Of a stretch of 64,000 nucleotides of DNA, positions 1 to 64,000 are shown piece by piece; positions within the stretch are counted from its first letter, which is position 1; each line of letters opens with the position of its first letter. Below the pieces are notes generated by a model that saw nothing but the letters and a program-made list of their open reading frames with translations, searched no databases and was not told where the DNA came from. The translations under genes and the position numbers were made by a program. Source of the stretch: an uncultured Flavobacteriaceae bacterium (GTDB taxonomy: Bacteria > Bacteroidota > Bacteroidia > Flavobacteriales > Flavobacteriaceae); NCBI GenBank assembly GCA_947487895.1, contig CANKYF010000002.1:1-64000 (forward strand), read 5' to 3'.

Positions 1-261
1 GAAGAAAAAGCTAGATTAGAAGAAGAACAACGTAAGGCAGAAGCATTAGCGCAACAAGAGCGCGAAGCACAGGCTAAGGAAGCAGCAAGGTTAAAAGCCG
101 AAGCTGAAGAAAAAGCAAGATTAGAGGAGGAGCAACGTAAAGCAGAAGCGTTAGCGCAACAAGAGCGTGAAGCACAGGCTAAAGAAGCGGCAAGGTTAAA
201 AGCTGAAGCTGAAGAAAAAGCAAGATTAGAGGAGGAGCAACGTAAAGCAGAAGCGTTAGCT
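1..261 (+). repeat. 105-bp tandem direct repeats in coding sequence
   Basis: Units start at 1, 106 and 211; the third is partial, ending near 261. Each full unit encodes 35 residues in frame, and copies two and three are more alike than copy one. The array continues off the left edge of the window. In-frame repeats of this kind can change copy number by slippage or recombination and so alter the length of the coiled coil. Confidence 0.9.
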
Positions 262-1140
262 AGGGAAGCACAAAAGCTTGCTAATTTAGATGCCGAAACA
301 GCTAATTCTATAAAAGAATTAAGTGAATCTCAAACAGATGTAATTGATAAATTAACAGAAAAAGTTGCGGTTAAACAGAAAGATTTAGATGCTCTTAAAG
401 AAGAAAATGATTTAAGTGAAAAAGGTATATATGTTGCTCCAAGACCATTTAAAAGTGTAAGCAAAGAAAATGCAGAGATTGCATCACTTAAAGATGATTT
501 GGATAAAGTAATTAAGGAGCAAAAAGTTAAAATTGAAGAATTAGAAACTACTTATGCTTCTAGAAAACGCAAGGTTAGAGATAAAAATGATGTGCTTAAT
601 ATTGCCTATGCTGAAGCTATAGAAGAGTTAAAAGCTAAACAAATTCGAACTATTAAGGCTAAAGCAGACTTAGAGGCATCTCTAGAAACTATAAAAATAG
701 CTACTGAAGAGGAAAGAAAGCGAAGAATTAAACGTGCAGCTTATGATAATCAGCAAGATAGGTTTAATAAAGATAAAGCTGCTTTAGAGCGCATTGTAAA
801 ATTCACCGAACCAAGTCCAACCGTATTGACTGAGGAAGATTTTGATTTTGGACAGAAACAAAGTAACAATATTAAGATTGTTAAGAATATAAGTCATGCA
901 GAAAACGGTTATTACATGGTAATTGCGGTACATAGCAGTGAAGCTAAAAGAGATGAGTTTTTGAAAAAAGTTGTTTCTACAGGTAGAAAAGATGTAAACT
1001 TCTTCTTTGATGTCGTTACTAATAAGTATTATATCTATTATCAAAAGTTTGATGGTATTAGACAAGCACAAAGTCTATTACAAACAAAAGGTAGTGAACC
1101 GTATAATAAAGAAATGTCGATTGTAAAAATTGAAAATTAG
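1..1140 (+). CDS. Coiled-coil protein with SPOR-like C-terminus (5' end outside window)
   Basis: The frame is open from the first base to the stop at 1138-1140, so this is the last 379 residues of a longer protein; the first internal ATG (499) is not a credible start. Residues 1-87 are Glu/Ala/Lys/Arg/Gln-rich and built from 35-residue tandem repeats (EEKARLEEEQRKAEALAQQE...), which should form a long coiled coil. A second helical stretch follows. The last ~85 residues (from IKIVKNISHAENGYYMVIAV) resemble a SPOR-like sensor fold: short strands with aromatic residues and YYIYYQKFDG near the end. The gene lies just upstream of the adhesin and PorP/SprF genes. In flavobacteria, PorP/SprF barrels are sometimes fused to such Ala/Glu-rich tails, so the missing 5' part may be a PorP/SprF-type barrel; this is inference. 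Confidence 0.75.
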   Translation, partial: EEKARLEEEQRKAEALAQQEREAQAKEAARLKAEAEEKARLEEEQRKAEALAQQEREAQAKEAARLKAEAEEKARLEEEQRKAEALAREAQKLANLDAETANSIKELSESQTDVIDKLTEKVAVKQKDLDALKEENDLSEKGIYVAPRPFKSVSKENAEIASLKDDLDKVIKEQKVKIEELETTYASRKRKVRDKNDVLNIAYAEAIEELKAKQIRTIKAKADLEASLETIKIATEEERKRRIKRAAYDNQQDRFNKDKAALERIVKFTEPSPTVLTEEDFDFGQKQSNNIKIVKNISHAENGYYMVIAVHSSEAKRDEFLKKVVSTGRKDVNFFFDVVTNKYYIYYQKFDGIRQAQSLLQTKGSEPYNKEMSIVKIEN

Positions 1141-1185
1141 TCAAAATTACGATCTCAAAAACTGTAAGTAAAATACTTCTAAGAT

Positions 1186-1230
1186 ATGCATTTTATCGTC
1201 TAATTGTTTTAATTATGGGATAAAATGCAT
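1186..1230 (+). terminator. 12-bp perfect inverted repeat after the coiled-coil gene
   Basis: ATGCATTTTATC (1186-1197) is matched by GATAAAATGCAT (1219-1230) across a 21-nt A/T-rich loop, 46 nt after the stop codon. It is followed by an A-rich stretch, not a T-tract, so it is not a textbook intrinsic terminator for the plus strand. It could be a weak terminator, an RNA stability hairpin or a protein-binding site. The rest of 1141-1411 is A/T-rich with no other feature seen. Confidence 0.4.
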
Positions 1231-1411
1231 AAAAAATTAAATATTCCCTTCTTTCTTTAATATTAATTAACGATATTTACTTCGATTAATAATTTTTTTA
1301 TATACCTAATTATAGGTTTTATATTTAGTTATCAAGACAGGTCTGGTTTTAATAAAAAAACTTAAAACTTTTCTTTTTACGCCCCTAAGAAGAAAATAAA
1401 AATTGGCGCCC

Positions 1412-4400
1412 ATGAACAAAACTACTTATGTTAAATATAGCATTGTTGCTATACTACTTTTATTGGGAGTGCAAGTATTTGCACAAAACTTAGTTCCTTT
1501 TAGTCCAAGGTATGATCAAGCGATTAAAGGGGATATGCTTTTAATTGGTAATAGTAATGTTGGTATACATGTTACAAATCCCTATAATGGAACTGATTCA
1601 AATGATAGACTTGATGCTGCTGTTTATGTAGATGTAGATAGTGACCCAACAACTTTTAATTCAAGTACAGCAGATTTAGATGTGCCAGATATTAGTGGAG
1701 GCTGTTATCAAGTAGTGCACGCTAGTTTATATTGGAGTGCAGTAGTTAATGGTACAGAACCAATATCTGATGTCAAATTTAGAACACCAGGAAGTACATC
1801 TTATGTCGATATAACAGGAACTCAAGTATATTATCAAAATGCTACTAGTAACAGTAATTCAAATGTATATGTTTACCATCATGATGTAACAGATATTATT
1901 ACTGCCTTACCAAATGCTGAAGGAACATATGGCGTTGCAAATATATCTTCTTTAGTTGGTCCTAAACCAAATGCTGAAGGGCTTTCTGCAGGGTGGTCTC
2001 TTTTTGTTATTTATGAAGATCCTACACTAACTAGTAAGTATATAACATCATTTGATGGCTTTACAAGAATAACTAGTACTATAAATGAGACATTTCCAAT
2101 TACAGGATTTCAAACAATTCCAACAGGACCAGTAAGGGCAAAATTTGCATTTAGTACTATAGAGGGAGATCAAAGATGGACCGGAGATTATTTACAAATA
2201 AATGGGACTACAATTGATGCAACTAATAATGCAGGTACAGTAATACGCCCAAGTAATAACTTTTTCAATAGTACGGTTTCTGTTATTGATCCTATTAATA
2301 ATACGCCTGAGTTGTTTTTCGATAGAAATCCAGCAGGTACAAATACTTTAGGTTTTGATGCTGGAATTATAAACATTCCTAATGCAGGTAATACTATAAT
2401 AGGTAATGGAGATACTAGCGCTTCGATAAGACTGGGTAGTAATATAGATATATATTATTATTATTTCAGTGCTTTTTCTATTGAGATAATCGCACCAAAT
2501 ATTGTTTTAACTAAACTTGTTTTTGATGAAGATGATAATGATGCAGAAGGGCAGACAGTAGATCTAGGAGATCAATTAACATATGTTATTGGGTTTGAAA
2601 ATACAGGGAATGATCATGCTACTAACTTTACTATTAGAGATATTTTACCCGTAAATACAGTATTTGATTACCCGACAGATTTAGAGCTTTTGCCGCCAGG
2701 TGTAACTGTACAAAATTATAATCCAGCTACACGAGAAATAATTTTTGCTATAGATAATTCAGTTGTTGAAGAAGGAGATCCAAGACTAGACATTCGTTTT
2801 AATGTAAGAGTAGTGGAAACTTGTAGTTTGTTAGATGATGCTTGTTCTAATATTGTAGATAATCAAGCCTATGCAACATATCAAGGAACTATAAATTCAA
2901 CTTTTGTAATTTCAGACGATCCAAGTTTCAATACAAATACAGGGTGTTTAATTACTCCTAGAGCCACTAATTTTTTAGCAGATTTAGATTGTGAATTTAG
3001 AGAAGAAGTTGTGCTTTGTGGAGATACTGTAGAATTAACAGCTGGGGCAGGATATGATTCGTATTCATGGTCTACAAGTCCTTCAGGAACGCCTGTAATA
3101 GGTACAGGACAATCAATAACAGTAAACGCAGTTGGAACTTATTATGTTCATAATGAAGCAATAGCACCTTGTCAAGATATAGACCAAATTTTTGATGTTA
3201 TTACGTATGGTGCAGGTGTGCCAAATCCTGTGATTCCATTTGCAGATCAAGTAGTTATTTGTCCTAATGATGGGGTAGAATTACCTAATTTCTTTTTATG
3301 TGGAGGTACAGATTCAAGAGACATTAGAACAGGTATTACAGATGCTTCTTCTATAATATGGGAAGTATTAGATGAAGGTAGTTGTACAGCTGTAACAAAT
3401 CAGGATTGTGCTAATACAGATGATGCCTGTACATGGAATCAAGTACATACAGGAGAAAATTATATAGCTGATACTGAAGGTCAATATAGATTAACAATCA
3501 ACTATCAAGGAGGTTGTTTTAATCAGTACTACTTTAATGTTTACAGAAACATTCTTACACCAACGGCAGTCCCAAGTGATATTTTTTGTACCACACCGGG
3601 AGGAATTGTTGTAAATGGAGTACCTAGTGGTTATGAATATAGTATTGATGGTACTAATTATCAAACTGGCAATACATTTTCTATTACAACACCTGGAATT
3701 TATACGGCTTATGTAAGACAAATAGGAGTGTCTCCAAACCCATGCATTTTTGTTGTACCAGATTTAATAGTAAGAGAACGTAATTTTAATGTTTCTACTA
3801 GAGTTTTACAACCATTATGTCATGATGATTTTGGTAGAATTATTGTAGCGGCTAATGATGTTAGACCACAATATTTCTTTTCAATTTATGAAGGTGCTAC
3901 ATTAATAAATAGTGTAGGTCCAATAGCTAATAACAATTACTTATTTAATAATTTAGACGCAGGCACCTATACAATAAATGTATCAACTGAAGATGGTTGT
4001 GTTTTTTCTGGAGATGTTGATATAGTTGCACCTCCTTTACTTGAAGCTACGGTTGCATTAACAGACCCTTTGACCTGTGAAAATGGAGAATTAACGGTAT
4101 ATCCTCAAGGAGGCACACCGCCATATTTCTACTTTGTAAATAGCACGACAGTCTTTCAAAGTACACCAATTATAGATGTAACAGCAGCAGGAACTTATAA
4201 TATTACGGTAGTAGATAATAATAATTGTTCTACAGATATAACTATAGATGTAGATGCAATAGCACCACCAGTATTTAGTGTTTCTGATACAGATATTTTA
4301 TGTTATAATGATGATAATGGTGAAATAGTTTTTAATGTTACTAATGCCAATGGAAATACATTAGAATATAGTATTGATAATGGAGTTACTTTCGTTACAA

Positions 4401-7400
4401 ATTCAACATTTTCTAATCTATCTGCAGGTACATATCAAACACAAATTAGATATACTGTAGGAGATGATGAATGTTTAACAACAGTTGAAGATATTGAGAT
4501 TACGCAACCAGATGCAGCTGTAACAGCATCAGCAGGTGTTTCAGAATTAGCTGGATGCGGACCTGCTGGAGAAGGAAGGCTTCGTATAACAAATCCTCAA
4601 GGAGGTGTACCTCCCTATGAATATAGTTTTGATAATCAAGCAACTTGGGTAACCACAAATGAGGCTTATTTTACACCTGGATCTTATACATTATACATAA
4701 GAGATGCTAATGGCTGTATTTACCCTATGCCAGATATTGTTTTAGATCCTGAACCTGTACCACCATCTTTAAATATTGATACACCAGATTATAATTGTGA
4801 TGGTACAGCAAATAGTACTGTAATAGTTAATAATCCGGGAGGCGCGTCTTATGAATATACTTATTTATTAGATGGTGTTGAAAATCCAAATACAGCAGAT
4901 CCAACAACATTTTTAAATGTGCCAGATGGTTCTCATACAATTACAGTTCAATATAGATTATTAGATGTACCTACATTTAGCAATTTATTGATAGAAGATT
5001 TTGGTTTTGGATCGCAAAGCACAACATCACCAGGAATTGATTTTTACACTTTTGAATCTCAACAAAGACCAGGATCTGGTAGAAGAAATACAAGTATAAA
5101 TGATGGAGAATATTCTGTAACACACAATATTGTTGCTCCATTTGCAGCATGGCTTAACCCTGTTGATCATACTACAGCAGACAGAAATACCAACGGGCGT
5201 TATTTAGTTGTAAACGTTGGTGATCCAACCACTACAGCAGGTATATCATTAGATGATAACTTTTATAGCCAGCGAATTAATGATATAATTCCAAATCAGC
5301 CTATTAGAGTAGATGTATTTCTTATGAATCTTATCAGATCTAGTAGATCTTTAATAGTCCCTGATTTAATGCTAGGATTAGTAGATCCAAATACTGGAAC
5401 TGTAGTGTCTTCAATTACAACAGGAGATGTTCCTAATAATGAACAATGGAATGAGTATAATTTAACATTAGATCCAGGAACTTTTACTAGCTTAGATTTT
5501 GTTGTGAGAACAAACATTTTTGGAATTTCTGGTAACGATGTTGCTATAGATGATATTAGTGTATTTCAATTACCAACAAGTTGTGTTACAGAGGTTAACT
5601 TGCCTTTTGTAATTGATTCTGGTAATGCATTTACAGCACAAATAGTTAGTGCCACAGATGTAACCTGTTCGGGTGCAGATGATGGTTCTATAACTTTAGA
5701 TGTTAGAAATTTTGATACAACAAATGGATATGAATATTCTTTAGATGGTACTAATTGGAATACAGAAACAACATCTCCTTTTACCATCACAGGACTATCA
5801 GATGGAAATTACACAGTAGAAGTCCGTTATGATAATACAAACACGTGTAATTTTTCGTTTAATCAAGTTATCAATACGCCTAATGCGGTTGATGTAACAG
5901 CTACAGCTACAGATGTTACATGTTTAGCAAATGCAACTGTTACTGCTGTAGGTACAGGAGGTACAATACCATATACTTATGAATTATTAGATGCAGCTAC
6001 ATCAACATTAGTAACTAATTTCCCTACAAGTGGAATTTTAACTAATGTATTACCAGGCAACTATTTAGTAAGAATTACAGATGCAAACAATTGTCAATCT
6101 GTAACAGTCAATACACTTAATATAAGTGCGCCAACCGATCCAACCGCAACAATTGATGTGACATCAGATTATTGTTATGACCCAGTAAATGGAGCTACAT
6201 TAGTTGTTTCTGCATCTGGAGGTTTAGCGCCTTATGAATACAATATTAATGGAGGAGCTTTTACTACTAATAATACTTTTAACAGTTTAACTCCAGGAAC
6301 CTATACAATAATAGTTAGAGATGCTAATGGATGTAATTTTACAATAGCAACTCAAACCATTGCACCACAAATACAGCTAAGCGCTTTACTAACTAAAGGT
6401 CTAGATTGTTCAGCAACACCAGATGGAATAATTACATTAACTACAACTGGAGGCACGAGTGCATTTACGTATGAAGTAAATTTCAATGGAAGTGGTTATA
6501 CTACTATTACAGGAACTCCATCTCCATATACAGTAACAACAGCAGGAACTTACGAGTTTAGAGTTACTGATAGCCAAGGTTGTACAGCAGATTCATCAGT
6601 TATAACAGTAAACCCTATAACAAACCCTACTGCTACATTAACAACGGTAAACCCAACTTGTAACGGAGATACTAATGGTTCAATACAAATCATACCTTCT
6701 GGAGGTTCAGGGACTTATGAATTTAGTTTCAACGGAAGTGCTTTTACAACCACTTCTTTTTACGACAATTTAGCAGCAGGAACCTATAATTATGAGGTAA
6801 GAGATGATAATGAATGTATTTTTAGTAGTTCAGTTACTTTAACTGCACCAAATACTTTACAAGCTACCGCATCAGTTACACCATTTATTTGTGATACAAA
6901 TAATGTTACTCAATCAGCAACAATAACTATTAATGCACCAACAGGAGGTACGTCTCCTTACCAATATAGTTTTAATGGTAGTGGTTATAGTGCAACAAAT
7001 ACATTGACAGTTAGTGATACAGGATCTAATCAGACAATAAATTGGTTCGTAAGAGATGCACAAGGGTGTATTGTAAACGGTTCAGAAACATTACAAGCAT
7101 TAAATCCACCAACAGATTTAAATATAACGGCAACAACAGTTACCTGTTTAGCTACTACAAGTGATGTTACACTAACAGCAACAAATGGTGTTGGAACATT
7201 AGCTTATACAATTGAAGCCCCCGCAAGTGCAACAACAAATGTAACTGGTGCAACTAGTGGTATATTTACGGGATTATTACCAGATACCTACATATTTAGA
7301 GTAACAGATGCTAATGGTTGTTATTATGATGAATCATTCACGGTAACACCCGTTACTCCAATTGCAGTTACCGGTATAGTAATAAGTGATGTGCTTTGTA

Positions 7401-10400
7401 GCGGAGGCAATACAGGAGCTATAGAATTCACTGTTTCAGGTAATACAGGAGCGTATACCTATACGTTAACAGGAACAGGAACAGATGTACAATCAGGCAA
7501 TACAATAGATTATACAAATTTAGTAGCAGGTACTTATACAATTAATGTTACAGATCCTACTACGGGTTGTACAGATAGCTTTACTGCTACTATAAATGAA
7601 CCAGCTAATCCATTAACATTTACTGAGACATCTACTAATGTATTCTGTACAAACGATGTATCTCAAATAACAGTAACAGTAAATGGAGGTACACCAAATT
7701 ACACATATGCAGCAGTAGTTTCTGGAGCAGGAGCTCCTGCATCTGGGGCTTACAGTAGTAGCAATGTTATAACTGTAGATACTAATTCTGCAACAGATTT
7801 AGTGTGGGATGTATATGTTAGAGATGTAAATGGTTGTCAAACCATGAATACTGTTACAATTACAAGTGATGGTTTACCAACTCTAGACCCAATTGCTCAA
7901 CAATGTTATGATGGTAGTAACATCACAGTAACATTATCTGGTACAGTTTCAGTAGGAACAGCAGAATACAGTATGGGTAGTGGTTATCAAGCAAGCCCAA
8001 CGTTTACAATTACAGGCCCAGGAACGTATACATTTTCAATACGAGATGGCAATAACTGTACTGTAACACAAACACTTGTAGTAGAGCCTCAAATCCAATT
8101 AAGTGCTTTATTAACTAAAGGGTTGGATTGTACAGCATCTCCAGATGGAGTAATTACATTAACTACAAGTGGTGGAGATGGTAGTTATACTTATGAAGTA
8201 GACACTGGAAGTGGTTTTACAACCATTACAGGAGCGCCTTCACCATATACAGCTGCAACTGCAGGAACTTATGTATTTAGAGTGACTGATAGCCAAGGAT
8301 GTACAGCAGACTCTACAGTGGTTGTTAACCCAATAACAAACCCAACAGTTTCTGAGTCACATACAGATCCTACTTGTAATGGAGATACTAATGGTACAAT
8401 TACATTAACAGCAAGTGGAGGAGATGCACCATATGAATATAGTATAGATGGTGGTGCTACTTACGTAAACACAAATGTTTTTGGAGGTTTAGGAGCTGGA
8501 AGTTATGAATATATTGTTAGAGATAGTAACCAGTGTACATCAGCTACAGGTGTTACGGTTGTATTGAATGATCCAGATCCAATAGTAGGGAATGTTTTAA
8601 TGAATCCTATAGAGTGTAATGTAAATACACCAGGTAGTTTTGATGTGAGTGTAACTTCTGGAGGAGTCGCTCCTTATACATATATTCTTTATGATAGCTC
8701 ATTCACAGTATTGGCTACACATACAGAAACAGGTTCAGCTCCTACAACACCACATAATTTTGGAGGCTTAACTTTTGGTGATTATCATATAACGATTCTT
8801 GATGCCAATAATTGTGAATATAGAATTAGTGATAGAATAGAAACACCTCCATTTTTAGATATTAATGGATTTGTAGATAGTAATAACTGTGCTACAGGTG
8901 TTGATTATACCGTGGATACTTCTGGAGGAATTGGACCATATATATATTCAATATTTGGTCAACCAGCTTCTGCTTCTCCTCCAACAGCAAGTACTAGTTA
9001 TACATTTGGAGGTTTATTACATGGTGTAACGTATTTTTTACAAGTAGAAGATGCTAATGGTTGTATATCAATTCATGAAGCAGTTATGCCACCACCACCA
9101 TCAGGTATTGAAATTACAGGTACTACTACAACAGATGTTAACTGTTTTGGGGATAATAATGGAACATTAAATTTCACAGTTGAAAATTATGATGTTACTG
9201 TAACAGATATTAATTATCAAATTTTAGATGCGCTTACTTTGTTACCTGTTGCACCGGCTATAAACGGAACACTAACAGGGCCAGCTGGAGGGCCAGTATC
9301 AAATAGTATAACAACATTGCCAGCAGGTAATTATGTATTACAGGCTACAGAAGCGACAGGAACACTTTGTTCAAATACATATACTTTTACTATTGGTCAA
9401 CCAATACAAGCACTTAATGCATCAGCAGTTGCTACACCAGCTAATTGTAATGCAGGTGCGCAAGTTAATATTACGGCAACAGGCGGAACTGGTCCATATA
9501 CATATGAGGCAGGTGCTGTTGGTTTTACAGCTGGAGCTGGAGATGTAGCACCTACTACTAATAATGTATTGGTTTTAGATGATGCCATTAGATTAAACTG
9601 GGAAATTTTGGTCACAGATGCCAATGGTTGTGAGTTTAGGTTTACTGAATCTATAACAAGAGATGCTAATCCTACCATTTCACCTGTAGTTGATCAATGT
9701 TATATTGGTAGTGATTTAACAGTTACTTTATCAGGAACAACATTTAATGGTTCTGCAACTTATAGTATGGATGGAATCACTTTTCAAGCAAGTCCAACAT
9801 TCACTATTTCTGCACCAGGAACCTACACGTTTACAATTCAAGATGATAATGGATGTACAGCTTCAACAGTATATACCGTTCAGCCTCAATTACAATTATT
9901 AGCAGCATTGACTAAAGATTTAGATTGTACAGTAACCCCAGATGCTATAATTACCTTGACCCCAAGTGGAGGAACAAGTACTTATACTGGATATGAAGTA
10001 AATTATAATGGAGGTGGCTTTGTAGCAATCCCAGGAACGCCTTATACAGCAACAGCAGCTGGAACCTATGAATTTAGAGTTACAGATAGTCAACCATGTT
10101 CCGCTATATCAAATACAATAAGGATAGACCCTCTTGTTAATCCAACAGCAAATGAGACACATATAGATGTAAGTTGTAATGGCGGAAATAATGGTAGTAT
10201 TACTGTAACGGCTTCAGGAGGTGTAGGACCATATGAATATAGTAATGATAATGGTTCTTCATTCCAAACATCAAATGTATTTAGTGGCTTGGTAGCAGCT
10301 ACATACAATATCGTGGTAAGAGATAGTAAAAGTTGTATATCTATAGCAGTACCAGTAACAATAGATGAGCCTACTGCAGTAGGAGGAAGCCCAATTTTAA

Positions 10401-13400
10401 CACAAAGCTTATCTTGTGGTACAGGAAATGCGACGCAATCGGCAATAATTACTATAACAGGTAGTGGGGGAACACCTCCATACATGTACAGTTATGATGG
10501 CGGAACAAATTATACTACTGATAATACTTATACAACCAATTTAGCAGGTCCAGTGACCATATTTGTTAGAGATGCTAATGGTTGTGTGAGTCCAGGAATT
10601 ATAGAAAATATACCAGCATTAGATCCACCAACGGATTTAGACTTTTCATCAGCACCTATAACATGTTTAGCTACTACAACTGATGTAACACTAACAGCTA
10701 CAGATGGCGTTGGGCCTTTAGCATACGCTATCTTATCACCTGCTAGTGCAACAACCAATGTAACAGGTGCAACTACGGGAATATTTACAGGATTGACTCC
10801 AGATACTTATATGTTTGAAGTCACAGATGCTAATGGGTGTACCTATCAAGAATCTTATACAATATCACCAGTTACCAATATAACAGTATCAGAACAGTTA
10901 ATTAATAACGTAACTTGTAATGGCGCAGGAGATGGTGCAGTAACATTTACAGTTGGTGATTTTTCAGGAACCTATAGTTATACAATAAACGGAGGTGTAC
11001 CGGTAACAGCTCAAACAGCCACAACGATTCCGTTAACTGGATTAGCACCTGCAACTTATACTATAATTGTTACAGATGACACTACTGGTTGTACAGATAC
11101 AACAGATGTTATAGTATCTGAACCATCACCAGTATCGCTTTTAGAAGCCGCTAATATCAATGCAAATTGTAATTTAGGGGCACAAGTAGCAGTAACAACA
11201 AATGGAGGCACTGCTCCTTATACATACGCTTTTGTACAAGATGGCGTAGCTCCAACACCTGGAGATTATACTACTAGTGATTCAAGAGTTTTAGACCCTA
11301 CAGTAAATACAGCTTGGGATGTGTATGTTTTAGATGTTAATGGGTGTTCAGATATGATTGATGTAACTGTTACAACAGACCCTTTACCATCAGCTACTAT
11401 TCCTCCTTTTGCATCAAATCAATGTAATTTAACAGGACCATATACATTTACAGTAGCAAGTCCTACAGGAATAGCACCATTTGATTATAGTATTGATGGG
11501 GGTATGTCATATCAAACCAGTCCTACTTTTGCAGTTAACACACCAGGAACTTATACAGTTACTATGCGAGATGGCAATGGTTGTACTATAGATATTCCAG
11601 CTACAATAGATATATATACTGGCTTAGATTTAACACCAGCAATCACAACACTACCTTCATGTAGTGATGATGATGGTGTAGTAACTGTAACAGGTTCTGG
11701 GGGATCAGGCACTTATGCATATAGTATCAGTCCTAATCCGGCATCAATTACCTTAACAGGAAATGTATTCTCAGGAGTACCATCAGGAACTTATACCATA
11801 ACCATTACAGATCCAGTTACTACTTGTACTGATAGTGAAGTTGTAGTTCTAGATGCAGCAACACCAGTAACATTTACAACCACACCAGAAGATGTAAGTT
11901 GTAATGGCGCATCAGACGGGGTGATTACTGTGAATTTACCAGTAACAAATGATAATCCTATTTATTCATATGAAATCACAGCAGGGCCATTAACAAGAGC
12001 TTCACAAAGCTCAAATATATTTGCTGATTTACCTGCAGGAACATATACCATTTTAGTAACTTCAGGTAGAGGTTGTTCCTTATCACAAGATGAAACAGTA
12101 GGAGAACCTAATCCTATTACTGTTCCAGCTCCAACTGTTGTTGAATATGCGTGTACAGCTGGTACAAATACATCAAATTTAGCGACTATTACTGTTACAG
12201 GAGTAACAGGAGGCTCTGGAACTTATACAAATTATGAGTTTATAAGAGGAGGTTCTAGAGTACAGTTTAGTACTAGTAATGTTTATAGTGAAGCTGATTT
12301 ATTAGGTGGAGCATATACAATAAATGTTTTTGATGAAAATGGATGTGTAGGTACAACTACAGCAACTATTCAACCTTTTATAAGTATTGATAACATAAAC
12401 ATAACTGTAGATACCCCTATTACATGTACTAATGATGAAGATATTATTGTTACAGTAACTAGTACTGGTGGTACACCAACTAACCTAGAATACACTGTAG
12501 AAGATACAGATGGTACAAATGTAGGTTTGAATTATAATCAAACAAATAATACTGGTGTATTTACTGCATTACCAATAGGTAATTATTTAATAACAGTAAC
12601 AAATTTAGACACATCATGTAGTATTCAAACTGTACATACAATATTAGACCCTAATACATTTGATCTTATGATAGACAGTGTAGTTAATGTTACTTGTTTT
12701 AACGATACTAATGGCAGTGCTAATATTACTTTTATTGATAGAGCACCTACACCAACAGATGAATCAGGAGCGTTTAATTATACTGTTACAGATATGTCTG
12801 GAGCTACTGTAGCTACTGGCACAAATACTGATGCAGGACCTATAACTATAGGTAGCTTAGAATCTGGTACATATACTGTAACCGCTAGCTTGGTAAATAC
12901 ACCATTCTGTACTGTAAATAGAAACTTTACTATAGAAGCACCTACGGAAGAATTACAAATATTAGAAACACATACTGAGATAACCTGTGTAACGGGTAAT
13001 AACGACGGAACAATTTTAGCAAGCGCTACAGGAGGATGGCCTGGACCTTATGGATATCAATTAGAGTTAGGTGCAACAATTGTAAGTGCTTATAGTGATG
13101 TTTTCAATTTCTCAGGTTTAACAGCTGGTACTTATACAGTGAGAGTTAGAGATAGTCAGAATTGTATAGCTTCAACTACAGTTACTTTAGTAAACCCTGT
13201 ACCAATTACTGCTGATATACTAGCAACACCAACCACATTAGCATGTTTTGGTGATGATAATGCAAGTATAACTGTAAGTAATGTAGTAGGAGGACAAGGT
13301 AGTAACTATAGTTATACATTAAATACTGTATTGCCAATAGTAAGTGCATCTGGACCTCAAACATCACCAGTTTTTAACAATTTAGCTGCAGGTACTTATA

Positions 13401-15220
13401 ACGTAACAGTTACAGATGGATTTAATTGTTCATTTACAACTACCAATGTAGTAATTGTAGAACCAACAGAAGTTGACGCGACATTAGTTCAAGCAATGTC
13501 ACAAACTTGTACAGTAGATGCTTCTTTAACATTAAGTGCTACAGGAGGTACAGGGCCATATGATTATAGTGATACAGCTAATTTCACTACCATTACTGGG
13601 TCTTTTGCAACCTCAACTACATTTACTGTAATGCCAGGTACATATAGATATTATGTAAGAGATGCTAATGGATGTATAGCGACTGTTACAAATGATGTAG
13701 CTATAGATCCTTTAGAGGTGTTAACATTAGATATGGATACAACCAATTCAGCTGTTAATTGTGAAGGAGATCTAACAGGAACTATAATAGCAGATGCCCA
13801 AGGTGGTGTAGGTAGTTATGTATATGAATTACAAGATACTTTAGGTAATGCTATACCAGCAACACAAAACAGCCCAGGAGTATTTACAGAATTAGGTATT
13901 GGAAGCTATAGAGTATATGTAGTAAGTGGTGCAGATTGTTTCTACACTTCAGCAGATGTAACTATTGCTGCTCCAAGTCCTGCGCTTCAAGTAACACCTA
14001 ATGTAACCAATGTTAGTTGTTTTGGAGAAAATAGTGGTGTAATAGAAATGAATGTTGTCCCAGGCACTGGAACTGGAACTATTAAATATGCTATCTCCCC
14101 ACAATTAAATCAATTCTTTGAAGAACCTATTTTTGAAGATTTATTTGCAGGAGATTATCAGGTGGTAGTTCAAGATGAATTAGGATGTTTTGAAATACTA
14201 GACATTACTATTAGTGAGCCATTACCAGTATCAATGACTGTTGTACCAGGATCTATGATTCCTGAAGTATGTCAAGGAGATATGGACGGCGAGTTTAGTG
14301 TAGAAATTTCTGGAGGAACAATGCCATATAGTGTTGCTATAGATGATATTAATGGTCCTTATACAACTGGTGCAACAACCCAAACCGAATTCCTTTTTGA
14401 CAACTTATCTGGTGGAAACCATTTAGTTTATATAAGAGATGCTCAAGGTTGTGAAACAGAGTGGACAGTAAATATGCCAGAGTCTGTATTATTGGATCCA
14501 GAAGTTCAAGTTGACTACTGTACAGATGTAGCAGATGCTACAAGTAATACAGTTACTGTAACTATTGATGATAGTGTAGATCCTGCCGATGTAGATTATT
14601 CTTTAGATGGAACTAATTTCCAAACAAGCAATGTCTTTGTAGACGTAACTCCAGGAACTAATCTAACCATAACAGTAAGACACACTAATACCTGTGAACG
14701 TATGGTAACATTTGATGTTAACCAATATGATCCATTACAAATAGTACTCAATGATTCGCAAACTATTAATACAATAGAAGCGCAAGCAACTGGTGGTTCT
14801 GGTAACTATGAATATGCAGTAAGAAGAGTTAACGAAATTGATTTTGAACCTTATCAAGATACTGGTACATTTATTATTTATGAATCTGGAATTTATGAAG
14901 TTTCAGTTACAGATAGTAATGGTTGTGTTGCTAGTGCTGAACGCTATTTTGAATATATAGATGTATGTATCCCTAATTATTATACACCAGCCAATGGTAG
15001 TGGTGGTTGGGGACCTGGTTGTACATCTCAATATAGAGAACTTACTGTTGATATTTTTGATAGATACGGAAGAGTAATTGCAACCCTTAGAGTTGATGAT
15101 AAATGGAATGGTGATTATAACGGAAAACCATTACCATCAGGAGACTACTGGTATGTGCTTAAATTAAACGACCCAAGAGATAACAGGGAATTTGTTGGTC
15201 ACTTTACATTGTATAGATAA
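1412..15220 (+). CDS. Giant SprB-repeat cell-surface adhesin with T9SS type B sorting domain
   Basis: A 4602-residue secreted protein. I chose ATG 1412 over the TTG nine bases upstream because MNKTTYVKYSIVAILLLLG...VFAQ is a clean signal peptide. Residues ~26-360 form an all-beta N-terminal region; ~363-510 is a DUF11-type domain (VDLGDQLTYVIGFENTGND); ~530-590 is Ig/PKD-like (YSWSTSPSG). From ~725 to ~4515 there are roughly forty SprB-type repeats of 75-100 residues, each with a GG.PPYEYS strand and an AGTYTITVRDANGC closing motif. Residues ~1188-1392 interrupt the array with an unrelated beta domain. The last ~84 residues (CIPNYYTP...VDIFDRYGRVI...GHFTLYR) are the gliding-associated type B C-terminal signal for T9SS. 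The PorP/SprF gene 11 nt downstream is the usual partner for export or anchoring. The likely role is gliding or surface attachment, by analogy with SprB; the ligand is unknown. Confidence 0.9.
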   Translation: MNKTTYVKYSIVAILLLLGVQVFAQNLVPFSPRYDQAIKGDMLLIGNSNVGIHVTNPYNGTDSNDRLDAAVYVDVDSDPTTFNSSTADLDVPDISGGCYQVVHASLYWSAVVNGTEPISDVKFRTPGSTSYVDITGTQVYYQNATSNSNSNVYVYHHDVTDIITALPNAEGTYGVANISSLVGPKPNAEGLSAGWSLFVIYEDPTLTSKYITSFDGFTRITSTINETFPITGFQTIPTGPVRAKFAFSTIEGDQRWTGDYLQINGTTIDATNNAGTVIRPSNNFFNSTVSVIDPINNTPELFFDRNPAGTNTLGFDAGIINIPNAGNTIIGNGDTSASIRLGSNIDIYYYYFSAFSIEIIAPNIVLTKLVFDEDDNDAEGQTVDLGDQLTYVIGFENTGNDHATNFTIRDILPVNTVFDYPTDLELLPPGVTVQNYNPATREIIFAIDNSVVEEGDPRLDIRFNVRVVETCSLLDDACSNIVDNQAYATYQGTINSTFVISDDPSFNTNTGCLITPRATNFLADLDCEFREEVVLCGDTVELTAGAGYDSYSWSTSPSGTPVIGTGQSITVNAVGTYYVHNEAIAPCQDIDQIFDVITYGAGVPNPVIPFADQVVICPNDGVELPNFFLCGGTDSRDIRTGITDASSIIWEVLDEGSCTAVTNQDCANTDDACTWNQVHTGENYIADTEGQYRLTINYQGGCFNQYYFNVYRNILTPTAVPSDIFCTTPGGIVVNGVPSGYEYSIDGTNYQTGNTFSITTPGIYTAYVRQIGVSPNPCIFVVPDLIVRERNFNVSTRVLQPLCHDDFGRIIVAANDVRPQYFFSIYEGATLINSVGPIANNNYLFNNLDAGTYTINVSTEDGCVFSGDVDIVAPPLLEATVALTDPLTCENGELTVYPQGGTPPYFYFVNSTTVFQSTPIIDVTAAGTYNITVVDNNNCSTDITIDVDAIAPPVFSVSDTDILCYNDDNGEIVFNVTNANGNTLEYSIDNGVTFVTNSTFSNLSAGTYQTQIRYTVGDDECLTTVEDIEITQPDAAVTASAGVSELAGCGPAGEGRLRITNPQGGVPPYEYSFDNQATWVTTNEAYFTPGSYTLYIRDANGCIYPMPDIVLDPEPVPPSLNIDTPDYNCDGTANSTVIVNNPGGASYEYTYLLDGVENPNTADPTTFLNVPDGSHTITVQYRLLDVPTFSNLLIEDFGFGSQSTTSPGIDFYTFESQQRPGSGRRNTSINDGEYSVTHNIVAPFAAWLNPVDHTTADRNTNGRYLVVNVGDPTTTAGISLDDNFYSQRINDIIPNQPIRVDVFLMNLIRSSRSLIVPDLMLGLVDPNTGTVVSSITTGDVPNNEQWNEYNLTLDPGTFTSLDFVVRTNIFGISGNDVAIDDISVFQLPTSCVTEVNLPFVIDSGNAFTAQIVSATDVTCSGADDGSITLDVRNFDTTNGYEYSLDGTNWNTETTSPFTITGLSDGNYTVEVRYDNTNTCNFSFNQVINTPNAVDVTATATDVTCLANATVTAVGTGGTIPYTYELLDAATSTLVTNFPTSGILTNVLPGNYLVRITDANNCQSVTVNTLNISAPTDPTATIDVTSDYCYDPVNGATLVVSASGGLAPYEYNINGGAFTTNNTFNSLTPGTYTIIVRDANGCNFTIATQTIAPQIQLSALLTKGLDCSATPDGIITLTTTGGTSAFTYEVNFNGSGYTTITGTPSPYTVTTAGTYEFRVTDSQGCTADSSVITVNPITNPTATLTTVNPTCNGDTNGSIQIIPSGGSGTYEFSFNGSAFTTTSFYDNLAAGTYNYEVRDDNECIFSSSVTLTAPNTLQATASVTPFICDTNNVTQSATITINAPTGGTSPYQYSFNGSGYSATNTLTVSDTGSNQTINWFVRDAQGCIVNGSETLQALNPPTDLNITATTVTCLATTSDVTLTATNGVGTLAYTIEAPASATTNVTGATSGIFTGLLPDTYIFRVTDANGCYYDESFTVTPVTPIAVTGIVISDVLCSGGNTGAIEFTVSGNTGAYTYTLTGTGTDVQSGNTIDYTNLVAGTYTINVTDPTTGCTDSFTATINEPANPLTFTETSTNVFCTNDVSQITVTVNGGTPNYTYAAVVSGAGAPASGAYSSSNVITVDTNSATDLVWDVYVRDVNGCQTMNTVTITSDGLPTLDPIAQQCYDGSNITVTLSGTVSVGTAEYSMGSGYQASPTFTITGPGTYTFSIRDGNNCTVTQTLVVEPQIQLSALLTKGLDCTASPDGVITLTTSGGDGSYTYEVDTGSGFTTITGAPSPYTAATAGTYVFRVTDSQGCTADSTVVVNPITNPTVSESHTDPTCNGDTNGTITLTASGGDAPYEYSIDGGATYVNTNVFGGLGAGSYEYIVRDSNQCTSATGVTVVLNDPDPIVGNVLMNPIECNVNTPGSFDVSVTSGGVAPYTYILYDSSFTVLATHTETGSAPTTPHNFGGLTFGDYHITILDANNCEYRISDRIETPPFLDINGFVDSNNCATGVDYTVDTSGGIGPYIYSIFGQPASASPPTASTSYTFGGLLHGVTYFLQVEDANGCISIHEAVMPPPPSGIEITGTTTTDVNCFGDNNGTLNFTVENYDVTVTDINYQILDALTLLPVAPAINGTLTGPAGGPVSNSITTLPAGNYVLQATEATGTLCSNTYTFTIGQPIQALNASAVATPANCNAGAQVNITATGGTGPYTYEAGAVGFTAGAGDVAPTTNNVLVLDDAIRLNWEILVTDANGCEFRFTESITRDANPTISPVVDQCYIGSDLTVTLSGTTFNGSATYSMDGITFQASPTFTISAPGTYTFTIQDDNGCTASTVYTVQPQLQLLAALTKDLDCTVTPDAIITLTPSGGTSTYTGYEVNYNGGGFVAIPGTPYTATAAGTYEFRVTDSQPCSAISNTIRIDPLVNPTANETHIDVSCNGGNNGSITVTASGGVGPYEYSNDNGSSFQTSNVFSGLVAATYNIVVRDSKSCISIAVPVTIDEPTAVGGSPILTQSLSCGTGNATQSAIITITGSGGTPPYMYSYDGGTNYTTDNTYTTNLAGPVTIFVRDANGCVSPGIIENIPALDPPTDLDFSSAPITCLATTTDVTLTATDGVGPLAYAILSPASATTNVTGATTGIFTGLTPDTYMFEVTDANGCTYQESYTISPVTNITVSEQLINNVTCNGAGDGAVTFTVGDFSGTYSYTINGGVPVTAQTATTIPLTGLAPATYTIIVTDDTTGCTDTTDVIVSEPSPVSLLEAANINANCNLGAQVAVTTNGGTAPYTYAFVQDGVAPTPGDYTTSDSRVLDPTVNTAWDVYVLDVNGCSDMIDVTVTTDPLPSATIPPFASNQCNLTGPYTFTVASPTGIAPFDYSIDGGMSYQTSPTFAVNTPGTYTVTMRDGNGCTIDIPATIDIYTGLDLTPAITTLPSCSDDDGVVTVTGSGGSGTYAYSISPNPASITLTGNVFSGVPSGTYTITITDPVTTCTDSEVVVLDAATPVTFTTTPEDVSCNGASDGVITVNLPVTNDNPIYSYEITAGPLTRASQSSNIFADLPAGTYTILVTSGRGCSLSQDETVGEPNPITVPAPTVVEYACTAGTNTSNLATITVTGVTGGSGTYTNYEFIRGGSRVQFSTSNVYSEADLLGGAYTINVFDENGCVGTTTATIQPFISIDNINITVDTPITCTNDEDIIVTVTSTGGTPTNLEYTVEDTDGTNVGLNYNQTNNTGVFTALPIGNYLITVTNLDTSCSIQTVHTILDPNTFDLMIDSVVNVTCFNDTNGSANITFIDRAPTPTDESGAFNYTVTDMSGATVATGTNTDAGPITIGSLESGTYTVTASLVNTPFCTVNRNFTIEAPTEELQILETHTEITCVTGNNDGTILASATGGWPGPYGYQLELGATIVSAYSDVFNFSGLTAGTYTVRVRDSQNCIASTTVTLVNPVPITADILATPTTLACFGDDNASITVSNVVGGQGSNYSYTLNTVLPIVSASGPQTSPVFNNLAAGTYNVTVTDGFNCSFTTTNVVIVEPTEVDATLVQAMSQTCTVDASLTLSATGGTGPYDYSDTANFTTITGSFATSTTFTVMPGTYRYYVRDANGCIATVTNDVAIDPLEVLTLDMDTTNSAVNCEGDLTGTIIADAQGGVGSYVYELQDTLGNAIPATQNSPGVFTELGIGSYRVYVVSGADCFYTSADVTIAAPSPALQVTPNVTNVSCFGENSGVIEMNVVPGTGTGTIKYAISPQLNQFFEEPIFEDLFAGDYQVVVQDELGCFEILDITISEPLPVSMTVVPGSMIPEVCQGDMDGEFSVEISGGTMPYSVAIDDINGPYTTGATTQTEFLFDNLSGGNHLVYIRDAQGCETEWTVNMPESVLLDPEVQVDYCTDVADATSNTVTVTIDDSVDPADVDYSLDGTNFQTSNVFVDVTPGTNLTITVRHTNTCERMVTFDVNQYDPLQIVLNDSQTINTIEAQATGGSGNYEYAVRRVNEIDFEPYQDTGTFIIYESGIYEVSVTDSNGCVASAERYFEYIDVCIPNYYTPANGSGGWGPGCTSQYRELTVDIFDRYGRVIATLRVDDKWNGDYNGKPLPSGDYWYVLKLNDPRDNREFVGHFTLYR
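6368..11617 (+). repeat. Higher-order repeat within the adhesin gene
   Basis: Three blocks begin with the same landmark (Q-I/L-Q-L-x-A-L-T-K-x-LDC) at 6368, 8090 and 9887, spaced 574 and 599 codons apart. A degenerate fourth start lies near 11617 (TGLDLTPAI). Blocks one and three match unit by unit: NPT...CNG, ATQSA.ITI, PPTDL...TCLATT.DVTLTA, then PVT, then a unit with a W-D/E-V/I-x-V-x-D-x-NGC end, then QCY/QC...S.TYSMG. Block two keeps the first two and last units but differs in the middle. This indicates duplication of whole multi-repeat blocks. Confidence 0.75.
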
Positions 15221-15231
15221 AAAAAAATAAA

Positions 15232-16209
15232 ATGCAAAAAATCCTCTCATATTTCTTATTTTTATTCATAGTAACAAGCTATGGACAAGAGCTTAATTTA
15301 CCTGTATTTACGCAGTATTTAGCAGATAATAATTTTGTTATTTCACCTACTTATGCAGGTATTGGCGATAATGTTAAAGTTAGAGCTAATGGGCTAAGTC
15401 AATGGGTGGGTATTAAAAATGCTCCGCAAAACCAATCTTTTTATGGCGATGTAAGAATTGCAGATAGAACAGGAATAGGAGTATCATTTTATAATGACAG
15501 CAACGGTAATACTTATCAATTAGGAGGTAAGTTTTCATTTGCACATCATTTGATTCTAGACTATTATGCTAAGATGTATTTATCCTTAGGGATATCTTAT
15601 AATCTTAATACTATAAGATTTGATACAGGCAATTTTTCTAATGGAAATGACACTCCTGTTATACTTCCTGCTGGTGTTACTGATGCGACAACAACAAATC
15701 ATAATTTTGACGTTGGAGCACTATTTAGATTAAAAGGTTATTTTTTAAGTTTTAATGTGAATAATATTTTAAACAAAAATTTTGAAGCTTTTTTAGCAGG
15801 AAGCGAACCAGAATTACTTTTAAACTATCAGGCTTATACAGGGTATACCATTTTAGGTCCAAAAAAATCTGGTTTAGAGTTTGAACCTTCAATATTTTAT
15901 CAAATGTTTACCAGTGATAAGCGTTCTTCTACAGATGTAAATTTTAAAGTAAGAAAGTTCAATAGAAAAGAAGATTATATCTGGGGAGGTATTTCCTATA
16001 GATTTTTAAATGATCAGTTTTTTAAACCACTAAATATTGGTCCAATGGCTGGGTTTAAGAAGTCTTCATTCTATTTTGGGTATTCTTACCAAATAACAGC
16101 CAATGGCTTATCTGCATACAACTCTGGAACTCATATGGTGACACTTGGCATAGATTTTCTTCAAGGGCTTAGTAATTGTCCTTGTACTCAAGATCCTGTA
16201 CATCATTAA
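15232..16209 (+). CDS. PorP/SprF family type IX secretion outer-membrane protein
   Basis: 325 residues. It has a signal peptide (MQKILSYFLFLFIVTSYGQE), then the family's opening LPVFTQYLADNNFVISPTYAGIGDNVKVR and a barrel of alternating aromatic strands typical of PorP/SprF. It starts 11 nt after the adhesin stop, so the two are almost certainly one transcript. In Flavobacterium johnsoniae SprF is needed to put SprB on the surface, and PorP/SprF-like proteins are thought to hold type B CTD cargo at the outer membrane. By that precedent this protein should be the dedicated partner of the adhesin upstream. The specific pairing is inferred from position. Confidence 0.92.
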   Translation: MQKILSYFLFLFIVTSYGQELNLPVFTQYLADNNFVISPTYAGIGDNVKVRANGLSQWVGIKNAPQNQSFYGDVRIADRTGIGVSFYNDSNGNTYQLGGKFSFAHHLILDYYAKMYLSLGISYNLNTIRFDTGNFSNGNDTPVILPAGVTDATTTNHNFDVGALFRLKGYFLSFNVNNILNKNFEAFLAGSEPELLLNYQAYTGYTILGPKKSGLEFEPSIFYQMFTSDKRSSTDVNFKVRKFNRKEDYIWGGISYRFLNDQFFKPLNIGPMAGFKKSSFYFGYSYQITANGLSAYNSGTHMVTLGIDFLQGLSNCPCTQDPVHH

Positions 16210-16372
16210 GATGAGTAGATTTTTGGGTAGAAGAGAAAAGTTATAGTTTAATGTATTAGCAAGACTTATAGTGGATAGCACTAACTCAAGAAAGCATATA
16301 ACAACCAAATATTTTAAAGGAAATTTAAAAGACTACAACTCTTCTTTTTATACTTAATTAGATATATTTGTT

Positions 16373-16380
16373 AGGACATT
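16373..16380 (+). promoter_or_regulatory. Candidate -7 box for ppk1-ppx
   Basis: TATATTTG is an exact match to the Bacteroidota -7 consensus TAnnTTTG and lies 13 nt before the ppk1 ATG. No TTG is found 17-23 nt upstream, so the -33 element is missing or weak. Confidence 0.35.
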
Positions 16381-16393
16381 AATCCTTGCACAT

Positions 16394-18457
16394 ATGATTG
16401 CTACCGAAACAGCAACAAATACATATATTAATAGAGAAATAAGTTGGTTACAGTTTAACGCCAGAGTACTACAAGAAGCTTCAGATGAACGAGTACCATT
16501 AATAGAAAGACTAAGGTTTTTAGGAATCTTTTCTAATAATTTGGATGAATTTTTTAAAGTACGCTATGCTACTGTTAAACGTATTGTAGAAGCCGGAAGA
16601 GGTGGTAAAAATCAACTGGGTGGTATTAAAGCTAAAGAACTTCTTGAAATTATTACCCAAATAGTAATTAAACAGCAGACCAAAAGCATAGAGATTTTAA
16701 ATGAAATTGATGAAAAACTTAAGGAAGAAAATATTTTTATAATAGATGAAACACAGGTTGATAGCCACCAGCATGATTTTATTAAAAAATACTATTTTCA
16801 GAATGTCAGTTCTTCTTTGGTGACTATTGTCTTAAGTGATTCTTTAGAGCTTCCAAATTTAAAAGATAGTGCAGCTTATTTAGCGGTTAAAATGTTAATG
16901 GAAGATGGTTCAAAACAATTTGCATTGATAGAAATACCTAAAAGTGTTAAACGTTTCATTGAACTACCAAAACAAGAAGATAAAAACTATATAATAATGT
17001 ATGATGATATGTTGAGGTATTGCTTAAGCGATATTTTTGACATTTTTGATTACAAGTCTATTTCGGCGCATATGATTAAAATTACAAGAGATGCCGAATT
17101 AGATTTTGATAGTGACTTAAGTAAAAGTTTTATTGATAAAATATCTGATAGTGTTAAGCATCGTCAAATAGGTGACCCTGTGCGTTTTGTATATGATAAA
17201 ACTATTGATGAAGATACGCTAGAGTATTTAATGACTAAAATGAACATTGAAAATACCGATAGTATTATTCCTGGTGGGCGTTATCATAACAAGAGAGATT
17301 ACATGAGTTTTCCTAGTATGGGAAGAACAGATTTAATGTATGATAAAATTGAACCTTTACCTGTAAAAGGATTAAGCTTAAGAAGTAGCCTTATAAAAAC
17401 TATAGATGAAAAAGATTATTTAGTTCATACACCATACCATTCTTTTAAATACATAGTTAAGTTTTTACATGAAGCAGCTTTAGACCCTAAAGTAAAAACC
17501 ATTAAGATTACTATTTATAGATTAGCTGAAATATCTCATGTAGCTAGTGCGCTAATTAATGCGGCAATTAATGGTAAAGCTGTTACAGTTTCAATTGAGT
17601 TAAGAGCTCGTTTTGATGAAGAAGCCAATATTAAATATGCTAACCTAATGAAAGATGAGGGTATCAATCTTATTTTTGGTGTACAAGGTCTTAAAGTTCA
17701 CAGTAAAATGTGCGTAATTGAGCGAGAAGAAGGGAAAAAGATAAAACGTTATGGTTTTATTAGCACAGGTAATTTTAATGAATCTACAGCGAAAATCTAC
17801 ACAGATTATACCTTGTTTACAGCTAATCAAGGTATTTTAAAAGATGTGAATAAGATTTTTAATTTCTTTGATATTAACTATAGAATTTACACCTACAAAC
17901 ACCTATTAGTATCTCCACATTATACTCAAAAAGGAGTATTTAAACTAATAGATCAGGAAATTGAAAAGTCTAAAAAAGGTGAACAAGGCTATATAAGACT
18001 TAAAATGAATAGTGTATCTAGCTATATTATGGTAGATAAACTTTATGAAGCTAGTAATGCTGGGGTTAAAATAGATATGATTGTTCGTGGTATATGTTGC
18101 TTAATACCTGGTATTGAGGGTATGAGCGAAAACATTCAGGTAATAAGTGTCATAGATAAATTTTTAGAGCACCCAAGAGTATATATCTTTGGGAAAGGTG
18201 ATGATGCTCAGGTTTATATTTCCTCTGCAGATTGGATGAGCAGAAATATTGAGAATAGAGTAGAAGTAAGTTGCCCTATTTATGATGAAGATGTAAAACA
18301 AGAAATTTTAGATACTTTTAATATTTGTTGGAGTGACAATGTTAAGGCGAGGTTGATAAATACTCCTAATGAAAATGAATACAGAAAAAATGATAATCAA
18401 GAAGTAAGATCGCAAATTGCTATCTACGATTATTATTTAGACAAGCTTAAAAACTAA
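16394..18457 (+). CDS. ppk1: Polyphosphate kinase 1
   Basis: 687 residues, the normal length for PPK1, which makes inorganic polyphosphate from ATP reversibly through a phosphohistidine. The N domain opens with YINREISWLQFNARVLQEA and NNLDEFFKVR, both diagnostic. The two phospholipase-D-like C domains follow: HTPYHSF, VKTIKITIYRL, then VHSKMCVIERE with the catalytic His, GFISTGNFNE, and later SADWMSRNIENRVE. The exopolyphosphatase gene begins one base after the stop, so synthesis and breakdown of polyphosphate are co-transcribed. Confidence 0.97.
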   Translation: MIATETATNTYINREISWLQFNARVLQEASDERVPLIERLRFLGIFSNNLDEFFKVRYATVKRIVEAGRGGKNQLGGIKAKELLEIITQIVIKQQTKSIEILNEIDEKLKEENIFIIDETQVDSHQHDFIKKYYFQNVSSSLVTIVLSDSLELPNLKDSAAYLAVKMLMEDGSKQFALIEIPKSVKRFIELPKQEDKNYIIMYDDMLRYCLSDIFDIFDYKSISAHMIKITRDAELDFDSDLSKSFIDKISDSVKHRQIGDPVRFVYDKTIDEDTLEYLMTKMNIENTDSIIPGGRYHNKRDYMSFPSMGRTDLMYDKIEPLPVKGLSLRSSLIKTIDEKDYLVHTPYHSFKYIVKFLHEAALDPKVKTIKITIYRLAEISHVASALINAAINGKAVTVSIELRARFDEEANIKYANLMKDEGINLIFGVQGLKVHSKMCVIEREEGKKIKRYGFISTGNFNESTAKIYTDYTLFTANQGILKDVNKIFNFFDINYRIYTYKHLLVSPHYTQKGVFKLIDQEIEKSKKGEQGYIRLKMNSVSSYIMVDKLYEASNAGVKIDMIVRGICCLIPGIEGMSENIQVISVIDKFLEHPRVYIFGKGDDAQVYISSADWMSRNIENRVEVSCPIYDEDVKQEILDTFNICWSDNVKARLINTPNENEYRKNDNQEVRSQIAIYDYYLDKLKN

Positions 18458-18458
18458 T

Positions 18459-19364
18459 ATGCTTTCAATTGAAAAATATGCGGCAATTGATATTGGTTCA
18501 AATGCCGTAAGATTACTTATATCTAACATTATAGAAGAAACTGGTAAGCCAGCAAAATTTAAAAAAAACTCTTTAGTTAGGGTTCCTATACGTTTAGGAG
18601 CAGATGTCTTTTTAAGCAATAAAATTTCTGATGCTAATAAAGAACGCATGGTAGACACTATGTTGGCTTTTAGATTACTTATGAAATCTCATAAAGTGAA
18701 AAAATACAAAGCCTGTGCTACATCAGCTATGAGAGAGTCTGAAAACGGAAAGGAAGTTGTAGATACCATATTTAAGGAAGCAGGTATTAAAATTGATATC
18801 ATAGATGGAGAAGAGGAAGCAAAAATTATAGCTGCTACAGATTTAAATAAATTTATAAACCCTACTAAAACTTATTTATATGTAGATGTAGGTGGTGGTA
18901 GTACTGAGTTTACTGTAATTAGTAACGGGATACAAAAAGCATCAAAATCATTTAAAATTGGTACTGTAAGATTGCTTAATAACATGGTAAAAGATGATGC
19001 TTGGGGAAAACTTGAAAAATGGATTAAAAATCATACTTCAGAATATCACAAAATTAGAGTTTTAGGATCTGGAGGTAACATTAATAAAATTTTCAAAGTA
19101 TCTGGAAAAGCTATAGGTAAGCCTCTAACATACTTTTATTTAACGAGTTACTATAAAACCCTACAGAGTTATACCTACGAAGAAAGGATTACCGAATTAG
19201 AACTTAATCAAGATAGGGCAGATGTAATTATTCCTGCTATGAGAATATACCTTTCTGCAATGAAATGGAGTAAATCAAAGCATATTTATGTGCCAAAGAT
19301 TGGGTTATCAGATGGTATTATTAAAAGCATATATTACGATACTGTTTCTAGCAATACACAGTAA
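18459..19364 (+). CDS. Ppx/GppA family exopolyphosphatase
   Basis: 301 residues, the short form with only the two actin-like ATPase subdomains; it lacks the C-terminal helical domains of the ~510-residue E. coli Ppx. It begins YAAIDIGSNAVRLLI, the family's phosphate-1 motif, and has ATSAMRES and LYVDVGGGSTEFTVI (phosphate-2). It removes terminal phosphates from polyphosphate, or from pppGpp in the GppA branch; the two cannot be separated here. The start overlaps nothing but follows ppk1 by one base, which implies translational coupling and favours a polyphosphatase role. Confidence 0.9.
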   Translation: MLSIEKYAAIDIGSNAVRLLISNIIEETGKPAKFKKNSLVRVPIRLGADVFLSNKISDANKERMVDTMLAFRLLMKSHKVKKYKACATSAMRESENGKEVVDTIFKEAGIKIDIIDGEEEAKIIAATDLNKFINPTKTYLYVDVGGGSTEFTVISNGIQKASKSFKIGTVRLLNNMVKDDAWGKLEKWIKNHTSEYHKIRVLGSGGNINKIFKVSGKAIGKPLTYFYLTSYYKTLQSYTYEERITELELNQDRADVIIPAMRIYLSAMKWSKSKHIYVPKIGLSDGIIKSIYYDTVSSNTQ

Positions 19365-19466
19365 AATTTTGCACTTTACCCCTTAAAATGTAAGATTTTA
19401 ATATTATGATATATATTCGTACTCCTAATAAATACTATTGAATATTAGGCCCAAATTTATTTACTT

Positions 19467-20063
19467 ATGAAAAAAATTATACTTTGTACATTACTACTTG
19501 TATTTTCTGTTTATGGTTTTTCTCAAGAACCAACTATAGATTCTACACAAGTTTCTACAAAACAAAAGAAAGAAGGTTTTGTTTTTAAAGGCGTTAAATA
19601 CGGAGTAAGAGGTGGTTATAACATTTCAAACTTAGATTTTGAAGAAGGCTCAAGCACAAGTTTAGCCAATAAACATAGAAATAGTTTCTATTTTGGTTTT
19701 TTTGCTTATATAGGATTGACAAAAACGGTATCCTTAGTACCGGAACTTCAATTTTCTTCTGAAGGAGCTAACGATGAAAGATTACATTTAGATTATATTC
19801 AGGCGCCATTGCTTTTAAGAGTGAGATTAAACAATAAATTTCATTTAACCGGTGGTGGTCAAATAGGTTTAAAAGTACATAAAGTTGATGATGGTATTAA
19901 AACCTTTGCTTATTCTGCAGTTGGAGGTTTAGAATATAGAATAAACCATGTTCTTTTTGCAGATGCACGTTATACATATGGATTAACCAATGTGTTTGAT
20001 GATCATACAGGTTTATCTGGAAAAAACTCAAACATTCAGATTGGTATTGGTTATAAGTTTTAA
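19467..20063 (+). CDS. Small outer-membrane beta-barrel protein (PorT-like)
   Basis: 198 residues with a signal peptide (MKKIILCTLLLVFSVYGFSQ). The mature part reads as an eight-stranded barrel of the PorT/OmpW-like type common in Bacteroidota: VKYGVRGGYNISNLDF, FYFGFFAYIGL, SLVPELQFSSEGAN, LDYIQAPLLLRVRL, and a terminal NIQIGIGYKF ending in the aromatic residue used for barrel insertion. The specific function is unknown. It has its own 102-nt upstream gap and is convergent with miaE, with 10 nt between stops. Confidence 0.8.
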   Translation: MKKIILCTLLLVFSVYGFSQEPTIDSTQVSTKQKKEGFVFKGVKYGVRGGYNISNLDFEEGSSTSLANKHRNSFYFGFFAYIGLTKTVSLVPELQFSSEGANDERLHLDYIQAPLLLRVRLNNKFHLTGGGQIGLKVHKVDDGIKTFAYSAVGGLEYRINHVLFADARYTYGLTNVFDDHTGLSGKNSNIQIGIGYKF

Positions 20064-20073
20064 TTAGAACTAT

Positions 20074-20655
20074 TTAACCATGCACTGTTTCTGATGTTCC
20101 AAGATTTGACATGATTTTCGCTTCATATTCAAGAAGTTGTTGCCATTTGGTGTCAACTTCTTTTTTTTCACCATATTGTCTGGCAAAACCTAAAAACATA
20201 GTATAATGATTAGCTTCACTCACCATAAGATTTCTATAAAAAGTAGCGAGTTCTTTATCTTCTAATTCTTCAGAAAGTAGCCTAAAACGCTCACAGCTTC
20301 TGGCTTCAATTAATGCTGCATATAAGAGCCTGTGGACTAATTGTGTGGTTCTGCTTCCTCCTTTAGGAAAGAATTTCATGAGTTGAATAACATACTCGTC
20401 TTTTCTATCTCGACCTAAAGTCCAACCACGTTCTAGAATTTTATCATGTACCATTTTAAAATGGCTAATTTCTTCTTTTACCAAAGCGACCATTTCTTGT
20501 ACAAGCTCTGTATATTCAGGAAAACTTACAATTAAAGAAATAGCAGTACTTGTTGCTTTCTGCTCGCAAAAGGCATGATCTGTTAGTATTTCTTCAATGT
20601 TTTTTTCAACAATGTTTACCCATCTTGGGTCTGTTGGTAATTTAAGTCCTAGCAT
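20074..20655 (-). CDS. miaE: tRNA-(ms2io6A)-hydroxylase
   Basis: 193 residues. It is a carboxylate-bridged di-iron monooxygenase that hydroxylates the isopentenyl group of ms2i6A37 in tRNA. The iron ligands are visible as helical motifs: DHAFCEQKA, KEEISHFKMVH (ExxH), EARSCERFRLL and MVSEANHYTMFL (ExxH). GGSRTTQLVHRLLYAALIEA is typical of the family. The start overlaps the upstream lipoprotein gene by 14 nt, so it is the last gene of a dnaX-lipoprotein-miaE operon. Confidence 0.93.
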   Translation of the reverse strand: MLGLKLPTDPRWVNIVEKNIEEILTDHAFCEQKATSTAISLIVSFPEYTELVQEMVALVKEEISHFKMVHDKILERGWTLGRDRKDEYVIQLMKFFPKGGSRTTQLVHRLLYAALIEARSCERFRLLSEELEDKELATFYRNLMVSEANHYTMFLGFARQYGEKKEVDTKWQQLLEYEAKIMSNLGTSETVHG

Positions 20656-21223
20656 TGGTTTCTATCTTTTCTGTAGTGTAATTACCAGATTCATCAATTA
20701 TTATTTGATATGATATACAATTAGTGCTTTCAGGTTTATATACCGAAGCTGTTAAAACTAATTTATTAGATAATAATGAGGCTTCTTGATCTATTGATAT
20801 AGAGTTATTTATGTAATCTTCTAAATCTTCAGTTTTAGAAAGATGCTTAGAGACAAACTCAACATTTATATATTCTTTAAAAATACGTTTATTGTTTTTA
20901 AACACTATAACATCACATTCTATGGGTCTAAAATAATTCTTATAGTTCACAAAATTCAATTTTGAATTTTTTATGAGAGGTGTATTCATATTACTGAATG
21001 TTTTTACCTTAACAATAAAACCATTGCTTAAAATAGTATCTGTTTTAATTTCAGAATATTCTCTTGGTATATATTTTATGACTTCAATAGATTTAGTAGA
21101 ATCTTGATATTGAGAAATAGATTCTTTTAAATAATCATTTTTTGATTTGTTATTACAACTAGTCAAGCCAATAAAAAATACTAAAAGAAGAATAGGTATT
21201 ACAAATAAAGTATTCTTAGACAT
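20642..21223 (-). CDS. Predicted lipoprotein of unknown function
   Basis: 193 residues. The N-terminus (KNTLFVIPILLLVFFIGLTSC) has a hydrophobic helix ending in the lipobox LTSC, followed by NNKSKND. The mature part is mixed alpha/beta with charged residues and shows no family I recognise. It overlaps dnaX by 8 nt and miaE by 14 nt. It is therefore translationally coupled between two nucleic-acid enzymes, with no obvious functional link; the overlap may only reflect operon compaction. Confidence 0.75.
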   Translation of the reverse strand: MSKNTLFVIPILLLVFFIGLTSCNNKSKNDYLKESISQYQDSTKSIEVIKYIPREYSEIKTDTILSNGFIVKVKTFSNMNTPLIKNSKLNFVNYKNYFRPIECDVIVFKNNKRIFKEYINVEFVSKHLSKTEDLEDYINNSISIDQEASLLSNKLVLTASVYKPESTNCISYQIIIDESGNYTTEKIETNART

Positions 21224-22952
21224 CTAGATTAAACGTTTTTCTTAATAATTCTATATTAGGGTTTTTTTCTTTTAGTTTCTCGAATTTTTCAATAGAAGTA
21301 TAGGCATATTGTTTTTCCATAACCTCATTTACTTCAATAGATAAGTCTATATCAAAATTACTGAGTGACTTCCTAATAAATCCTAATAAACCGTACTGAT
21401 TACGTTCAACTTCTACTTTATTAGTTGCGTTAGGAAATTCTAAATGTATAGTTGTGCCTTTTAATTTAGGCGTATCTATTGATAAAATAGAAGCCAAATT
21501 TCGTTTGCCTTCGCTATTTAAATTATCCACATAGGTATTCCATGCTTTTAGTAGTTCGCTTTCTGTAAAAGGTTCTTTTGGCAGATCTTCTTCATCAATA
21601 ACAACATTCATTTGTTTTATTTGATGTTCTTTCTTTGCTCTTAAGCTACTTAAAGACAGACCAGACCTCCGTTTTGTATCTTGTTTTAAAACAATTTTAG
21701 TAGTTTCTTTATTTTGAAAAGTAGACCCTGTTTTTTGATTTGGGATTGCTTCTTTAGTTGTTACCAACTCCTCACTCTCATTAGCTTTTTCTTCTTGTTG
21801 AATTTCTTTTTTGGGAACCGATACAGGAATAGGAGTAATGCCTTTTTTCTTAAAATAAGAAGCAGGTATTATGTAATGTTTGCTATTTTTTTTTTCTCCA
21901 TCAAAAGTGATAGAGGCAAGTTGCATAAGGCATAGTTCAACCAAAAGTCTTTGGTTTTTACTGCTTTTGTATTTGAGATCGCAATCGTTAGCTAAATTTA
22001 TTCCTTGAATTAAGAATTCTCTAGAAGCTTTTCTAGATTGCTCTAAGTATTTAGCCTTTGTTTGTTCTCCTACTTCTAGCAGTTCTATGGTGTTTTCTGT
22101 TTTACTCACCAATAAATCTCTAAAGTGCGATGCTAAACCAGCAACATAGTGATGGCCATCAAACCCTTTAGACAGTGTTTTATTGAATAATAAAAGCAAC
22201 TCAGGTATTTTGTTTTCTAGAATGAGGTCTGTGCTTTCAAAATAGGTTTCGTAATCGAGTACATTAAGATTCTCGGTTACCGCTTGTCTGGTCAAGTTTT
22301 TACCAGAAAAACTCACTACACGATCAAAAATAGAAAGCGCGTCACGCATAGCGCCATCAGCTTTTTGAGCAATAATGTGTAATGCATCATCTTCAGCAGT
22401 AATGCCTTGTTCTTCTGCAATATACTTTAAGTATTCTTTAGCATCAGTAACTGTAATTCTCTTGAAATCGAAAATTTGACAACGTGATAAAATTGTTGGT
22501 ATTATTTTATGCTTTTCAGTAGTTGCTAATATGAATATACAATGTTTAGGAGGCTCTTCTAATGTTTTTAAAAATGCATTAAAAGCAGCTTGAGAGAGCA
22601 TGTGTACCTCATCAATGATATATACTTTGTATTTACCAACTTGAGGAGGTATTCTAACTTGGTCTGTTAAATTCCTAATATCATCTACAGAATTATTTGA
22701 AGCAGCATCTAGCTCAAAAATATTGAAAGCAAAGTCTTCGTCTGTTTCTGTACCCTCACTATTAATCATTTTAGCTAAAATACGAGCACAACTAGTTTTA
22801 CCAACACCTCTAGGGCCTGTAAATAGTAAGGCTTGTGCTAAATGATTATTTTCAATGGCATTTAATAAGGTATTTGTAATAGCCTTTTGCCCTACAACAT
22901 CTTTAAAAGACTGAGGTCTATACTTTCTGGCTGATACTACAAAATGTTCCAA
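21216..22952 (-). CDS. dnaX: DNA polymerase III subunit gamma/tau
   Basis: 578 residues, clamp-loader ATPase. It starts MEHFVVSARKYRPQ, but the initiation codon is TTG: an in-frame TGA lies nine codons upstream with no ATG between. Walker A is GPRGVGKTS (residues ~45-53), Walker B is VYIIDEVHMLS, and the sensor/arginine-finger region is ILATTEKHKIIPTILSRCQIF. The Cys4 zinc module that other DnaX proteins carry after Walker A is absent, replaced by INSEGTETDEDFAFNIFELD. From ~residue 355 a charged linker leads to the tau C-terminal part. An A10 run at the end of domain III may give a gamma-like short product. It is divergent from rnpB. Confidence 0.96.
   Translation of the reverse strand: MEHFVVSARKYRPQSFKDVVGQKAITNTLLNAIENNHLAQALLFTGPRGVGKTSCARILAKMINSEGTETDEDFAFNIFELDAASNNSVDDIRNLTDQVRIPPQVGKYKVYIIDEVHMLSQAAFNAFLKTLEEPPKHCIFILATTEKHKIIPTILSRCQIFDFKRITVTDAKEYLKYIAEEQGITAEDDALHIIAQKADGAMRDALSIFDRVVSFSGKNLTRQAVTENLNVLDYETYFESTDLILENKIPELLLLFNKTLSKGFDGHHYVAGLASHFRDLLVSKTENTIELLEVGEQTKAKYLEQSRKASREFLIQGINLANDCDLKYKSSKNQRLLVELCLMQLASITFDGEKKNSKHYIIPASYFKKKGITPIPVSVPKKEIQQEEKANESEELVTTKEAIPNQKTGSTFQNKETTKIVLKQDTKRRSGLSLSSLRAKKEHQIKQMNVVIDEEDLPKEPFTESELLKAWNTYVDNLNSEGKRNLASILSIDTPKLKGTTIHLEFPNATNKVEVERNQYGLLGFIRKSLSNFDIDLSIEVNEVMEKQYAYTSIEKFEKLKEKNPNIELLRKTFNLDV
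21886..21895 (-). promoter_or_regulatory. A10 slippery run in dnaX, candidate gamma/tau switch
   Basis: In the mRNA the codons read GAA AAA AAA AAT (residues 353-356), a run of ten A. Loss of one A reads on as ATA GCA AAC ATT ACA TAA; gain of one A gives AAA then TAG. Either slip ends the protein near residue 356-361, just after the clamp-loader core. Thermus thermophilus dnaX makes gamma by transcriptional slippage on a similar A run; E. coli uses ribosomal frameshifting on A AAA AAG. Confidence 0.5.
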
Positions 22953-22955
22953 CTT

Positions 22956-22974
22956 TGCTGAGTTTAGTTCAGCA
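22956..22974. repeat. REP-like palindrome, copy 1
   Basis: TGCTGA...TCAGCA with a 7-nt centre, directly upstream of the dnaX start codon. It shares TGCTGA-x-TTTAGTTCAGCATCT with the element at 53645-53665, so the two are copies of one family. In this copy it would lie in the dnaX 5' leader and could affect initiation from the TTG codon. Confidence 0.6.
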
Positions 22975-23001
22975 TCTCACGATGCCATTGCATAATAATA
23001 A

Positions 23002-23009
23002 CAAAGTTA
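23002..23009 (-). promoter_or_regulatory. Candidate -7 box for dnaX operon
   Basis: On the minus strand TAACTTTG matches TAnnTTTG exactly, 50 nt before the dnaX TTG. No TTG at the expected -33 distance. The resulting leader would contain the REP-like palindrome. Confidence 0.3.
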
Positions 23010-23046
23010 AAAATTCAATTATGAAATTAGAATTGTTACTGCATAT

Positions 23047-23080
23047 TTTGAAATGAGTTATTAACAATTTGTTTACTTTT
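23047..23080 (+). promoter_or_regulatory. rnpB promoter
   Basis: TTG (23047-23049), a 23-nt spacer and TACTTTTG (23073-23080) fit the Bacteroidota sigma-A promoter (TTG, 17-23 nt, TAnnTTTG). The predicted RNA 5' end, set independently by pairing of helix P1, is at 23086, six bases after the box, where initiation is expected. Confidence 0.7.
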
Positions 23081-23085
23081 GCCAA

Positions 23086-23401
23086 TAAGTAGATTGCCTT
23101 ATCGCTGCCTTTGGGTAGAGGAAAGTCCGAACACCATAGTGCAATATAGTGGTTAATGGCCACCAGTTGTGAGACTAGGAAAAGTGCAACAGAAAGTATG
23201 TACAGGTAATGCTGTAGTGAAATCAGGTAAACTCTATATGGTGCAATGTCATGTATACCAACGTCCCGATAGTTATCGGGAAAGGGCTGCACGCTCAATG
23301 TTGGAGGGTAGACAGCTAAAGTGTTCTGGTAACAGTACATTTAGATAAATGATAAGGATCACGCTTTGGCGCGATACAGAATTCGGCTTATAAATTTACT
23401 T
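23086..23401 (+). ncRNA. rnpB: RNase P RNA (class A)
   Basis: About 316 nt; the catalytic RNA that removes 5' leaders from pre-tRNA. The universally conserved core is present: GAGGAAAGTCCGAACACC from 23118 (P4 5' strand/CR I) and ACAGAATTCGGCTTA from 23376 (CR V/P4 3' strand). GAGGGTAGACAG-like sequence lies between. The ends pair as AAGTA/TACTT (P1). A 123-codon antisense ORF across it (22969-23340) is a shadow. A perfect palindrome, TCCCGATA/TATCGGGA (23264-23281), forms one of the internal helices. Confidence 0.96.
23264..23281. repeat. 18-nt palindrome forming a helix inside rnpB
   Basis: TCCCGATA-GT-TATCGGGA, a perfect 8-bp stem in the specificity-domain part of RNase P RNA. From memory, CCCGATA...TATCGGG palindromes are common interspersed repeats in flavobacteria, so this helix may have been supplied by a repeat insertion; that origin is inference. 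Confidence 0.55.
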
Positions 23402-23410
23402 TAAATAATA

Positions 23411-23441
23411 AACCCTTCTTTTTATTAAGAAGGGTTTTTTT
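23411..23441 (+). terminator. Intrinsic terminator of rnpB
   Basis: AACCCTTCTT / AAGAAGGGTT, a perfect 10-bp stem with a TTTATT loop, followed by a T run ending at 23441. It begins nine bases after the inferred 3' end of RNase P RNA. From here to 23672 I see only A/T-rich sequence and a short CACTGAACAGTG palindrome. Confidence 0.9.
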
Positions 23442-23672
23442 AGGGTAAAAAAAGGGTGATTGGTAATTAATTTTAATTGGTCACTGAACAGTGTATTTTC
23501 AGCAGAAAAGCTGTAAAAAGAGAAATAAAAGTGTTTGTCATTATCGTATGGTTTCGTTAGTTTAAACTTTAAACCATAACTGTAAGTAAAGAAAAGATAA
23601 AATAGAGTTAGGAACTCTTAGGGAATACTCTAATATATAGAAAAAAAGACGATTGTGAAAGGAAAAGGCTGA

Positions 23673-24212
23673 TTAATTCAATTCAAAGAAACTAAAAACG
23701 TTACCACCATAGCCTTTAGAATAGCTAAAGTTATTAAGTTTGGAAAGATCGGTATGTTTAGAGTGCTCAACTATTAGTAAGCCGTTTTCTTTTAACAATT
23801 GATTACTAAAAACCATTTCAGGTATATTAGCAAATTGTTCATCTGAGAAATTATAAGGCGGATCTGCAAAAATAACATCTGATTTTATAGTTGCTTTTTC
23901 TAAAAATTTAAACACATCACTCTTAATAGTTTGAATTGGCATTTCAAAAGTTTCAGCCGTTTTATTGATAAATTTTATACAGTTAAAATTTTGATCAACG
24001 CAAGTAATATTTTCAGTGCCTCTAGAGGCAAATTCATAACTAATATTACCTGTGCCAGCAAATAAGTCTAATACAGAGATATCTTCAAAATAATAAAGAT
24101 TATTAATGATATTAAATAATGATTCTTTGGCCATATCTGTAGTTGGGCGTACGGGCAAATTTTTTGGAGCAATGATTTTCCTTCTTTTATATGTGCCTGA
24201 TATTATTCGCAT
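23673..24212 (-). CDS. rsmD: 16S rRNA (guanine966-N2)-methyltransferase
   Basis: 179 residues. It starts MRIISGTYKRRKIIAPKNLP, the family's RNA-binding N-terminus, then VRPTTDMAKESLFNI. The SAM site is VLDLFAGTGNISYEFASRG, and the catalytic N6/N2-amino methyltransferase motif IV is FADPPY. The enzyme methylates G966 of 16S rRNA in the 30S subunit. It overlaps the DUF3822 gene by one base; the pair is a common neighbour set in flavobacteria. Confidence 0.93.
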   Translation of the reverse strand: MRIISGTYKRRKIIAPKNLPVRPTTDMAKESLFNIINNLYYFEDISVLDLFAGTGNISYEFASRGTENITCVDQNFNCIKFINKTAETFEMPIQTIKSDVFKFLEKATIKSDVIFADPPYNFSDEQFANIPEMVFSNQLLKENGLLIVEHSKHTDLSKLNNFSYSKGYGGNVFSFFELN

Positions 24213-25033
24213 TATAAACTTTTAATTAAAGTGAAATTAGAATGAGAAGATTTTGCTGTTTGTCGGAACTTAAACACATCATTCCTTTCACCAAATGAAA
24301 TATGTCTAACATAATTATATGTGATTGTATAAAGCTTATCACCTTTATTAACATCACCTATAAAAATCAATTTAAATACCTCAGGGTTTAAGTTTAATTG
24401 TTCCGCAGTAAATAAGATATAGTATATAAAATCTTCTTTGGTAGTATACTCGAAAGTATTATAAAATATAAGTTTAGACTTATTTAATATTATAATTTCA
24501 AAATGATTAGAACTAACATTAACATAAACTTTAATGTCTTCAGAGTTTTTTTCTAACTGTAGTATGGATTCTATTAAAACTGTTGAAACATGTTTAAAAG
24601 TAAAGGAACCAAACCTATCAAATAGGTAATTATTTATATTTACGTAAGGCACATAAACACATACACTTTCGCTTGCTATTACTTCATCAAAAGAGATATA
24701 ATCAGTTTTAAGAATTTTAGAATTAAACTTTAAATAATCAGCTAAAGCATCTTCATTAAAAAGAGGTTTAGGTACTAACGTTGAAAGTTCGTTGCTATGT
24801 ATTACAGTAACATTTTCAAAATCATGTTGTAAAGCAACTTCAGTTGAAAAAAGTTCTTTTATCTTATCTAAAAGTTCTATGGGGTTTAATTTTCTATCAA
24901 ATTCTATTTGTTTTAATACGGTAATAGTATTAATACTAGAATCTAGTATAGAAAAAGAAAGTCCATTCAAACTAATTTGAATGGACAGTTGTTGATTAGT
25001 TAGTTTATTTATAGTACTATTCTGTATCTCCAT
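24212..25033 (-). CDS. DUF3822 family protein
   Basis: I place the start at 25033 (MEIQNSTINKLTNQQLSIQI, 273 residues); an ATG 36 nt upstream (25069) is possible but lies deeper inside the preceding gene. The sequence has the DUF3822 pattern LSIQISLNGLSFSILD at the N-terminus and an actin/HSP70-like series of strands, e.g. IKVYVNVSSNHFEIIILNKSKLIFYN. There are no signal peptide or membrane segments. The function is not established. It overlaps the upstream membrane-protein gene by 17 nt and rsmD by one, so the three form an operon. Confidence 0.8.
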   Translation of the reverse strand: MEIQNSTINKLTNQQLSIQISLNGLSFSILDSSINTITVLKQIEFDRKLNPIELLDKIKELFSTEVALQHDFENVTVIHSNELSTLVPKPLFNEDALADYLKFNSKILKTDYISFDEVIASESVCVYVPYVNINNYLFDRFGSFTFKHVSTVLIESILQLEKNSEDIKVYVNVSSNHFEIIILNKSKLIFYNTFEYTTKEDFIYYILFTAEQLNLNPEVFKLIFIGDVNKGDKLYTITYNYVRHISFGERNDVFKFRQTAKSSHSNFTLIKSL

Positions 25034-25757
25034 AAGTTTTATTCCAGTTTCCACTGGTAGTAACTTCATCCATAGATCCTACTTTTACAACATCTCCTTT
25101 TACACCTACAACAGTTGAAACTACTTGATTTTCTTGAACTAATAAATCTTTATTTTGATCGTGTAAGATAGCTGCTTTCTTTACTGATGCTTCAAAAACA
25201 GGGATATTTATATCATTTTGCTCAATGAATCCAGCTTCTAATTTAAACTTTTCACCATCTTTTCCAACTGGTACATTCATCATTGTTTTATATCTGTCAG
25301 AGTTTCTAAATAAAGAATCTTTTACAGACGAATACCCTAAAGTATCCACTATAACAGTATCTTTATACATATCTACTTGATATCTTTTAGTTTGCAATTC
25401 ATCAAGTACACTAGAATCTCTTCTTTGAGTGATTGTAAATTGAGCTGTGTCTAAAAATTTCACTAAACCATTAAAGTCTTTAGCAAAAGATCCAGTTACT
25501 GTTTTGTGAGCTAATTGTGCATCTCTAATATCAATTAAACTTTCAATAACTTTAGCATAACGCTTTTTCTTAACTTTATTAAATTTAATTGGTTCGTAGA
25601 TAGACATATAAGTTTGATATCCTAAAAAAGCAATTAAAGCCCAAAGAGCAATCGTTAAAATAGGTTTAGCTTTTACTGGTACAAATTTATCTATTAATTT
25701 AACTAGTAATACTGTTAGTAATATAACACCAACTGCAATAAGAATAAATGTTAACAT
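25017..25757 (-). CDS. Conserved flavobacterial membrane protein, function unknown
   Basis: 246 residues. Two N-terminal membrane segments (FILIAVGVILLTVLLVKLI and PILTIALWALIAFLGYQTY) are followed by a soluble region of ~190 residues with charged helices (KKKRYAKVIESLIDIRDAQLAH) and strands. The helix next to the membrane is reminiscent of pilin-like or signal-anchor proteins, but I do not recognise a family. It is first in the operon with DUF3822 and rsmD and has a candidate promoter box just upstream. Confidence 0.7.
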   Translation of the reverse strand: MLTFILIAVGVILLTVLLVKLIDKFVPVKAKPILTIALWALIAFLGYQTYMSIYEPIKFNKVKKKRYAKVIESLIDIRDAQLAHKTVTGSFAKDFNGLVKFLDTAQFTITQRRDSSVLDELQTKRYQVDMYKDTVIVDTLGYSSVKDSLFRNSDRYKTMMNVPVGKDGEKFKLEAGFIEQNDINIPVFEASVKKAAILHDQNKDLLVQENQVVSTVVGVKGDVVKVGSMDEVTTSGNWNKTYGDTE

Positions 25758-25795
25758 TGTTATTTATAAATTAAAAAGTTATCAAAGGTCTTTCG

Positions 25796-25803
25796 CAAAT
25801 CTA
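25796..25803 (-). promoter_or_regulatory. Candidate -7 box, membrane protein-DUF3822-rsmD operon
   Basis: On the minus strand TAGATTTG, exact TAnnTTTG, 38 nt before the ATG at 25757. The context GTAGATTTGCG recurs before gcvT (39075-39082). No -33 TTG at the expected distance. Confidence 0.4.
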
Positions 25804-25850
25804 CAATTTTTTTTTAATCGTTAAAACCCCTAGCTAATAAAAATCATTTC

Positions 25851-25858
25851 TATATTTG
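25851..25858 (+). promoter_or_regulatory. Candidate -7 box for the RecD-like helicase
   Basis: TATATTTG, exact TAnnTTTG, 27 nt before the ATG at 25886. The upstream alternative TTG start (25856) lies inside this box, which argues for the downstream ATG. Confidence 0.4.
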
Positions 25859-25885
25859 AATAATCTTTTTTTTGCAAATTATTTA

Positions 25886-27307
25886 ATGACGTCCTCAGAA
25901 TTTTATTCACTTATAAAACAGCAATTTCCGTTCCAACCTACGTTAAAGCAAGATATTGTATTACAGCAACTAACAACTTTTATTTTTAATAAATCTACAG
26001 ATGCTTTATACATTTTAAAAGGATATGCTGGTACAGGAAAGACTACAATAGTTGGTACAATAGTCACGAATTTATGGAAAGCAAAAAAGAGTGCTGTTTT
26101 AATGGCGCCTACAGGAAGAGCAGCAAAAGTGATATCAAATTACTCAAAAAAAGAAGCTTTTACCATTCATAAGAAAATCTATTTCCCAAAGAAGGAGAAA
26201 GGAGGAGGGGTAAAATTTGTTTTGCAACCAAATAAACATAAAAATACTATTTTCATAGTAGATGAAGCTTCAATGATACCTGATACTCCAGGCGAATCTA
26301 AGCTTTTTGAAAACGGTTCTTTGTTAGACGATTTAATGCAATATGTCTATTCAGGACATCAATGCAAGCTTTTATTAATAGGAGATACAGCACAGTTACC
26401 GCCCGTAAAATTAGATTTGAGCCCTGCTCTAAACGAAAACACCATTAGTCTTAATTATAATAAAGATGTCACTAAAATGGAGTTAGATGAAGTTGTTAGG
26501 CAAGAATATGATTCTGGTATTTTGGCAAATGCGACTGTTTTACGAGAAGCCCTTTCTAATGAAATACATGATTATTTTAAGTTTGATTTAAATGGTTTTA
26601 AAGATGTTGTAAGACTTATTGACGGTCATGAAATAATGGGTGCTATAGATGAATCTTACAGTGATTTAGGAAATGAGGAAACTGCCATAATTGTTAGAAG
26701 TAATAAGCGTGCAAATCTATACAATCAACAAATACGAAGCAGAATTCTTTTTAATGAAAACGAATTAACTGCAGGCGATTATTTAATGGTGGTTAAGAAC
26801 AACTATTTTTGGATTAAGCCAACTACTGAAGCTGGTTTTATTGCCAATGGTGATATTATTGAAGTCTTGGAAATTTTTAGAATTGAAGAACTATATGGTT
26901 TTAGATTTGCAACCGTTAAAATTAGAATGGTAGACTATCCAAAAATGACACCTTTTGAAACGGTTTTAATGTTAGATACTATAAATGCAGAAACACCATC
27001 TTTATCTTATGAAGATTCTAATCGTTTATATCAAGAAGTAGCTAAAGACTTTGAAAACGAAAGCAATTATAAAAAGTTCCTAAAAATTAAAGGAAGTAAG
27101 CATTTTAATGCTTTACAAGTTAAATTCTCGTATGCAATTACATGTCATAAATCTCAAGGAGGGCAATGGAATACGGTTTTTGTAGAACAACCTTATTTAC
27201 CTAACGGAATAGATAAAGATTATTTACGTTGGTTGTATACAGCTGTAACCAGAGCTAAAGAAAAATTGTACCTTATTGGTTTTAAAGATGATTTTTTTGA
27301 ATCTTAA
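25886..27307 (+). CDS. RecD-like superfamily 1 DNA helicase
   Basis: 473 residues from ATG 25886 (MTSSEFYSLIKQQFPFQPT). Walker A is LKGYAGTGKTTIVGT; motif Ia is APTGRAAKV; Walker B is IFIVDEASMIPD; motif III is LLIGDTAQLPPV; motif IV-VI elements follow with AITCHKSQGGQWNTV and YTAVTRAKEKL near the C-terminus. This is the RecD2/PIF1-type core, 5'-3' by family precedent. At 473 residues it lacks the long N-terminal domain of RecD2 and is a minimal helicase. No recB or recC is nearby, so it probably acts alone in repair or replication restart; that is inference. Confidence 0.88.
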   Translation: MTSSEFYSLIKQQFPFQPTLKQDIVLQQLTTFIFNKSTDALYILKGYAGTGKTTIVGTIVTNLWKAKKSAVLMAPTGRAAKVISNYSKKEAFTIHKKIYFPKKEKGGGVKFVLQPNKHKNTIFIVDEASMIPDTPGESKLFENGSLLDDLMQYVYSGHQCKLLLIGDTAQLPPVKLDLSPALNENTISLNYNKDVTKMELDEVVRQEYDSGILANATVLREALSNEIHDYFKFDLNGFKDVVRLIDGHEIMGAIDESYSDLGNEETAIIVRSNKRANLYNQQIRSRILFNENELTAGDYLMVVKNNYFWIKPTTEAGFIANGDIIEVLEIFRIEELYGFRFATVKIRMVDYPKMTPFETVLMLDTINAETPSLSYEDSNRLYQEVAKDFENESNYKKFLKIKGSKHFNALQVKFSYAITCHKSQGGQWNTVFVEQPYLPNGIDKDYLRWLYTAVTRAKEKLYLIGFKDDFFES

Positions 27308-27313
27308 TACATT

Positions 27314-27889
27314 ATGAATCCAGAAACTTTAATTAGTGTTTGTTTAGGAATTGGTCTATCTGCTTCTGTTGGTTTTAGAGTATTTGTACCATTATTTGCG
27401 TTAAGTTTAGCGGCGTATTTTGATGTTTGGCAGCTTAATGAATCTTGGCAATGGATTGGAAGTACAACAGCTTTAATAACCCTAGGAGCAGCCACTATAG
27501 TAGAAATTGTAGCCTATTTTATTCCATATATAGATAATTTGTTGGACACTATAGCGGTACCTTTAGCAGGAATTGCAGGAACAGTAATAATGTTATCTAC
27601 TGTGGCAAACTTAGATCCTGTAATTACTTGGTCTTTAGCTATAATTGCTGGAGGCGGAACAGCTGCTGCTGTAGCAGGAACTTCAAGCACTACTAGGTTA
27701 GCTTCAACCGCAACAACAGCAGGAGTTGCTAATCCGATAGTATCATCATTTGAAACAGGTGCTTCACTAATTATGTCTGGTATTTCTATATTCATACCAT
27801 TTTTGGCTATATTTCTTGCTTTTGGTATTCTGTTTTTTGTTTTTAAATTGTTCAAAAAGTTTAAACCAAGTAAACCAAGCTCTTCATAA
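27314..27889 (+). CDS. DUF4126 family membrane protein
   Basis: 191 residues with about five hydrophobic segments. The start MNPETLISVCLGIGLSASVG and the Gly/Ala-rich re-entrant stretch SLAIIAGGGTAAAVAGTSS match DUF4126. A basic tail (KLFKKFKPSKPSSS) probably faces the cytoplasm. Function is unknown. It begins 6 nt after the helicase stop and is likely co-transcribed. Confidence 0.85.
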   Translation: MNPETLISVCLGIGLSASVGFRVFVPLFALSLAAYFDVWQLNESWQWIGSTTALITLGAATIVEIVAYFIPYIDNLLDTIAVPLAGIAGTVIMLSTVANLDPVITWSLAIIAGGGTAAAVAGTSSTTRLASTATTAGVANPIVSSFETGASLIMSGISIFIPFLAIFLAFGILFFVFKLFKKFKPSKPSSS

Positions 27890-27897
27890 AATTCATG

Positions 27898-27905
27898 TAT
27901 TTTTG
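27898..27905 (+). promoter_or_regulatory. Candidate -7 box for kdsB
   Basis: TATTTTTG matches TAnnTTTG and lies 23 nt before the kdsB ATG. No clear -33 TTG. Confidence 0.35.
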
Positions 27906-27928
27906 AATTACAATAGACTAACCAAACT

Positions 27929-28657
27929 ATGAGAATAATTTCAATGATTCCTGCGCGTTATAGTGCATCTAGATTTCCAGGTAAATTAATGCAAGATTTA
28001 AATGGAAAACCTGTTATTTTAAGAACTTATGAGGCTACTGTAGCCACTAATTTATTTGATGATGTTTTTGTTGTGACAGATAGCGACATCATTTATAATG
28101 AAATTGTTAACAACGGAGGAAAAGCAATTATGAGTATTAAAGATCATGATTGTGGTAGTGATAGGATAGCTGAAGCTATTGAAAATATGAATGTTGATGT
28201 TGTTATTAATGTGCAAGGAGATGAGCCTTTTACCGATAAAGAATCTTTAGGAAAATTAATTCAGGTATTTAAAGAAGATGATAAAAAAAATGTTGATTTG
28301 GCATCTTTAATGGTTCATATTACAGACCAAGATGAAATTAACAATCCAAATACGGTTAAAGTAATTATAGATACATTTGATTTTGCTCTGTATTTTTCTC
28401 GTAGCCCTATTCCATATCCAAGAGATGAAACTGTAGATGTAAAATATTATAAGCATAAAGGTGTTTATGCATTTAGAAAAGATGCGTTATTAGACTTTTA
28501 CCGCTTACCAATGTTAACATTAGAAGCATCAGAAAAATTAGAACAGTTAAGGTATCTAGAGTACGGTAAACGCATAAAAATGGTAGAAACAGATGTTCAA
28601 GGTATAGAAATTGATACCCCTGAAGATTTAGAACGCGCTAAAAAAGTATGGAAATGA
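27929..28657 (+). CDS. kdsB: 3-deoxy-manno-octulosonate cytidylyltransferase
   Basis: 242 residues, normal length. It activates Kdo (or 8-amino-Kdo) with CTP to CMP-sugar for lipid A-core synthesis. Diagnostic motifs: [22 protein letters not shown] at the N-terminus with the CTP-binding loop, [23 protein letters not shown] with the metal-binding Asp, and [15 protein letters not shown]. With kdnB three genes downstream, the true substrate may be Kdo8N, as shown for Shewanella KdsB. The 3' end overlaps the HAD gene by 4 nt (ATGA). Confidence 0.96.
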
Positions 28658-29352
28658 GTTATGAAAATATAAAAGTAATTGGCTTTGATGCTGATGATAC
28701 ACTTTGGGTAAATGAAACTTATTTTAGAGAGGCAGAACAAGAATTTGCCAGATTGCTATCTAACTATGAAACACCCAATAAAATAGATCAAGAATTGTTT
28801 AAAATGGAAATTAATAATTTAGGTCTATATGGATATGGTATTAAAGCATTTACGTTATCTATGGTTGAGTCTGCTTTAGAATTATCTAATTATAATGTAT
28901 CTAGCAAAACTATTGAGAAAATATTGAACATTGGTAAAGACATGCTCAATAAGCCAGTTGAGTTGTTAGATGGTGTTGAAGAGGTTTTAAAAACACTTTC
29001 TAAAAAGTACAGACTAATTTTAGCCACAAAAGGAGATTTATTAGATCAAGAACGTAAATTAGAAAAATCTGGATTAACAGATTATTTTCATCACATAGAA
29101 GTTTTAAGTGATAAAAAGGAGAATAATTATTCTAAATTATTAAATCATTTAGATGTTAAACCAGAAGAGTTTTTAATGATAGGTAACTCTTTAAAATCTG
29201 ATGTTTTACCTTTAGTACATTTAAAAGCTCATGCCATTCATGTGCCATTTCACACAACTTGGGCACATGAGGAAGTCACTGAAAAAGAAACTAACGGAAA
29301 AGAATATAAAACTATTAGTTCATTAAAAGAACTGTTAAAGCTTTTAAATTAG
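28654..29352 (+). CDS. HAD-superfamily hydrolase (YjjG-like phosphatase)
   Basis: 232 residues from ATG 28654, which overlaps the kdsB stop as ATGA; an ATG six bases earlier is also possible. Motif I is [12 protein letters not shown] (Asp nucleophile), motif II is LATKG, motif III Lys lies in the following helix, and motif IV is [13 protein letters not shown]. The cap is helical, as in subclass IA. The substrate is not evident. It is not a typical KdsC, which is ~170-190 residues and lacks the cap, so a role in Kdo-8-phosphate hydrolysis should not be assumed from location. The gene ends one base into the next. Confidence 0.85.
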
Positions 29353-29969
29353 TGAAGTATATAGATATAGAAAATTGGAACAGAAAGGCACATTATGAAC
29401 ATTTTTGCACTTTAAAAGACCCCTATTTTGCGGTTACGATTCCATTTAATGTAACAAAAGCTTATAGATTTTCTAAGGAAAATGATATTAGCTTTTTTGC
29501 CAAATATCTCCATGATTGCTTAAAAGCGATAAATGCTATAGAGAATTTAAAATTTAGAATAGTAGATAATAAGGTTGTAGAATTTAATGTAATTCATGGT
29601 TCTGCTACAATTATGAGGAGTGATCATACATTTGGGTTTTCTTTTATAGACTTTAATGAAGACTTAAATGTTTTTGCAAAAAACGTAGAATCAGAAAAGC
29701 AAAGAATAGAAAACTCTAGAGATTTGTATCCGCCAAAAAATAGTTTAGATTGCATACATTGTTCCGCTATGCCTTGGTTATATTATACTGGTCATAAAGA
29801 ACCAGTTTCTGGTTTGTTAGAGTCGGTTCCTAAAGTTTCATTTAGTAAAGCCGTTGAAAAAGATTCAGAATTAACAATGAATGTTTCAATAAATGTGAAT
29901 CATGCATTAGTAGATGGTTATCATGTTGGTTTATTTTCTGAGAAATTTCAACAGTTTTTAAACCAGTAA
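29352..29969 (+). CDS. Chloramphenicol acetyltransferase-like protein
   Basis: 205 residues with a GTG start overlapping the HAD stop by one base. It matches the type A CAT fold: N-terminus YIDIENWNRKAHYEHF, FGFSFIDFNEDLNVF, DCIHCSAMPWLYYTG and the catalytic HALVDGYHVG (HxxxDG) near the C-terminus. Family members acetylate chloramphenicol or other hydroxyl acceptors with acetyl-CoA. Chromosomal flavobacterial copies often have no proven resistance role. Position between kdsB and kdnB would also fit a sugar or lipid acetyltransferase, but that is inference. Confidence 0.85.
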   Translation: MKYIDIENWNRKAHYEHFCTLKDPYFAVTIPFNVTKAYRFSKENDISFFAKYLHDCLKAINAIENLKFRIVDNKVVEFNVIHGSATIMRSDHTFGFSFIDFNEDLNVFAKNVESEKQRIENSRDLYPPKNSLDCIHCSAMPWLYYTGHKEPVSGLLESVPKVSFSKAVEKDSELTMNVSINVNHALVDGYHVGLFSEKFQQFLNQ

Positions 29970-30017
29970 GAGATAAAATAATATTATTTTTACATTTCGA
30001 AAAAGAAAGTAGAGTAG

Positions 30018-31100
30018 ATGAGTTATAAAAACTTTCCAATGGTGCCAAGAGTTATTTTTGGTAGAGGTAGTTTCGATCAGTTAGGTGATATTTTAGCCCC
30101 AAAGCGCTTAAATATAAATGCTCCGTTTATATTCTTAGTTGACGATGTGTTTAAAACAAGCACATGGTTAACATCAAGAATTCCTTTGTCTTATGACGAT
30201 AAAATCATTTTTGTTTCTGCAGCAGAAGAGCCTAAAACAGGTCAAGTAGATGCACTTGTAGAACAGATAATTTTAAAATCAAAAGAAAGACCTTCTGGAA
30301 TTATAGGAATAGGAGGAGGTACTTTATTAGATTTAGCTAAGGCAGTTTCTATTATGTTGACAAATGAAGGAGAAGCTAAAGATTATCAAGGCTGGGATTT
30401 AGTAAAAAATAAAGCAGTGTATCATGTTGGTATTCCAACTATTTCAGGCACAGGTGCTGAAGTTTCTAGAACAACAGTACTTACAGGGCCAGAAAGAAAA
30501 TTAGGGATTAATTCAGATTATACACCTTTTGACCAAGTTGTATTAGATTCTGAACTCACTAAAAATGTTCCAACAGACCAATGGTTTTATACAGGTATGG
30601 ATTGTTATATTCACTGTATTGAATCTCTTCAAGGAACCTATCTAAATGCGTTTAGTGAAAGTTATGGAGAAATGGCTTTAGAACTGTGTAAAGAAGTTTT
30701 TTTAGAAGATAAATTAGATAAAATTGAATCTCAAGAAAAACTAATGATGGCCTCATGGCATGGAGGCATGAGTATTGTTTACTCACAAGTTGGAGTAGCG
30801 CACGCTATGAGTTATGGGTTGTCATATCTCTTAGGCACTAAGCATGGTATAGGTAATTGCATTGTTTTTGATCAATTAGAAGAGTTTTATCCTGAAGGCG
30901 TTAAGCTTTTCAAACAAATGAAAGAAAAACATGATATTGTTTTACCAACTGGTATTTGTGCGAACTTGAGTGATGATGAACTTAATAAAATGATTGATAT
31001 ATCTTTAGATTTAGAACCACTATGGGAAAATGCTTTAGGTAAGAATTGGCAAAAGATAATGACAAGAGATAAATTAAAAGATTTGTATTTAAAAATGTAA
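30018..31100 (+). CDS. kdnB: 3-deoxy-D-manno-octulosonate 8-oxidase, iron-containing alcohol dehydrogenase family
   Basis: 360 residues. It closely follows the pattern I recall for Shewanella KdnB, which oxidises C8 of Kdo to the aldehyde that KdnA aminates to Kdo8N: SYKNFPMVPRVIFGRGSF, IIGIGGGTLLDLAKA (NAD site), DYQGWDLVKNKAVYH, GIPTISGTGAEVSRT, MDCYIHCIESL, VGVAHAMSYGLSYLLG and TKHGIGNC. The last three carry the Asp and three His that bind the metal. Its place 1.4 kb after kdsB supports this over a generic alcohol dehydrogenase. No kdnA transaminase is in the window. Confidence 0.85.
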   Translation: MSYKNFPMVPRVIFGRGSFDQLGDILAPKRLNINAPFIFLVDDVFKTSTWLTSRIPLSYDDKIIFVSAAEEPKTGQVDALVEQIILKSKERPSGIIGIGGGTLLDLAKAVSIMLTNEGEAKDYQGWDLVKNKAVYHVGIPTISGTGAEVSRTTVLTGPERKLGINSDYTPFDQVVLDSELTKNVPTDQWFYTGMDCYIHCIESLQGTYLNAFSESYGEMALELCKEVFLEDKLDKIESQEKLMMASWHGGMSIVYSQVGVAHAMSYGLSYLLGTKHGIGNCIVFDQLEEFYPEGVKLFKQMKEKHDIVLPTGICANLSDDELNKMIDISLDLEPLWENALGKNWQKIMTRDKLKDLYLKM

Positions 31101-31221
31101 AAGTTAGTGATTTAAAATGTGGCATACATTTTGCTAATACTTAGGTGTACTAGTAAATGAAACATAAAGTAAACAGTTTTGTCACTAAAAAGAAACATCA
31201 ACTAATACACACAAAAAGCAA

Positions 31222-31256
31222 AAAAGCTATTTCATTTGAAATAGCTTTTGTTTTTT
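31222..31256 (+). terminator. Bidirectional intrinsic terminator
   Basis: AAAAGCTATTTCA / TGAAATAGCTTTT, a 13-bp stem with a minimal loop, then GTTTTTT on the plus strand; the minus strand also runs into T-rich sequence. It sits between the convergent kdnB and metalloprotease genes and can serve both. Just upstream, AAAATGT/ACATTTT (31114-31132) is a weaker hairpin. Confidence 0.85.
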
Positions 31257-31269
31257 AGAATATTAAGTT

Positions 31270-33870
31270 TTACTTTATTTCTTTTAAAGCGTTATCAATT
31301 AACGTTCTTAAATGTTGTTTATGAGCTCTAGAAACAATATTTCCAGTGGTCCCAGACATATTTCTAATCTTCTTTAAGTTATAAAGGGCCATAGATTTTG
31401 AAGTACTGGTGAACCTGTCTTTTTGCTTACCAGTTAACATACTTACCAGTCTATTTGTATATTCAATTTGTAAGTTCTGTCTAAATGAATTTACATTACC
31501 ATATATATCTGCATTAAAAATTGCACTGTTTAAATCTGTCATAAACTGAGACAATTTATATTCATTTCCGTATAATTCTGAATCTGTTATACGCTGAATA
31601 GTATTTGGGTGCAGTAAATGATTGAGGACATTTTTCTGATAGGCCAGAACTTGATTATGAATTTTAGGATCTTCAGGTCCCCTCATGAAATTAAAACCAC
31701 GGCGTTGCATTGCTAAGTAGTTATATAAATCTTTAGGAGTCTTGAAGGCATTAGGTGAGAATACATAGTCTTTAAGAGCTTTCATAGCACGTTTTTGATC
31801 TTCGAGACTTACTGGTGTATAAGGTTGAGTACCTCCATTTTGTCCTACCATAGCTCTATCAACATAAACACCACCAATATATCTTGAAATTACCGCAGCT
31901 GCACTAGCTTTTTGATTACTTAGAAGTCCATAAACACGCCTTAAATCTTGATAAGATTTACCGTTTTTAGAGAATTTATCTTTTGCAGTTTTCATTAAGT
32001 TGCTTGATAACTCTATTCTATCAATGGCATATTGAATAGCATCACTAGACTGGTCATTAGTCATAACCCTTGGATCAATAGCCTTACCAGGAGCTCTCAT
32101 GTCATCTGCATCGTTCCCAAAAATTAGTTCTTTGTTAGTAGACTTATTTAATAAAGCATTTTTTTCATTTTCATTATTAAAAGGTGTATATCCAAATTGG
32201 ATGGCCCAAATATCATATGGTCCTACAGCAACATCATCATATTGACCTTGTTTGCTTCTATCTTTTGTTATATTTAAAGTAGCATAATCCATTACAGAGG
32301 CTGTTAAACACTTTCCTTCAATAAACTCAGGATTAGATAATTCCTCAGGAGAGTATAACTGACTCGCTTTCATATTATGATTAAGACCTAAAGTGTGTCC
32401 AATTTCATGCATAATTAGCGCTAACATAGATTCTCTTTTAATACGTTTCATTTCTAAATCTGAAGCGCCTGTAGCAGATGCTACTGCATTAGCAAACATT
32501 ATATCATTGTGCATAGTTTCTCCAAATGAACAGAAATTGTTCTGGTGTTTATCTTGGTAAGTATTATTTTCAAAAGGTTCTTCTGAGTTAGCTAACTCAA
32601 ATACTCTGTCATAAAATACTCTGTTAGTAAAATGAACATACTCTAACATGATATCTGCTCCCAAAATTTGACCAGTTCTTGGGTTAACAAAACTTGGGCC
32701 ATAACCACCAAAAGGCGGTCGAGGAGAGGAAGTCCACCTTAAAACATTATATCTTATATCTCCAGCATCCCAATCAGCATCATCTGGTTGTTGTTTAACT
32801 ACCATAGCGTTTTTAAATCCAGCTTTTTCAAAGGCTTTGTTCCATAACAATACACCTTCTTTAATAGTTTCTCTCCATTCTACAGGTGTTGAGTTCTCCA
32901 TCCACCATACAATTGGTTCAATAGGCTCAGATATAGCAGCATTAGGATCTTTTTTCTTTAAATTCCACCTATGAACTAAATCTCTATATGGAGTTGATGA
33001 TGTAGATGTTTGATTATCAACTTTTGTAGTAAAATACCCGACTCTTGGATCATCAAACCTAGGTTCATAATCATTCTCAGGCATAGCTATTAAACTATGA
33101 AATACTTTTACACTTACATTTCTTCCATCAGTAACAGCACTTGAGCCAGGATTTAAAACCGAAGGGTTAGAAAAAACATACTCAATTTTTAAGTTTGTGT
33201 TTTCTGGGTAATTTTTAATACTGTTAACTTTTGTTTTTTGTTTATCAATACGCCCCAATTTAAAGGAAAGAGGGGAACCTCCTGGTCTTGATGCAGGCTT
33301 AATTTGTGAAAACGTTTCTTTTAAAAACAAATCATTAGCCTTTATTAAATAAAGCCCTTTTTTAATATCTGAAGCTTCTATTTTAACACTAGCCATGTTG
33401 CCATTGCTTATATTAGCAGATTCTGATTTTGATATAGGGTTATCTGGATCAAAATAGAACGACGTGTTTTGGGCTACAAATTCAATCTTATCAAAATACT
33501 TCTCAACTTTAAAAACCTTTGAACCTCTATATGATCCTCTGTTCATTCTTCCAGCATCTAAAACACCATCTGCAATTTGACTAAAATAAATATATTCTTT
33601 ACCAATTTGATCTTCAGAGATTAGCATTTGTAATGCTCCTGTTGTAGTATCTTGGTAAATAGTAAAAAGCCCGTCTATTTTCTTGCTTTTTTTTACTAAG
33701 CTTTGAATCGTTTTCTTTTTAGGTGCTTTAGGTTTAGGAGGTACCATAGCAATAGCATCATTTTTTCTTTTCTTCTTTTTTTGTGCAGAAATGCTTTGAG
33801 GTAATAAAAACACTAATAATACTACAATTGAAAAAAGAATTTTAGTATAATTTTTTAATCTAATATTCAT
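31270..33870 (-). CDS. Secreted zinc-dependent metalloprotease (DUF5117/DUF4953 type)
   Basis: 866 residues from ATG 33870, giving the signal peptide MNIRLKNYTKILFSIVVLLV...ISAQ; the longer start (33927) would fall in the promoter box. A basic, proline-rich segment (QKKKKRKND, PPKPKAPKKKT) follows. The N-terminal half is a DUF5118/DUF5117-like beta domain. The zincin active site is MHEIGHTLGLNHNM (HExxHxxGxxH) at about residue 490, and SVMDYATLNI supplies the Met-turn. The C-terminal DUF4953-like helical region completes the usual architecture. No T9SS C-terminal signal is seen, so it is likely periplasmic or released through Sec. Substrate is unknown. Confidence 0.9.
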   Translation of the reverse strand: MNIRLKNYTKILFSIVVLLVFLLPQSISAQKKKKRKNDAIAMVPPKPKAPKKKTIQSLVKKSKKIDGLFTIYQDTTTGALQMLISEDQIGKEYIYFSQIADGVLDAGRMNRGSYRGSKVFKVEKYFDKIEFVAQNTSFYFDPDNPISKSESANISNGNMASVKIEASDIKKGLYLIKANDLFLKETFSQIKPASRPGGSPLSFKLGRIDKQKTKVNSIKNYPENTNLKIEYVFSNPSVLNPGSSAVTDGRNVSVKVFHSLIAMPENDYEPRFDDPRVGYFTTKVDNQTSTSSTPYRDLVHRWNLKKKDPNAAISEPIEPIVWWMENSTPVEWRETIKEGVLLWNKAFEKAGFKNAMVVKQQPDDADWDAGDIRYNVLRWTSSPRPPFGGYGPSFVNPRTGQILGADIMLEYVHFTNRVFYDRVFELANSEEPFENNTYQDKHQNNFCSFGETMHNDIMFANAVASATGASDLEMKRIKRESMLALIMHEIGHTLGLNHNMKASQLYSPEELSNPEFIEGKCLTASVMDYATLNITKDRSKQGQYDDVAVGPYDIWAIQFGYTPFNNENEKNALLNKSTNKELIFGNDADDMRAPGKAIDPRVMTNDQSSDAIQYAIDRIELSSNLMKTAKDKFSKNGKSYQDLRRVYGLLSNQKASAAAVISRYIGGVYVDRAMVGQNGGTQPYTPVSLEDQKRAMKALKDYVFSPNAFKTPKDLYNYLAMQRRGFNFMRGPEDPKIHNQVLAYQKNVLNHLLHPNTIQRITDSELYGNEYKLSQFMTDLNSAIFNADIYGNVNSFRQNLQIEYTNRLVSMLTGKQKDRFTSTSKSMALYNLKKIRNMSGTTGNIVSRAHKQHLRTLIDNALKEIK

Positions 33871-33924
33871 AAGACTGAAGTTAAATTTTAATGAATTGAT
33901 AAACATTTTTTTGAAAAATGATAT

Positions 33925-33958
33925 CAAATTTAACTAATAGCTTACAAAATTGTCACAA
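33925..33958 (-). promoter_or_regulatory. Promoter of the metalloprotease gene
   Basis: On the minus strand: TTG (33958-33956), a 23-nt spacer and TAAATTTG (33932-33925), matching the Bacteroidota TTG/TAnnTTTG consensus. It implies a leader of about 50 nt before ATG 33870. Confidence 0.55.
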
Positions 33959-33997
33959 TTAAATGTTAAAGGAATAAATTTTATAACTTTTATGAAA

Positions 33998-34993
33998 TTA
34001 TAGTTTACCCAGAATTTTATCCATTACCCAGTTGGTATGAAGTGCTGATTTTCCAGTAGATGGATGTTGATAATTTTTGTGAATTAATTCATCTCTCATA
34101 TCTTCTACATGAAATTGCTGAATATGCTTGGGGTTTTCAATGCTTACAGTCATATTATTGTTAGCACTAATTAGAACTAGAGGTTTCTCATGAAAAACAG
34201 CAAATTCAATTCTTCCAGTGTTGCCATAAATAATAACAGTGTCAATATGACTATCAGATCCAAAATTCCAAGAGCCAGAACCAGTAATTCCATTTTCATG
34301 AATCCAACAGGCAGTTATGGCATCTTTAGCTTCATAATATCCTTGTTGATTGGTTGCTATACCTTTAACGTCTTTTATATCACCTAAAAGAAGAGAAAAC
34401 AAATCTAAACCATGGCTTGCTAAATCATCAAAATAGCCTCCTGGAGCAATTTTGGCATCTGTTCTCCAGTTATATGCGCCCGATTTATCTATTTCACTTG
34501 CAGGTTTACTATGATGCCATGTAATATGTCTTATAGTACCAATTTCACCATTATCTAACCATTCTTTCAATTTTTTAAAACGAGGTAAAGAGCGTCTATA
34601 GTAAGCAACAAAAAGTGGGAGTTCTTTTTCTTTAAAGATTTTATAGATTATTAAACTATCTGCATAAGAGGGTGTCATTGGTTTTTCTATACAGCAAATC
34701 TTACCAGCTTCGGCTACTTTTAATGCATAAAACTTATGAGTGTCAGGTGGTGTAGCAATATAGATAGCATCAATCTCATCATCGTTAATTAATGCATCTG
34801 CATCAGTATAATACTTTTTTATTTGATGCCTTTCTGCGTAGTCTTTGGCTTTGATTTCATTTCGTCTCATAACTGCAACGAGCTCAAAACCTTCAGTCAA
34901 TTTATATGGAGGACCACTTTTTACTTCTGTAACATTACCGCACCCAATAATACCCCATTTTATAGTTTTTTTGGGAGTAGAAACATTCTCCAT
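33998..34993 (-). CDS. Gfo/Idh/MocA family oxidoreductase
   Basis: 331 residues. The N-terminal Rossmann fold starts KWGIIGCGNVTEVKSGPPY (GxGxxx) and continues with DAIYIATPPDTHKFYAL and CIEKPMTPSY, the EKP motif with the catalytic Lys. The C-terminal alpha/beta domain carries GGYFDDLASHGLDLFSLLLG, with the conserved GxxxDxxxHxxD pattern. It oxidises or reduces a sugar or cyclitol with NAD(P); the substrate cannot be told. There is no signal peptide. It has no tight operon partner: 127 nt to the metalloprotease and 24 nt from the yebC stop. Confidence 0.9.
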   Translation of the reverse strand: MENVSTPKKTIKWGIIGCGNVTEVKSGPPYKLTEGFELVAVMRRNEIKAKDYAERHQIKKYYTDADALINDDEIDAIYIATPPDTHKFYALKVAEAGKICCIEKPMTPSYADSLIIYKIFKEKELPLFVAYYRRSLPRFKKLKEWLDNGEIGTIRHITWHHSKPASEIDKSGAYNWRTDAKIAPGGYFDDLASHGLDLFSLLLGDIKDVKGIATNQQGYYEAKDAITACWIHENGITGSGSWNFGSDSHIDTVIIYGNTGRIEFAVFHEKPLVLISANNNMTVSIENPKHIQQFHVEDMRDELIHKNYQHPSTGKSALHTNWVMDKILGKL

Positions 34994-35017
34994 TTTTTAA
35001 AATTTTAGAATTATAAC

Positions 35018-35764
35018 TTATTCTGCAGATTCTTGCATGGTATGATAAATGTTTTGAACATCATCATCTTCTTCCAATTTTTCAAGAAGTTTTTCTACAT
35101 CTGCTACTTGTTCTGTATTTAAAGGTTTCGTTACTTGAGGTATGCGTTCAAAACCTGAAGACAAAATTTCAATATTGCTTTCTTCTAAATATGCTTGAAT
35201 TTTACCAAAACTTTCAAAAGGAGCATAAATCATAACGCTGGTTAACTCGTTTCCATCAGCATCTTCATCAGTATCTTCAAAAATTTCTTCAACGCCATAA
35301 TCTATAAGCTCTAATTCTAATTCTTCTAAATCTAAATTATCTCCTTTAACTTTAAAATTGCAAGTATGGTCAAACATAAAAACCACAGAACCTGAAGTTC
35401 CTAAGCTACCATCACATTTGTTAAAATAACTTCTAACATTAGCGACTGTACGTGTGTTATTATCTGTAGCTGTTTCAACCAAAATTGCGATACCGTGAGG
35501 TGCGTAACCTTCAAAAATCACTTCTTTATAATCACCTTGATTTTTATCACTAGCACGCTTAATGGCACGTTCTATATTATCTTTAGGCATGTTAACAGAC
35601 TTTGCATTCTGTATAACAGCTCTTAAACGGGAATTACTATCGGGGTCAGGTCCACCTTCTTTTACTGCCATTACTATATCTTTACCAATGCGTGTAAAGG
35701 CTTTACTCATTGCTGACCAGCGTTTCATTTTTCTTGCTTTTCTAAATTCAAAAGCTCTTCCCAT
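35018..35764 (-). CDS. YebC/PmpR (TACO1) family regulator
   Basis: 248 residues. The N-terminus MGRAFEFRKARKMKRWSAMSK differs slightly from the usual AGHSKWANIKHRK form but is the Bacteroidota version. Then come FTRIGKDIVMAVKEGG, NMPKDNIERAIKRAS, YEGYAPHG-like FEGYAPHGIAILVE, TDNNTRTVANVRSYF and the acidic C-terminal domain. Family members act as transcription regulators or, more generally, relieve ribosome stalling at proline-rich or other difficult sequences; the latter is the better supported recent view. Confidence 0.95.
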   Translation of the reverse strand: MGRAFEFRKARKMKRWSAMSKAFTRIGKDIVMAVKEGGPDPDSNSRLRAVIQNAKSVNMPKDNIERAIKRASDKNQGDYKEVIFEGYAPHGIAILVETATDNNTRTVANVRSYFNKCDGSLGTSGSVVFMFDHTCNFKVKGDNLDLEELELELIDYGVEEIFEDTDEDADGNELTSVMIYAPFESFGKIQAYLEESNIEILSSGFERIPQVTKPLNTEQVADVEKLLEKLEEDDDVQNIYHTMQESAE

Positions 35765-35783
35765 AGTTTATTTGTGTTTTTAA

Positions 35784-35797
35784 TTCGCAAAAGCGAA
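35784..35797. repeat. Short palindrome TTCGC-AAAA-GCGAA
   Basis: A perfect 5-bp stem with an AAAA loop, 19 nt upstream of the yebC start on the minus strand. It shares ATTCGC/GCGAA arms with the palindrome inside thrA (49524-49539) and may be a short relative of the same repeat family. Confidence 0.35.
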
Positions 35798-35830
35798 AAT
35801 AATTGGTTTTTCTTTTTAAGGCAAATTTAA

Positions 35831-36124
35831 TTATTCATCTACTGGTTCTACAATAGCTTCTATAGCTTCAGCTAAAGCAAAATCTTTATCTGTTACACCT
35901 CCTGCATCATGTGTTGAGAGAGAAATGGTAAGCACATTATACACATTACTCCAATTTGGATGATGGTTTAGTGATTCACATTCAAAAGCAATTCTACTCA
36001 TAGCACTAAAACAATCTTTAAAATTGTCGAATTCAAATTCTGCATGAATAGCATCATCAAAATATTCCCAATCTGGAAAACGTAATAATTTCTTTTCTAT
36101 ATCTTGAGGTGATAATTTGCTCAT
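35831..36124 (-). CDS. 4a-hydroxytetrahydrobiopterin dehydratase (pterin-4a-carbinolamine dehydratase)
   Basis: 97 residues, the full family length. The active-site region is HHPNWSNVYNVLTISLSTHD, with the three His of the family, followed by GGVTDKDFALA. It dehydrates the 4a-carbinolamine formed by aromatic amino acid hydroxylases and recycles tetrahydrobiopterin; in some bacteria it has a molybdopterin-linked role. No hydroxylase gene is in the window. Spacing to neighbours is 60-70 nt on both sides. Confidence 0.95.
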   Translation of the reverse strand: MSKLSPQDIEKKLLRFPDWEYFDDAIHAEFEFDNFKDCFSAMSRIAFECESLNHHPNWSNVYNVLTISLSTHDAGGVTDKDFALAEAIEAIVEPVDE

Positions 36125-36189
36125 ATTTTATAAGGGTTTGATTTAAAAATATTTCAATTAAAAATAACGAATTAAAAGGTCTAAATCAA

Positions 36190-37020
36190 TTATTTTTTTA
36201 AATCTTCAAGAATGTCTGAACTTAATATCTGTAAGTGTTTAGGAAGTTTGTTTTTTTTAGGTAATACAGCTAGATAACGCTCATCATTGGTAGTGTAAAC
36301 TTGCTTGAATACTGGTTTTTTAGTTGTTATTATTTCCAGCATTTCTTTTATAAAATCATCATGATGTACTAAATCGTTACTCCCTAAATGAAATACACCG
36401 TACTTATTTCTGTTAATAATATAATGAACCTGTTGCGCCAATTTATCATAATTAGTGACGTTCATTACTAAATTTGGAAATACTTCAACGGGCTCGTTTT
36501 CTTTTATATTCTGAAGTATTTCTTCTTCTCTGGGAGATTGTACCCCAAATACCATGGGCAGTCTTAAAATAGCTACTTGTTTTTTAGGTAAACGCAATAG
36601 CATGTTTTCAATTTTTATTTTGAAATGCCCGTAAATGCTGTTGCTGAGTGTTTTATCATCTTCGTAACTTGGATATTTACTATAAGCATCAAAGACATTT
36701 GCAGATGATAGAAATAGTAATTTTATCTTTTTTGAAAACACATATTCACAAAGATGCTCGTGTAAGATCACTTGTTTTGAAAAATCTCCTCGGAGGGAAG
36801 AAATTATTATTGATGGTTTAACTATATCTAATATTTCATAAATATCATCTTCTTCAAAATTATAATGAAAAAACTGATGGTTTTTTTCCAGTTGTTTTTT
36901 TGATGTTCTATAGGTACCAAAGGTTTTAAAATAAGAGTATAATTCTCTATACATTACATTACCTAAAAAACCACTAACACCAAGTATTAATATTCTGTGT
37001 TTAGAGATCACTTTCTTCAT
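36190..37020 (-). CDS. NAD-dependent epimerase/dTDP-4-dehydrorhamnose reductase-like SDR
   Basis: 276 residues, extended SDR fold. The nucleotide site is ILILGVSGFLGNVMYREL (GxxGxxG). SSANVF carries the conserved Ser/Ala region, and YGHFKIKIENMLL has the catalytic YxxxK. LRLPMVFGVQSP and YGVFHLGSNDLV match RmlD/sugar nucleotide epimerase proteins. The exact substrate is unknown. It lies 26 nt after the glutaminase start region on the same strand, with glsA upstream, so it may be co-transcribed with glsA and gcvT. Confidence 0.8.
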   Translation of the reverse strand: MKKVISKHRILILGVSGFLGNVMYRELYSYFKTFGTYRTSKKQLEKNHQFFHYNFEEDDIYEILDIVKPSIIISSLRGDFSKQVILHEHLCEYVFSKKIKLLFLSSANVFDAYSKYPSYEDDKTLSNSIYGHFKIKIENMLLRLPKKQVAILRLPMVFGVQSPREEEILQNIKENEPVEVFPNLVMNVTNYDKLAQQVHYIINRNKYGVFHLGSNDLVHHDDFIKEMLEIITTKKPVFKQVYTTNDERYLAVLPKKNKLPKHLQILSSDILEDLKK

Positions 37021-37046
37021 AGTTAGGATAAGCAGCTTTTGGTATT

Positions 37047-37958
37047 CTAAAATATAGAAAGTTGAGTTTTGGTAGTAAATTGTTCTAAGGCAAGCATTCC
37101 TAATTTAGAGTTTCCTTTTTCATTTAAGCCAGGAGACCATACAGTAATGACATAGTTGTTGGGTAATAAAGCTACAATACCACCACCAACACCACTTTTT
37201 CCTGGTAAACCTACTTCGAAAGCAAATTCACCAGCTTCGTCATAAAATCCACAGGTTAACATAACGGCATTAATACGTTTTACTTGCTGTTCTTTTAAGT
37301 ATGTTTTTTCAAATAGGCATTTCCCTTTATTCGCAAATAAATGGAAAGATTTTGTTATTTGAGCACAAGTCATTTCTAAGGAACATTGTGTGAAATAATA
37401 ATCTAAAACATCTTCTACCGGATTGTTTAGATTCCCAAATGATTTTAATAAGTTGGCTGCTGCATAGTTTCTAAATCCTGAAGCTTTTTCAGAAGTAGCT
37501 ATACTTTCATTGTAATTAATGGTATTATCTCCCGTTAAGTCTCTCACATATTTTAAAAAGCTCTCTTTTGGGTTGTCAAATGCAGAGACTATAATATCTG
37601 CTATTACAATAGCACCAGAATTAATAAAGGGATTTCTTGGAATACCATTTTCAATTTCTAACAAAGCTAATTGATTAAATGGGTGACCCGAAGGTTCTAC
37701 ATCTAATCGTTCTAAAATATGATTGCCTTTTTTTGAAGCTGCCAGAGCTAATGCCAATACTTTAGAAATACTTTGAATAGAGAAGGGGGTAGTATAATCT
37801 CCAACACCATATTCATTACCATCTTTTGTTCTTAAATGTAGCCCAAAATTATTAATGTCTACATGCGCTAATTCAGGAATATAAGAGGCTATAGTTCCTT
37901 TATCTTTTATAGAAACTACGTGCGAATGAATATCATCTAAAATTAATTGATAATTCAT
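37047..37958 (-). CDS. glsA: Glutaminase A
   Basis: 303 residues, normal length for the serine-dependent, beta-lactamase-fold glutaminase that hydrolyses glutamine to glutamate and ammonia. Motifs: TTPFSIQSISKVLALALA with the SxxK catalytic pair, EPSGHPFNQLALLEIENG, PRNPFINSGAIVI, NYNESIATSEKA, and GLPGKSGVGGGIVALLP at the C-terminus. The start is 2 nt downstream of the gcvT stop, indicating co-transcription; both feed one-carbon and ammonia metabolism, though a direct link is not shown. Confidence 0.96.
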   Translation of the reverse strand: MNYQLILDDIHSHVVSIKDKGTIASYIPELAHVDINNFGLHLRTKDGNEYGVGDYTTPFSIQSISKVLALALAASKKGNHILERLDVEPSGHPFNQLALLEIENGIPRNPFINSGAIVIADIIVSAFDNPKESFLKYVRDLTGDNTINYNESIATSEKASGFRNYAAANLLKSFGNLNNPVEDVLDYYFTQCSLEMTCAQITKSFHLFANKGKCLFEKTYLKEQQVKRINAVMLTCGFYDEAGEFAFEVGLPGKSGVGGGIVALLPNNYVITVWSPGLNEKGNSKLGMLALEQFTTKTQLSIF

Positions 37959-37960
37959 AG

Positions 37961-39043
37961 TTATTCTTTGTAAAATGGTAGTTTGATTACAGTAGCTGGA
38001 ATTGTTTTTTTTCTAATTTGAATATTGATTTTACTATCAATATCAGCAAAAATAGTAGGAATATATCCTAAACCAATACCAATTCCTAAGCTAGGAGACA
38101 TGGTGCCAGAGGTTACATTTCCAATTTTATTTCCATTACCATCTACAATGTCATAGCCTTGTCTTGGAATACCACGCTCATCTAATTTAAAAGCCACCAA
38201 TTTACGTTCTGAACCTCGTTCTTTTTCTGCTTTTAAAGCTTTAGAATTTGTGAAATCTTTTGAGAACTTAGTAATCCAACTCAAACCAGCTTCAATAGGA
38301 GAGGTGGTATCATCTATATCATTTCCATAGAGACAATACCCCATTTCTAATCGCAGTGTATCTCTTGCGGCTAAGCCAATAGGTTTGATGCCGAAATCTG
38401 CGCCGACTTCAAATATTGTATCCCAAATTTGTTTTACTTCAGAGTTTTTACAATATATTTCAAATCCGCCACTACCAGTATATCCTGTTGCAGAGATAAT
38501 TACATGTTCAATACCTGCAAAATCTCCCACTATAAAATTGTAGAATTTAATAGCCGATAAATCATGACTACTCAAACTTTGCATAGCTTCAACCGCCTTT
38601 GGGCCTTGAATAGCCAATAAAGAATAGTCATCACTTAAATTACGCATGCTTGCCCCAACATCATTTTTATTTGAAATCCAATTCCAATCTTTATCAATAT
38701 TACTTGCATTAACTACTAGTAAATACGTGTGTTCTTTTATTCTATAAACAATTAAATCATCTACAATACCTCCTGTTTCATTGGGTAAACAACTGTATTG
38801 CGCTTTTCCTATAGTTAGTTTAGAAGCATCATTACTGGTTACTTTTTGAATTAAATCTAAGGCATGTTCTCCTTCAATTAAAAACTCACCCATATGAGAC
38901 ACATCAAACACGCCAACAGCACTTCTAACAGTTTCATGCTCAATATTTACACCTTCATATTGTACAGGCATATTAAAACCAGCAAAAGGAACCATTTTGG
39001 CACCAAGAGCCTCATGAGTTGATGTTAATGCAGTACTTTTCAT
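37961..39043 (-). CDS. gcvT: Aminomethyltransferase (glycine cleavage T protein)
   Basis: 360 residues. The T protein takes the aminomethyl group from the lipoylated H protein to tetrahydrofolate, releasing ammonia. Motifs: [33 protein letters not shown] (with the catalytic Asp region), [45 protein letters not shown] and [19 protein letters not shown]. No gcvH or gcvP gene is in the window, as is common in Bacteroidota. A candidate promoter box is 31 nt upstream of the ATG. Confidence 0.97.
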
Positions 39044-39074
39044 ATTTGATTGTAGATTATTAAATTTTATGCCG

Positions 39075-39082
39075 CAAATCTA
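39075..39082 (-). promoter_or_regulatory. Candidate -7 box for gcvT-glsA
   Basis: TAGATTTG on the minus strand, exact TAnnTTTG, 31 nt before the gcvT ATG, in the same GTAGATTTGCG context as at 25796. The rest of 39083-39297 is A/T-rich with no gene; a short palindromic AGCTATAGCT lies at about 39212. Confidence 0.4.
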
Positions 39083-39297
39083 CATAAATTCGTAAGATCT
39101 CGATTGAAAAAAAAATGTTAAATAAGTATAAAATATATGCCTTGTTTTAATGCATTTATTAAAATTTCACTTTCAGGTAAAGTAATGCTTTTAAAGTAAT
39201 AAAAGTCAGCTATAGCTAAAATACGCTACAAATCTCGTTATACATGACATAGAAACAGAATGGAAGTAACGAACATTTGATATTTTGTTATATACTT

Positions 39298-40308
39298 TTA
39301 TTTCTTTCGTACTCTAATGCCAAAAGCATTTTTTGGGTTTTTTATCATAACCTGATTGATTTCATCCATTGTGAATCCATTTTTCAATAATTCAGGAATT
39401 AAATTTTTAAATATTGCATCAAATTTTCTTATATCTCTACCTCTTGGAAACCCATTCCCATCATGAGATAGTAATATTTTGTGAAGTAAATTCATTTGTT
39501 TGAAAAGCTTAATTCGTTCTACATACTCACTTGTGTTGGATTCTTTGACACCATCAAGCGAAATCCAAGCTCCTTTATTCGCCAAATCAATTAGAATGTT
39601 ATTATCTTCAACTTTATTAGCGTGAGTCCAAATCCATGCACTTGGGTGAACATTATATTTGTTTAGAAGTTTCATCTGTAATTTTACTGCTTCAATATTT
39701 TCTCTAGTATGAACAGCCAAAGTTAAGCCTGTCTTTAAATGAGTTAGAATTCCAGCTTCAAATAATTTTTTGTCAATGTTAGAAAGAACCATGTCGTTAT
39801 CAAAAGCTAATTTGATAAATCCAGGTTTGATTTTCGTTCCATTAATTCCGTTTTCAAATTCGTCTACCCAAATTTCTGAAATAGACTGAGCACTTGCACT
39901 ATATGCAAATTTTGGAATATATCTATCATTAGCTGCTCCATAAAATCCAGTATTAGTAATAATATGTATTCCAGTAGAATCAGATATTATTTTCAACAAA
40001 TCAACTCTCCGACCAAAATATTCTGTAGTACAATCAAAAATTGAATGAACACCTAATGCTTTCAACTTCTTTAAGTAAGGAATGACTTGATTGAATAGTT
40101 TGAGGCTATCATAACTTGAAGTCTCACTAATTTCTTTGCCATAATTAGACATGATGTGTTCGTGAGTTAATGTTAGCCCCAATTCATGTGAATTAATTGT
40201 ACCATGAATAGTGTTTATTTTAAATTGGGATGTATTATTGTTTTTACAAGACAATAAAAAAGCAACTACACTAATTATAATAAACAGTTTTAATACAAAA
40301 AATTTCAT
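39298..40308 (-). CDS. Phosphotriesterase-family metal-dependent hydrolase, lipoprotein
   Basis: 336 residues. The N-terminal helix FFVLKLFIIISVVAFLLSC ends in a lipobox, so the enzyme is anchored in the envelope. The amidohydrolase metal ligands are recognisable: GLTLTHEHIMSN (HxH), GFIKLAFDND (bridging carbamylated Lys), LAVHTREN, IWTHANKVED and LLSHDGNGFPRG (Asp). It matches the PTE/PLL group that hydrolyses lactones or phosphoesters; substrate is unknown. It stands alone between a 254-nt and a 150-nt gap, which would fit a cassette-like accessory gene. Confidence 0.85.
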   Translation of the reverse strand: MKFFVLKLFIIISVVAFLLSCKNNNTSQFKINTIHGTINSHELGLTLTHEHIMSNYGKEISETSSYDSLKLFNQVIPYLKKLKALGVHSIFDCTTEYFGRRVDLLKIISDSTGIHIITNTGFYGAANDRYIPKFAYSASAQSISEIWVDEFENGINGTKIKPGFIKLAFDNDMVLSNIDKKLFEAGILTHLKTGLTLAVHTRENIEAVKLQMKLLNKYNVHPSAWIWTHANKVEDNNILIDLANKGAWISLDGVKESNTSEYVERIKLFKQMNLLHKILLSHDGNGFPRGRDIRKFDAIFKNLIPELLKNGFTMDEINQVMIKNPKNAFGIRVRKK

Positions 40309-40458
40309 GGTTTAAAGCTATTGATAATTAATTTAATTGTCTCACTCGATTAATGGTGTATAATAACCAAAAAAACGCAGTTCAATGTTTAATGAATTAA
40401 TATAAAGATATAGCATTCAATAATATGCGGAGTTTATTATTCATTAAAATTTATAAAA

Positions 40459-43400
40459 TTAGAGATCACCTTTCTTTTTTTTACCCAATGAAATCTTATA
40501 ATCATCTATACTCCCTTTAATCTTTAAATTGAGGTACTTTATTTTTTTGTTAGGATCTACTTCTACAATCTCATCTTCCTGCTCCTCATTGATAATAGTA
40601 TCTTTCTTGTTTTTAAATAATTTTTGCCAAGCAGCTTTTTTTACAGTTTTCCAAGGAATACGCAAATAATAATCGATATTTTGATTGTTATCATGCGTAC
40701 CAGATAATTCTATATGCCCCAAAGTAGATTCAATCCTCATAGCTGGAATATTAATTTTTCCTTTATTTATATCTAGGCTATTTTGTAAGGTGTCAAACCT
40801 AATGTTTTGCAGGTTTTTATCTCCCATATAATCTGAAAGCGCCAACATTGGATCATAATTTTTTAATCTCCCATTTAATACTTTCACATCCATTTCTAGA
40901 GATGATTGGTCTAGGTCTGGTACCATATCTGGGTATACTCTAATCTTACCTTTAATTCTAGAGGTAAGTTTGCCTTGTAAATTTTCTGAAACGAGGTGGT
41001 CTTGTCCAAAATTTTCAAATTTGAAGAGCAATTTATCCAAATCAACATTATTCATAACCAAATCTGGCTGCATATAAATATGTTGAGGATCGCTACCATT
41101 AAAATATCCATTTAATCTAATATTTCCTCCAGCCGCATCCATATGTAATGTATCTATATAAATGTAATGATTAGGTGTTGTTCTTAAGTCTGCTTTGATA
41201 TTTTGAAGATCTATTCTATGGTATATAAAGTGAGTAATATGTGCCTTAAATTGCATGTCTGTAAATGGCAATTCATATAAATTGAAGGCATCTGCATGTT
41301 CTTTTACATCTGCAGCTTTTGAGGTAACAGTTTCTGTTGATTTTTGCGGATTTAAATCAAAATTAAAGAGTGCGTCAAAGTCGATGTATTTAGCCTTTAA
41401 TTCTAGATAATTATCTCTTTTCTTTATTTGTTGATCGTTTCCTAAATAATAGTTTAAATCGAAATTAAAGTTGGTGGTTCCTATTTCTCCATGAAAGTCT
41501 TTTATCACTATATGTTCATCTTCATAATGGATGTTTCCTTTAAAATCATGAAAACGGAGGGGATGTAATTTCATTTTTGTATCTAACTTATCTAAAGCCA
41601 AATCAATGGAATGTAACGCAGAATCTTTATAATGCATACTAGAGGCAACATGCAAGGCTAGATTATCAAACGCTTCATGTCGGTACTCTTTTGGAACATA
41701 ATTTTCTCCCTTATATGAAAAGACATCTTCCAGTCTTAATTTATTAGACCTAAGGTTGATATCTAAATCTACGTCTCCGTTCAATTTAGGTTGCATCCAA
41801 AAGGCATAATCATGTATTAACCCGTCAAAATGAAAATCACTATCATCTATATAGCCCGTAAAATCTATTATTTTTAGGTCTTCATCATCTATTGAGACAT
41901 CAGCATGGAAATCATGTAATTTATGTGGGTAATGTTTTAAGTCTGCATATAAACTATCAACAAAAAACTCACCTTTTGGTAAATACTCAGATTCTGTAAA
42001 ATCTTTTGCAGAAGCTATAAAAGAAAGCCCTAAGCTTAAATCTTTTATTTGTTCATCGATACCAGTTTGGGTAGTGTCTTGTTTTGAAAAACGGGTTAAT
42101 TGGGAGATATCTAAAGTGTTGGAGGTAATATCTAAATGGGTTTTTACAGGTATGTTTGTATGATGTACAATGGCGGGTAAGTTTGAAAGGGAACCATTTA
42201 TTGATAGGTCTGAATTACCAAGTAACAACTCAAACTGGTTCAGGGTAGCTTCTTTTCCATTCATGACTAAATGTACATTCAGATCGTGTAGGGGAGCGGG
42301 AAGTTCTTTGGTAACTAAACTTAAGTCTTTTACAATCAATTCTGCAAAGTAGGCTTGATTGAGTTTTTGTAATGCCTTTTCGGGGTGGTCAATATCAATA
42401 ATATCATGAAAATTCATTTTTACTGAAACCTCTCCCGAAGCATCTTGTACCTGCTCTAGTTCAAAAAAGTCAGCAATAAAAGCGAGATTAAAATTCGAGT
42501 TTATTTGCATGTGCACTTCTGGAGATTCAAAATTCTTAACAAGAATAGAGCCTTCAAACTCACCTTTTTCTAAAGACGCTGTCATATCTGTTAGAGAAAA
42601 TTCCATAGTACTTGCGTTTCTGTTTTCTCCATTAGTAAAATGACCTTTAAAGCCCATGTTATCTATCTTTTTTGCTCTTTTAGTGTTTTCTAAGAAGGCT
42701 TTGCCTGCCTCAAAATGAGCATTGATAAAAGGTCTGTTTCCTTTGTTAGCTGGTCCTTCAATACTTGCATTAAAATTGATGTCACCTGCATTTTTGTATT
42801 TCTCTAGTACGGGTATTACATCTGCGGGAGCAAAAGCAATGAGCATATCAAAATTGGGCTTTGTTCCTTTTATAAAAAGGTCAAGATCTACATCGTTCTT
42901 TGTGTCTATTGAGCCTTCTAACTCAAAATCACCATTTTCCATTACAATACCTGAGGGTTCTATGTCAAGAATACCAGTGTGTTCATTAAATATAAGGTCT
43001 GTATGAACTTCAAAATGTTTTTTATGTATGAAAGTCGTATCTCCATTTTTTATCACATTTAACTCAAAATCTGTATCTATATGCCCAGCGATGGTATTAT
43101 CTTTTAGGCTAAAACCACCTTTACCAGTGTACACGAATTTTTCAACATCTGTATTAGTGGCTTCATCTAATGTATGGATGTCTAGATTTTTAAGTTTAAT
43201 TTTTTTTAGATGAATATTGGTTGATGGTGTCTCTGTTTCAGAAGTGCTTGCTAAAGAGTTTTGAATATTAGTAGTATTATTTTCATGAATAACAAGATTA
43301 AAGATGCCTTCTTCTATAATTAAAGATTGAATGTCGTAATTTCCTTTTATTATATCCACTAGGCTAAAACCAATGTATATATCTTTTACATCCATTATAA

Positions 43401-43659
43401 GTGGTGCATTGTCTTCTTTGGTCTCAAAAACCTCTACATCAAATACCTTTATAGATACATAAGGAAAGTTGCTAAAAAGAGATAATTTGCTATCTCCAAC
43501 ATTAATAAGTCCCTTGTGTTCTTGGTTTAGTTTTGCGATTTCCTCTTTAATAATTTCAGATTGGTTACTCTGAATATATAGCATAAGGCTTGCTACTACT
43601 AAAATAGGAACTAATATTAGTAGTAATAAAATTCGTTTCCAGAATTTTTTAATTTTCAA
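40459..43659 (-). CDS. AsmA family envelope protein
   Basis: 1066 residues. The start codon is TTG (no in-frame ATG upstream, and the next Met is inside the membrane helix). An N-terminal membrane anchor (ILLLLILVPILVVASLMLYI) is followed by the AsmA N-domain, with LNQEHKGLINVGDSKLSLFSNFPYVSIKV. A very long series of beta strands makes a repeating groove typical of AsmA/TamB/YhdP bridge proteins, then the AsmA-like C-terminal region (LNGRLKNYDPMLALSDYMGD). A basic tail, KISLGKKKKGDL, ends it. Family members are thought to carry phospholipids across the periplasm. It is monocistronic. Confidence 0.88.
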   Translation of the reverse strand: MKIKKFWKRILLLLILVPILVVASLMLYIQSNQSEIIKEEIAKLNQEHKGLINVGDSKLSLFSNFPYVSIKVFDVEVFETKEDNAPLIMDVKDIYIGFSLVDIIKGNYDIQSLIIEEGIFNLVIHENNTTNIQNSLASTSETETPSTNIHLKKIKLKNLDIHTLDEATNTDVEKFVYTGKGGFSLKDNTIAGHIDTDFELNVIKNGDTTFIHKKHFEVHTDLIFNEHTGILDIEPSGIVMENGDFELEGSIDTKNDVDLDLFIKGTKPNFDMLIAFAPADVIPVLEKYKNAGDINFNASIEGPANKGNRPFINAHFEAGKAFLENTKRAKKIDNMGFKGHFTNGENRNASTMEFSLTDMTASLEKGEFEGSILVKNFESPEVHMQINSNFNLAFIADFFELEQVQDASGEVSVKMNFHDIIDIDHPEKALQKLNQAYFAELIVKDLSLVTKELPAPLHDLNVHLVMNGKEATLNQFELLLGNSDLSINGSLSNLPAIVHHTNIPVKTHLDITSNTLDISQLTRFSKQDTTQTGIDEQIKDLSLGLSFIASAKDFTESEYLPKGEFFVDSLYADLKHYPHKLHDFHADVSIDDEDLKIIDFTGYIDDSDFHFDGLIHDYAFWMQPKLNGDVDLDINLRSNKLRLEDVFSYKGENYVPKEYRHEAFDNLALHVASSMHYKDSALHSIDLALDKLDTKMKLHPLRFHDFKGNIHYEDEHIVIKDFHGEIGTTNFNFDLNYYLGNDQQIKKRDNYLELKAKYIDFDALFNFDLNPQKSTETVTSKAADVKEHADAFNLYELPFTDMQFKAHITHFIYHRIDLQNIKADLRTTPNHYIYIDTLHMDAAGGNIRLNGYFNGSDPQHIYMQPDLVMNNVDLDKLLFKFENFGQDHLVSENLQGKLTSRIKGKIRVYPDMVPDLDQSSLEMDVKVLNGRLKNYDPMLALSDYMGDKNLQNIRFDTLQNSLDINKGKINIPAMRIESTLGHIELSGTHDNNQNIDYYLRIPWKTVKKAAWQKLFKNKKDTIINEEQEDEIVEVDPNKKIKYLNLKIKGSIDDYKISLGKKKKGDL

Positions 43660-43867
43660 AGTAGGTATCTTTAGGGTTAGAAAATGTATTTGACTTTAAA
43701 AATAACGAATTAGTGTGAAAAAATCTTATTTAGTGTGAGATTAAGTTTTAAAGTTAATCGTATTTATTGGTTAGATATTTAAATTCTTAAGAACATAAAC
43801 ATAGCGGTTTTATCCAATTTAATTTATATTCAATTCAGTAGAAATGTTAAATTCTTTTAATGAATTT

Positions 43868-44395
43868 TTATATTTCTTTTTTCAATAACTCTTCATAAGG
43901 GTTTCCAACCAAACCTAATAATTTTGCAAAGGCGGGCTCAGTTTTTAAGCCAGCTTTTTTGAGTCGTATTATTTCGGCTTTGAATTTATCATCTTTAGAA
44001 TTCAGAATTTTATGCTCAACTAACATGTGTTTATAAGCGTTTTGATGTTTTGTCTGGCAATCTTGTGCAAAAATCTCAATCTGAAATTCACCAGACCGAA
44101 ATGTTGCAATGGTTGATTTTTGATTGTCCCAAATGCTGGTTCTAATTTTAAAATTGTCTTTGTTCGAATATAATGAAGTGAGAGTTGCAGTAAAATGGTT
44201 GTGATCAGAGCATTCGCAAATTATATCCAGATCACTTTCAGGCAAATCAATTCCTATTGGAATAGTTCCTGTCAATATCGGCTTATAATCTCGTAACTTT
44301 TCAAAAATTGAAAGTTGGGTCAATTCTACATAAGCTTCTTGTTGACGTTTATTTCCTTTCTTTAGATATTCAATATTTGTAAAGTCTATTGTCAA
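43868..44395 (-). CDS. DUF4269 family protein (nucleotidyltransferase-like)
   Basis: 175 residues from a TTG at 44395, which aligns with the usual family start (IDFTNIEYLKKGNKRQQEAY); an earlier TTG at 44440 would overlap the preceding gene. GTIPIGIDLPESDLDIICE is a nucleotidyltransferase-like strand-loop with the G-x-D-x-D acidic pair, and ATFRSGEFQIEIFAQ adds a third possible acidic position. Function is unknown. It lies at the downstream end of a small accessory patch with two exported proteins and a SIR2 gene. Confidence 0.75.
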   Translation of the reverse strand: MTIDFTNIEYLKKGNKRQQEAYVELTQLSIFEKLRDYKPILTGTIPIGIDLPESDLDIICECSDHNHFTATLTSLYSNKDNFKIRTSIWDNQKSTIATFRSGEFQIEIFAQDCQTKHQNAYKHMLVEHKILNSKDDKFKAEIIRLKKAGLKTEPAFAKLLGLVGNPYEELLKKEI

Positions 44396-44417
44396 TGTTA
44401 AATGGTCACTTTGTATA

Positions 44418-44843
44418 TTAGTTAGATTGATAAGTTTCAATAAGTGCTTTGATGTCCAATATTATATCCTTGACAAGTTTTTTGTTTTTCATTGAGGCGC
44501 TTATATGGGTAGATCCAAATCTATTTTTGTTTTTCTGGTCAGTTACTCCCCAAGGAGCTACTATTTTTACAGAATAATATTCATCTTGTTTGAAAATTTT
44601 AACATTCTTGATTTTATCAATGTCTACTATCGATCTTGTAGTTCCGAATTTATTTAGAATTCTAAATTCTTTTTTCCAAACTCTTATCGAGGAAATATGA
44701 TTCTTAGTTAAGGCTTCCTCTTTAATTTTATCGTTAATAGTTTTAATAAGTTTTATTTGTTCTTGTGTTTTCTGAGCTGTTGCGTTAAAAGATAGTACTA
44801 AAGAAAAAACTAAAATGGAAATTATTGTTTTAACGTATTTCAT
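44418..44843 (-). CDS. Small exported protein of unknown function
   Basis: 141 residues with a clear signal peptide (MKYVKTIISILVFSLVLSFNATAQ). The mature part has an amphipathic helix then strands with basic and aromatic residues (IRVWKKEFRILNKFG, YYSVKIVAPWGVTD). I recognise no family. The start is 5 nt after the 43-residue lipoprotein ORF, so the two are likely translated from one message. Confidence 0.65.
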   Translation of the reverse strand: MKYVKTIISILVFSLVLSFNATAQKTQEQIKLIKTINDKIKEEALTKNHISSIRVWKKEFRILNKFGTTRSIVDIDKIKNVKIFKQDEYYSVKIVAPWGVTDQKNKNRFGSTHISASMKNKKLVKDIILDIKALIETYQSN

Positions 44844-44848
44844 AGGTT

Positions 44849-44980
44849 TTATAAATTTAAATATGTTTTATCACTATTTACTTCCAATCCTTTAGTTAAT
44901 TCCTGATTTGGATTCTTAGAGCAAGAAAGCATCACGAAAGAAAATAAGAGTATTGAGAAATATAGTATTATTAGTTTCAT
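44849..44980 (-). CDS. Very small predicted lipoprotein (43 residues)
   Basis: ATG 44980 to TAA 44849. The first 20 residues, MKLIILYFSILLFSFVMLSC, are a textbook lipoprotein signal with the lipobox MLSC, followed by SKNPNQELTKGLEVNSDK. Only 23 residues remain after processing. It could be a real tiny lipoprotein, like an entry-exclusion or lysis-type peptide, or the remnant of a longer gene cut by recombination. It lies 5 nt before the next gene on the same strand. Confidence 0.5.
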   Translation of the reverse strand: MKLIILYFSILLFSFVMLSCSKNPNQELTKGLEVNSDKTYLNL

Positions 44981-45032
44981 AATATTTGTTAACGTGTTTT
45001 AAGTACTTAATTTAGTAAATACAAACCGAATA

Positions 45033-45052
45033 GAAAATCCGCGAGGATTTTC
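45033..45052. repeat. Hairpin with GCGA tetraloop
   Basis: GAAAATCC-GCGA-GGATTTTC, a perfect 8-bp stem with a GNRA-type loop, in the gap between the SIR2 gene and the small lipoprotein. It has no T-tract. It lies at the boundary of an accessory gene and may be a repeat or recombination-associated element. Confidence 0.5.
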
Positions 45053-45090
45053 GTAAGTAGGCTAAAACTAACAATAAATTATATATATAT

Positions 45091-46281
45091 TTAGGTAACA
45101 TTTTCTCTCATTTTTTTTAAAATTTTTGGGATTTCGTCCCAGTCATTGACCCAAATTGTTTGAACACCAAATGAAGCAGAGTCGTTTTCTTCAAACCTCT
45201 CATAAATATCAGTTAATAATTCGATAGTTTCATCAAAATCTAATCCAGCATTATTTTTATTATTTAAAATTTCTGGTGTATTTAATGTTTTTTTAAGTTT
45301 TTCACTTAACGATTTATTATCAATTTTTTTCTTAAAAATGTAATGGTGTTTTCTTTTATTACCTTTTTGTCTTAATGCTATATCGAGTAATCTTCTAATA
45401 TTCGGATCGGTTAAACTACTACCAATAAAAACACAAGTATTTTCTCGAAATTTATTTATTTGAACAATATTATTCCAACTATAAATATCAGAATACTGCT
45501 GATGGTAGTTGTTTTCTCCGAAAGTAATTTTATTGGAATCGCTCAATTTTTCAGATTCAGGAAGGTAACCATGGACGTGATAAATCGGCAATTCTCCATT
45601 TTTTATTTCAATTCCAATTCCAAATACAGATTTGTATGGTATTTCCATTTCTGTTTTTTCCAATTTATATTCGAGAATATCATCAAAATTGTATGTGACT
45701 ATAGAATCAAGATTTGGGCTTTTTCCAGGTGCGACGCAAATTTTTACAATTTCGCTTAACAATTCTGAATCTCTGTCTTTATCAATTGTAGAATATAACA
45801 CGTCTCTAACCATTGATTCAAATGAAGAGTCATTATTTTCAAAATAATCTTGTAGATATCTACCTGCAATTAATGGGTTTGGTGCAAAAATGTCGTTAAA
45901 AAGTTTAGAAAGTACATTTGAAACATTATTCTCTTCTTTGATTGTGTGAACCATTAAATTCTGCAATAATATTCCCCAAGACGGAACTCCAAATTCTAAA
46001 GAAACTCCAGCACCAAGAACTAAAACCAACTTTTCTTTTTGATACGAATCATTAATATTCCTAATTGCCTGTTGTCTACTTATAGTGGTAGATTTAGGTA
46101 AATTATGAACAAATGTGTTTCTTGCAATTTGATTTTCTTTGAAATAATCTGCAAATTTTTTAAACGTCTCGGATATGCTTTCTTGGTTTTTTTCTAATTC
46201 TCTTATATTAATATTCAAATTGGGAAAGTCGTATTTTGATTTCGGTGGCGGTGGTAGTGTAATGTTCTTTTTTTTAGCCAT
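45091..46281 (-). CDS. SIR2-domain protein, probable defence or NAD-hydrolase type
   Basis: 396 residues. The N-terminus is unusual: a basic start and a proline run (MAKKKNITLPPPPKSKYDFP), then a helical segment. The SIR2-like Rossmann domain begins KLVLVLGAGVSLEFGVPSW (GAGxS, NAD site) and continues with IVTYNFDDILEYKL, PIYHVHGYLP (active-site His) and CVFIGSSLTDPNIRRLL. It lacks the zinc-binding Cys pairs of deacetylase sirtuins, as do prokaryotic SIR2-like NADases in anti-phage systems. No obvious partner such as a TIR, HerA or Argonaute gene is adjacent. A stand-alone abortive-infection role is inference. Confidence 0.82.
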   Translation of the reverse strand: MAKKKNITLPPPPKSKYDFPNLNINIRELEKNQESISETFKKFADYFKENQIARNTFVHNLPKSTTISRQQAIRNINDSYQKEKLVLVLGAGVSLEFGVPSWGILLQNLMVHTIKEENNVSNVLSKLFNDIFAPNPLIAGRYLQDYFENNDSSFESMVRDVLYSTIDKDRDSELLSEIVKICVAPGKSPNLDSIVTYNFDDILEYKLEKTEMEIPYKSVFGIGIEIKNGELPIYHVHGYLPESEKLSDSNKITFGENNYHQQYSDIYSWNNIVQINKFRENTCVFIGSSLTDPNIRRLLDIALRQKGNKRKHHYIFKKKIDNKSLSEKLKKTLNTPEILNNKNNAGLDFDETIELLTDIYERFEENDSASFGVQTIWVNDWDEIPKILKKMRENVT

Positions 46282-46484
46282 AGTCTTTTTACAAATGTTG
46301 CCTAATAGTTAAGTATATTACAATTGTTATATATCTGTCTTTATATTTATAATTTTTATTATTGATATTCAGAGACTTAAATTTAAATCTAACGAACTTT
46401 ATTTTTTGCAAGACTAAATAACAAAAATAAAATATATAACACTCACGAATGTAGATGAAAATTTCTACAAAGTCAAATTGCAAA

Positions 46485-46511
46485 CCAAAAAAACCATAGT
46501 GTAGACTATGG
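46485..46511 (-). terminator. Terminator of the thr operon
   Basis: On the minus strand CCATAGT-CTAC-ACTATGG is followed by seven T, 27 nt past the thrC stop. A compact intrinsic terminator for thrA-thrB-thrC. The remaining 46282-46484 stretch is A/T-rich with no gene seen. Confidence 0.8.
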
Positions 46512-46537
46512 CTTATTATAATATATGTTGAACGATT

Positions 46538-47830
46538 TTATTTTAGTAAAAACGATTTCAAATCGTCATAAGTAGAAATTTTAACAGCTACTTTTTTTCT
46601 ACCCATCACTTCTTGTATTTGAGTAGGTAATGGTTGCTCTTCTTTAATAACCTCTTCAACAACATCTAAGAACTTTGTAGGGTGTGCTGTTTCTAAAAAC
46701 ACGCAATGCGCGTTAGGATTGTCTTTTAAATACGCTTTGCTCCCTAGATACCCAACAGCACCATGCGGATCTGCAACATAGTTACAATCGTTATAGATTT
46801 CTAACATGGCATCTTTAGTTTGTTTATCTGTAAACCAATAAGACGACACATTTTCTTTAAGAGTTTCAAATTTGTTTTTATAAATCTCTTGAATTCTAAT
46901 AAAGTTACTAGGCGCTCCAACATCCATAGCATTACTTATCGTTTGAACAGATGGTTTTGGTTCGTATAATGCAGATTCTAAGTAACGTGTTACCACATTA
47001 TTAGCATTGTTAGATGCTATAAAATGCTTTACAGGTAATCCTAATTGTTGAGCCATCATACCTGCACAGATATTCCCAAAATTGCCACTTGGTACAGAGA
47101 ATACAATGTCATCATATTTTTTATATAACTGCTTGTAAGCAAATACAAAATAGAATAACTGTGGTAACCAACGTGCTACGTTAATAGAATTGGCAGAGGT
47201 TAATTGCATCTTGCTGGTTAAACTTTCATCTAAAAAGGCAGTTTTAACCATAGCTTGGCAATCATCAAACGTTCCGTTTACTTCTAAGGCTTCAATATTT
47301 TGACCAAGAGTTGTTAATTGCTTTTCTTGTATATCGCTCACTTTTCCGCTAGGGTAGAGGATCACTACATTTACACCTTTTACACCTAAAAAACCGTTAG
47401 CCACAGCACCGCCAGTATCACCAGACGTAGCCACTAAAACAGTAACTTCGTTATTATTATCTTTATTGAAATAGCCTAAACAGCGTGCCATAAAGCGTGC
47501 ACCAACATCTTTAAATGCCATGGTTGGACCATGAAATAATTCTAATGTCGAAATATTATTATTTAATGGAACTACAGGAAACTCAAAAGACAACGTTTCT
47601 TCAACTATCGTTTTTAAAACGTCTTCTGGAATTTCTGGAGATACAAACTGCTTGATGGTTTCAAAAGCAATTTCAGAATTAGATAATTGATCTAAATTCT
47701 TGAAAAAAGCGTCAGGTAAAGGCGTGATACTTTCTGGAAAGTATAAACCTTTATCTGGTGCTAAACCTTTAACAACTGCATTTTCAAATGTAGTATCTGG
47801 AGCTTGTTTATTTAGAGAATAGTATTTCAT
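46538..47830 (-). CDS. thrC: Threonine synthase
   Basis: 430 residues, PLP-dependent; converts O-phosphohomoserine to threonine. N-terminus MKYYSLNKQAPDTTFENAVV with GLAPDKGLYFPE; the PLP lysine is in GPTMAFKDVGARFMARC; the phosphate-binding loop is VATSGDTGGAVANGF; NSINVARWLPQ and FSVPSGNFGNICAG follow; and the C-terminus has VADPHGAVGYLG and FLETAHPTKF. It is the last gene of the operon, separated from thrB by an inserted four-helix-bundle gene. Confidence 0.97.
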   Translation of the reverse strand: MKYYSLNKQAPDTTFENAVVKGLAPDKGLYFPESITPLPDAFFKNLDQLSNSEIAFETIKQFVSPEIPEDVLKTIVEETLSFEFPVVPLNNNISTLELFHGPTMAFKDVGARFMARCLGYFNKDNNNEVTVLVATSGDTGGAVANGFLGVKGVNVVILYPSGKVSDIQEKQLTTLGQNIEALEVNGTFDDCQAMVKTAFLDESLTSKMQLTSANSINVARWLPQLFYFVFAYKQLYKKYDDIVFSVPSGNFGNICAGMMAQQLGLPVKHFIASNNANNVVTRYLESALYEPKPSVQTISNAMDVGAPSNFIRIQEIYKNKFETLKENVSSYWFTDKQTKDAMLEIYNDCNYVADPHGAVGYLGSKAYLKDNPNAHCVFLETAHPTKFLDVVEEVIKEEQPLPTQIQEVMGRKKVAVKISTYDDLKSFLLK

Positions 47831-47845
47831 GGTTTTGTTCTAAGA

Positions 47846-48289
47846 CAAATGACCGAAGACGGGAGACCAAAAAGAGTAACGAGTCTATCGATTCATTGGT
47901 TTTAATTATTTGATATTTTTTCTAAATGCTAACATCATGTTCATTAAATGATGTGCTTCATTATATAATTGAATAAAATTACTTTTATTAATATAGTTTC
48001 TCTTTTCTGCTTTGAAGAGACAAGTGACAACTTCTGCTAAAGAACGTATGGAATAACCTATAAATTTCTTCTGTTCAGGATTTGACTGACCAATAGAACC
48101 TTCTGATATGTTTAGAGCTACTGAATCTGAAGCTCTTCTAATTTGACTTGATAAATTGAATTTCTCTTTATCAGGAAAAGCATCAGTAATTTTATTAATT
48201 CTTTCTCCAAAGTCCATTGCTTTTTGCCAAATAATTAGTTTTTCAAACTTAAACTTACCTAAGATGTCATTTTGGTCTTCGGTCATTTG
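47846..48289. mobile_element. Inverted-repeat-bounded unit carrying the four-helix-bundle gene
   Basis: CAAATGACCGAAGAC at 47846-47860 is repeated exactly in inverse orientation at 48275-48289. Both copies continue inward to CAAAA, the left with an extra GGGAGAC. The 444-bp unit holds one ORF whose start codon lies within the right repeat (ATGACCGAAGAC), and it sits between thrB and thrC, which are normally contiguous. No transposase and no obvious target-site duplication is seen. Classification as mobile is inference. Confidence 0.5.
47906..48286 (-). CDS. Four-helix-bundle protein (23S rRNA intervening-sequence/S23 family)
   Basis: 126 residues. Motifs of the family: FEKLIIWQKAMDFGERI, FNLSSQIRRASDSVALNISEGSI, YSIRSLAEVVTCLFKAEKRNYI and a last helix. 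These proteins were first noted in intervening sequences of 23S rRNA genes and share a fold with Avd, the accessory protein of diversity-generating retroelements; no reverse transcriptase or template repeat is near. It begins 12 nt after the thrB stop, and its first four codons come from the flanking inverted repeat. It may be co-transcribed with the thr genes only because of where it landed. Confidence 0.9.
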   Translation of the reverse strand: MTEDQNDILGKFKFEKLIIWQKAMDFGERINKITDAFPDKEKFNLSSQIRRASDSVALNISEGSIGQSNPEQKKFIGYSIRSLAEVVTCLFKAEKRNYINKSNFIQLYNEAHHLMNMMLAFRKNIK

Positions 48290-48298
48290 CCTTTGGTC

Positions 48299-49222
48299 TT
48301 ATTGAATTATTTTAATCCCTTCCGTATTAATTTTAGACACGTGCATATCATACTCAATACCTGTTTTTGAATAGATAGCTTCTATGGCTTCCTTAACTTT
48401 TTCTGCACTTTCGATGCCTTTACACAAAGAAAAGATTGAAGGGCCTGAACCAGATATTCCAGAACCTAAGGCCCCAGCTTGAATAGCTGTTTCTTTAACT
48501 TCTTTAAAATGCGGAATGAGTTTGCTTCTATGTGGTTCTACAATGACATCATGCAATGCATTTTGAATCACCTCATAATCACTGGTATGTAAACCATGTA
48601 TTAAACTGCCAAAATTTGCCCATTGCGTAATGGCATCTTGTAAAGCTACTTCTTTTGGTAGTAACCCTCTAGATTCTGATGTTTTTACTTCAATTTGTGG
48701 GTGAATGATAGTAGCATATAAATCTTCAGGTGAAGGAATTTCTAATATTTGCAAAGGAGACACACTTTTTACCAAAGCAAATCCACCAAAAATAGCAGGG
48801 GCTAAGTTATCAGCATGTTCACATTTACTTGCTAATGCTTCTCCTTTCATGGCAAATCCTGTTAGTTGTGTTTTGTTGAAAGGTCTGTTTAACAACTCGT
48901 TCATACCAAACACACTACCAACAGCACTTGCTGCACTACTCCCAATGCCACTACCAGGTTTGATTTTTTTATAGATCTCAATTTCAAAGCCAAAATCTAA
49001 ATCTAAAGCATCATACATAGCTAGAGCAGAAACTCCAGCTACATTTTTTTTAGCTTCATATGGTAAATCAAAGCCTTCAATATTAGTTATTTTAATGCCT
49101 TTGGTTTCTACCTTTCTAACAACCATTTCATCACCAACGCTATCTAAACAGAATCCCATAACATCGAATCCACATGATACGTTAGCTACAGTTGCAGGAG
49201 AAAATATTTTTATTTCGTTCAT
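48299..49222 (-). CDS. thrB: Homoserine kinase
   Basis: 307 residues from ATG 49222 (MNEIKIFSPATVANVSCGFD), the expected GHMP-kinase start; an in-frame ATG 66 nt upstream adds a tail with no family match. The ATP loop is KPGSGIGSSAASAVG (GHMP motif 2), and GALGSGISGSGPSIFSL is motif 3. It phosphorylates homoserine for threonine synthase. It follows thrA by 67 nt. Confidence 0.95.
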   Translation of the reverse strand: MNEIKIFSPATVANVSCGFDVMGFCLDSVGDEMVVRKVETKGIKITNIEGFDLPYEAKKNVAGVSALAMYDALDLDFGFEIEIYKKIKPGSGIGSSAASAVGSVFGMNELLNRPFNKTQLTGFAMKGEALASKCEHADNLAPAIFGGFALVKSVSPLQILEIPSPEDLYATIIHPQIEVKTSESRGLLPKEVALQDAITQWANFGSLIHGLHTSDYEVIQNALHDVIVEPHRSKLIPHFKEVKETAIQAGALGSGISGSGPSIFSLCKGIESAEKVKEAIEAIYSKTGIEYDMHVSKINTEGIKIIQ

Positions 49223-49289
49223 TTTTTCAATTAAATAACTTTCGGCTGCACTAGAACAGGAAATATCACTTTCTTTATGCAGTTTCATC

Positions 49290-51734
49290 TTAATCGTTTC
49301 CTAATCTAATAATATCAGCAAACAATCCAGAGGCGGTTACATCTGCACCGGCTCCAGCTCCTTTAATAATCATAGGTTGTTCTGGGTAACGTTCTGTATA
49401 GAACATGACTATGTTATCACTACCTTCTAAATTATAAAACGGGTGTCCAACTGGTATTTCTTGTAAACTCACACTTGCTTTACCGCTATCAAACTTTGCT
49501 ACATATTTTAATTGACAGTTATTCGCTTTCGCGGAAGCGTATAAAGCTTGATAATGTGCTTCGTCATCAATCAAGGTTTGATAAAAATCATCTACAGTAT
49601 CACTTTTTAATCCAGCTTCAGATAAGAAAGATGTGTTATTAATATCTTCTAAATTCATTTCTACACCACTTTCTCTAGCTAGAATTAAAATCTTTCTAGC
49701 TACGTCAACACCACTTAAATCAATTCTTGGGTCTGGTTCTGTATAACCTTCAGCAGCAGCTTGTTTTACAACATCATAGAATTTAGTAGTATCATTAAAA
49801 TTATTGAATACAAAATTTAAACTACCAGAAAGTACGGCTTGTATTGAGTTGATTTTATCTCCTGAAGCTACCAAGTTACTAAGTGTATCGATTACAGGTA
49901 ACCCTGCACCAACATTAGTTTCAAATAAGAAAGGCGCATTGTATTTAAGAGATAAACGTTTTAATTCTTTATAATTGCTAAATTCACTTGAACAAGCAAT
50001 TTTATTACAAGCTACAACAGAAATACTTTCGCGTAAATACTGTGCATATAAATCTGCTACGTCTTTATTAGCAGTCACATCCACAAAAATACTATTACGT
50101 AGATTTAGATCTTTAGCTTTTTCAAAGAAACCCTGTAAAGAGGCTTGTTCGCCATCTACTAACTGCTCTTTCCACGACTTTAAATCTAAACCTCCTTCAT
50201 TAAAAATCATTTTTCTTGAGTTAGATAATCCAATAACTCTTAAATTGATTTTTAAGTTTTCTTTTAAATATTTACGTTGTTGTTTTATTTGTTCTACCAA
50301 ACGTTCCCCAACATTACCTACACCAGTAATAAATACATTTAACTGCTTAGTTTTTGCTTCAAAAAATTGCTCATGTAATACGTTTAACGCTTTCTTTACA
50401 TCATTTTCATTAATTACTACAGAAATATTCTTTTCTGAAGCCCCTTGAGCTATGGCTCTCACGTTTACATTATTTCTACCTAAAGCACTGAAAAATTTAC
50501 CACTTATACCTTGATGATTTTTCATGTTATCACCAACAAGCGCCACTATAGATAATCCTTCTTCAACTAGAATAGGCTCTATTTTATTAAGCGCAATTTC
50601 GTTTTCAAACGTAGTATCTATGGCTTCTTTCGCAGCATTAGCATCTTTACTTTCAATACCTAAACAAATAGAATGTTCTGAGGATGCTTGTGTAATTAAA
50701 ATAATATTGATTTTCTCTTGAGATAACGTTTCAAATAAACGCTTAGAAAATCCTGGAATACCAACCATTCCACTCCCTGCTAAGGTTAAAAGCGCAATGT
50801 TACCAATATTACTAATACCTTTAACGGGATTATTACCGTTTACAGCTTTATTAGAAATGATAGTACCTGTAGCTTCAGGCTCTAATGTATTTTTTATATG
50901 AATAGGAATTTCAAGATTTAATACCGGTTGTACCGTTGGAGGGTATAATACTTTAGCGCCAAAGTGTGATAACTCCATAGCTTCTTGATATGAAATTTCA
51001 CTAATTGGGTAGGCATGTTTTACCATTTTTGGATTGGTAGTAAACATACCACTAACATCTGTCCAAATCTCTAATTGCTCTACATCTAAAGCTGCAGCAA
51101 TAATAGCAGCTGTAAAATCTGAGCCACCACGACCTAAAGTAGTTTGCTCTCCATTAACAGATTTAGATACAAAACCAGGAAGAATAGTGATTTTCTGGTT
51201 GGCAGATTTAAAATAATCTACAATATTTTTGTTTGTAATATTGTAGTTAACTTCAGCTTTAGTAAAGTTTGAGTTTGTAATGACTAATTCCTGAGAATTC
51301 TTTCTTTCAGTAGATACATTTCTACTTTTCATAGTTTCGGCTATGATGAAAGAAGATAACAACTCTCCAAAACTTACTAATTTATCAGATGTTTTAAGTG
51401 ATAATTCGTTAATTAGAAAAATACCATCTAATAAGTTTTTTAGCTCACTTAATTTTTCCTCTATATAACTAATGACCGAAGTATTATTGTTAGGAATTAA
51501 CTCGGTTACAATATTTAAGTGAATGTCTTTAATTGTATTAAAAACATTTAAGTACTCATCGTCTTTATTTTGTGCTTTTTTACCAGCTAACAATAATTTA
51601 TCTGTAATACCACCAACTGCTGAAACCACACACGCCACAGATCCGCTTTTAGAATATTTTTCTAAAATACTTATGACGTTATTTATGTTTTTTGAAGAAC
51701 CTACAGAAGTCCCTCCAAATTTTAAAACCTTCAT
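49290..51734 (-). CDS. thrA: Bifunctional aspartokinase/homoserine dehydrogenase I
   Basis: 814 residues. Aspartokinase domain 1-~290: MKVLKFGGTSVGSSKNI, LGRGGSDFTAAIIAAAL, DVSGMFTTNP. A regulatory ACT pair lies at ~310-450 (GMVGIPGFSKRLFETL; NVRAIAQGASEKNISVVI), the site of threonine feedback. Homoserine dehydrogenase is ~465-814: FITGVGNVGERLVEQI (NAD(P) site), VACNKIACSS, LFETNVGAGLPVI, VLSGSLNFVFNNF, EPDPRIDLSGVDVARKI. It catalyses the first and third steps from aspartate to threonine and methionine. A palindrome interrupts the C-terminal part (residues ~732-737). It is preceded by a threonine-rich leader ORF. Confidence 0.97.
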   Translation of the reverse strand: MKVLKFGGTSVGSSKNINNVISILEKYSKSGSVACVVSAVGGITDKLLLAGKKAQNKDDEYLNVFNTIKDIHLNIVTELIPNNNTSVISYIEEKLSELKNLLDGIFLINELSLKTSDKLVSFGELLSSFIIAETMKSRNVSTERKNSQELVITNSNFTKAEVNYNITNKNIVDYFKSANQKITILPGFVSKSVNGEQTTLGRGGSDFTAAIIAAALDVEQLEIWTDVSGMFTTNPKMVKHAYPISEISYQEAMELSHFGAKVLYPPTVQPVLNLEIPIHIKNTLEPEATGTIISNKAVNGNNPVKGISNIGNIALLTLAGSGMVGIPGFSKRLFETLSQEKINIILITQASSEHSICLGIESKDANAAKEAIDTTFENEIALNKIEPILVEEGLSIVALVGDNMKNHQGISGKFFSALGRNNVNVRAIAQGASEKNISVVINENDVKKALNVLHEQFFEAKTKQLNVFITGVGNVGERLVEQIKQQRKYLKENLKINLRVIGLSNSRKMIFNEGGLDLKSWKEQLVDGEQASLQGFFEKAKDLNLRNSIFVDVTANKDVADLYAQYLRESISVVACNKIACSSEFSNYKELKRLSLKYNAPFLFETNVGAGLPVIDTLSNLVASGDKINSIQAVLSGSLNFVFNNFNDTTKFYDVVKQAAAEGYTEPDPRIDLSGVDVARKILILARESGVEMNLEDINNTSFLSEAGLKSDTVDDFYQTLIDDEAHYQALYASAKANNCQLKYVAKFDSGKASVSLQEIPVGHPFYNLEGSDNIVMFYTERYPEQPMIIKGAGAGADVTASGLFADIIRLGND
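49524..49539. repeat. Palindrome inside the thrA coding sequence
   Basis: CGCTTTCGCGGAAGCG, a 16-nt palindrome with one mismatched pair, unusually G+C-rich for this window. It encodes SAKA-type codons in the homoserine dehydrogenase part (LYASAKANNCQ). Palindromes of the form CGCTTTCGCGAAAGCG are, to my memory, frequent in flavobacterial genomes both between and within genes. Confidence 0.55.
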
Positions 51735-51819
51735 TTTTTAATGAATTGATAATTGAATAATAATTTTATTAAAAAGTGATTTTTAGAATAAACCACACAA
51801 TAGCCCGAAGTATAAATAT

Positions 51820-51927
51820 TTAACAACCCCAAAGGGTAGTTGTATTTGTAGTAGTACCAACAAAAGAAACAGTGCTCTTAGTTAAAAGAGAACTTGTAAA
51901 TCTATTATTTTGGTCCAAATGATTCAT
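51820..51927 (-). CDS. Threonine-rich leader peptide of the thr operon
   Basis: A 35-codon ORF (ATG 51927, TAA 51820) 85 nt upstream of the thrA start. Nine codons are Thr, six of them in a cluster near the end: VGTTTNTTTLWGC-stop. It begins MNHLDQNNRFTSS. The cluster mixes ACT, ACA and ACC. By analogy with thrL of enterobacteria, ribosome stalling at these codons when charged tRNA-Thr is scarce should alter RNA folding in the leader and raise thrA-thrB-thrC expression. Unlike E. coli thrL there are no Ile codons, so the response would be to threonine only. Confidence 0.72.
   Translation of the reverse strand: MNHLDQNNRFTSSLLTKSTVSFVGTTTNTTTLWGC
51823..51843 (-). promoter_or_regulatory. RNA hairpin over the Thr codons of the leader
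   Basis: ACAAC-(TA)-CCC-TTT-GGG-GTTGT folds as an 8-bp stem with a 2-nt bulge and covers the last Thr codons through the Cys codon. A ribosome paused on the cluster would melt it. A smaller upstream stem is CTCTT/AAGAG (51875-51890). No G+C-rich hairpin with a T run is evident between it and thrA, so the terminator half of a classical attenuator is not seen. Confidence 0.5.
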
Positions 51928-51949
51928 TATTGGCTATAAAAATATTATT

Positions 51950-51957
51950 CAAAAGTA
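51950..51957 (-). promoter_or_regulatory. Candidate -7 box of the thr operon
   Basis: TACTTTTG on the minus strand, exact TAnnTTTG, 22 nt before the leader ATG. No TTG 17-23 nt further upstream; a TTTG lies 11 nt away. The remaining 51958-52084 stretch, including an 11-base homopolymer, holds no gene. Confidence 0.4.
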
Positions 51958-52084
51958 TTACATTTAGCCAAATTAAAAAACTAATATTTTTTTTTTGTGT
52001 TATTCTTAAGCTGAAGCATTTTTATTTTAAGAAATTCAATGTATTCCAAAAAGAATTAGAAAATCAATAAACTAAAAAAGATTA

Positions 52085-53626
52085 ATGAAGATATTCTCAA
52101 AAGAGCAAATTTACGAAGGCGATAAACTTACTGCAGAAAGACAAAATATAACTTCAACAGATTTAATGGAGCGTGCAGCTACCCAAATTTTTAATTGGAT
52201 GCACATGCGTATGCAAGGAGCCCAAGTACCTGTACACGTATTTTGTGGTATAGGTAATAATGGTGGTGATGGTTTGGTATTAGCAAGACACTTAATTACA
52301 CATGGTTACAACGTGAAAACGTATGTGGTAAATTATAGTGATAAACGATCTAAAGATTTTTTAATTAACTACGATAGAATTAAAGGAGTAACAAAAGAAT
52401 GGCCAACTCTAATGACTCGTGAGGAAGATTTTCCAGAAATTCATCCAGATGATATTATCGTAGATGCCGTTTTTGGTATTGGGCTAAACAGACCTCTAGT
52501 AGATTGGGTAAAAGCATTGTTTAAACACTTTAGAAACACTAAAGCATATACATTATCGATAGATATTCCATCAGGTTTACAAACAGATAAAGTACCGGAA
52601 AATGAAGATGACGTTGTGTGGGCAGGATACACCTTGAGTTTTGCGTCTCCAAAATTACTATTCTTTTTACCTGAAACTGCGAAATATACGGTGCAATGGG
52701 AAGTTTTAGACATAGGATTAGATCCAGAATTTTTACAGACAACCGTTACAGAGGTCGAGCTAATTGGTAAACATGAGGTATTACCAATGTATGTACCCCG
52801 ACAAAAATTTTCTCATAAAGGAACGTTTGGACACAGTTTAATTATTGGTGGTAGCTATGGAAAAATAGGAGCAGTAACATTAGCGAGTAGGGGAGCATTA
52901 TCTGCTGGAGCTGGTCTGGTGTCTGCATTTGTACCAAAGTGTGGTTATAATGTACTGCAATCTGCTTTTCCTGAAGCTATGGTGATTACTGATGTAAACG
53001 AAGAAAAAATTACTGATATACAATTTGATATTGAACCCACAGTAATTGGTTTTGGGATAGGAATAGGAAACGATACAAAAACTATAGCTGCTTTTGAAGC
53101 ATTTTTGAAGGAGAATAAAATGCCATTAGTTATAGATGCTGATGGATTAAATATATTGTCTAAAAAGAAGGCGCTTTTGAAGTTATTACCCGAAAGCACA
53201 ATTTTAACACCACATCCTAAAGAGTTAGAACGATTAATTGGAGCTTGGAAAGATGATTTTGACAAACTTGAAAAGGCAAAAACATTTTCTAAAAAATATA
53301 AGGTCATTGTTGTAATAAAAGGAGCAAATACCATCACAGTTTTAGGAGATAAAATATATGTAAATACTACTGGTAATCCAGGATTGTCTACAGCAGGAAC
53401 TGGAGATGTTTTAATGGGAATTATAACAGGAATGCTTTCTCAGGACTATAACCCTTTAGTTGCTTCAGTTTTTGGCGTGTATTTACATGGAAAATCTGCC
53501 GATATAGCTGTTGAAGATTTTGGATACCAAAGTTTAATAGCATCTCATGTTATTGAGTATTTAGGAGAAGCTTATATAGATTTATTTAAACAACCTGAAC
53601 AACCACAGACGCAAGAGGAGATATAA
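52085..53626 (+). CDS. nnr: Bifunctional NAD(P)H-hydrate epimerase/dehydratase
   Basis: 513 residues, fused form. The epimerase (YjeF_N) is residues 1-~215: ISFTEQIYEGDKLT-like start, HVFCGIGNNGGDGLVLARHL, and IIVDAVFGIGLNRPL. The ADP/ATP-dependent dehydratase (YjeF_C) is ~225-500: HSLIIGGSYGKIGAVTLASRGAL, VIDADGLNILS, LTPHPKELERLIG, VVIKGANTI and NPGLSTAGTGDVLMGII with the catalytic Asp. It repairs damaged NAD(P)H hydrates. It stands alone and is divergent from the thr operon. Confidence 0.96.
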   Translation: MKIFSKEQIYEGDKLTAERQNITSTDLMERAATQIFNWMHMRMQGAQVPVHVFCGIGNNGGDGLVLARHLITHGYNVKTYVVNYSDKRSKDFLINYDRIKGVTKEWPTLMTREEDFPEIHPDDIIVDAVFGIGLNRPLVDWVKALFKHFRNTKAYTLSIDIPSGLQTDKVPENEDDVVWAGYTLSFASPKLLFFLPETAKYTVQWEVLDIGLDPEFLQTTVTEVELIGKHEVLPMYVPRQKFSHKGTFGHSLIIGGSYGKIGAVTLASRGALSAGAGLVSAFVPKCGYNVLQSAFPEAMVITDVNEEKITDIQFDIEPTVIGFGIGIGNDTKTIAAFEAFLKENKMPLVIDADGLNILSKKKALLKLLPESTILTPHPKELERLIGAWKDDFDKLEKAKTFSKKYKVIVVIKGANTITVLGDKIYVNTTGNPGLSTAGTGDVLMGIITGMLSQDYNPLVASVFGVYLHGKSADIAVEDFGYQSLIASHVIEYLGEAYIDLFKQPEQPQTQEEI

Positions 53627-53644
53627 TAATTTAAGTCTTTTGTC

Positions 53645-53665
53645 ATGCTGAATTTAGTTCAGCAT
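53645..53665. repeat. REP-like palindrome, copy 2
   Basis: ATGCTGAA-TTTAG-TTCAGCAT, a perfect 8-bp stem, in the 40-nt gap between the convergent nnr and SPOR genes. It shares TGCTGA-x-TTTAGTTCAGCATCT with 22956-22974. It may end transcription in both directions here. Confidence 0.65.
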
Positions 53666-53666
53666 C

Positions 53667-54248
53667 TTATTCAACTATTTCATCACTTAATTCTAAAGCT
53701 TCTTCAATAGAAATATCATCTCCGTTATTTGTAGCTACAATAAATGCATCTTTAAATCCAAGTTCTTTAAGATTAGCTTTTAGTTCAGAAGCTCCAGCAT
53801 AAGTTGCAAAGTTGCCAACTGCATATGTAAACTTTCCATTAGATGTTCTTTTAGAAATAACATCAGATTGTGTTGCACCTAAACTTTCAATATTAAAATT
53901 CTGGAACGCACCAATTTGAACTCTATATACCAGACCTTCTTCTTCAGTTGTTGTTTCTTCTTCTAAAGCAATTAAAGCACTATCTTCAGGTTGTTGAATT
54001 TCCGACTGAGGTGCCGCTTGTATAATTGTGTTTTCTACCTCATTTGAAGAATTATAATGAGTAAAGGAATATATTAAACCAAATATCAATAGTCCAACAA
54101 CAATGGCTAGTACTTTTTTAATGAATTGGGCATGTTCTAATTTATCAGATTCGACCTTTAACTCTCTAGAAATCTGATTTAAATCCTCTTCACCCTTTTC
54201 TATAAGCTTATGTAAGTCTACTAAGTTTTTTTCTTCAATAAAAGGCAT
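53667..54248 (-). CDS. SPOR-domain membrane protein
   Basis: 193 residues. A cytoplasmic helical part (DLHKLIEKGEEDLNQISREL) leads to one membrane helix (IKKVLAIVVGLLIFGLIYSFT), an acidic linker (EEETTTEEEG) and a C-terminal SPOR domain (LVYRVQIGAFQNFNIESLG...GKFTYAVGNFATYAGASELK...GFKDAFIVATNNG). SPOR domains bind denuded peptidoglycan at the division septum. The type II topology matches division-associated SPOR proteins. Confidence 0.9.
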   Translation of the reverse strand: MPFIEEKNLVDLHKLIEKGEEDLNQISRELKVESDKLEHAQFIKKVLAIVVGLLIFGLIYSFTHYNSSNEVENTIIQAAPQSEIQQPEDSALIALEEETTTEEEGLVYRVQIGAFQNFNIESLGATQSDVISKRTSNGKFTYAVGNFATYAGASELKANLKELGFKDAFIVATNNGDDISIEEALELSDEIVE

Positions 54249-54471
54249 CTTATAATCAATTATTAATTGTAAAATAAACTTTAGAATTAATAGTATTCTA
54301 TTACAATAACAAAAGATTAAGTTGTGTTTAAAGGGCAGTACAAAGGTACTATTTTGTTAGATTTAAACCAATCAAAACCATAATTTGTAATTTATTTAGA
54401 ATACAATATAATGTTAGGGGTTATGTAGGTTTTTAAAGAGAAATGGAGTGGCGTATAATTGTAAATATATT

Positions 54472-54501
54472 AAAAAAGCCTCATGACATGAGGCTTTTTT
54501 T
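54472..54501 (-). terminator. Terminator of the TlpA gene pair
   Basis: AAAAAAGCCTCATG-A-CATGAGGCTTTTTT with flanking A and T runs, a strong hairpin that would work on either strand. It lies 21 nt past the end of the downstream TlpA gene. The gap to 54249 otherwise shows only A/T-rich sequence. Confidence 0.85.
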
Positions 54502-54521
54502 AAGTTTTCTGTCTTCAAAAA

Positions 54522-55901
54522 TTATATCTTAAGTTTATTGAGTAAATCAGTAAGGTCTTTACTAGATGGTCTTGGTGCATTGGCACTCACAATATTTCCA
54601 TCAGGATCTAAAAGAATAAACCTAGGAATTCCTGTAATTTGGTAGTCTTTAACAAATTTTGAATTATTATCTCTATCTGCAAATAATTGTACACCACCAA
54701 GTTCTTTACTTACAATCAAGTTTTTCCATTTTTCAAAATCTCGTTTCTTATCTATTGAAATACTTACAAATTCAATATTCTTACCATGGTATTCTTCCTC
54801 AACTTGTTTTAGGGCAGGAATTTCATTAATACAAGGTCCGCACCAAGTAGCCCAAACATCTATGTATACATATTTTCCTTTAAAATCTTTTAAAGATGTT
54901 TTTCCTCCTTCATAATTTTCATAATTAATAAACTCAGGTGAAGGGTTACCTTTATCTAGGTATGTTAGTTTTTTGTATTGTTCAGTTATTTTATTACTTG
55001 TTTCTTTATCAGTAACGTTTTCTATAGAGACTTTATAAAAATTATGGATATCTTTAGAACGTGCCATATAGAAATTCGAATAATCAAATAACAAGTCGTT
55101 TTTTATAACTTCATTTTCAATATTGCCTAGAGTGTTTAGAGCAGTTACATATTTAGGTACAGAATCATTTTTAATTGCATCAATTATGCTTTTATGGTGA
55201 TTAAATACTATTTTTTTATAATAACGTGAAAAAGTGAAGTCTTCATCGTTTTGATAATCTAGGTTATCAAGCTCACTTAAAAAATCATCAGAAATATTGA
55301 AATCTTTTGCCTTAGTAAAATGTATATGAGCAGGTTTATAATCTGTTAGTAAACTTAAGTACCAATAATGAATGTTTCTTTTTTCTTTAGAGATATAATC
55401 TGTTTCTAAACCCTTTGAATTTGAAACGAGTGAATCTAGACTTTTTTCAGCAACTTTAAGCTTTTGTTTAAAAGCGTCTTGGTCTAAAGAATATATTTTC
55501 CTTGCACTGGTAAAGTGTTGTTTTTCTAAATTGGCTTTTTTAAAAAGATAAATTGAAATTTCAGAGCCTTTTCCTTTTATGTCAACCGAATTAGTAAAGT
55601 TTTTTGCATCATAATTTATTTCGATATTATGCCCATTTTTTAAATGAAGAAATAATCTGTTTCTACCATCTGATAGCACATAATCATTGGTTTCAGCATC
55701 TATAGTTTGTTCAAAAGTTCCATTCTCTGAAAGTTTAAATGGTTTGAAAAATGAACCATCATGGTTGCTAATAGTCATTTCTGCATTAGGTTTATTTTTT
55801 ATAAGACCAGAAATAATAGCGTGATTTAAGTCTTCTTTTTCTTTCTTACATGATATAAAAGCAACACAAAGGCTTAGAAATAAAATAAGATATCTATTCA
55901 T
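54522..55901 (-). CDS. TlpA family thiol-disulfide lipoprotein (1)
   Basis: 459 residues. Lipobox signal MNRYLILFLSLCVAFISCKK; an N-terminal DUF4369-like beta domain (ISGLIKNKPNAEMTISNHDG...LFLHLKNGHNIEI); a long helical middle; then a thioredoxin-fold domain with VYIDVWATWCGPCINEIPAL (CGPC), SISIDKKRDFEKWK and the cis-Pro ITGIPRFILLDPDGNIV. It should act at the envelope as a reductase of disulfides or cytochrome c haem sites; the partner is unknown. It follows a close paralogue by 6 nt and is about 100 residues longer because of the larger middle region. Confidence 0.92.
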   Translation of the reverse strand: MNRYLILFLSLCVAFISCKKEKEDLNHAIISGLIKNKPNAEMTISNHDGSFFKPFKLSENGTFEQTIDAETNDYVLSDGRNRLFLHLKNGHNIEINYDAKNFTNSVDIKGKGSEISIYLFKKANLEKQHFTSARKIYSLDQDAFKQKLKVAEKSLDSLVSNSKGLETDYISKEKRNIHYWYLSLLTDYKPAHIHFTKAKDFNISDDFLSELDNLDYQNDEDFTFSRYYKKIVFNHHKSIIDAIKNDSVPKYVTALNTLGNIENEVIKNDLLFDYSNFYMARSKDIHNFYKVSIENVTDKETSNKITEQYKKLTYLDKGNPSPEFINYENYEGGKTSLKDFKGKYVYIDVWATWCGPCINEIPALKQVEEEYHGKNIEFVSISIDKKRDFEKWKNLIVSKELGGVQLFADRDNNSKFVKDYQITGIPRFILLDPDGNIVSANAPRPSSKDLTDLLNKLKI

Positions 55902-55907
55902 GTATGG

Positions 55908-56963
55908 TTATATATTAAGTTCGTTAAATAGTTTAATTAACTTAGGGTCTGAAGGTCTTGGCGCATTGGCATCTACAACATTTCCTTTAGGGTCTAATAA
56001 AATAAATCTTGGAATGCCTCTAATCTCGAAACCTCTTATAAAATCAGAGTCCCAAGCATTATCTGAAAATAATTGAGTGCCTCCCATATCTTTATCAGCA
56101 ATCATTTTTTTCCAAGCTTCTTTTGAAGCTGCAAATTTCTCTTCTTGTGTTGCGCCAGAGAATCCTCTGCCGTTATCTACAGAAATACTAACAAATTCAA
56201 TGTTTTTTCCATGGTATTTATTTTCTACTTCTTTAAGCGAAGGAATTTCACGTATACATGGTCCGCACCAAGTAGCCCAAACATCTATATATACATACTT
56301 TCCCTTAAGATCACTTAAAGAAGTAGAGCCTCCTTTGAAATTTTCATAATTTTTAAATGGTGGAGATGGTTTTCCCTTAAATTTTTCAAACTGATTTTTA
56401 AGTGCTTGTTGCTGTTTATAGCCAGCCATTAATCCTTTTTCTAATTGAGAAAAGCTTTCCTTTTCATCAGCATACACTATGGAATCTATGTTTTTAGTGT
56501 TTTCTAATAGTTCATTAAAACTACTTTGAATTTCTGTAACTTTAGCTTTAAAAACGTCTTCTTCTAAATCTAAAAGTGCAGGTGTTAAAGATGATCTAAT
56601 TAGTGTGTTTTTCTTTGCTAAATAATTACTGGTTTCAGATCTTTCACCGGTAAACAAAGCAGTTTTGTTAAAATCACTAGCATCCACAGTCATAACTAGT
56701 TCAATACCATTTTCTAGAAATAGGTGCGCAAAATCTTTTCCATCAAAAACACTAAAAACACCAGCTTCAACTTTTAGAGTGTCACTAAAAGTACCATCTT
56801 CATTCAATTTTATCGTTTTTTTATAATTTCTAGATTGAATTAATAAAGAATCGCTGTTTTTGTTGGTTACTTTACCAGAAAAAGAGGCATAATCTTTAGA
56901 TTTCTTTTCGCATGATATCACAGTCATTGCAAAAGCGAGCGTTATAATAAGTAGTTTTTTCAT
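55908..56963 (-). CDS. TlpA family thiol-disulfide lipoprotein (2)
   Basis: 351 residues from ATG 56963 (MKKLLIITLAFAMTVISCEKK, lipobox). The longer start at 56987 falls in the candidate promoter box. The same architecture as its neighbour: beta N-domain (SFSGKVTNKNSDSLLIQSR...HLFLENGIELVMTVDASDF), a shorter helical middle, and thioredoxin domain VYIDVWATWCGPCIREIPSL with SISVDNGRGFSGATQEEKF, an insertion absent from the other copy, and IRGIPRFILLDPKGNVV. Clearly a tandem duplication. Confidence 0.92.
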   Translation of the reverse strand: MKKLLIITLAFAMTVISCEKKSKDYASFSGKVTNKNSDSLLIQSRNYKKTIKLNEDGTFSDTLKVEAGVFSVFDGKDFAHLFLENGIELVMTVDASDFNKTALFTGERSETSNYLAKKNTLIRSSLTPALLDLEEDVFKAKVTEIQSSFNELLENTKNIDSIVYADEKESFSQLEKGLMAGYKQQQALKNQFEKFKGKPSPPFKNYENFKGGSTSLSDLKGKYVYIDVWATWCGPCIREIPSLKEVENKYHGKNIEFVSISVDNGRGFSGATQEEKFAASKEAWKKMIADKDMGGTQLFSDNAWDSDFIRGFEIRGIPRFILLDPKGNVVDANAPRPSDPKLIKLFNELNI

Positions 56964-56984
56964 TTTCAAATTTAAATTGTTTGC

Positions 56985-56992
56985 CAAAAATA
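56985..56992 (-). promoter_or_regulatory. Candidate -7 box for the TlpA pair
   Basis: TATTTTTG on the minus strand, exact TAnnTTTG, 21 nt before ATG 56963. A second box-like TAAATTTG at 56974-56967 is too close to the start codon to serve. Confidence 0.4.
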
Positions 56993-57053
56993 AGTATTTG
57001 ATTAGCTTTTGAATTGATTTTTGATTTTTATTAACAGTTAGACTTAAAGGAAG

Positions 57054-57908
57054 TTACAGTTTGTGGGTAAGTTCTTTATAACTAGCTTTTCTAGGAATAA
57101 TATCTAAACTTAATAACTTGTCCTGTACTTTATTAATGGTTTTTTCATCAATTAACTCTTGAGACCATTCTGTTAAGTTTAACCATTCTTGAACATCTTC
57201 TAATTTCTGTTCGTATCTGTTGGCAATGGTTTTATCTATACTAGGAATGTTTTTAAAGTCTGCCGTTGTATTATTAATAATGTTAAGAATACTTTCAAGG
57301 TTTTCCTTTTCAGATGCAATAAAATCTTCTCTTACTGCAATTACAAAACACGGCCAAGGTGAAGGGCAATTGCCAACACTTCTAAATGTACCTTCATCTA
57401 CCAAAGGTTTTGTGGTGAATTTTTCCCACAAGAAATAATCTGCATCTCCATTAGTTAAACCTTCAACAGCGCCATCTAGGTTTTTAATAACTTCAAAATC
57501 TAGGTCTTTTTCTAAATCCCAGTCATTGTTTTCGGCATTTACATAAGCCATTAAATGAGACCCAGAGCCGTATCTGCTAATAGCAGCTTTGGTGCTTTTT
57601 AAATCATTTATGTTATTGTAATTTGACTTTGCTGCTACATGAACGCCCCAAATTAATGGAGATTCTACATAAGTTTGCACAATTTTACTTGGGTTACCAG
57701 CTATGATATCTTTTATAATACCTTCTGTTAAGATAACTGCAATGTCAATATCTTTATTTCTTAGCGCTTTACACATAGCCCCAGTACCACCATGGAAGTC
57801 ATGCCATCTTAGATTGATATCTTGATCTTTGTATTCGCCATTTTTTAAGGTAAGATACCAAGCTAAATTAAAATGCTCTGGTACACCGCCTATATTTACT
57901 GTCCTCAT
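57054..57908 (-). CDS. Periplasmic-binding-protein-like domain, no signal peptide
   Basis: 284 residues. It reads as a two-lobed NMT1/SsuA-type binding fold: VNIGGVPEHFNLAWYLTLKNG, HGGTGAMCKALRNKDIDIAVILTEG, AAISRYGSGSHLMAYVNA, LDGAVEGLTNGDADYFLWEKF and WPCFVIAVREDFI. The protein starts directly at the first strand, with no signal peptide or lipobox, so it should be cytosolic, unlike transporter binding proteins. No permease or ATPase is near. It is in an operon (12 nt) with a nucleoside phosphorylase. It may be an enzyme or sensor using the fold, as MqnA/MqnD do; the actual role is unknown. Confidence 0.75.
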   Translation of the reverse strand: MRTVNIGGVPEHFNLAWYLTLKNGEYKDQDINLRWHDFHGGTGAMCKALRNKDIDIAVILTEGIIKDIIAGNPSKIVQTYVESPLIWGVHVAAKSNYNNINDLKSTKAAISRYGSGSHLMAYVNAENNDWDLEKDLDFEVIKNLDGAVEGLTNGDADYFLWEKFTTKPLVDEGTFRSVGNCPSPWPCFVIAVREDFIASEKENLESILNIINNTTADFKNIPSIDKTIANRYEQKLEDVQEWLNLTEWSQELIDEKTINKVQDKLLSLDIIPRKASYKELTHKL

Positions 57909-57920
57909 TTAATAGGTTGT

Positions 57921-58790
57921 TTATTCTATAATTTTGTTTAGTGTATATGTTATAAGGTCTTCAACTGTTTTAGTTGGGTTTTTACTGAAGTTTCCACTGG
58001 CTCTATTTGCGATTATAGCGTTTAAAGACACTGCATTGTGTCCTAATAGTTTACTAAGACCATAAATAGCTGAAGTTTCCATTTCAAGATTTGTAACCCT
58101 CAAGCCATTACTATTAAAATCATCCATTTTACTGTTTAATTCTGAATCCTGAAGCGGTAATCTTAAAACTCGACCCTGAGGGCCATAAAACCCACCAGCT
58201 GTAGCTGTCATACCTTTATAAGTTTTATTGCTAGCTATTCTTTTTTCTAAACTTGCACTATTTTTAATAATAATAGGATATGCCTTGGATTTACTCCAAT
58301 TAGTTTGTGCTACAAATGCATCTTCAATGGTTTTATGTCTTATGTTTTCAATTTGATAAGAATGTAACATACCATTTAAATCTAAAGCATATTCACTTAA
58401 AAGAAATGCATCTACAGGGATATCTTTTTGTAATGAACCAGAAGTACCTATTCTAATAATATCAAGACTTGTTAGGTTTTCTTTAGGTTTTCTAGTGTTT
58501 AAATCTATATTAACCAGCGCATCAAGTTCATTAAGTACAATATCTATATTATCTGGTCCAATACCAGTTGATATAACCGTGATACGTTTGCTTTTGTAAT
58601 ACCCTGTATGCGTTTTAAATTCTCTTTTTTGAGTTTGAAACTCTATAGAATCAAAATGTTTAGATATTTTATCGACTCTGTTTTGATCACCAACAAAAAT
58701 AATAGTGTTGGCAATATGTTCTGGCTTTAAATTAAGATGATATACACTACCATCTGGATTTAAAATAAGTTCAGATTCTTTAATAGACAT
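57921..58790 (-). CDS. Nucleoside phosphorylase (PNP/UDP family)
   Basis: 289 residues from ATG 58790 (MSIKESELILNPDGSVYHL); a TTG two codons earlier is less likely. Family motifs: NTIIFVGDQNRVDKIS, VISTGIGPDNIDIVLNEL, IIRIGTSGSLQKDIPVDAFLL (phosphate site), GGFYGPQGRVLRL and VTNLEMETSAIYGLSKLLG with the catalytic Glu-Met-Glu. It cleaves nucleosides with phosphate; closest in pattern to uridine phosphorylases. It follows the SUI1 gene by 14 nt. Confidence 0.88.
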   Translation of the reverse strand: MSIKESELILNPDGSVYHLNLKPEHIANTIIFVGDQNRVDKISKHFDSIEFQTQKREFKTHTGYYKSKRITVISTGIGPDNIDIVLNELDALVNIDLNTRKPKENLTSLDIIRIGTSGSLQKDIPVDAFLLSEYALDLNGMLHSYQIENIRHKTIEDAFVAQTNWSKSKAYPIIIKNSASLEKRIASNKTYKGMTATAGGFYGPQGRVLRLPLQDSELNSKMDDFNSNGLRVTNLEMETSAIYGLSKLLGHNAVSLNAIIANRASGNFSKNPTKTVEDLITYTLNKIIE

Positions 58791-58804
58791 ATACAATTTG
58801 ATAA

Positions 58805-59137
58805 TTAACCACCTACGCGTTTTACTTTAAAGCCTTTGTCTTTTAAAATCTGCATGATTTTATCTCTGTAGTCTCCTTGTATGATAATTTTATCATCTTT
58901 AAAGCTACCACCAACGCTTAATGTTTTTTTTATGTCTTTGGCAAGTTGTTTAAAGTCTTCGGTAGCCCCAGTATAGCCTTCTAGAATAGTGATAGGCTTT
59001 CCCTTTCGTTTTTCATACTTACAAATTATGGGGTCGTCTTGAATCCAAAGGTTATCAGCCTCATCATGAGTTTCTTCAACAGATTCTTTAGAAATATGAT
59101 CTGGAAATAAGTTTTTTAATTGGTCTTGTAAATCCAT
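58805..59137 (-). CDS. SUI1/eIF1 family translation factor
   Basis: 110 residues. The SUI1 domain occupies the C-terminal two-thirds: KYEKRKGKPITILEGYTGATEDFKQLAKDIKK, then VGGSFKDDKIIIQGDYRDKI and the final GFKVKRVGG. The N-terminal ~40 residues are acidic. It is homologous to YciH and to eukaryotic eIF1, which checks start-codon selection; in bacteria the role is only partly known. Confidence 0.93.
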   Translation of the reverse strand: MDLQDQLKNLFPDHISKESVEETHDEADNLWIQDDPIICKYEKRKGKPITILEGYTGATEDFKQLAKDIKKTLSVGGSFKDDKIIIQGDYRDKIMQILKDKGFKVKRVGG

Positions 59138-59208
59138 CTTATTTTAGTTAGCAGTCTCAGTATTCAGTTAGCAATTGGCTTTATATAAAAATTAAAAAAT
59201 GAGTCTGA

Positions 59209-60159
59209 TTACTTTTTTACAAGCCCAAGCTCAATTAAACGTTCATTTAAAAATTCGCCTGCTGTTATGTCATCAAAATGCTTTGGATTATTTTCATCTA
59301 CACAACTATCTAAAACGTTTAATTTCATATCGCTAATAGGATGCATAAAAAACGGAATAGAAAACCTAGATGTGCCCCAAAGTTCTTTTGGTGGATTCAC
59401 AACTCTATGTATTGTAGATTTTAATTTTTTATTAGTATGTCTAGATAACATATCGCCAACATTAATCATTAACTCATCAGGTTGGGCAATAGCATCAATC
59501 CATTCACCTTCATGATTTTGAACTTGTAATCCTCTACCTTGAGCACCCATTAAAAGTGTAATTAAATTAATGTCTCCATGAGCTGCAGCTCTAACGGCTT
59601 CTTTAGGTTCTTGCGTAATAGGAGGGTAGTGAATTGGTCTTAGTATTGAGTTTCCATTGTGAATATAATTATCGAAATACGTTTCTTCTAAGCCTAGGTG
59701 CAATGCCAGTGCACGTAATACGTATTTTGCTGTTTTCTCTAGCATTTGATAGGTCTCTTTACCTACAGCATTAAAATCTGGTAATTCTTCTACTTCAACA
59801 TTATCTGGATATTCATTTTTTAAAGCATCATTATCTTCAACATACTGTCCAAAATGCCAAAATTCTTTTAAATCACCTTCTTTTTTACCTTTAGCGCTTT
59901 CTTTTCCAAAAGACACATAACCTCTTTGCCCTCCAATTCCAGGTATTTCATACTTCTGTTTTGTTTCAACAGGTAAGCTAAAAAAGTTTTTAACTTCAGT
60001 ATACAATCTCTCTACCAAGGTATCATCTAAAAAATGACCTTTTAATGCTACAAAACCTATGTCTTCGTAGGCTTTTCCAATAGCATTTACAAAATGCTGT
60101 TTTCTATCAGGATCATTAGAAATAAAGTCTTCTAAATTAACGCTAGGTATGCTGTTCAT
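59209..60159 (-). CDS. Isopenicillin N synthase-like 2OG-Fe(II) oxygenase
   Basis: 316 residues. The DIOX_N part is IPSVNLEDFISND...GFVALKGHFLDD; the jelly roll holds the iron ligands AAHGDINLITLLMG (HxD) and KLKSTIHRVVNP (distal His), and RFSIPFFMHP supplies the 2-oxoglutarate-binding RxS. It belongs to the plant-type IPNS/gibberellin oxidase group; substrate is unknown. The gene is divergent from the E1 dehydrogenase with a 132-nt gap carrying promoter boxes for both. Confidence 0.9.
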   Translation of the reverse strand: MNSIPSVNLEDFISNDPDRKQHFVNAIGKAYEDIGFVALKGHFLDDTLVERLYTEVKNFFSLPVETKQKYEIPGIGGQRGYVSFGKESAKGKKEGDLKEFWHFGQYVEDNDALKNEYPDNVEVEELPDFNAVGKETYQMLEKTAKYVLRALALHLGLEETYFDNYIHNGNSILRPIHYPPITQEPKEAVRAAAHGDINLITLLMGAQGRGLQVQNHEGEWIDAIAQPDELMINVGDMLSRHTNKKLKSTIHRVVNPPKELWGTSRFSIPFFMHPISDMKLNVLDSCVDENNPKHFDDITAGEFLNERLIELGLVKK

Positions 60160-60187
60160 CTGTGATGTTTTTGTCTTTCAATAGTTA

Positions 60188-60195
60188 CAAATGTA
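60188..60195 (-). promoter_or_regulatory. Candidate -7 box, 2OG oxygenase
   Basis: TACATTTG on the minus strand, exact TAnnTTTG, 28 nt before the ATG. No -33 TTG at the usual distance. Confidence 0.35.
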
Positions 60196-60264
60196 CGAAA
60201 ACAAAGTAAAGTTTTTAACCTATTTAATTTAACTTATTTATTAAAAACACTCTACTTTTTATGG

Positions 60265-60272
60265 TATCTTTG
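60265..60272 (+). promoter_or_regulatory. Candidate -7 box, E1 dehydrogenase
   Basis: TATCTTTG, exact TAnnTTTG, 19 nt before the ATG at 60292. No clear -33 TTG. Confidence 0.4.
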
Positions 60273-60291
60273 ATTAGGTATAAGTTAATAT

Positions 60292-62295
60292 ATGGAGACT
60301 AATTTCACATCAGATCATATAAGTTTTGAAGCGACCGATTTAAAAAAGAAAACGCTCATAAAGCTCTATAAAAACTTGCTTAAACCTAGAATGATAGAGG
60401 AAAGAATGATGGTGCTATTAAGGCAAGGGAAAATAAGTAAATGGTTTTCTGGTATAGGACAAGAAGCTATTTCAGTTGGTGTTACTATGGCATTGAAAAG
60501 TGAAGAGTATATTTTGCCAATGCACAGAAATTTAGGAGTTTTTACAACCAGAGATATCCCATTATATAGATTGTTTGGGCAATGGTTTGGTAAAGCTTCT
60601 GGTTTTACAAAGGGCAGAGATAGATCGTTTCATTTTGGTACGCAACAATACAATATTGTTGGTATGATTTCTCATTTAGGTCCGCAATTAGGTGTAGCTG
60701 ATGGGATTGCACTAGCCTCAAAACTTAAAAATGAAAACAAAGTTACAGCCGTTTTTACAGGTGAAGGAGGTACTAGCGAAGGTGATTTTCATGAAGCTCT
60801 CAATATAGCCTCCGTATGGCAATTGCCAGTATTATTTTGTATAGAAAATAATGGTTATGGATTGTCTACACCTACTGCTGAACAATATAATTGTAAAGAC
60901 CTTGCAGATAGAGGAATTGGCTATGGTATAGAGTCTCATATTATTGATGGTAATAATATCATTGAAGTTTATAAAACAGTAAAAAGCATTGTAAATGATA
61001 TTAGAAAACAGCCGCGACCTGTTTTACTAGAATTTAAAACTTTTAGAATGCGCGGACATGAAGAGGCTAGTGGTACAAAATATGTTCCTCAAGAATTAAT
61101 GGATGTTTGGAGTAAAAAAGATCCTGTAAAAAATTATCAACGATTTTTAAAATCTGAAGAAATTATTGATGATGATTTTGAAGTACAACTAAAAGCTGAA
61201 ATTAGTCAAGAAATTCAAGAACATTTAGAAATCATTTTTGAAGAAGATGAAATAAAATCAAATAAAAGTAATGAGTTAAATGATGTTTTCAAATCATTTA
61301 ATTATCAGGAATTTAAATATAAAGAAAGCAAAAATGAACTGAGGTTAGTAGATGCTATTTCTGAAGGGTTAAAACAAAGCATGGAACGTCATGATGATCT
61401 TATCATTATGGGGCAAGATATTGCTGAATATGGAGGAGTTTTTAAAATCACAGAAGGTTATGTTGAACACTTTGGAAAAGAAAGAATACGCAACACGCCT
61501 ATATGTGAATCTGGAATTATAGAGACAGCTATGGGCTTATCTATAGCAGGTATGAAAGCGGTAGTTGAATTACAATTTGCAGATTTCATAAGCTCTGGTT
61601 TCAATCCAGTTGTGAATTATTTAGCAAAATCTTATTACAGATGGCAGCAACATGCCGATGTGGTTTTACGCATGCCTTGTGGTGGAGATGTTGGTGCAGG
61701 CCCTTTTCATTCGCAAACTAATGAAGCTTGGTTTACTAAAACTCCTGGTTTAAAGGTAGTTTATCCAGCGTTTCCTTATGATGCAAAAGGTTTGTTAACT
61801 ACTGCTATTAATGACCCTAACCCCGTATTGTTTTTTGAACATAAAGCACTGTACAGAAGTATTCGTCAAGAGGTACCAACAGATTATTACACTTTGCCTT
61901 TAGGAAAAGCATCAGTTTTAAAAGAAGGAACAGATATCACAATTATATCTTATGGTGCAGCTATTCATTGGGCTTTAAAAACATTAGATAATCAGCCAAA
62001 TATTTCAGCAGATGTTATAGATTTAAGAACACTTCAACCATTAGATGTTGAAACTATATATAATTCAGTTAAAAAAACTGGTAGAGCTATTATTCTTCAA
62101 GAAGATACTATGTTTGGAGGGATAGCCAGTGATATTTCAGCATTAATAACAGAAAATTGTTTTGAGTTTCTAGATGCTCCAGTTAAGCGTGTTGCCAGTT
62201 TAGATACACCCGTGCCTTTTGCTAAACAATTAGAACAAGGTTTTTTACCAAAACAAAGATTTGAAAAGGTTCTAAAAGAATTATTAGACTATTAG
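60292..62295 (+). CDS. 2-oxoacid dehydrogenase E1, fused alpha and beta subunits
   Basis: 667 residues. Alpha part ~1-330: RMIEERMMVLLRQGKISKWF, GQEAISVGVTMAL, PMHRNLGVF, and the thiamine-diphosphate motif TGEGGTSEGDFHEALN...FCIENNGYGLSTP. Beta part ~345-667: LRLVDAISEGLKQSM, GQDIAEYGGVFKITEGY, NTPICESGIIETAMGLSIAGM, PCGGDVGAGPFHSQTNEAWF. It decarboxylates a 2-oxoacid, probably branched-chain, and passes the acyl group to an E2 encoded elsewhere. The fusion is usual in Bacteroidota. The hydroxylase gene starts 1 nt after its stop. Confidence 0.94.
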   Translation: METNFTSDHISFEATDLKKKTLIKLYKNLLKPRMIEERMMVLLRQGKISKWFSGIGQEAISVGVTMALKSEEYILPMHRNLGVFTTRDIPLYRLFGQWFGKASGFTKGRDRSFHFGTQQYNIVGMISHLGPQLGVADGIALASKLKNENKVTAVFTGEGGTSEGDFHEALNIASVWQLPVLFCIENNGYGLSTPTAEQYNCKDLADRGIGYGIESHIIDGNNIIEVYKTVKSIVNDIRKQPRPVLLEFKTFRMRGHEEASGTKYVPQELMDVWSKKDPVKNYQRFLKSEEIIDDDFEVQLKAEISQEIQEHLEIIFEEDEIKSNKSNELNDVFKSFNYQEFKYKESKNELRLVDAISEGLKQSMERHDDLIIMGQDIAEYGGVFKITEGYVEHFGKERIRNTPICESGIIETAMGLSIAGMKAVVELQFADFISSGFNPVVNYLAKSYYRWQQHADVVLRMPCGGDVGAGPFHSQTNEAWFTKTPGLKVVYPAFPYDAKGLLTTAINDPNPVLFFEHKALYRSIRQEVPTDYYTLPLGKASVLKEGTDITIISYGAAIHWALKTLDNQPNISADVIDLRTLQPLDVETIYNSVKKTGRAIILQEDTMFGGIASDISALITENCFEFLDAPVKRVASLDTPVPFAKQLEQGFLPKQRFEKVLKELLDY

Positions 62296-62296
62296 G

Positions 62297-63172
62297 ATGA
62301 CTAGGTATTTTGAAGTTTTTAAAGACGCGTTTTTAGGTTCTGTAGATTGGACTTGGAATTCCATTGTTTTCAATGTACCCATTGAACAAAATTACTTTTG
62401 GGGATTAATATTGATTTCCATATTGGTTTGGTTATTAGAAATAGCATTTCCCTGGCGAAAAGAACAAGCTATTTTTAGAAAAGATTTTTGGTTTGATGCA
62501 TTATACATGTTCTTTAATTTTTTCATTTTCTCAATTGTAATAAGTGGTTTTTATGGCGTTATTGAATTATTGTTTTCTAATGCAGGATTAACAATTGAAT
62601 CTTTAAAGTTAATAGATATCACTAAACTACCTTTTTGGGCAGCATTGTTGATTTTCTTTATAATTCAAGATTTTGTACAATGGTTTACACACGTATTATT
62701 ACACAGATATGAATTTTTGTGGAGTTTTCATAAAGTACACCATTCAGTAAAAGAAATGGGCTTTGCAGCTCATTTACGTTATCATTGGATGGAAAATATT
62801 TTCTACAAGCCTCTAAAGCTATTGGCCGTTATGTTAATAGGAGGTTTTGAACCCAAGCATGCATTTATTATACATTTCTTTGCTATTGCAATAGGACATC
62901 TTAATCATGCAAATGTGAAGTTTACATATGGACCATTAAAATATATACTAAATAATCCGGTGATGCATTTATATCACCATGCCTACACGTTGCCGAAAGA
63001 GCATAGACATGGTGTTAATTTTGGAATTAGTCTTAGTTTATGGGACTACCTTTTTAAAACCAATTATATACCTGAAAGCGGTGGTAAAATAACCTTAGGA
63101 TATTCAGATGATTCTAAAATGCCTAAAAATTTCTTTGCACAATTGCTTTATGGCTTTAAAAAGAAAGACTAA
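62297..63172 (+). CDS. Sterol desaturase/fatty acid hydroxylase family membrane protein
   Basis: 291 residues with about four membrane segments. The di-iron His clusters are in order: WFTHVLLHRYEF (HxxxxH), FHKVHHSVKE (HxxHH), IGHLNHANVKF and HLYHHAYTL (HxxHH), all expected for the fatty acid hydroxylase superfamily. It probably hydroxylates or desaturates a lipid. Co-transcription with the branched-chain-type E1 just upstream would fit a role with branched fatty acids, which is inference. It converges with exbD; the stops overlap. Confidence 0.9.
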   Translation: MTRYFEVFKDAFLGSVDWTWNSIVFNVPIEQNYFWGLILISILVWLLEIAFPWRKEQAIFRKDFWFDALYMFFNFFIFSIVISGFYGVIELLFSNAGLTIESLKLIDITKLPFWAALLIFFIIQDFVQWFTHVLLHRYEFLWSFHKVHHSVKEMGFAAHLRYHWMENIFYKPLKLLAVMLIGGFEPKHAFIIHFFAIAIGHLNHANVKFTYGPLKYILNNPVMHLYHHAYTLPKEHRHGVNFGISLSLWDYLFKTNYIPESGGKITLGYSDDSKMPKNFFAQLLYGFKKKD

Positions 63173-63723
63173 TTGGTTTCTGCCTCTGATAACAAAAAGG
63201 GATATGCCGTTTTTACTTGTTTTAATTCTTCTTTCGTTAAATTATCAGTAGGCTTGTTAAATGTTTTCATAGCATAGGTGTTTCTTAGCTCGTAATATGC
63301 CTTTGTTAATTCGTTTTGAACAGCAATAAACTGTTTGTAACTTGTTTGTTTACCACTAACTAGAGAAATAACCGCTTCTTTTGGACTATCAGAAGAAGAT
63401 GCTACTTTTTGTCCATTGCAATAGTTACAAGATTCATCGCCATTGTTATCTAAGAAGTTTTTAGCCAATTCTTTTAGATTTTCTAACGAAACGATTTCGT
63501 TTTCAACCATGACTTGGTCATCGTTATTAATCATTACTGCAAGTATATTTCTATCATGAATATCTACTGTACAGGGTGGGTTAGGGCATAGTTTAGGTAA
63601 TAGCCTATTAATACCTGCATCTGTTGATACTGTTGCTGTAACTAAGAAAAAAATCAGTAATAAGAAAGCAATGTCTGCCATTGACCCTGCATTAATTTCG
63701 GGTCGAAATCTTAAATGTCTCAT
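63169..63723 (-). CDS. ExbD/TolR family biopolymer transporter
   Basis: 184 residues. One membrane helix near the N-terminus, with the proton-channel aspartate in INAGSMADIAFLLLIFFLVTA. The periplasmic part has LLPKLCPNPPC and a later CNYCNG, four cysteines not usual in ExbD, then the ExbD fold end (SYKQFIAVQNELTKAYYELR). With ExbB it drives TonB-dependent transport or another envelope process. ExbB is expected beyond the right edge on the minus strand. Its stop overlaps that of the hydroxylase by 4 nt (CTAA). Confidence 0.9.
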   Translation of the reverse strand: MRHLRFRPEINAGSMADIAFLLLIFFLVTATVSTDAGINRLLPKLCPNPPCTVDIHDRNILAVMINNDDQVMVENEIVSLENLKELAKNFLDNNGDESCNYCNGQKVASSSDSPKEAVISLVSGKQTSYKQFIAVQNELTKAYYELRNTYAMKTFNKPTDNLTKEELKQVKTAYPFLLSEAETN

Positions 63724-63825
63724 AAAATTATAGTTTAAATGTTAATGTGAAGACTCTCACAAAAACAATACCATAACTTATTGACTTAGATTCCTATTTC
63801 CATGGGAATGATTGCTTTATGGGAA

Positions 63826-63846
63826 GCACAACGCAAAACGTTGTGC
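63826..63846. repeat. Hairpin upstream of exbD
   Basis: GCACAACG-CAAAA-CGTTGTGC, a perfect 8-bp stem, between the short ORF and exbD. There is no T run on either strand, so it is more likely a regulatory or processing hairpin than an intrinsic terminator. Confidence 0.5.
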
Positions 63847-63860
63847 AATTCTTTATGTAT

Positions 63861-63995
63861 TTAATGGGCGTATCGTTTAACACCTTTCCAAATAATAGTG
63901 TTAGATGTTCTAAAGTTTATTTGCCTTCTTGATAAGAATACATCTTCTTTTGTTAGATGATTTAATTGTTTTGATATGTATTGTAATGTTCGCAT
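63861..63995 (-). CDS. Short ORF at window edge, possible 3' end of a gene
   Basis: A 44-residue frame from ATG 63995 to TAA 63861: begins MRTLQYISKQLNHLTKEDVF, basic and hydrophilic, ending WKGVKRYAH. The frame is open to the window edge, so it could be the 3' end of a longer gene. I recognise no family. It may also be chance; the hairpin just after its stop gives it a little support. Confidence 0.3.
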   Translation of the reverse strand: MRTLQYISKQLNHLTKEDVFLSRRQINFRTSNTIIWKGVKRYAH

Positions 63996-64000
63996 TTTGA

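Follow-up and report, generated by a model that had tools for sequence, protein, structure and literature searches.

The thr operon of an uncultured marine Flavobacteriaceae bacterium is preceded by a short open reading frame (ORF) that, judged by comparison with related genomes, is a real and widespread Thr leader with an ordinary sensing principle. The unusual part appears to be a conserved module without a normal terminator, which would make the element a variant of ribosome-mediated attenuation. The locus lies in a window of 64,000 nucleotides, the whole stretch of DNA that was analysed (contig CANKYF010000002.1, positions 1 to 64,000).

A threonine-rich leader ORF upstream of thrA

The leader ORF is located on the reverse strand at 51820–51927 and encodes the peptide MNHLDQNNRFTSSLLTKSTVSFVGTTTNTTTLWGC. 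The original prediction described it as a 35-codon ORF with nine Thr codons, a TTTNTTT run near its end and a distance of 85 nt to thrA, all of which was confirmed in the sequence. Six of the nine Thr sit in this run, which covers codons 25–31 (ACT ACT ACA AAT ACA ACT ACC; 51835–51855, reverse strand), and the 85-nt gap separates the leader stop from the thrA ATG at 51734. The ORF is placed between a predicted promoter and the cognate biosynthetic genes thrA and thrB. The promoter candidate TACTTTTG (51950–51957, reverse strand), identified by its sequence and its recurrence in relatives, fits TAnnTTTG, which we take to be the Bacteroidetes-type −7 box, and it is probably the promoter of the leader transcript.

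Downstream, thrA encodes a bifunctional aspartate kinase/homoserine dehydrogenase I (49290–51734; NF006959, 1036.6 bits) and is followed by thrB, encoding homoserine kinase (48299–49288; NF002288 and TIGR00191), and by a putative thrC for threonine synthase (46538–47830), a 430-aa ORF whose identity was read from the ORF; all three lie on the reverse strand. Between thrB and thrC we observed a gene of 126 aa on the same strand (47906–48286) that belongs to the 23S rRNA-intervening sequence protein family (PF05635, 111.7 bits). The window also contains a bacterial RNase P class A RNA at 23086–23406 on the forward strand (RF00010, 191.2 bits). The closest named ThrA relatives are three Seonamhaeicola loci with 89–90% ThrA identity.

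Conservation of the leader among relatives

Leaders were scored by the Thr/Ile content of their last codons with a cut-off of 5, and the antisense strand and Markov shuffles served as controls. Among 80 named ThrA loci, mostly from Flavobacteriaceae, a Thr-rich leader with a score of at least 5 precedes thrA in 63, compared with 0/80 on the antisense strand and 4/400 shuffles. In a family sample with one locus per genus (L155–L238, 84 of 114 ThrA loci), 47/84 loci reach this score on the sense strand versus 0/84 on the antisense strand and 3/420 shuffles. Thirteen of the 84 loci match a named locus exactly over 250 nt, and when such repeats are removed the leader is present in 39/71 sense and 0/71 antisense sequences. 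At the level of the class, the figures are 12/29, 0/29 and 1/145, respectively. The window leader itself scores 6.0, a value equalled by none of the 420 and none of the 400 Markov shuffles of relatives. The counts include five loci, out of 60 fetched, with an unclear thrA start; from the order-level matches, 36 loci were fetched and family f9 (2 genomes) was left out.

The surroundings of the leader recur as well. A type-A hairpin behind an AC/AT codon run was found at 21 of the 29 ThrA loci (L002–L030) of a 59-genome search, and the TAnnTTTG box stands at the chosen spacing from the CCC/GGG hairpin in the window and in 75 of the 80 named loci; the other five (L090, L092, L096, L099 and L105), which do not show this arrangement, were dropped before the counts.

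Within the peptide, conservation is confined to the Thr run. For the 52 ORFs of exactly 35 codons, 86% of residues at codons 25–31 are Thr or Ile (summed from the codon table); Thr is mostly kept at codons 25–27, 30 and 31, while codons 28–29 exchange among Thr, Ile and Asn. The run is preserved through synonymous swaps among ACA, ACT, ACC and ACG together with Thr–Ile exchange, and Ile often joins Thr in relatives, as in TTTIITT or ATTTITTP. The prediction that the leader has no Ile codons thus holds for the window and fails for the relatives, in which Ile is common. An omega-like ratio is 0.71 at codons 21–31, 1.26 at codons 2–20 and 1.43 at codons 32–35; with a whole-peptide ratio of 1.04 there is no purifying selection on the peptide as a whole and no protein-level constraint outside codons 21–31, as expected for a leader peptide. 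At codon 5 the column diversities are 0.21, 0.59 and 0.18 for positions 1, 2 and 3, so that the third-position C is mostly kept while the first two positions vary, which points to a constraint at the RNA level.

Not every relative has the leader; the hairpin-A type occurs in 53 of the 84 loci of the family sample. No leader was found at the six thrA loci fetched from 600-kb genomes, of which there were 19 among the matches and which are presumably endosymbiont-sized, nor at three fetched f15 loci and one f3 locus; in f2, one of two loci has it by rule. Several individual arrangements were also noted. In L019 and L024, thrA directly follows another coding sequence, which reads like the end of a threonine dehydratase, and no leader is seen. 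The leader module of L031, L065, L068 and L155 is ~65–190 nt farther from thrA, as if DNA had been inserted between them. Upstream of thrA in L136, L138 and L146, inspection by eye places the stop codon of a Thr leader inside a hairpin loop; this hairpin is of the ACGGGG/CCCGT type, its G and C sides exchanged compared with hairpin A.

Three hairpins and a motif around the leader end

Hairpin A (CTACCC-TTTG-GGGTTG; 51824–51839, reverse strand) is a core conserved in relatives. The leader stop lies just downstream of it in the window and inside the hairpin in many relatives. Hairpin B (51875–51890, reverse strand) lies within the ORF upstream of the Thr run and was recognized by covariation; it is the top covariation block of the segment scan, holds the second-ranked single pair of the pair analysis (E 2.87 for that pair alone under our null) and is possibly a pause hairpin. 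Hairpin D, GTGGTTTATTCTAAAAATCAC (51776–51796, reverse strand), also identified by covariation, carries no U-tract of terminator quality and follows A at a near-constant spacing of ~40 nt (37–42 nt from the CCC of A). Between A and D lies motif M, which reads roughly CATATCATCCGT across the family. A loose M pattern is present in 131 of 167 loci compared with 15% of shuffles; the window copy (51803–51818, reverse strand) is divergent, TATTTATACTTCGGGC, and does not match the loose pattern.

The original prediction had a hairpin cover the Thr codons. This is roughly right: the conserved core of A spans the final Thr codon and the greater part of the preceding one, and in the window's own fold the hairpin-A stem extends back to the end of codon 27, while a second hairpin upstream ends within the first Thr codons. 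The fold of this Thr-run region in the window is not above chance (z −1.08; 27/200 shuffles equal), and the entire 226-nt leader folds better than chance (z −3.30; 1/200 shuffles equal).

Three alignments were built from relatives: A1 (70 of 76 rows), A3 (48 of 70 rows) and A2 (50 of 74 sequences), the last of which was set aside with D badly aligned; the segment covariation scan used 62 of 76 rows. In the 48-row alignment, four of the six pairs of A are invariant, and both partners change in six of the eight pairs of D. For A and D together, 91.7% of cells are paired and 29 cells carry a two-sided change, which none of 500 shuffles equalled. RNAalifold on 70 rows returned the core of hairpin A and nothing more, and under a phylogenetic null the best D pair has E 0.3, the null being noisy with a maximum above the best observed pair. 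Pairing scores between the two arms of D in the swap tests described below are circular, because the D positions were picked by folding each sequence itself; pair covariation, the segment scan and the 48-row alignment support D independently of such positions. In sum, the three simple hairpins A, B and D stand on covariation and the alignment of relatives. A possible further stem between CCAAAAUA (codons 5–8) and UAUUUUUGG (before the Thr run) is nearly invariant in sequence with weak covariation (0.70), and the long-range stem AUAGCC:GGCUAU of the window fold does not stand out in the covariation scan.

A covariance model of the window clade, which misses distant hairpin-A loci, was searched over 39 genomes. 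It gave one match at E < 0.01 in each of 11 genomes, the next best match having E 0.022. Since all 11 matches adjoin thrA, the A-M-D module looks specific to thr.

Taken together, the comparison of upstream regions of thrA in relatives, which had been proposed as a check, found the small ORF and its Thr enrichment conserved and hairpin D covarying. On this sequence evidence, control of the thr operon by translation of a Thr leader, as originally proposed, gains support from the conserved ORF, its Thr/Ile run and the structured module downstream, and further from relatives that carry the same kind of leader before a classical attenuator.

Intrinsic terminators and two forms of the element

Two scans found no intrinsic terminator between the leader and thrA in the window. 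By a strict rule, a U-tract terminator between hairpin A and thrA is absent from all 152 distinct hairpin-A sequences. Only one of 143 tallied hairpin-A loci is positive by the strict rule, L298, and its terminator lies upstream of its leader; L298 is likewise the sole joint match of hairpin A and strict terminator among the 152 distinct sequences. A lax rule yields terminator-like matches at 36 of 147 hairpin-A loci; in 33 the match falls on hairpin A, where the U-tract is poor. By the same rule, long clean U-tract terminators are found at hisG in 7/7 and at pheA in 6/7. In the same genome, both the hisG leader MTFIQTHHHFHICSQAK and the pheA leader MKTTVLYTYFSFFYFFFSRRNEAMYI are followed by classical U-tract terminators (L242 and L256; these own-genome His and Phe leaders lie at G000:C2 near 175015 and G000:C10 near 127601). 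Because terminators are present at hisG and pheA and none is seen at thr, the source organism seems, by sequence, to use intrinsic attenuators for His and Phe and not visibly for Thr. Upstream of ilvD, two of seven regions (L246 and L249) have a U-tract terminator and a possible Ile/Val-rich leader; the ilvD of the window's own genome (L250) has no leader or terminator by the same rule.

Two exceptions, both outside the strict hairpin-A rule, were found in the family sample. At L194, an A-like hairpin precedes a good U-tract, TTTTATTTTT, and L221, from the window's own family, combines the Thr/Ile leader MRQSNITTTIITSIP with a classical terminator. The expectation of no evident intrinsic terminator is therefore borne out for the window and does not extend to L221 and some other Bacteroidia, which have a classical one. 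A Thr/Ile leader is combined with a strict terminator at 4 of 27 class-level loci (L143, L144, L148 and L150). Family f5 of the same order has both forms: in genus g34 all eight fetched loci are of the hairpin-A type, and in genus g289 all four (L284–L286 and L301) couple a Thr leader to a classical terminator. Reading by eye places an antiterminator strand at the leader end in L143 and the g289 loci.

It is a serious possibility, if somewhat short of an even one, that the Flavobacteriales have a distinct attenuator class in which a Thr/Ile leader is joined to a terminator-less A-M-D module acting through pausing, Rho or a factor that binds M, and that this form was swapped with the classical terminator form, in either direction, between the sister genera g34 and g289.

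Proposed mechanism

As the full explanation we favor a ribosome-mediated attenuator of the thr operon, which we consider probable and which may work through A, D and an alternative helix E. Transcription would start at the presumed TAnnTTTG promoter and the short ORF would be translated, in what we take to be this order of events. By analogy with the classical relatives we name four strands: strand 1 is the 5′ arm of A; strand 2 is the 3′ GGGG arm of A with the next nucleotides, where the leader ends; strands 3 and 4 are the 5′ and 3′ arms of D. Under a shortage of charged tRNA-Thr, or in relatives also of charged tRNA-Ile, the ribosome would stall in the Thr run and cover strand 1; strand 2 would then be free to pair with strand 3 as helix E, D would not form and thrA would be transcribed. 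With ample Thr, the ribosome would reach the stop codon on or next to strand 2, D would form and expression would be cut. We favor polymerase pausing or Rho over intrinsic termination as the means by which D or motif M would act.

Pairing tests of own against swapped segments used 146 rows thinned to 74. Across 16 segment pairings that do not involve D itself, only 2:3 (helix E) is clearly better in its own combination (2/3000 permutations). Without the two strongest clades the value is 22/5000, and in a control with the segment shifted 8 nt further down the signal is gone (1638/5000). The signal weakens on thinning to 70% (34/5000) and 60% identity (63/5000), and the permutations retain some shared ancestry. 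In the 48-row alignment helix E lacks two-sided changes and does not outperform shuffles (320/500). Masked folding of the 74 sequences gives a mean P(D) of 0.86–0.89 in all four ribosome states; with the ribosome over strand 1, the mean equilibrium P(E) is 0.12, and P(E) exceeds 0.3 in 11 of the 74. The same approach applied to the window clade (61 loci) gives a mean P(E) of at most 0.13 with unchanged accessibility of the start site, and for the window itself P(D) is 0.53 without a ribosome and 0.08–0.56 with one, with P(E) at 0.00–0.01. Folding thus gives E little weight and, on average, forms D nearly always; on balance we regard the sensor as near certain and the switch as plausible. Accordingly graded, the leader very likely senses Thr/Ile, as its conservation suggests; the A/E/D switch is weakly supported and offered tentatively; and our confidence in any particular output, whether a pause, Rho or something else, is low.

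Two other pairings were tried and rejected. By eye, the Thr run had seemed to pair with the 5′ arm of D in five loci, but own and swapped segments score the same (−3.60 vs −3.60; 2431/5000 permutations, and 794/3000 in a wider set). For the complementary stretches at the leader start and in the thrA start region, the segment scan found no covariation.

Alternative explanations

That a Thr-rich ORF arose by chance in A+T-rich intergenic DNA and has no regulatory role would fit the missing protein-level constraint at codons 2–20 and the lack of a leader in some relatives. This explanation is refuted, as far as sequence comparison goes, by conservation, and we give it next to no credence: the sense strand has the leader in 63/80 and 39/71 loci against 0/80 and 0/71 for the antisense strand, a covarying hairpin D follows at near-constant spacing, and classical Thr attenuators occupy the same place in related genera. 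Hairpin A might instead be a weak intrinsic terminator with an A+U tract that the ribosome blocks or frees. The lax-rule matches (36/147 hairpin-A loci, 33 at A) and the L194 hairpin followed by TTTTATTTTT speak for this, but a tract such as UAAUUAUAUA is a poor U-tract beside the clean ones of hisG (7/7) and pheA (6/7). The predicted sign would also be wrong, because a ribosome stalled early would leave A free and stop transcription during starvation, and the conserved D and M would stay unexplained; we regard this possibility as quite improbable.

Control at the level of translation, in which translating the leader would alter folding or access of the thrA start or aid re-initiation, seems improbable too, if a little less so. 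It draws on the closeness of the A-M-D module to the thrA start and on the fact that this group relies little on Shine-Dalgarno pairing. Yet masked folding leaves the mean accessibility of the start region at 0.49–0.50 in all states (window, 0.39–0.42), 85 nt is far for re-initiation, and the complementarity between leader start and thrA start is without covariation. A read-out through Rho, in which the leader ribosome would gate the access of Rho to the untranslated stretch past the stop codon, with A, D and M as loading or pausing elements, is a better candidate that we still judge unlikely. Control of Rho by a leader peptide has a precedent in E. coli mgtL and, reportedly, in topAI; a Rho_N match was found in the window's genome, and none of the 152 distinct hairpin-A sequences has a strict U-tract terminator before thrA. 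On the other side, the leader stop is only 85 nt away from thrA and the interval has few C (9), which does not resemble a classical rut site. Our preferred reading remains the ribosome-mediated attenuator, perhaps operating through A, E and D.

With this analysis, the thr operon of a large, mostly marine family gains a probable regulatory element together with its signal. To our knowledge, control after the start of transcription has been little studied in this phylum. Two read-outs behind one sensor in sister genera offer a natural comparison for leader peptides that act without an intrinsic terminator, and motif M is a concrete target.

Comparison with known systems

A 2004 comparative study by Vitreschak and colleagues reportedly mentions attenuators in Bacteroidetes/Chlorobi. 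For F. psychrophilum, a 2021 transcriptome study reports strong signs of attenuation by leader peptides encoded ahead of amino-acid operons, and the 5′ elements that it names as shared with other genera include those of pheA and hisG (PMC9723704); the thr operon is not named in the main-text parts on attenuation of that article. The text of PMC2965389 does not mention Bacteroid, Flavobacteri, threonine or thrA. Among the matches listed from the open-licence literature we found no paper on a Thr leader in Bacteroidota, which is not proof of absence. The original prediction knew of no description of this element in the group; for a flavobacterium, attenuation of amino-acid operons by leader peptides has already been reported in general terms (PMC9723704).

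The E. coli thr leader is a Thr/Ile-rich peptide encoded before thrA. The enterobacterial element (RF00506, Thr_leader) resembles ours in that the pairings 1:2, 2:3 and 3:4 can be assigned, in this order, to either element; the window element differs in its leader sequence and in having no U-tract terminator, and its relatives have motif M. RF00506 gave no match to the window at 51700–52060 up to E 10 and none to four hairpin-A loci at E up to 0.5; L144 (E 0.001) and L284 (E 0.093), both of the classical form, matched it weakly and below the gathering score. The Bacteroid-trp RNA (RF01692) comes from the same phylum and is also a leader-peptide element with the regulatory codons of a short ORF in a hairpin arm, but it has Trp codons, one long hairpin and a conserved AAAAAGGCUUGUC end; it does not match the thr element and is present elsewhere in the window's genome (53.4 bits). 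The his and phe leaders of flavobacteria, seen in the same genome, likewise have, upstream of the operon, a short ORF enriched in the cognate amino acid, and differ from thr by their classical U-tract terminators. The classical Thr attenuators of Bacteroidia (L143, L144, L148, L150, g289 and L221) belong to the same class, g289 to the same order and L221 to the same family, and have a Thr/Ile leader directly before thrA. In these forms the leader is followed by a strict U-tract terminator, and hairpin A is absent by rule; none of the distinct hairpin-A sequences has such a terminator downstream.
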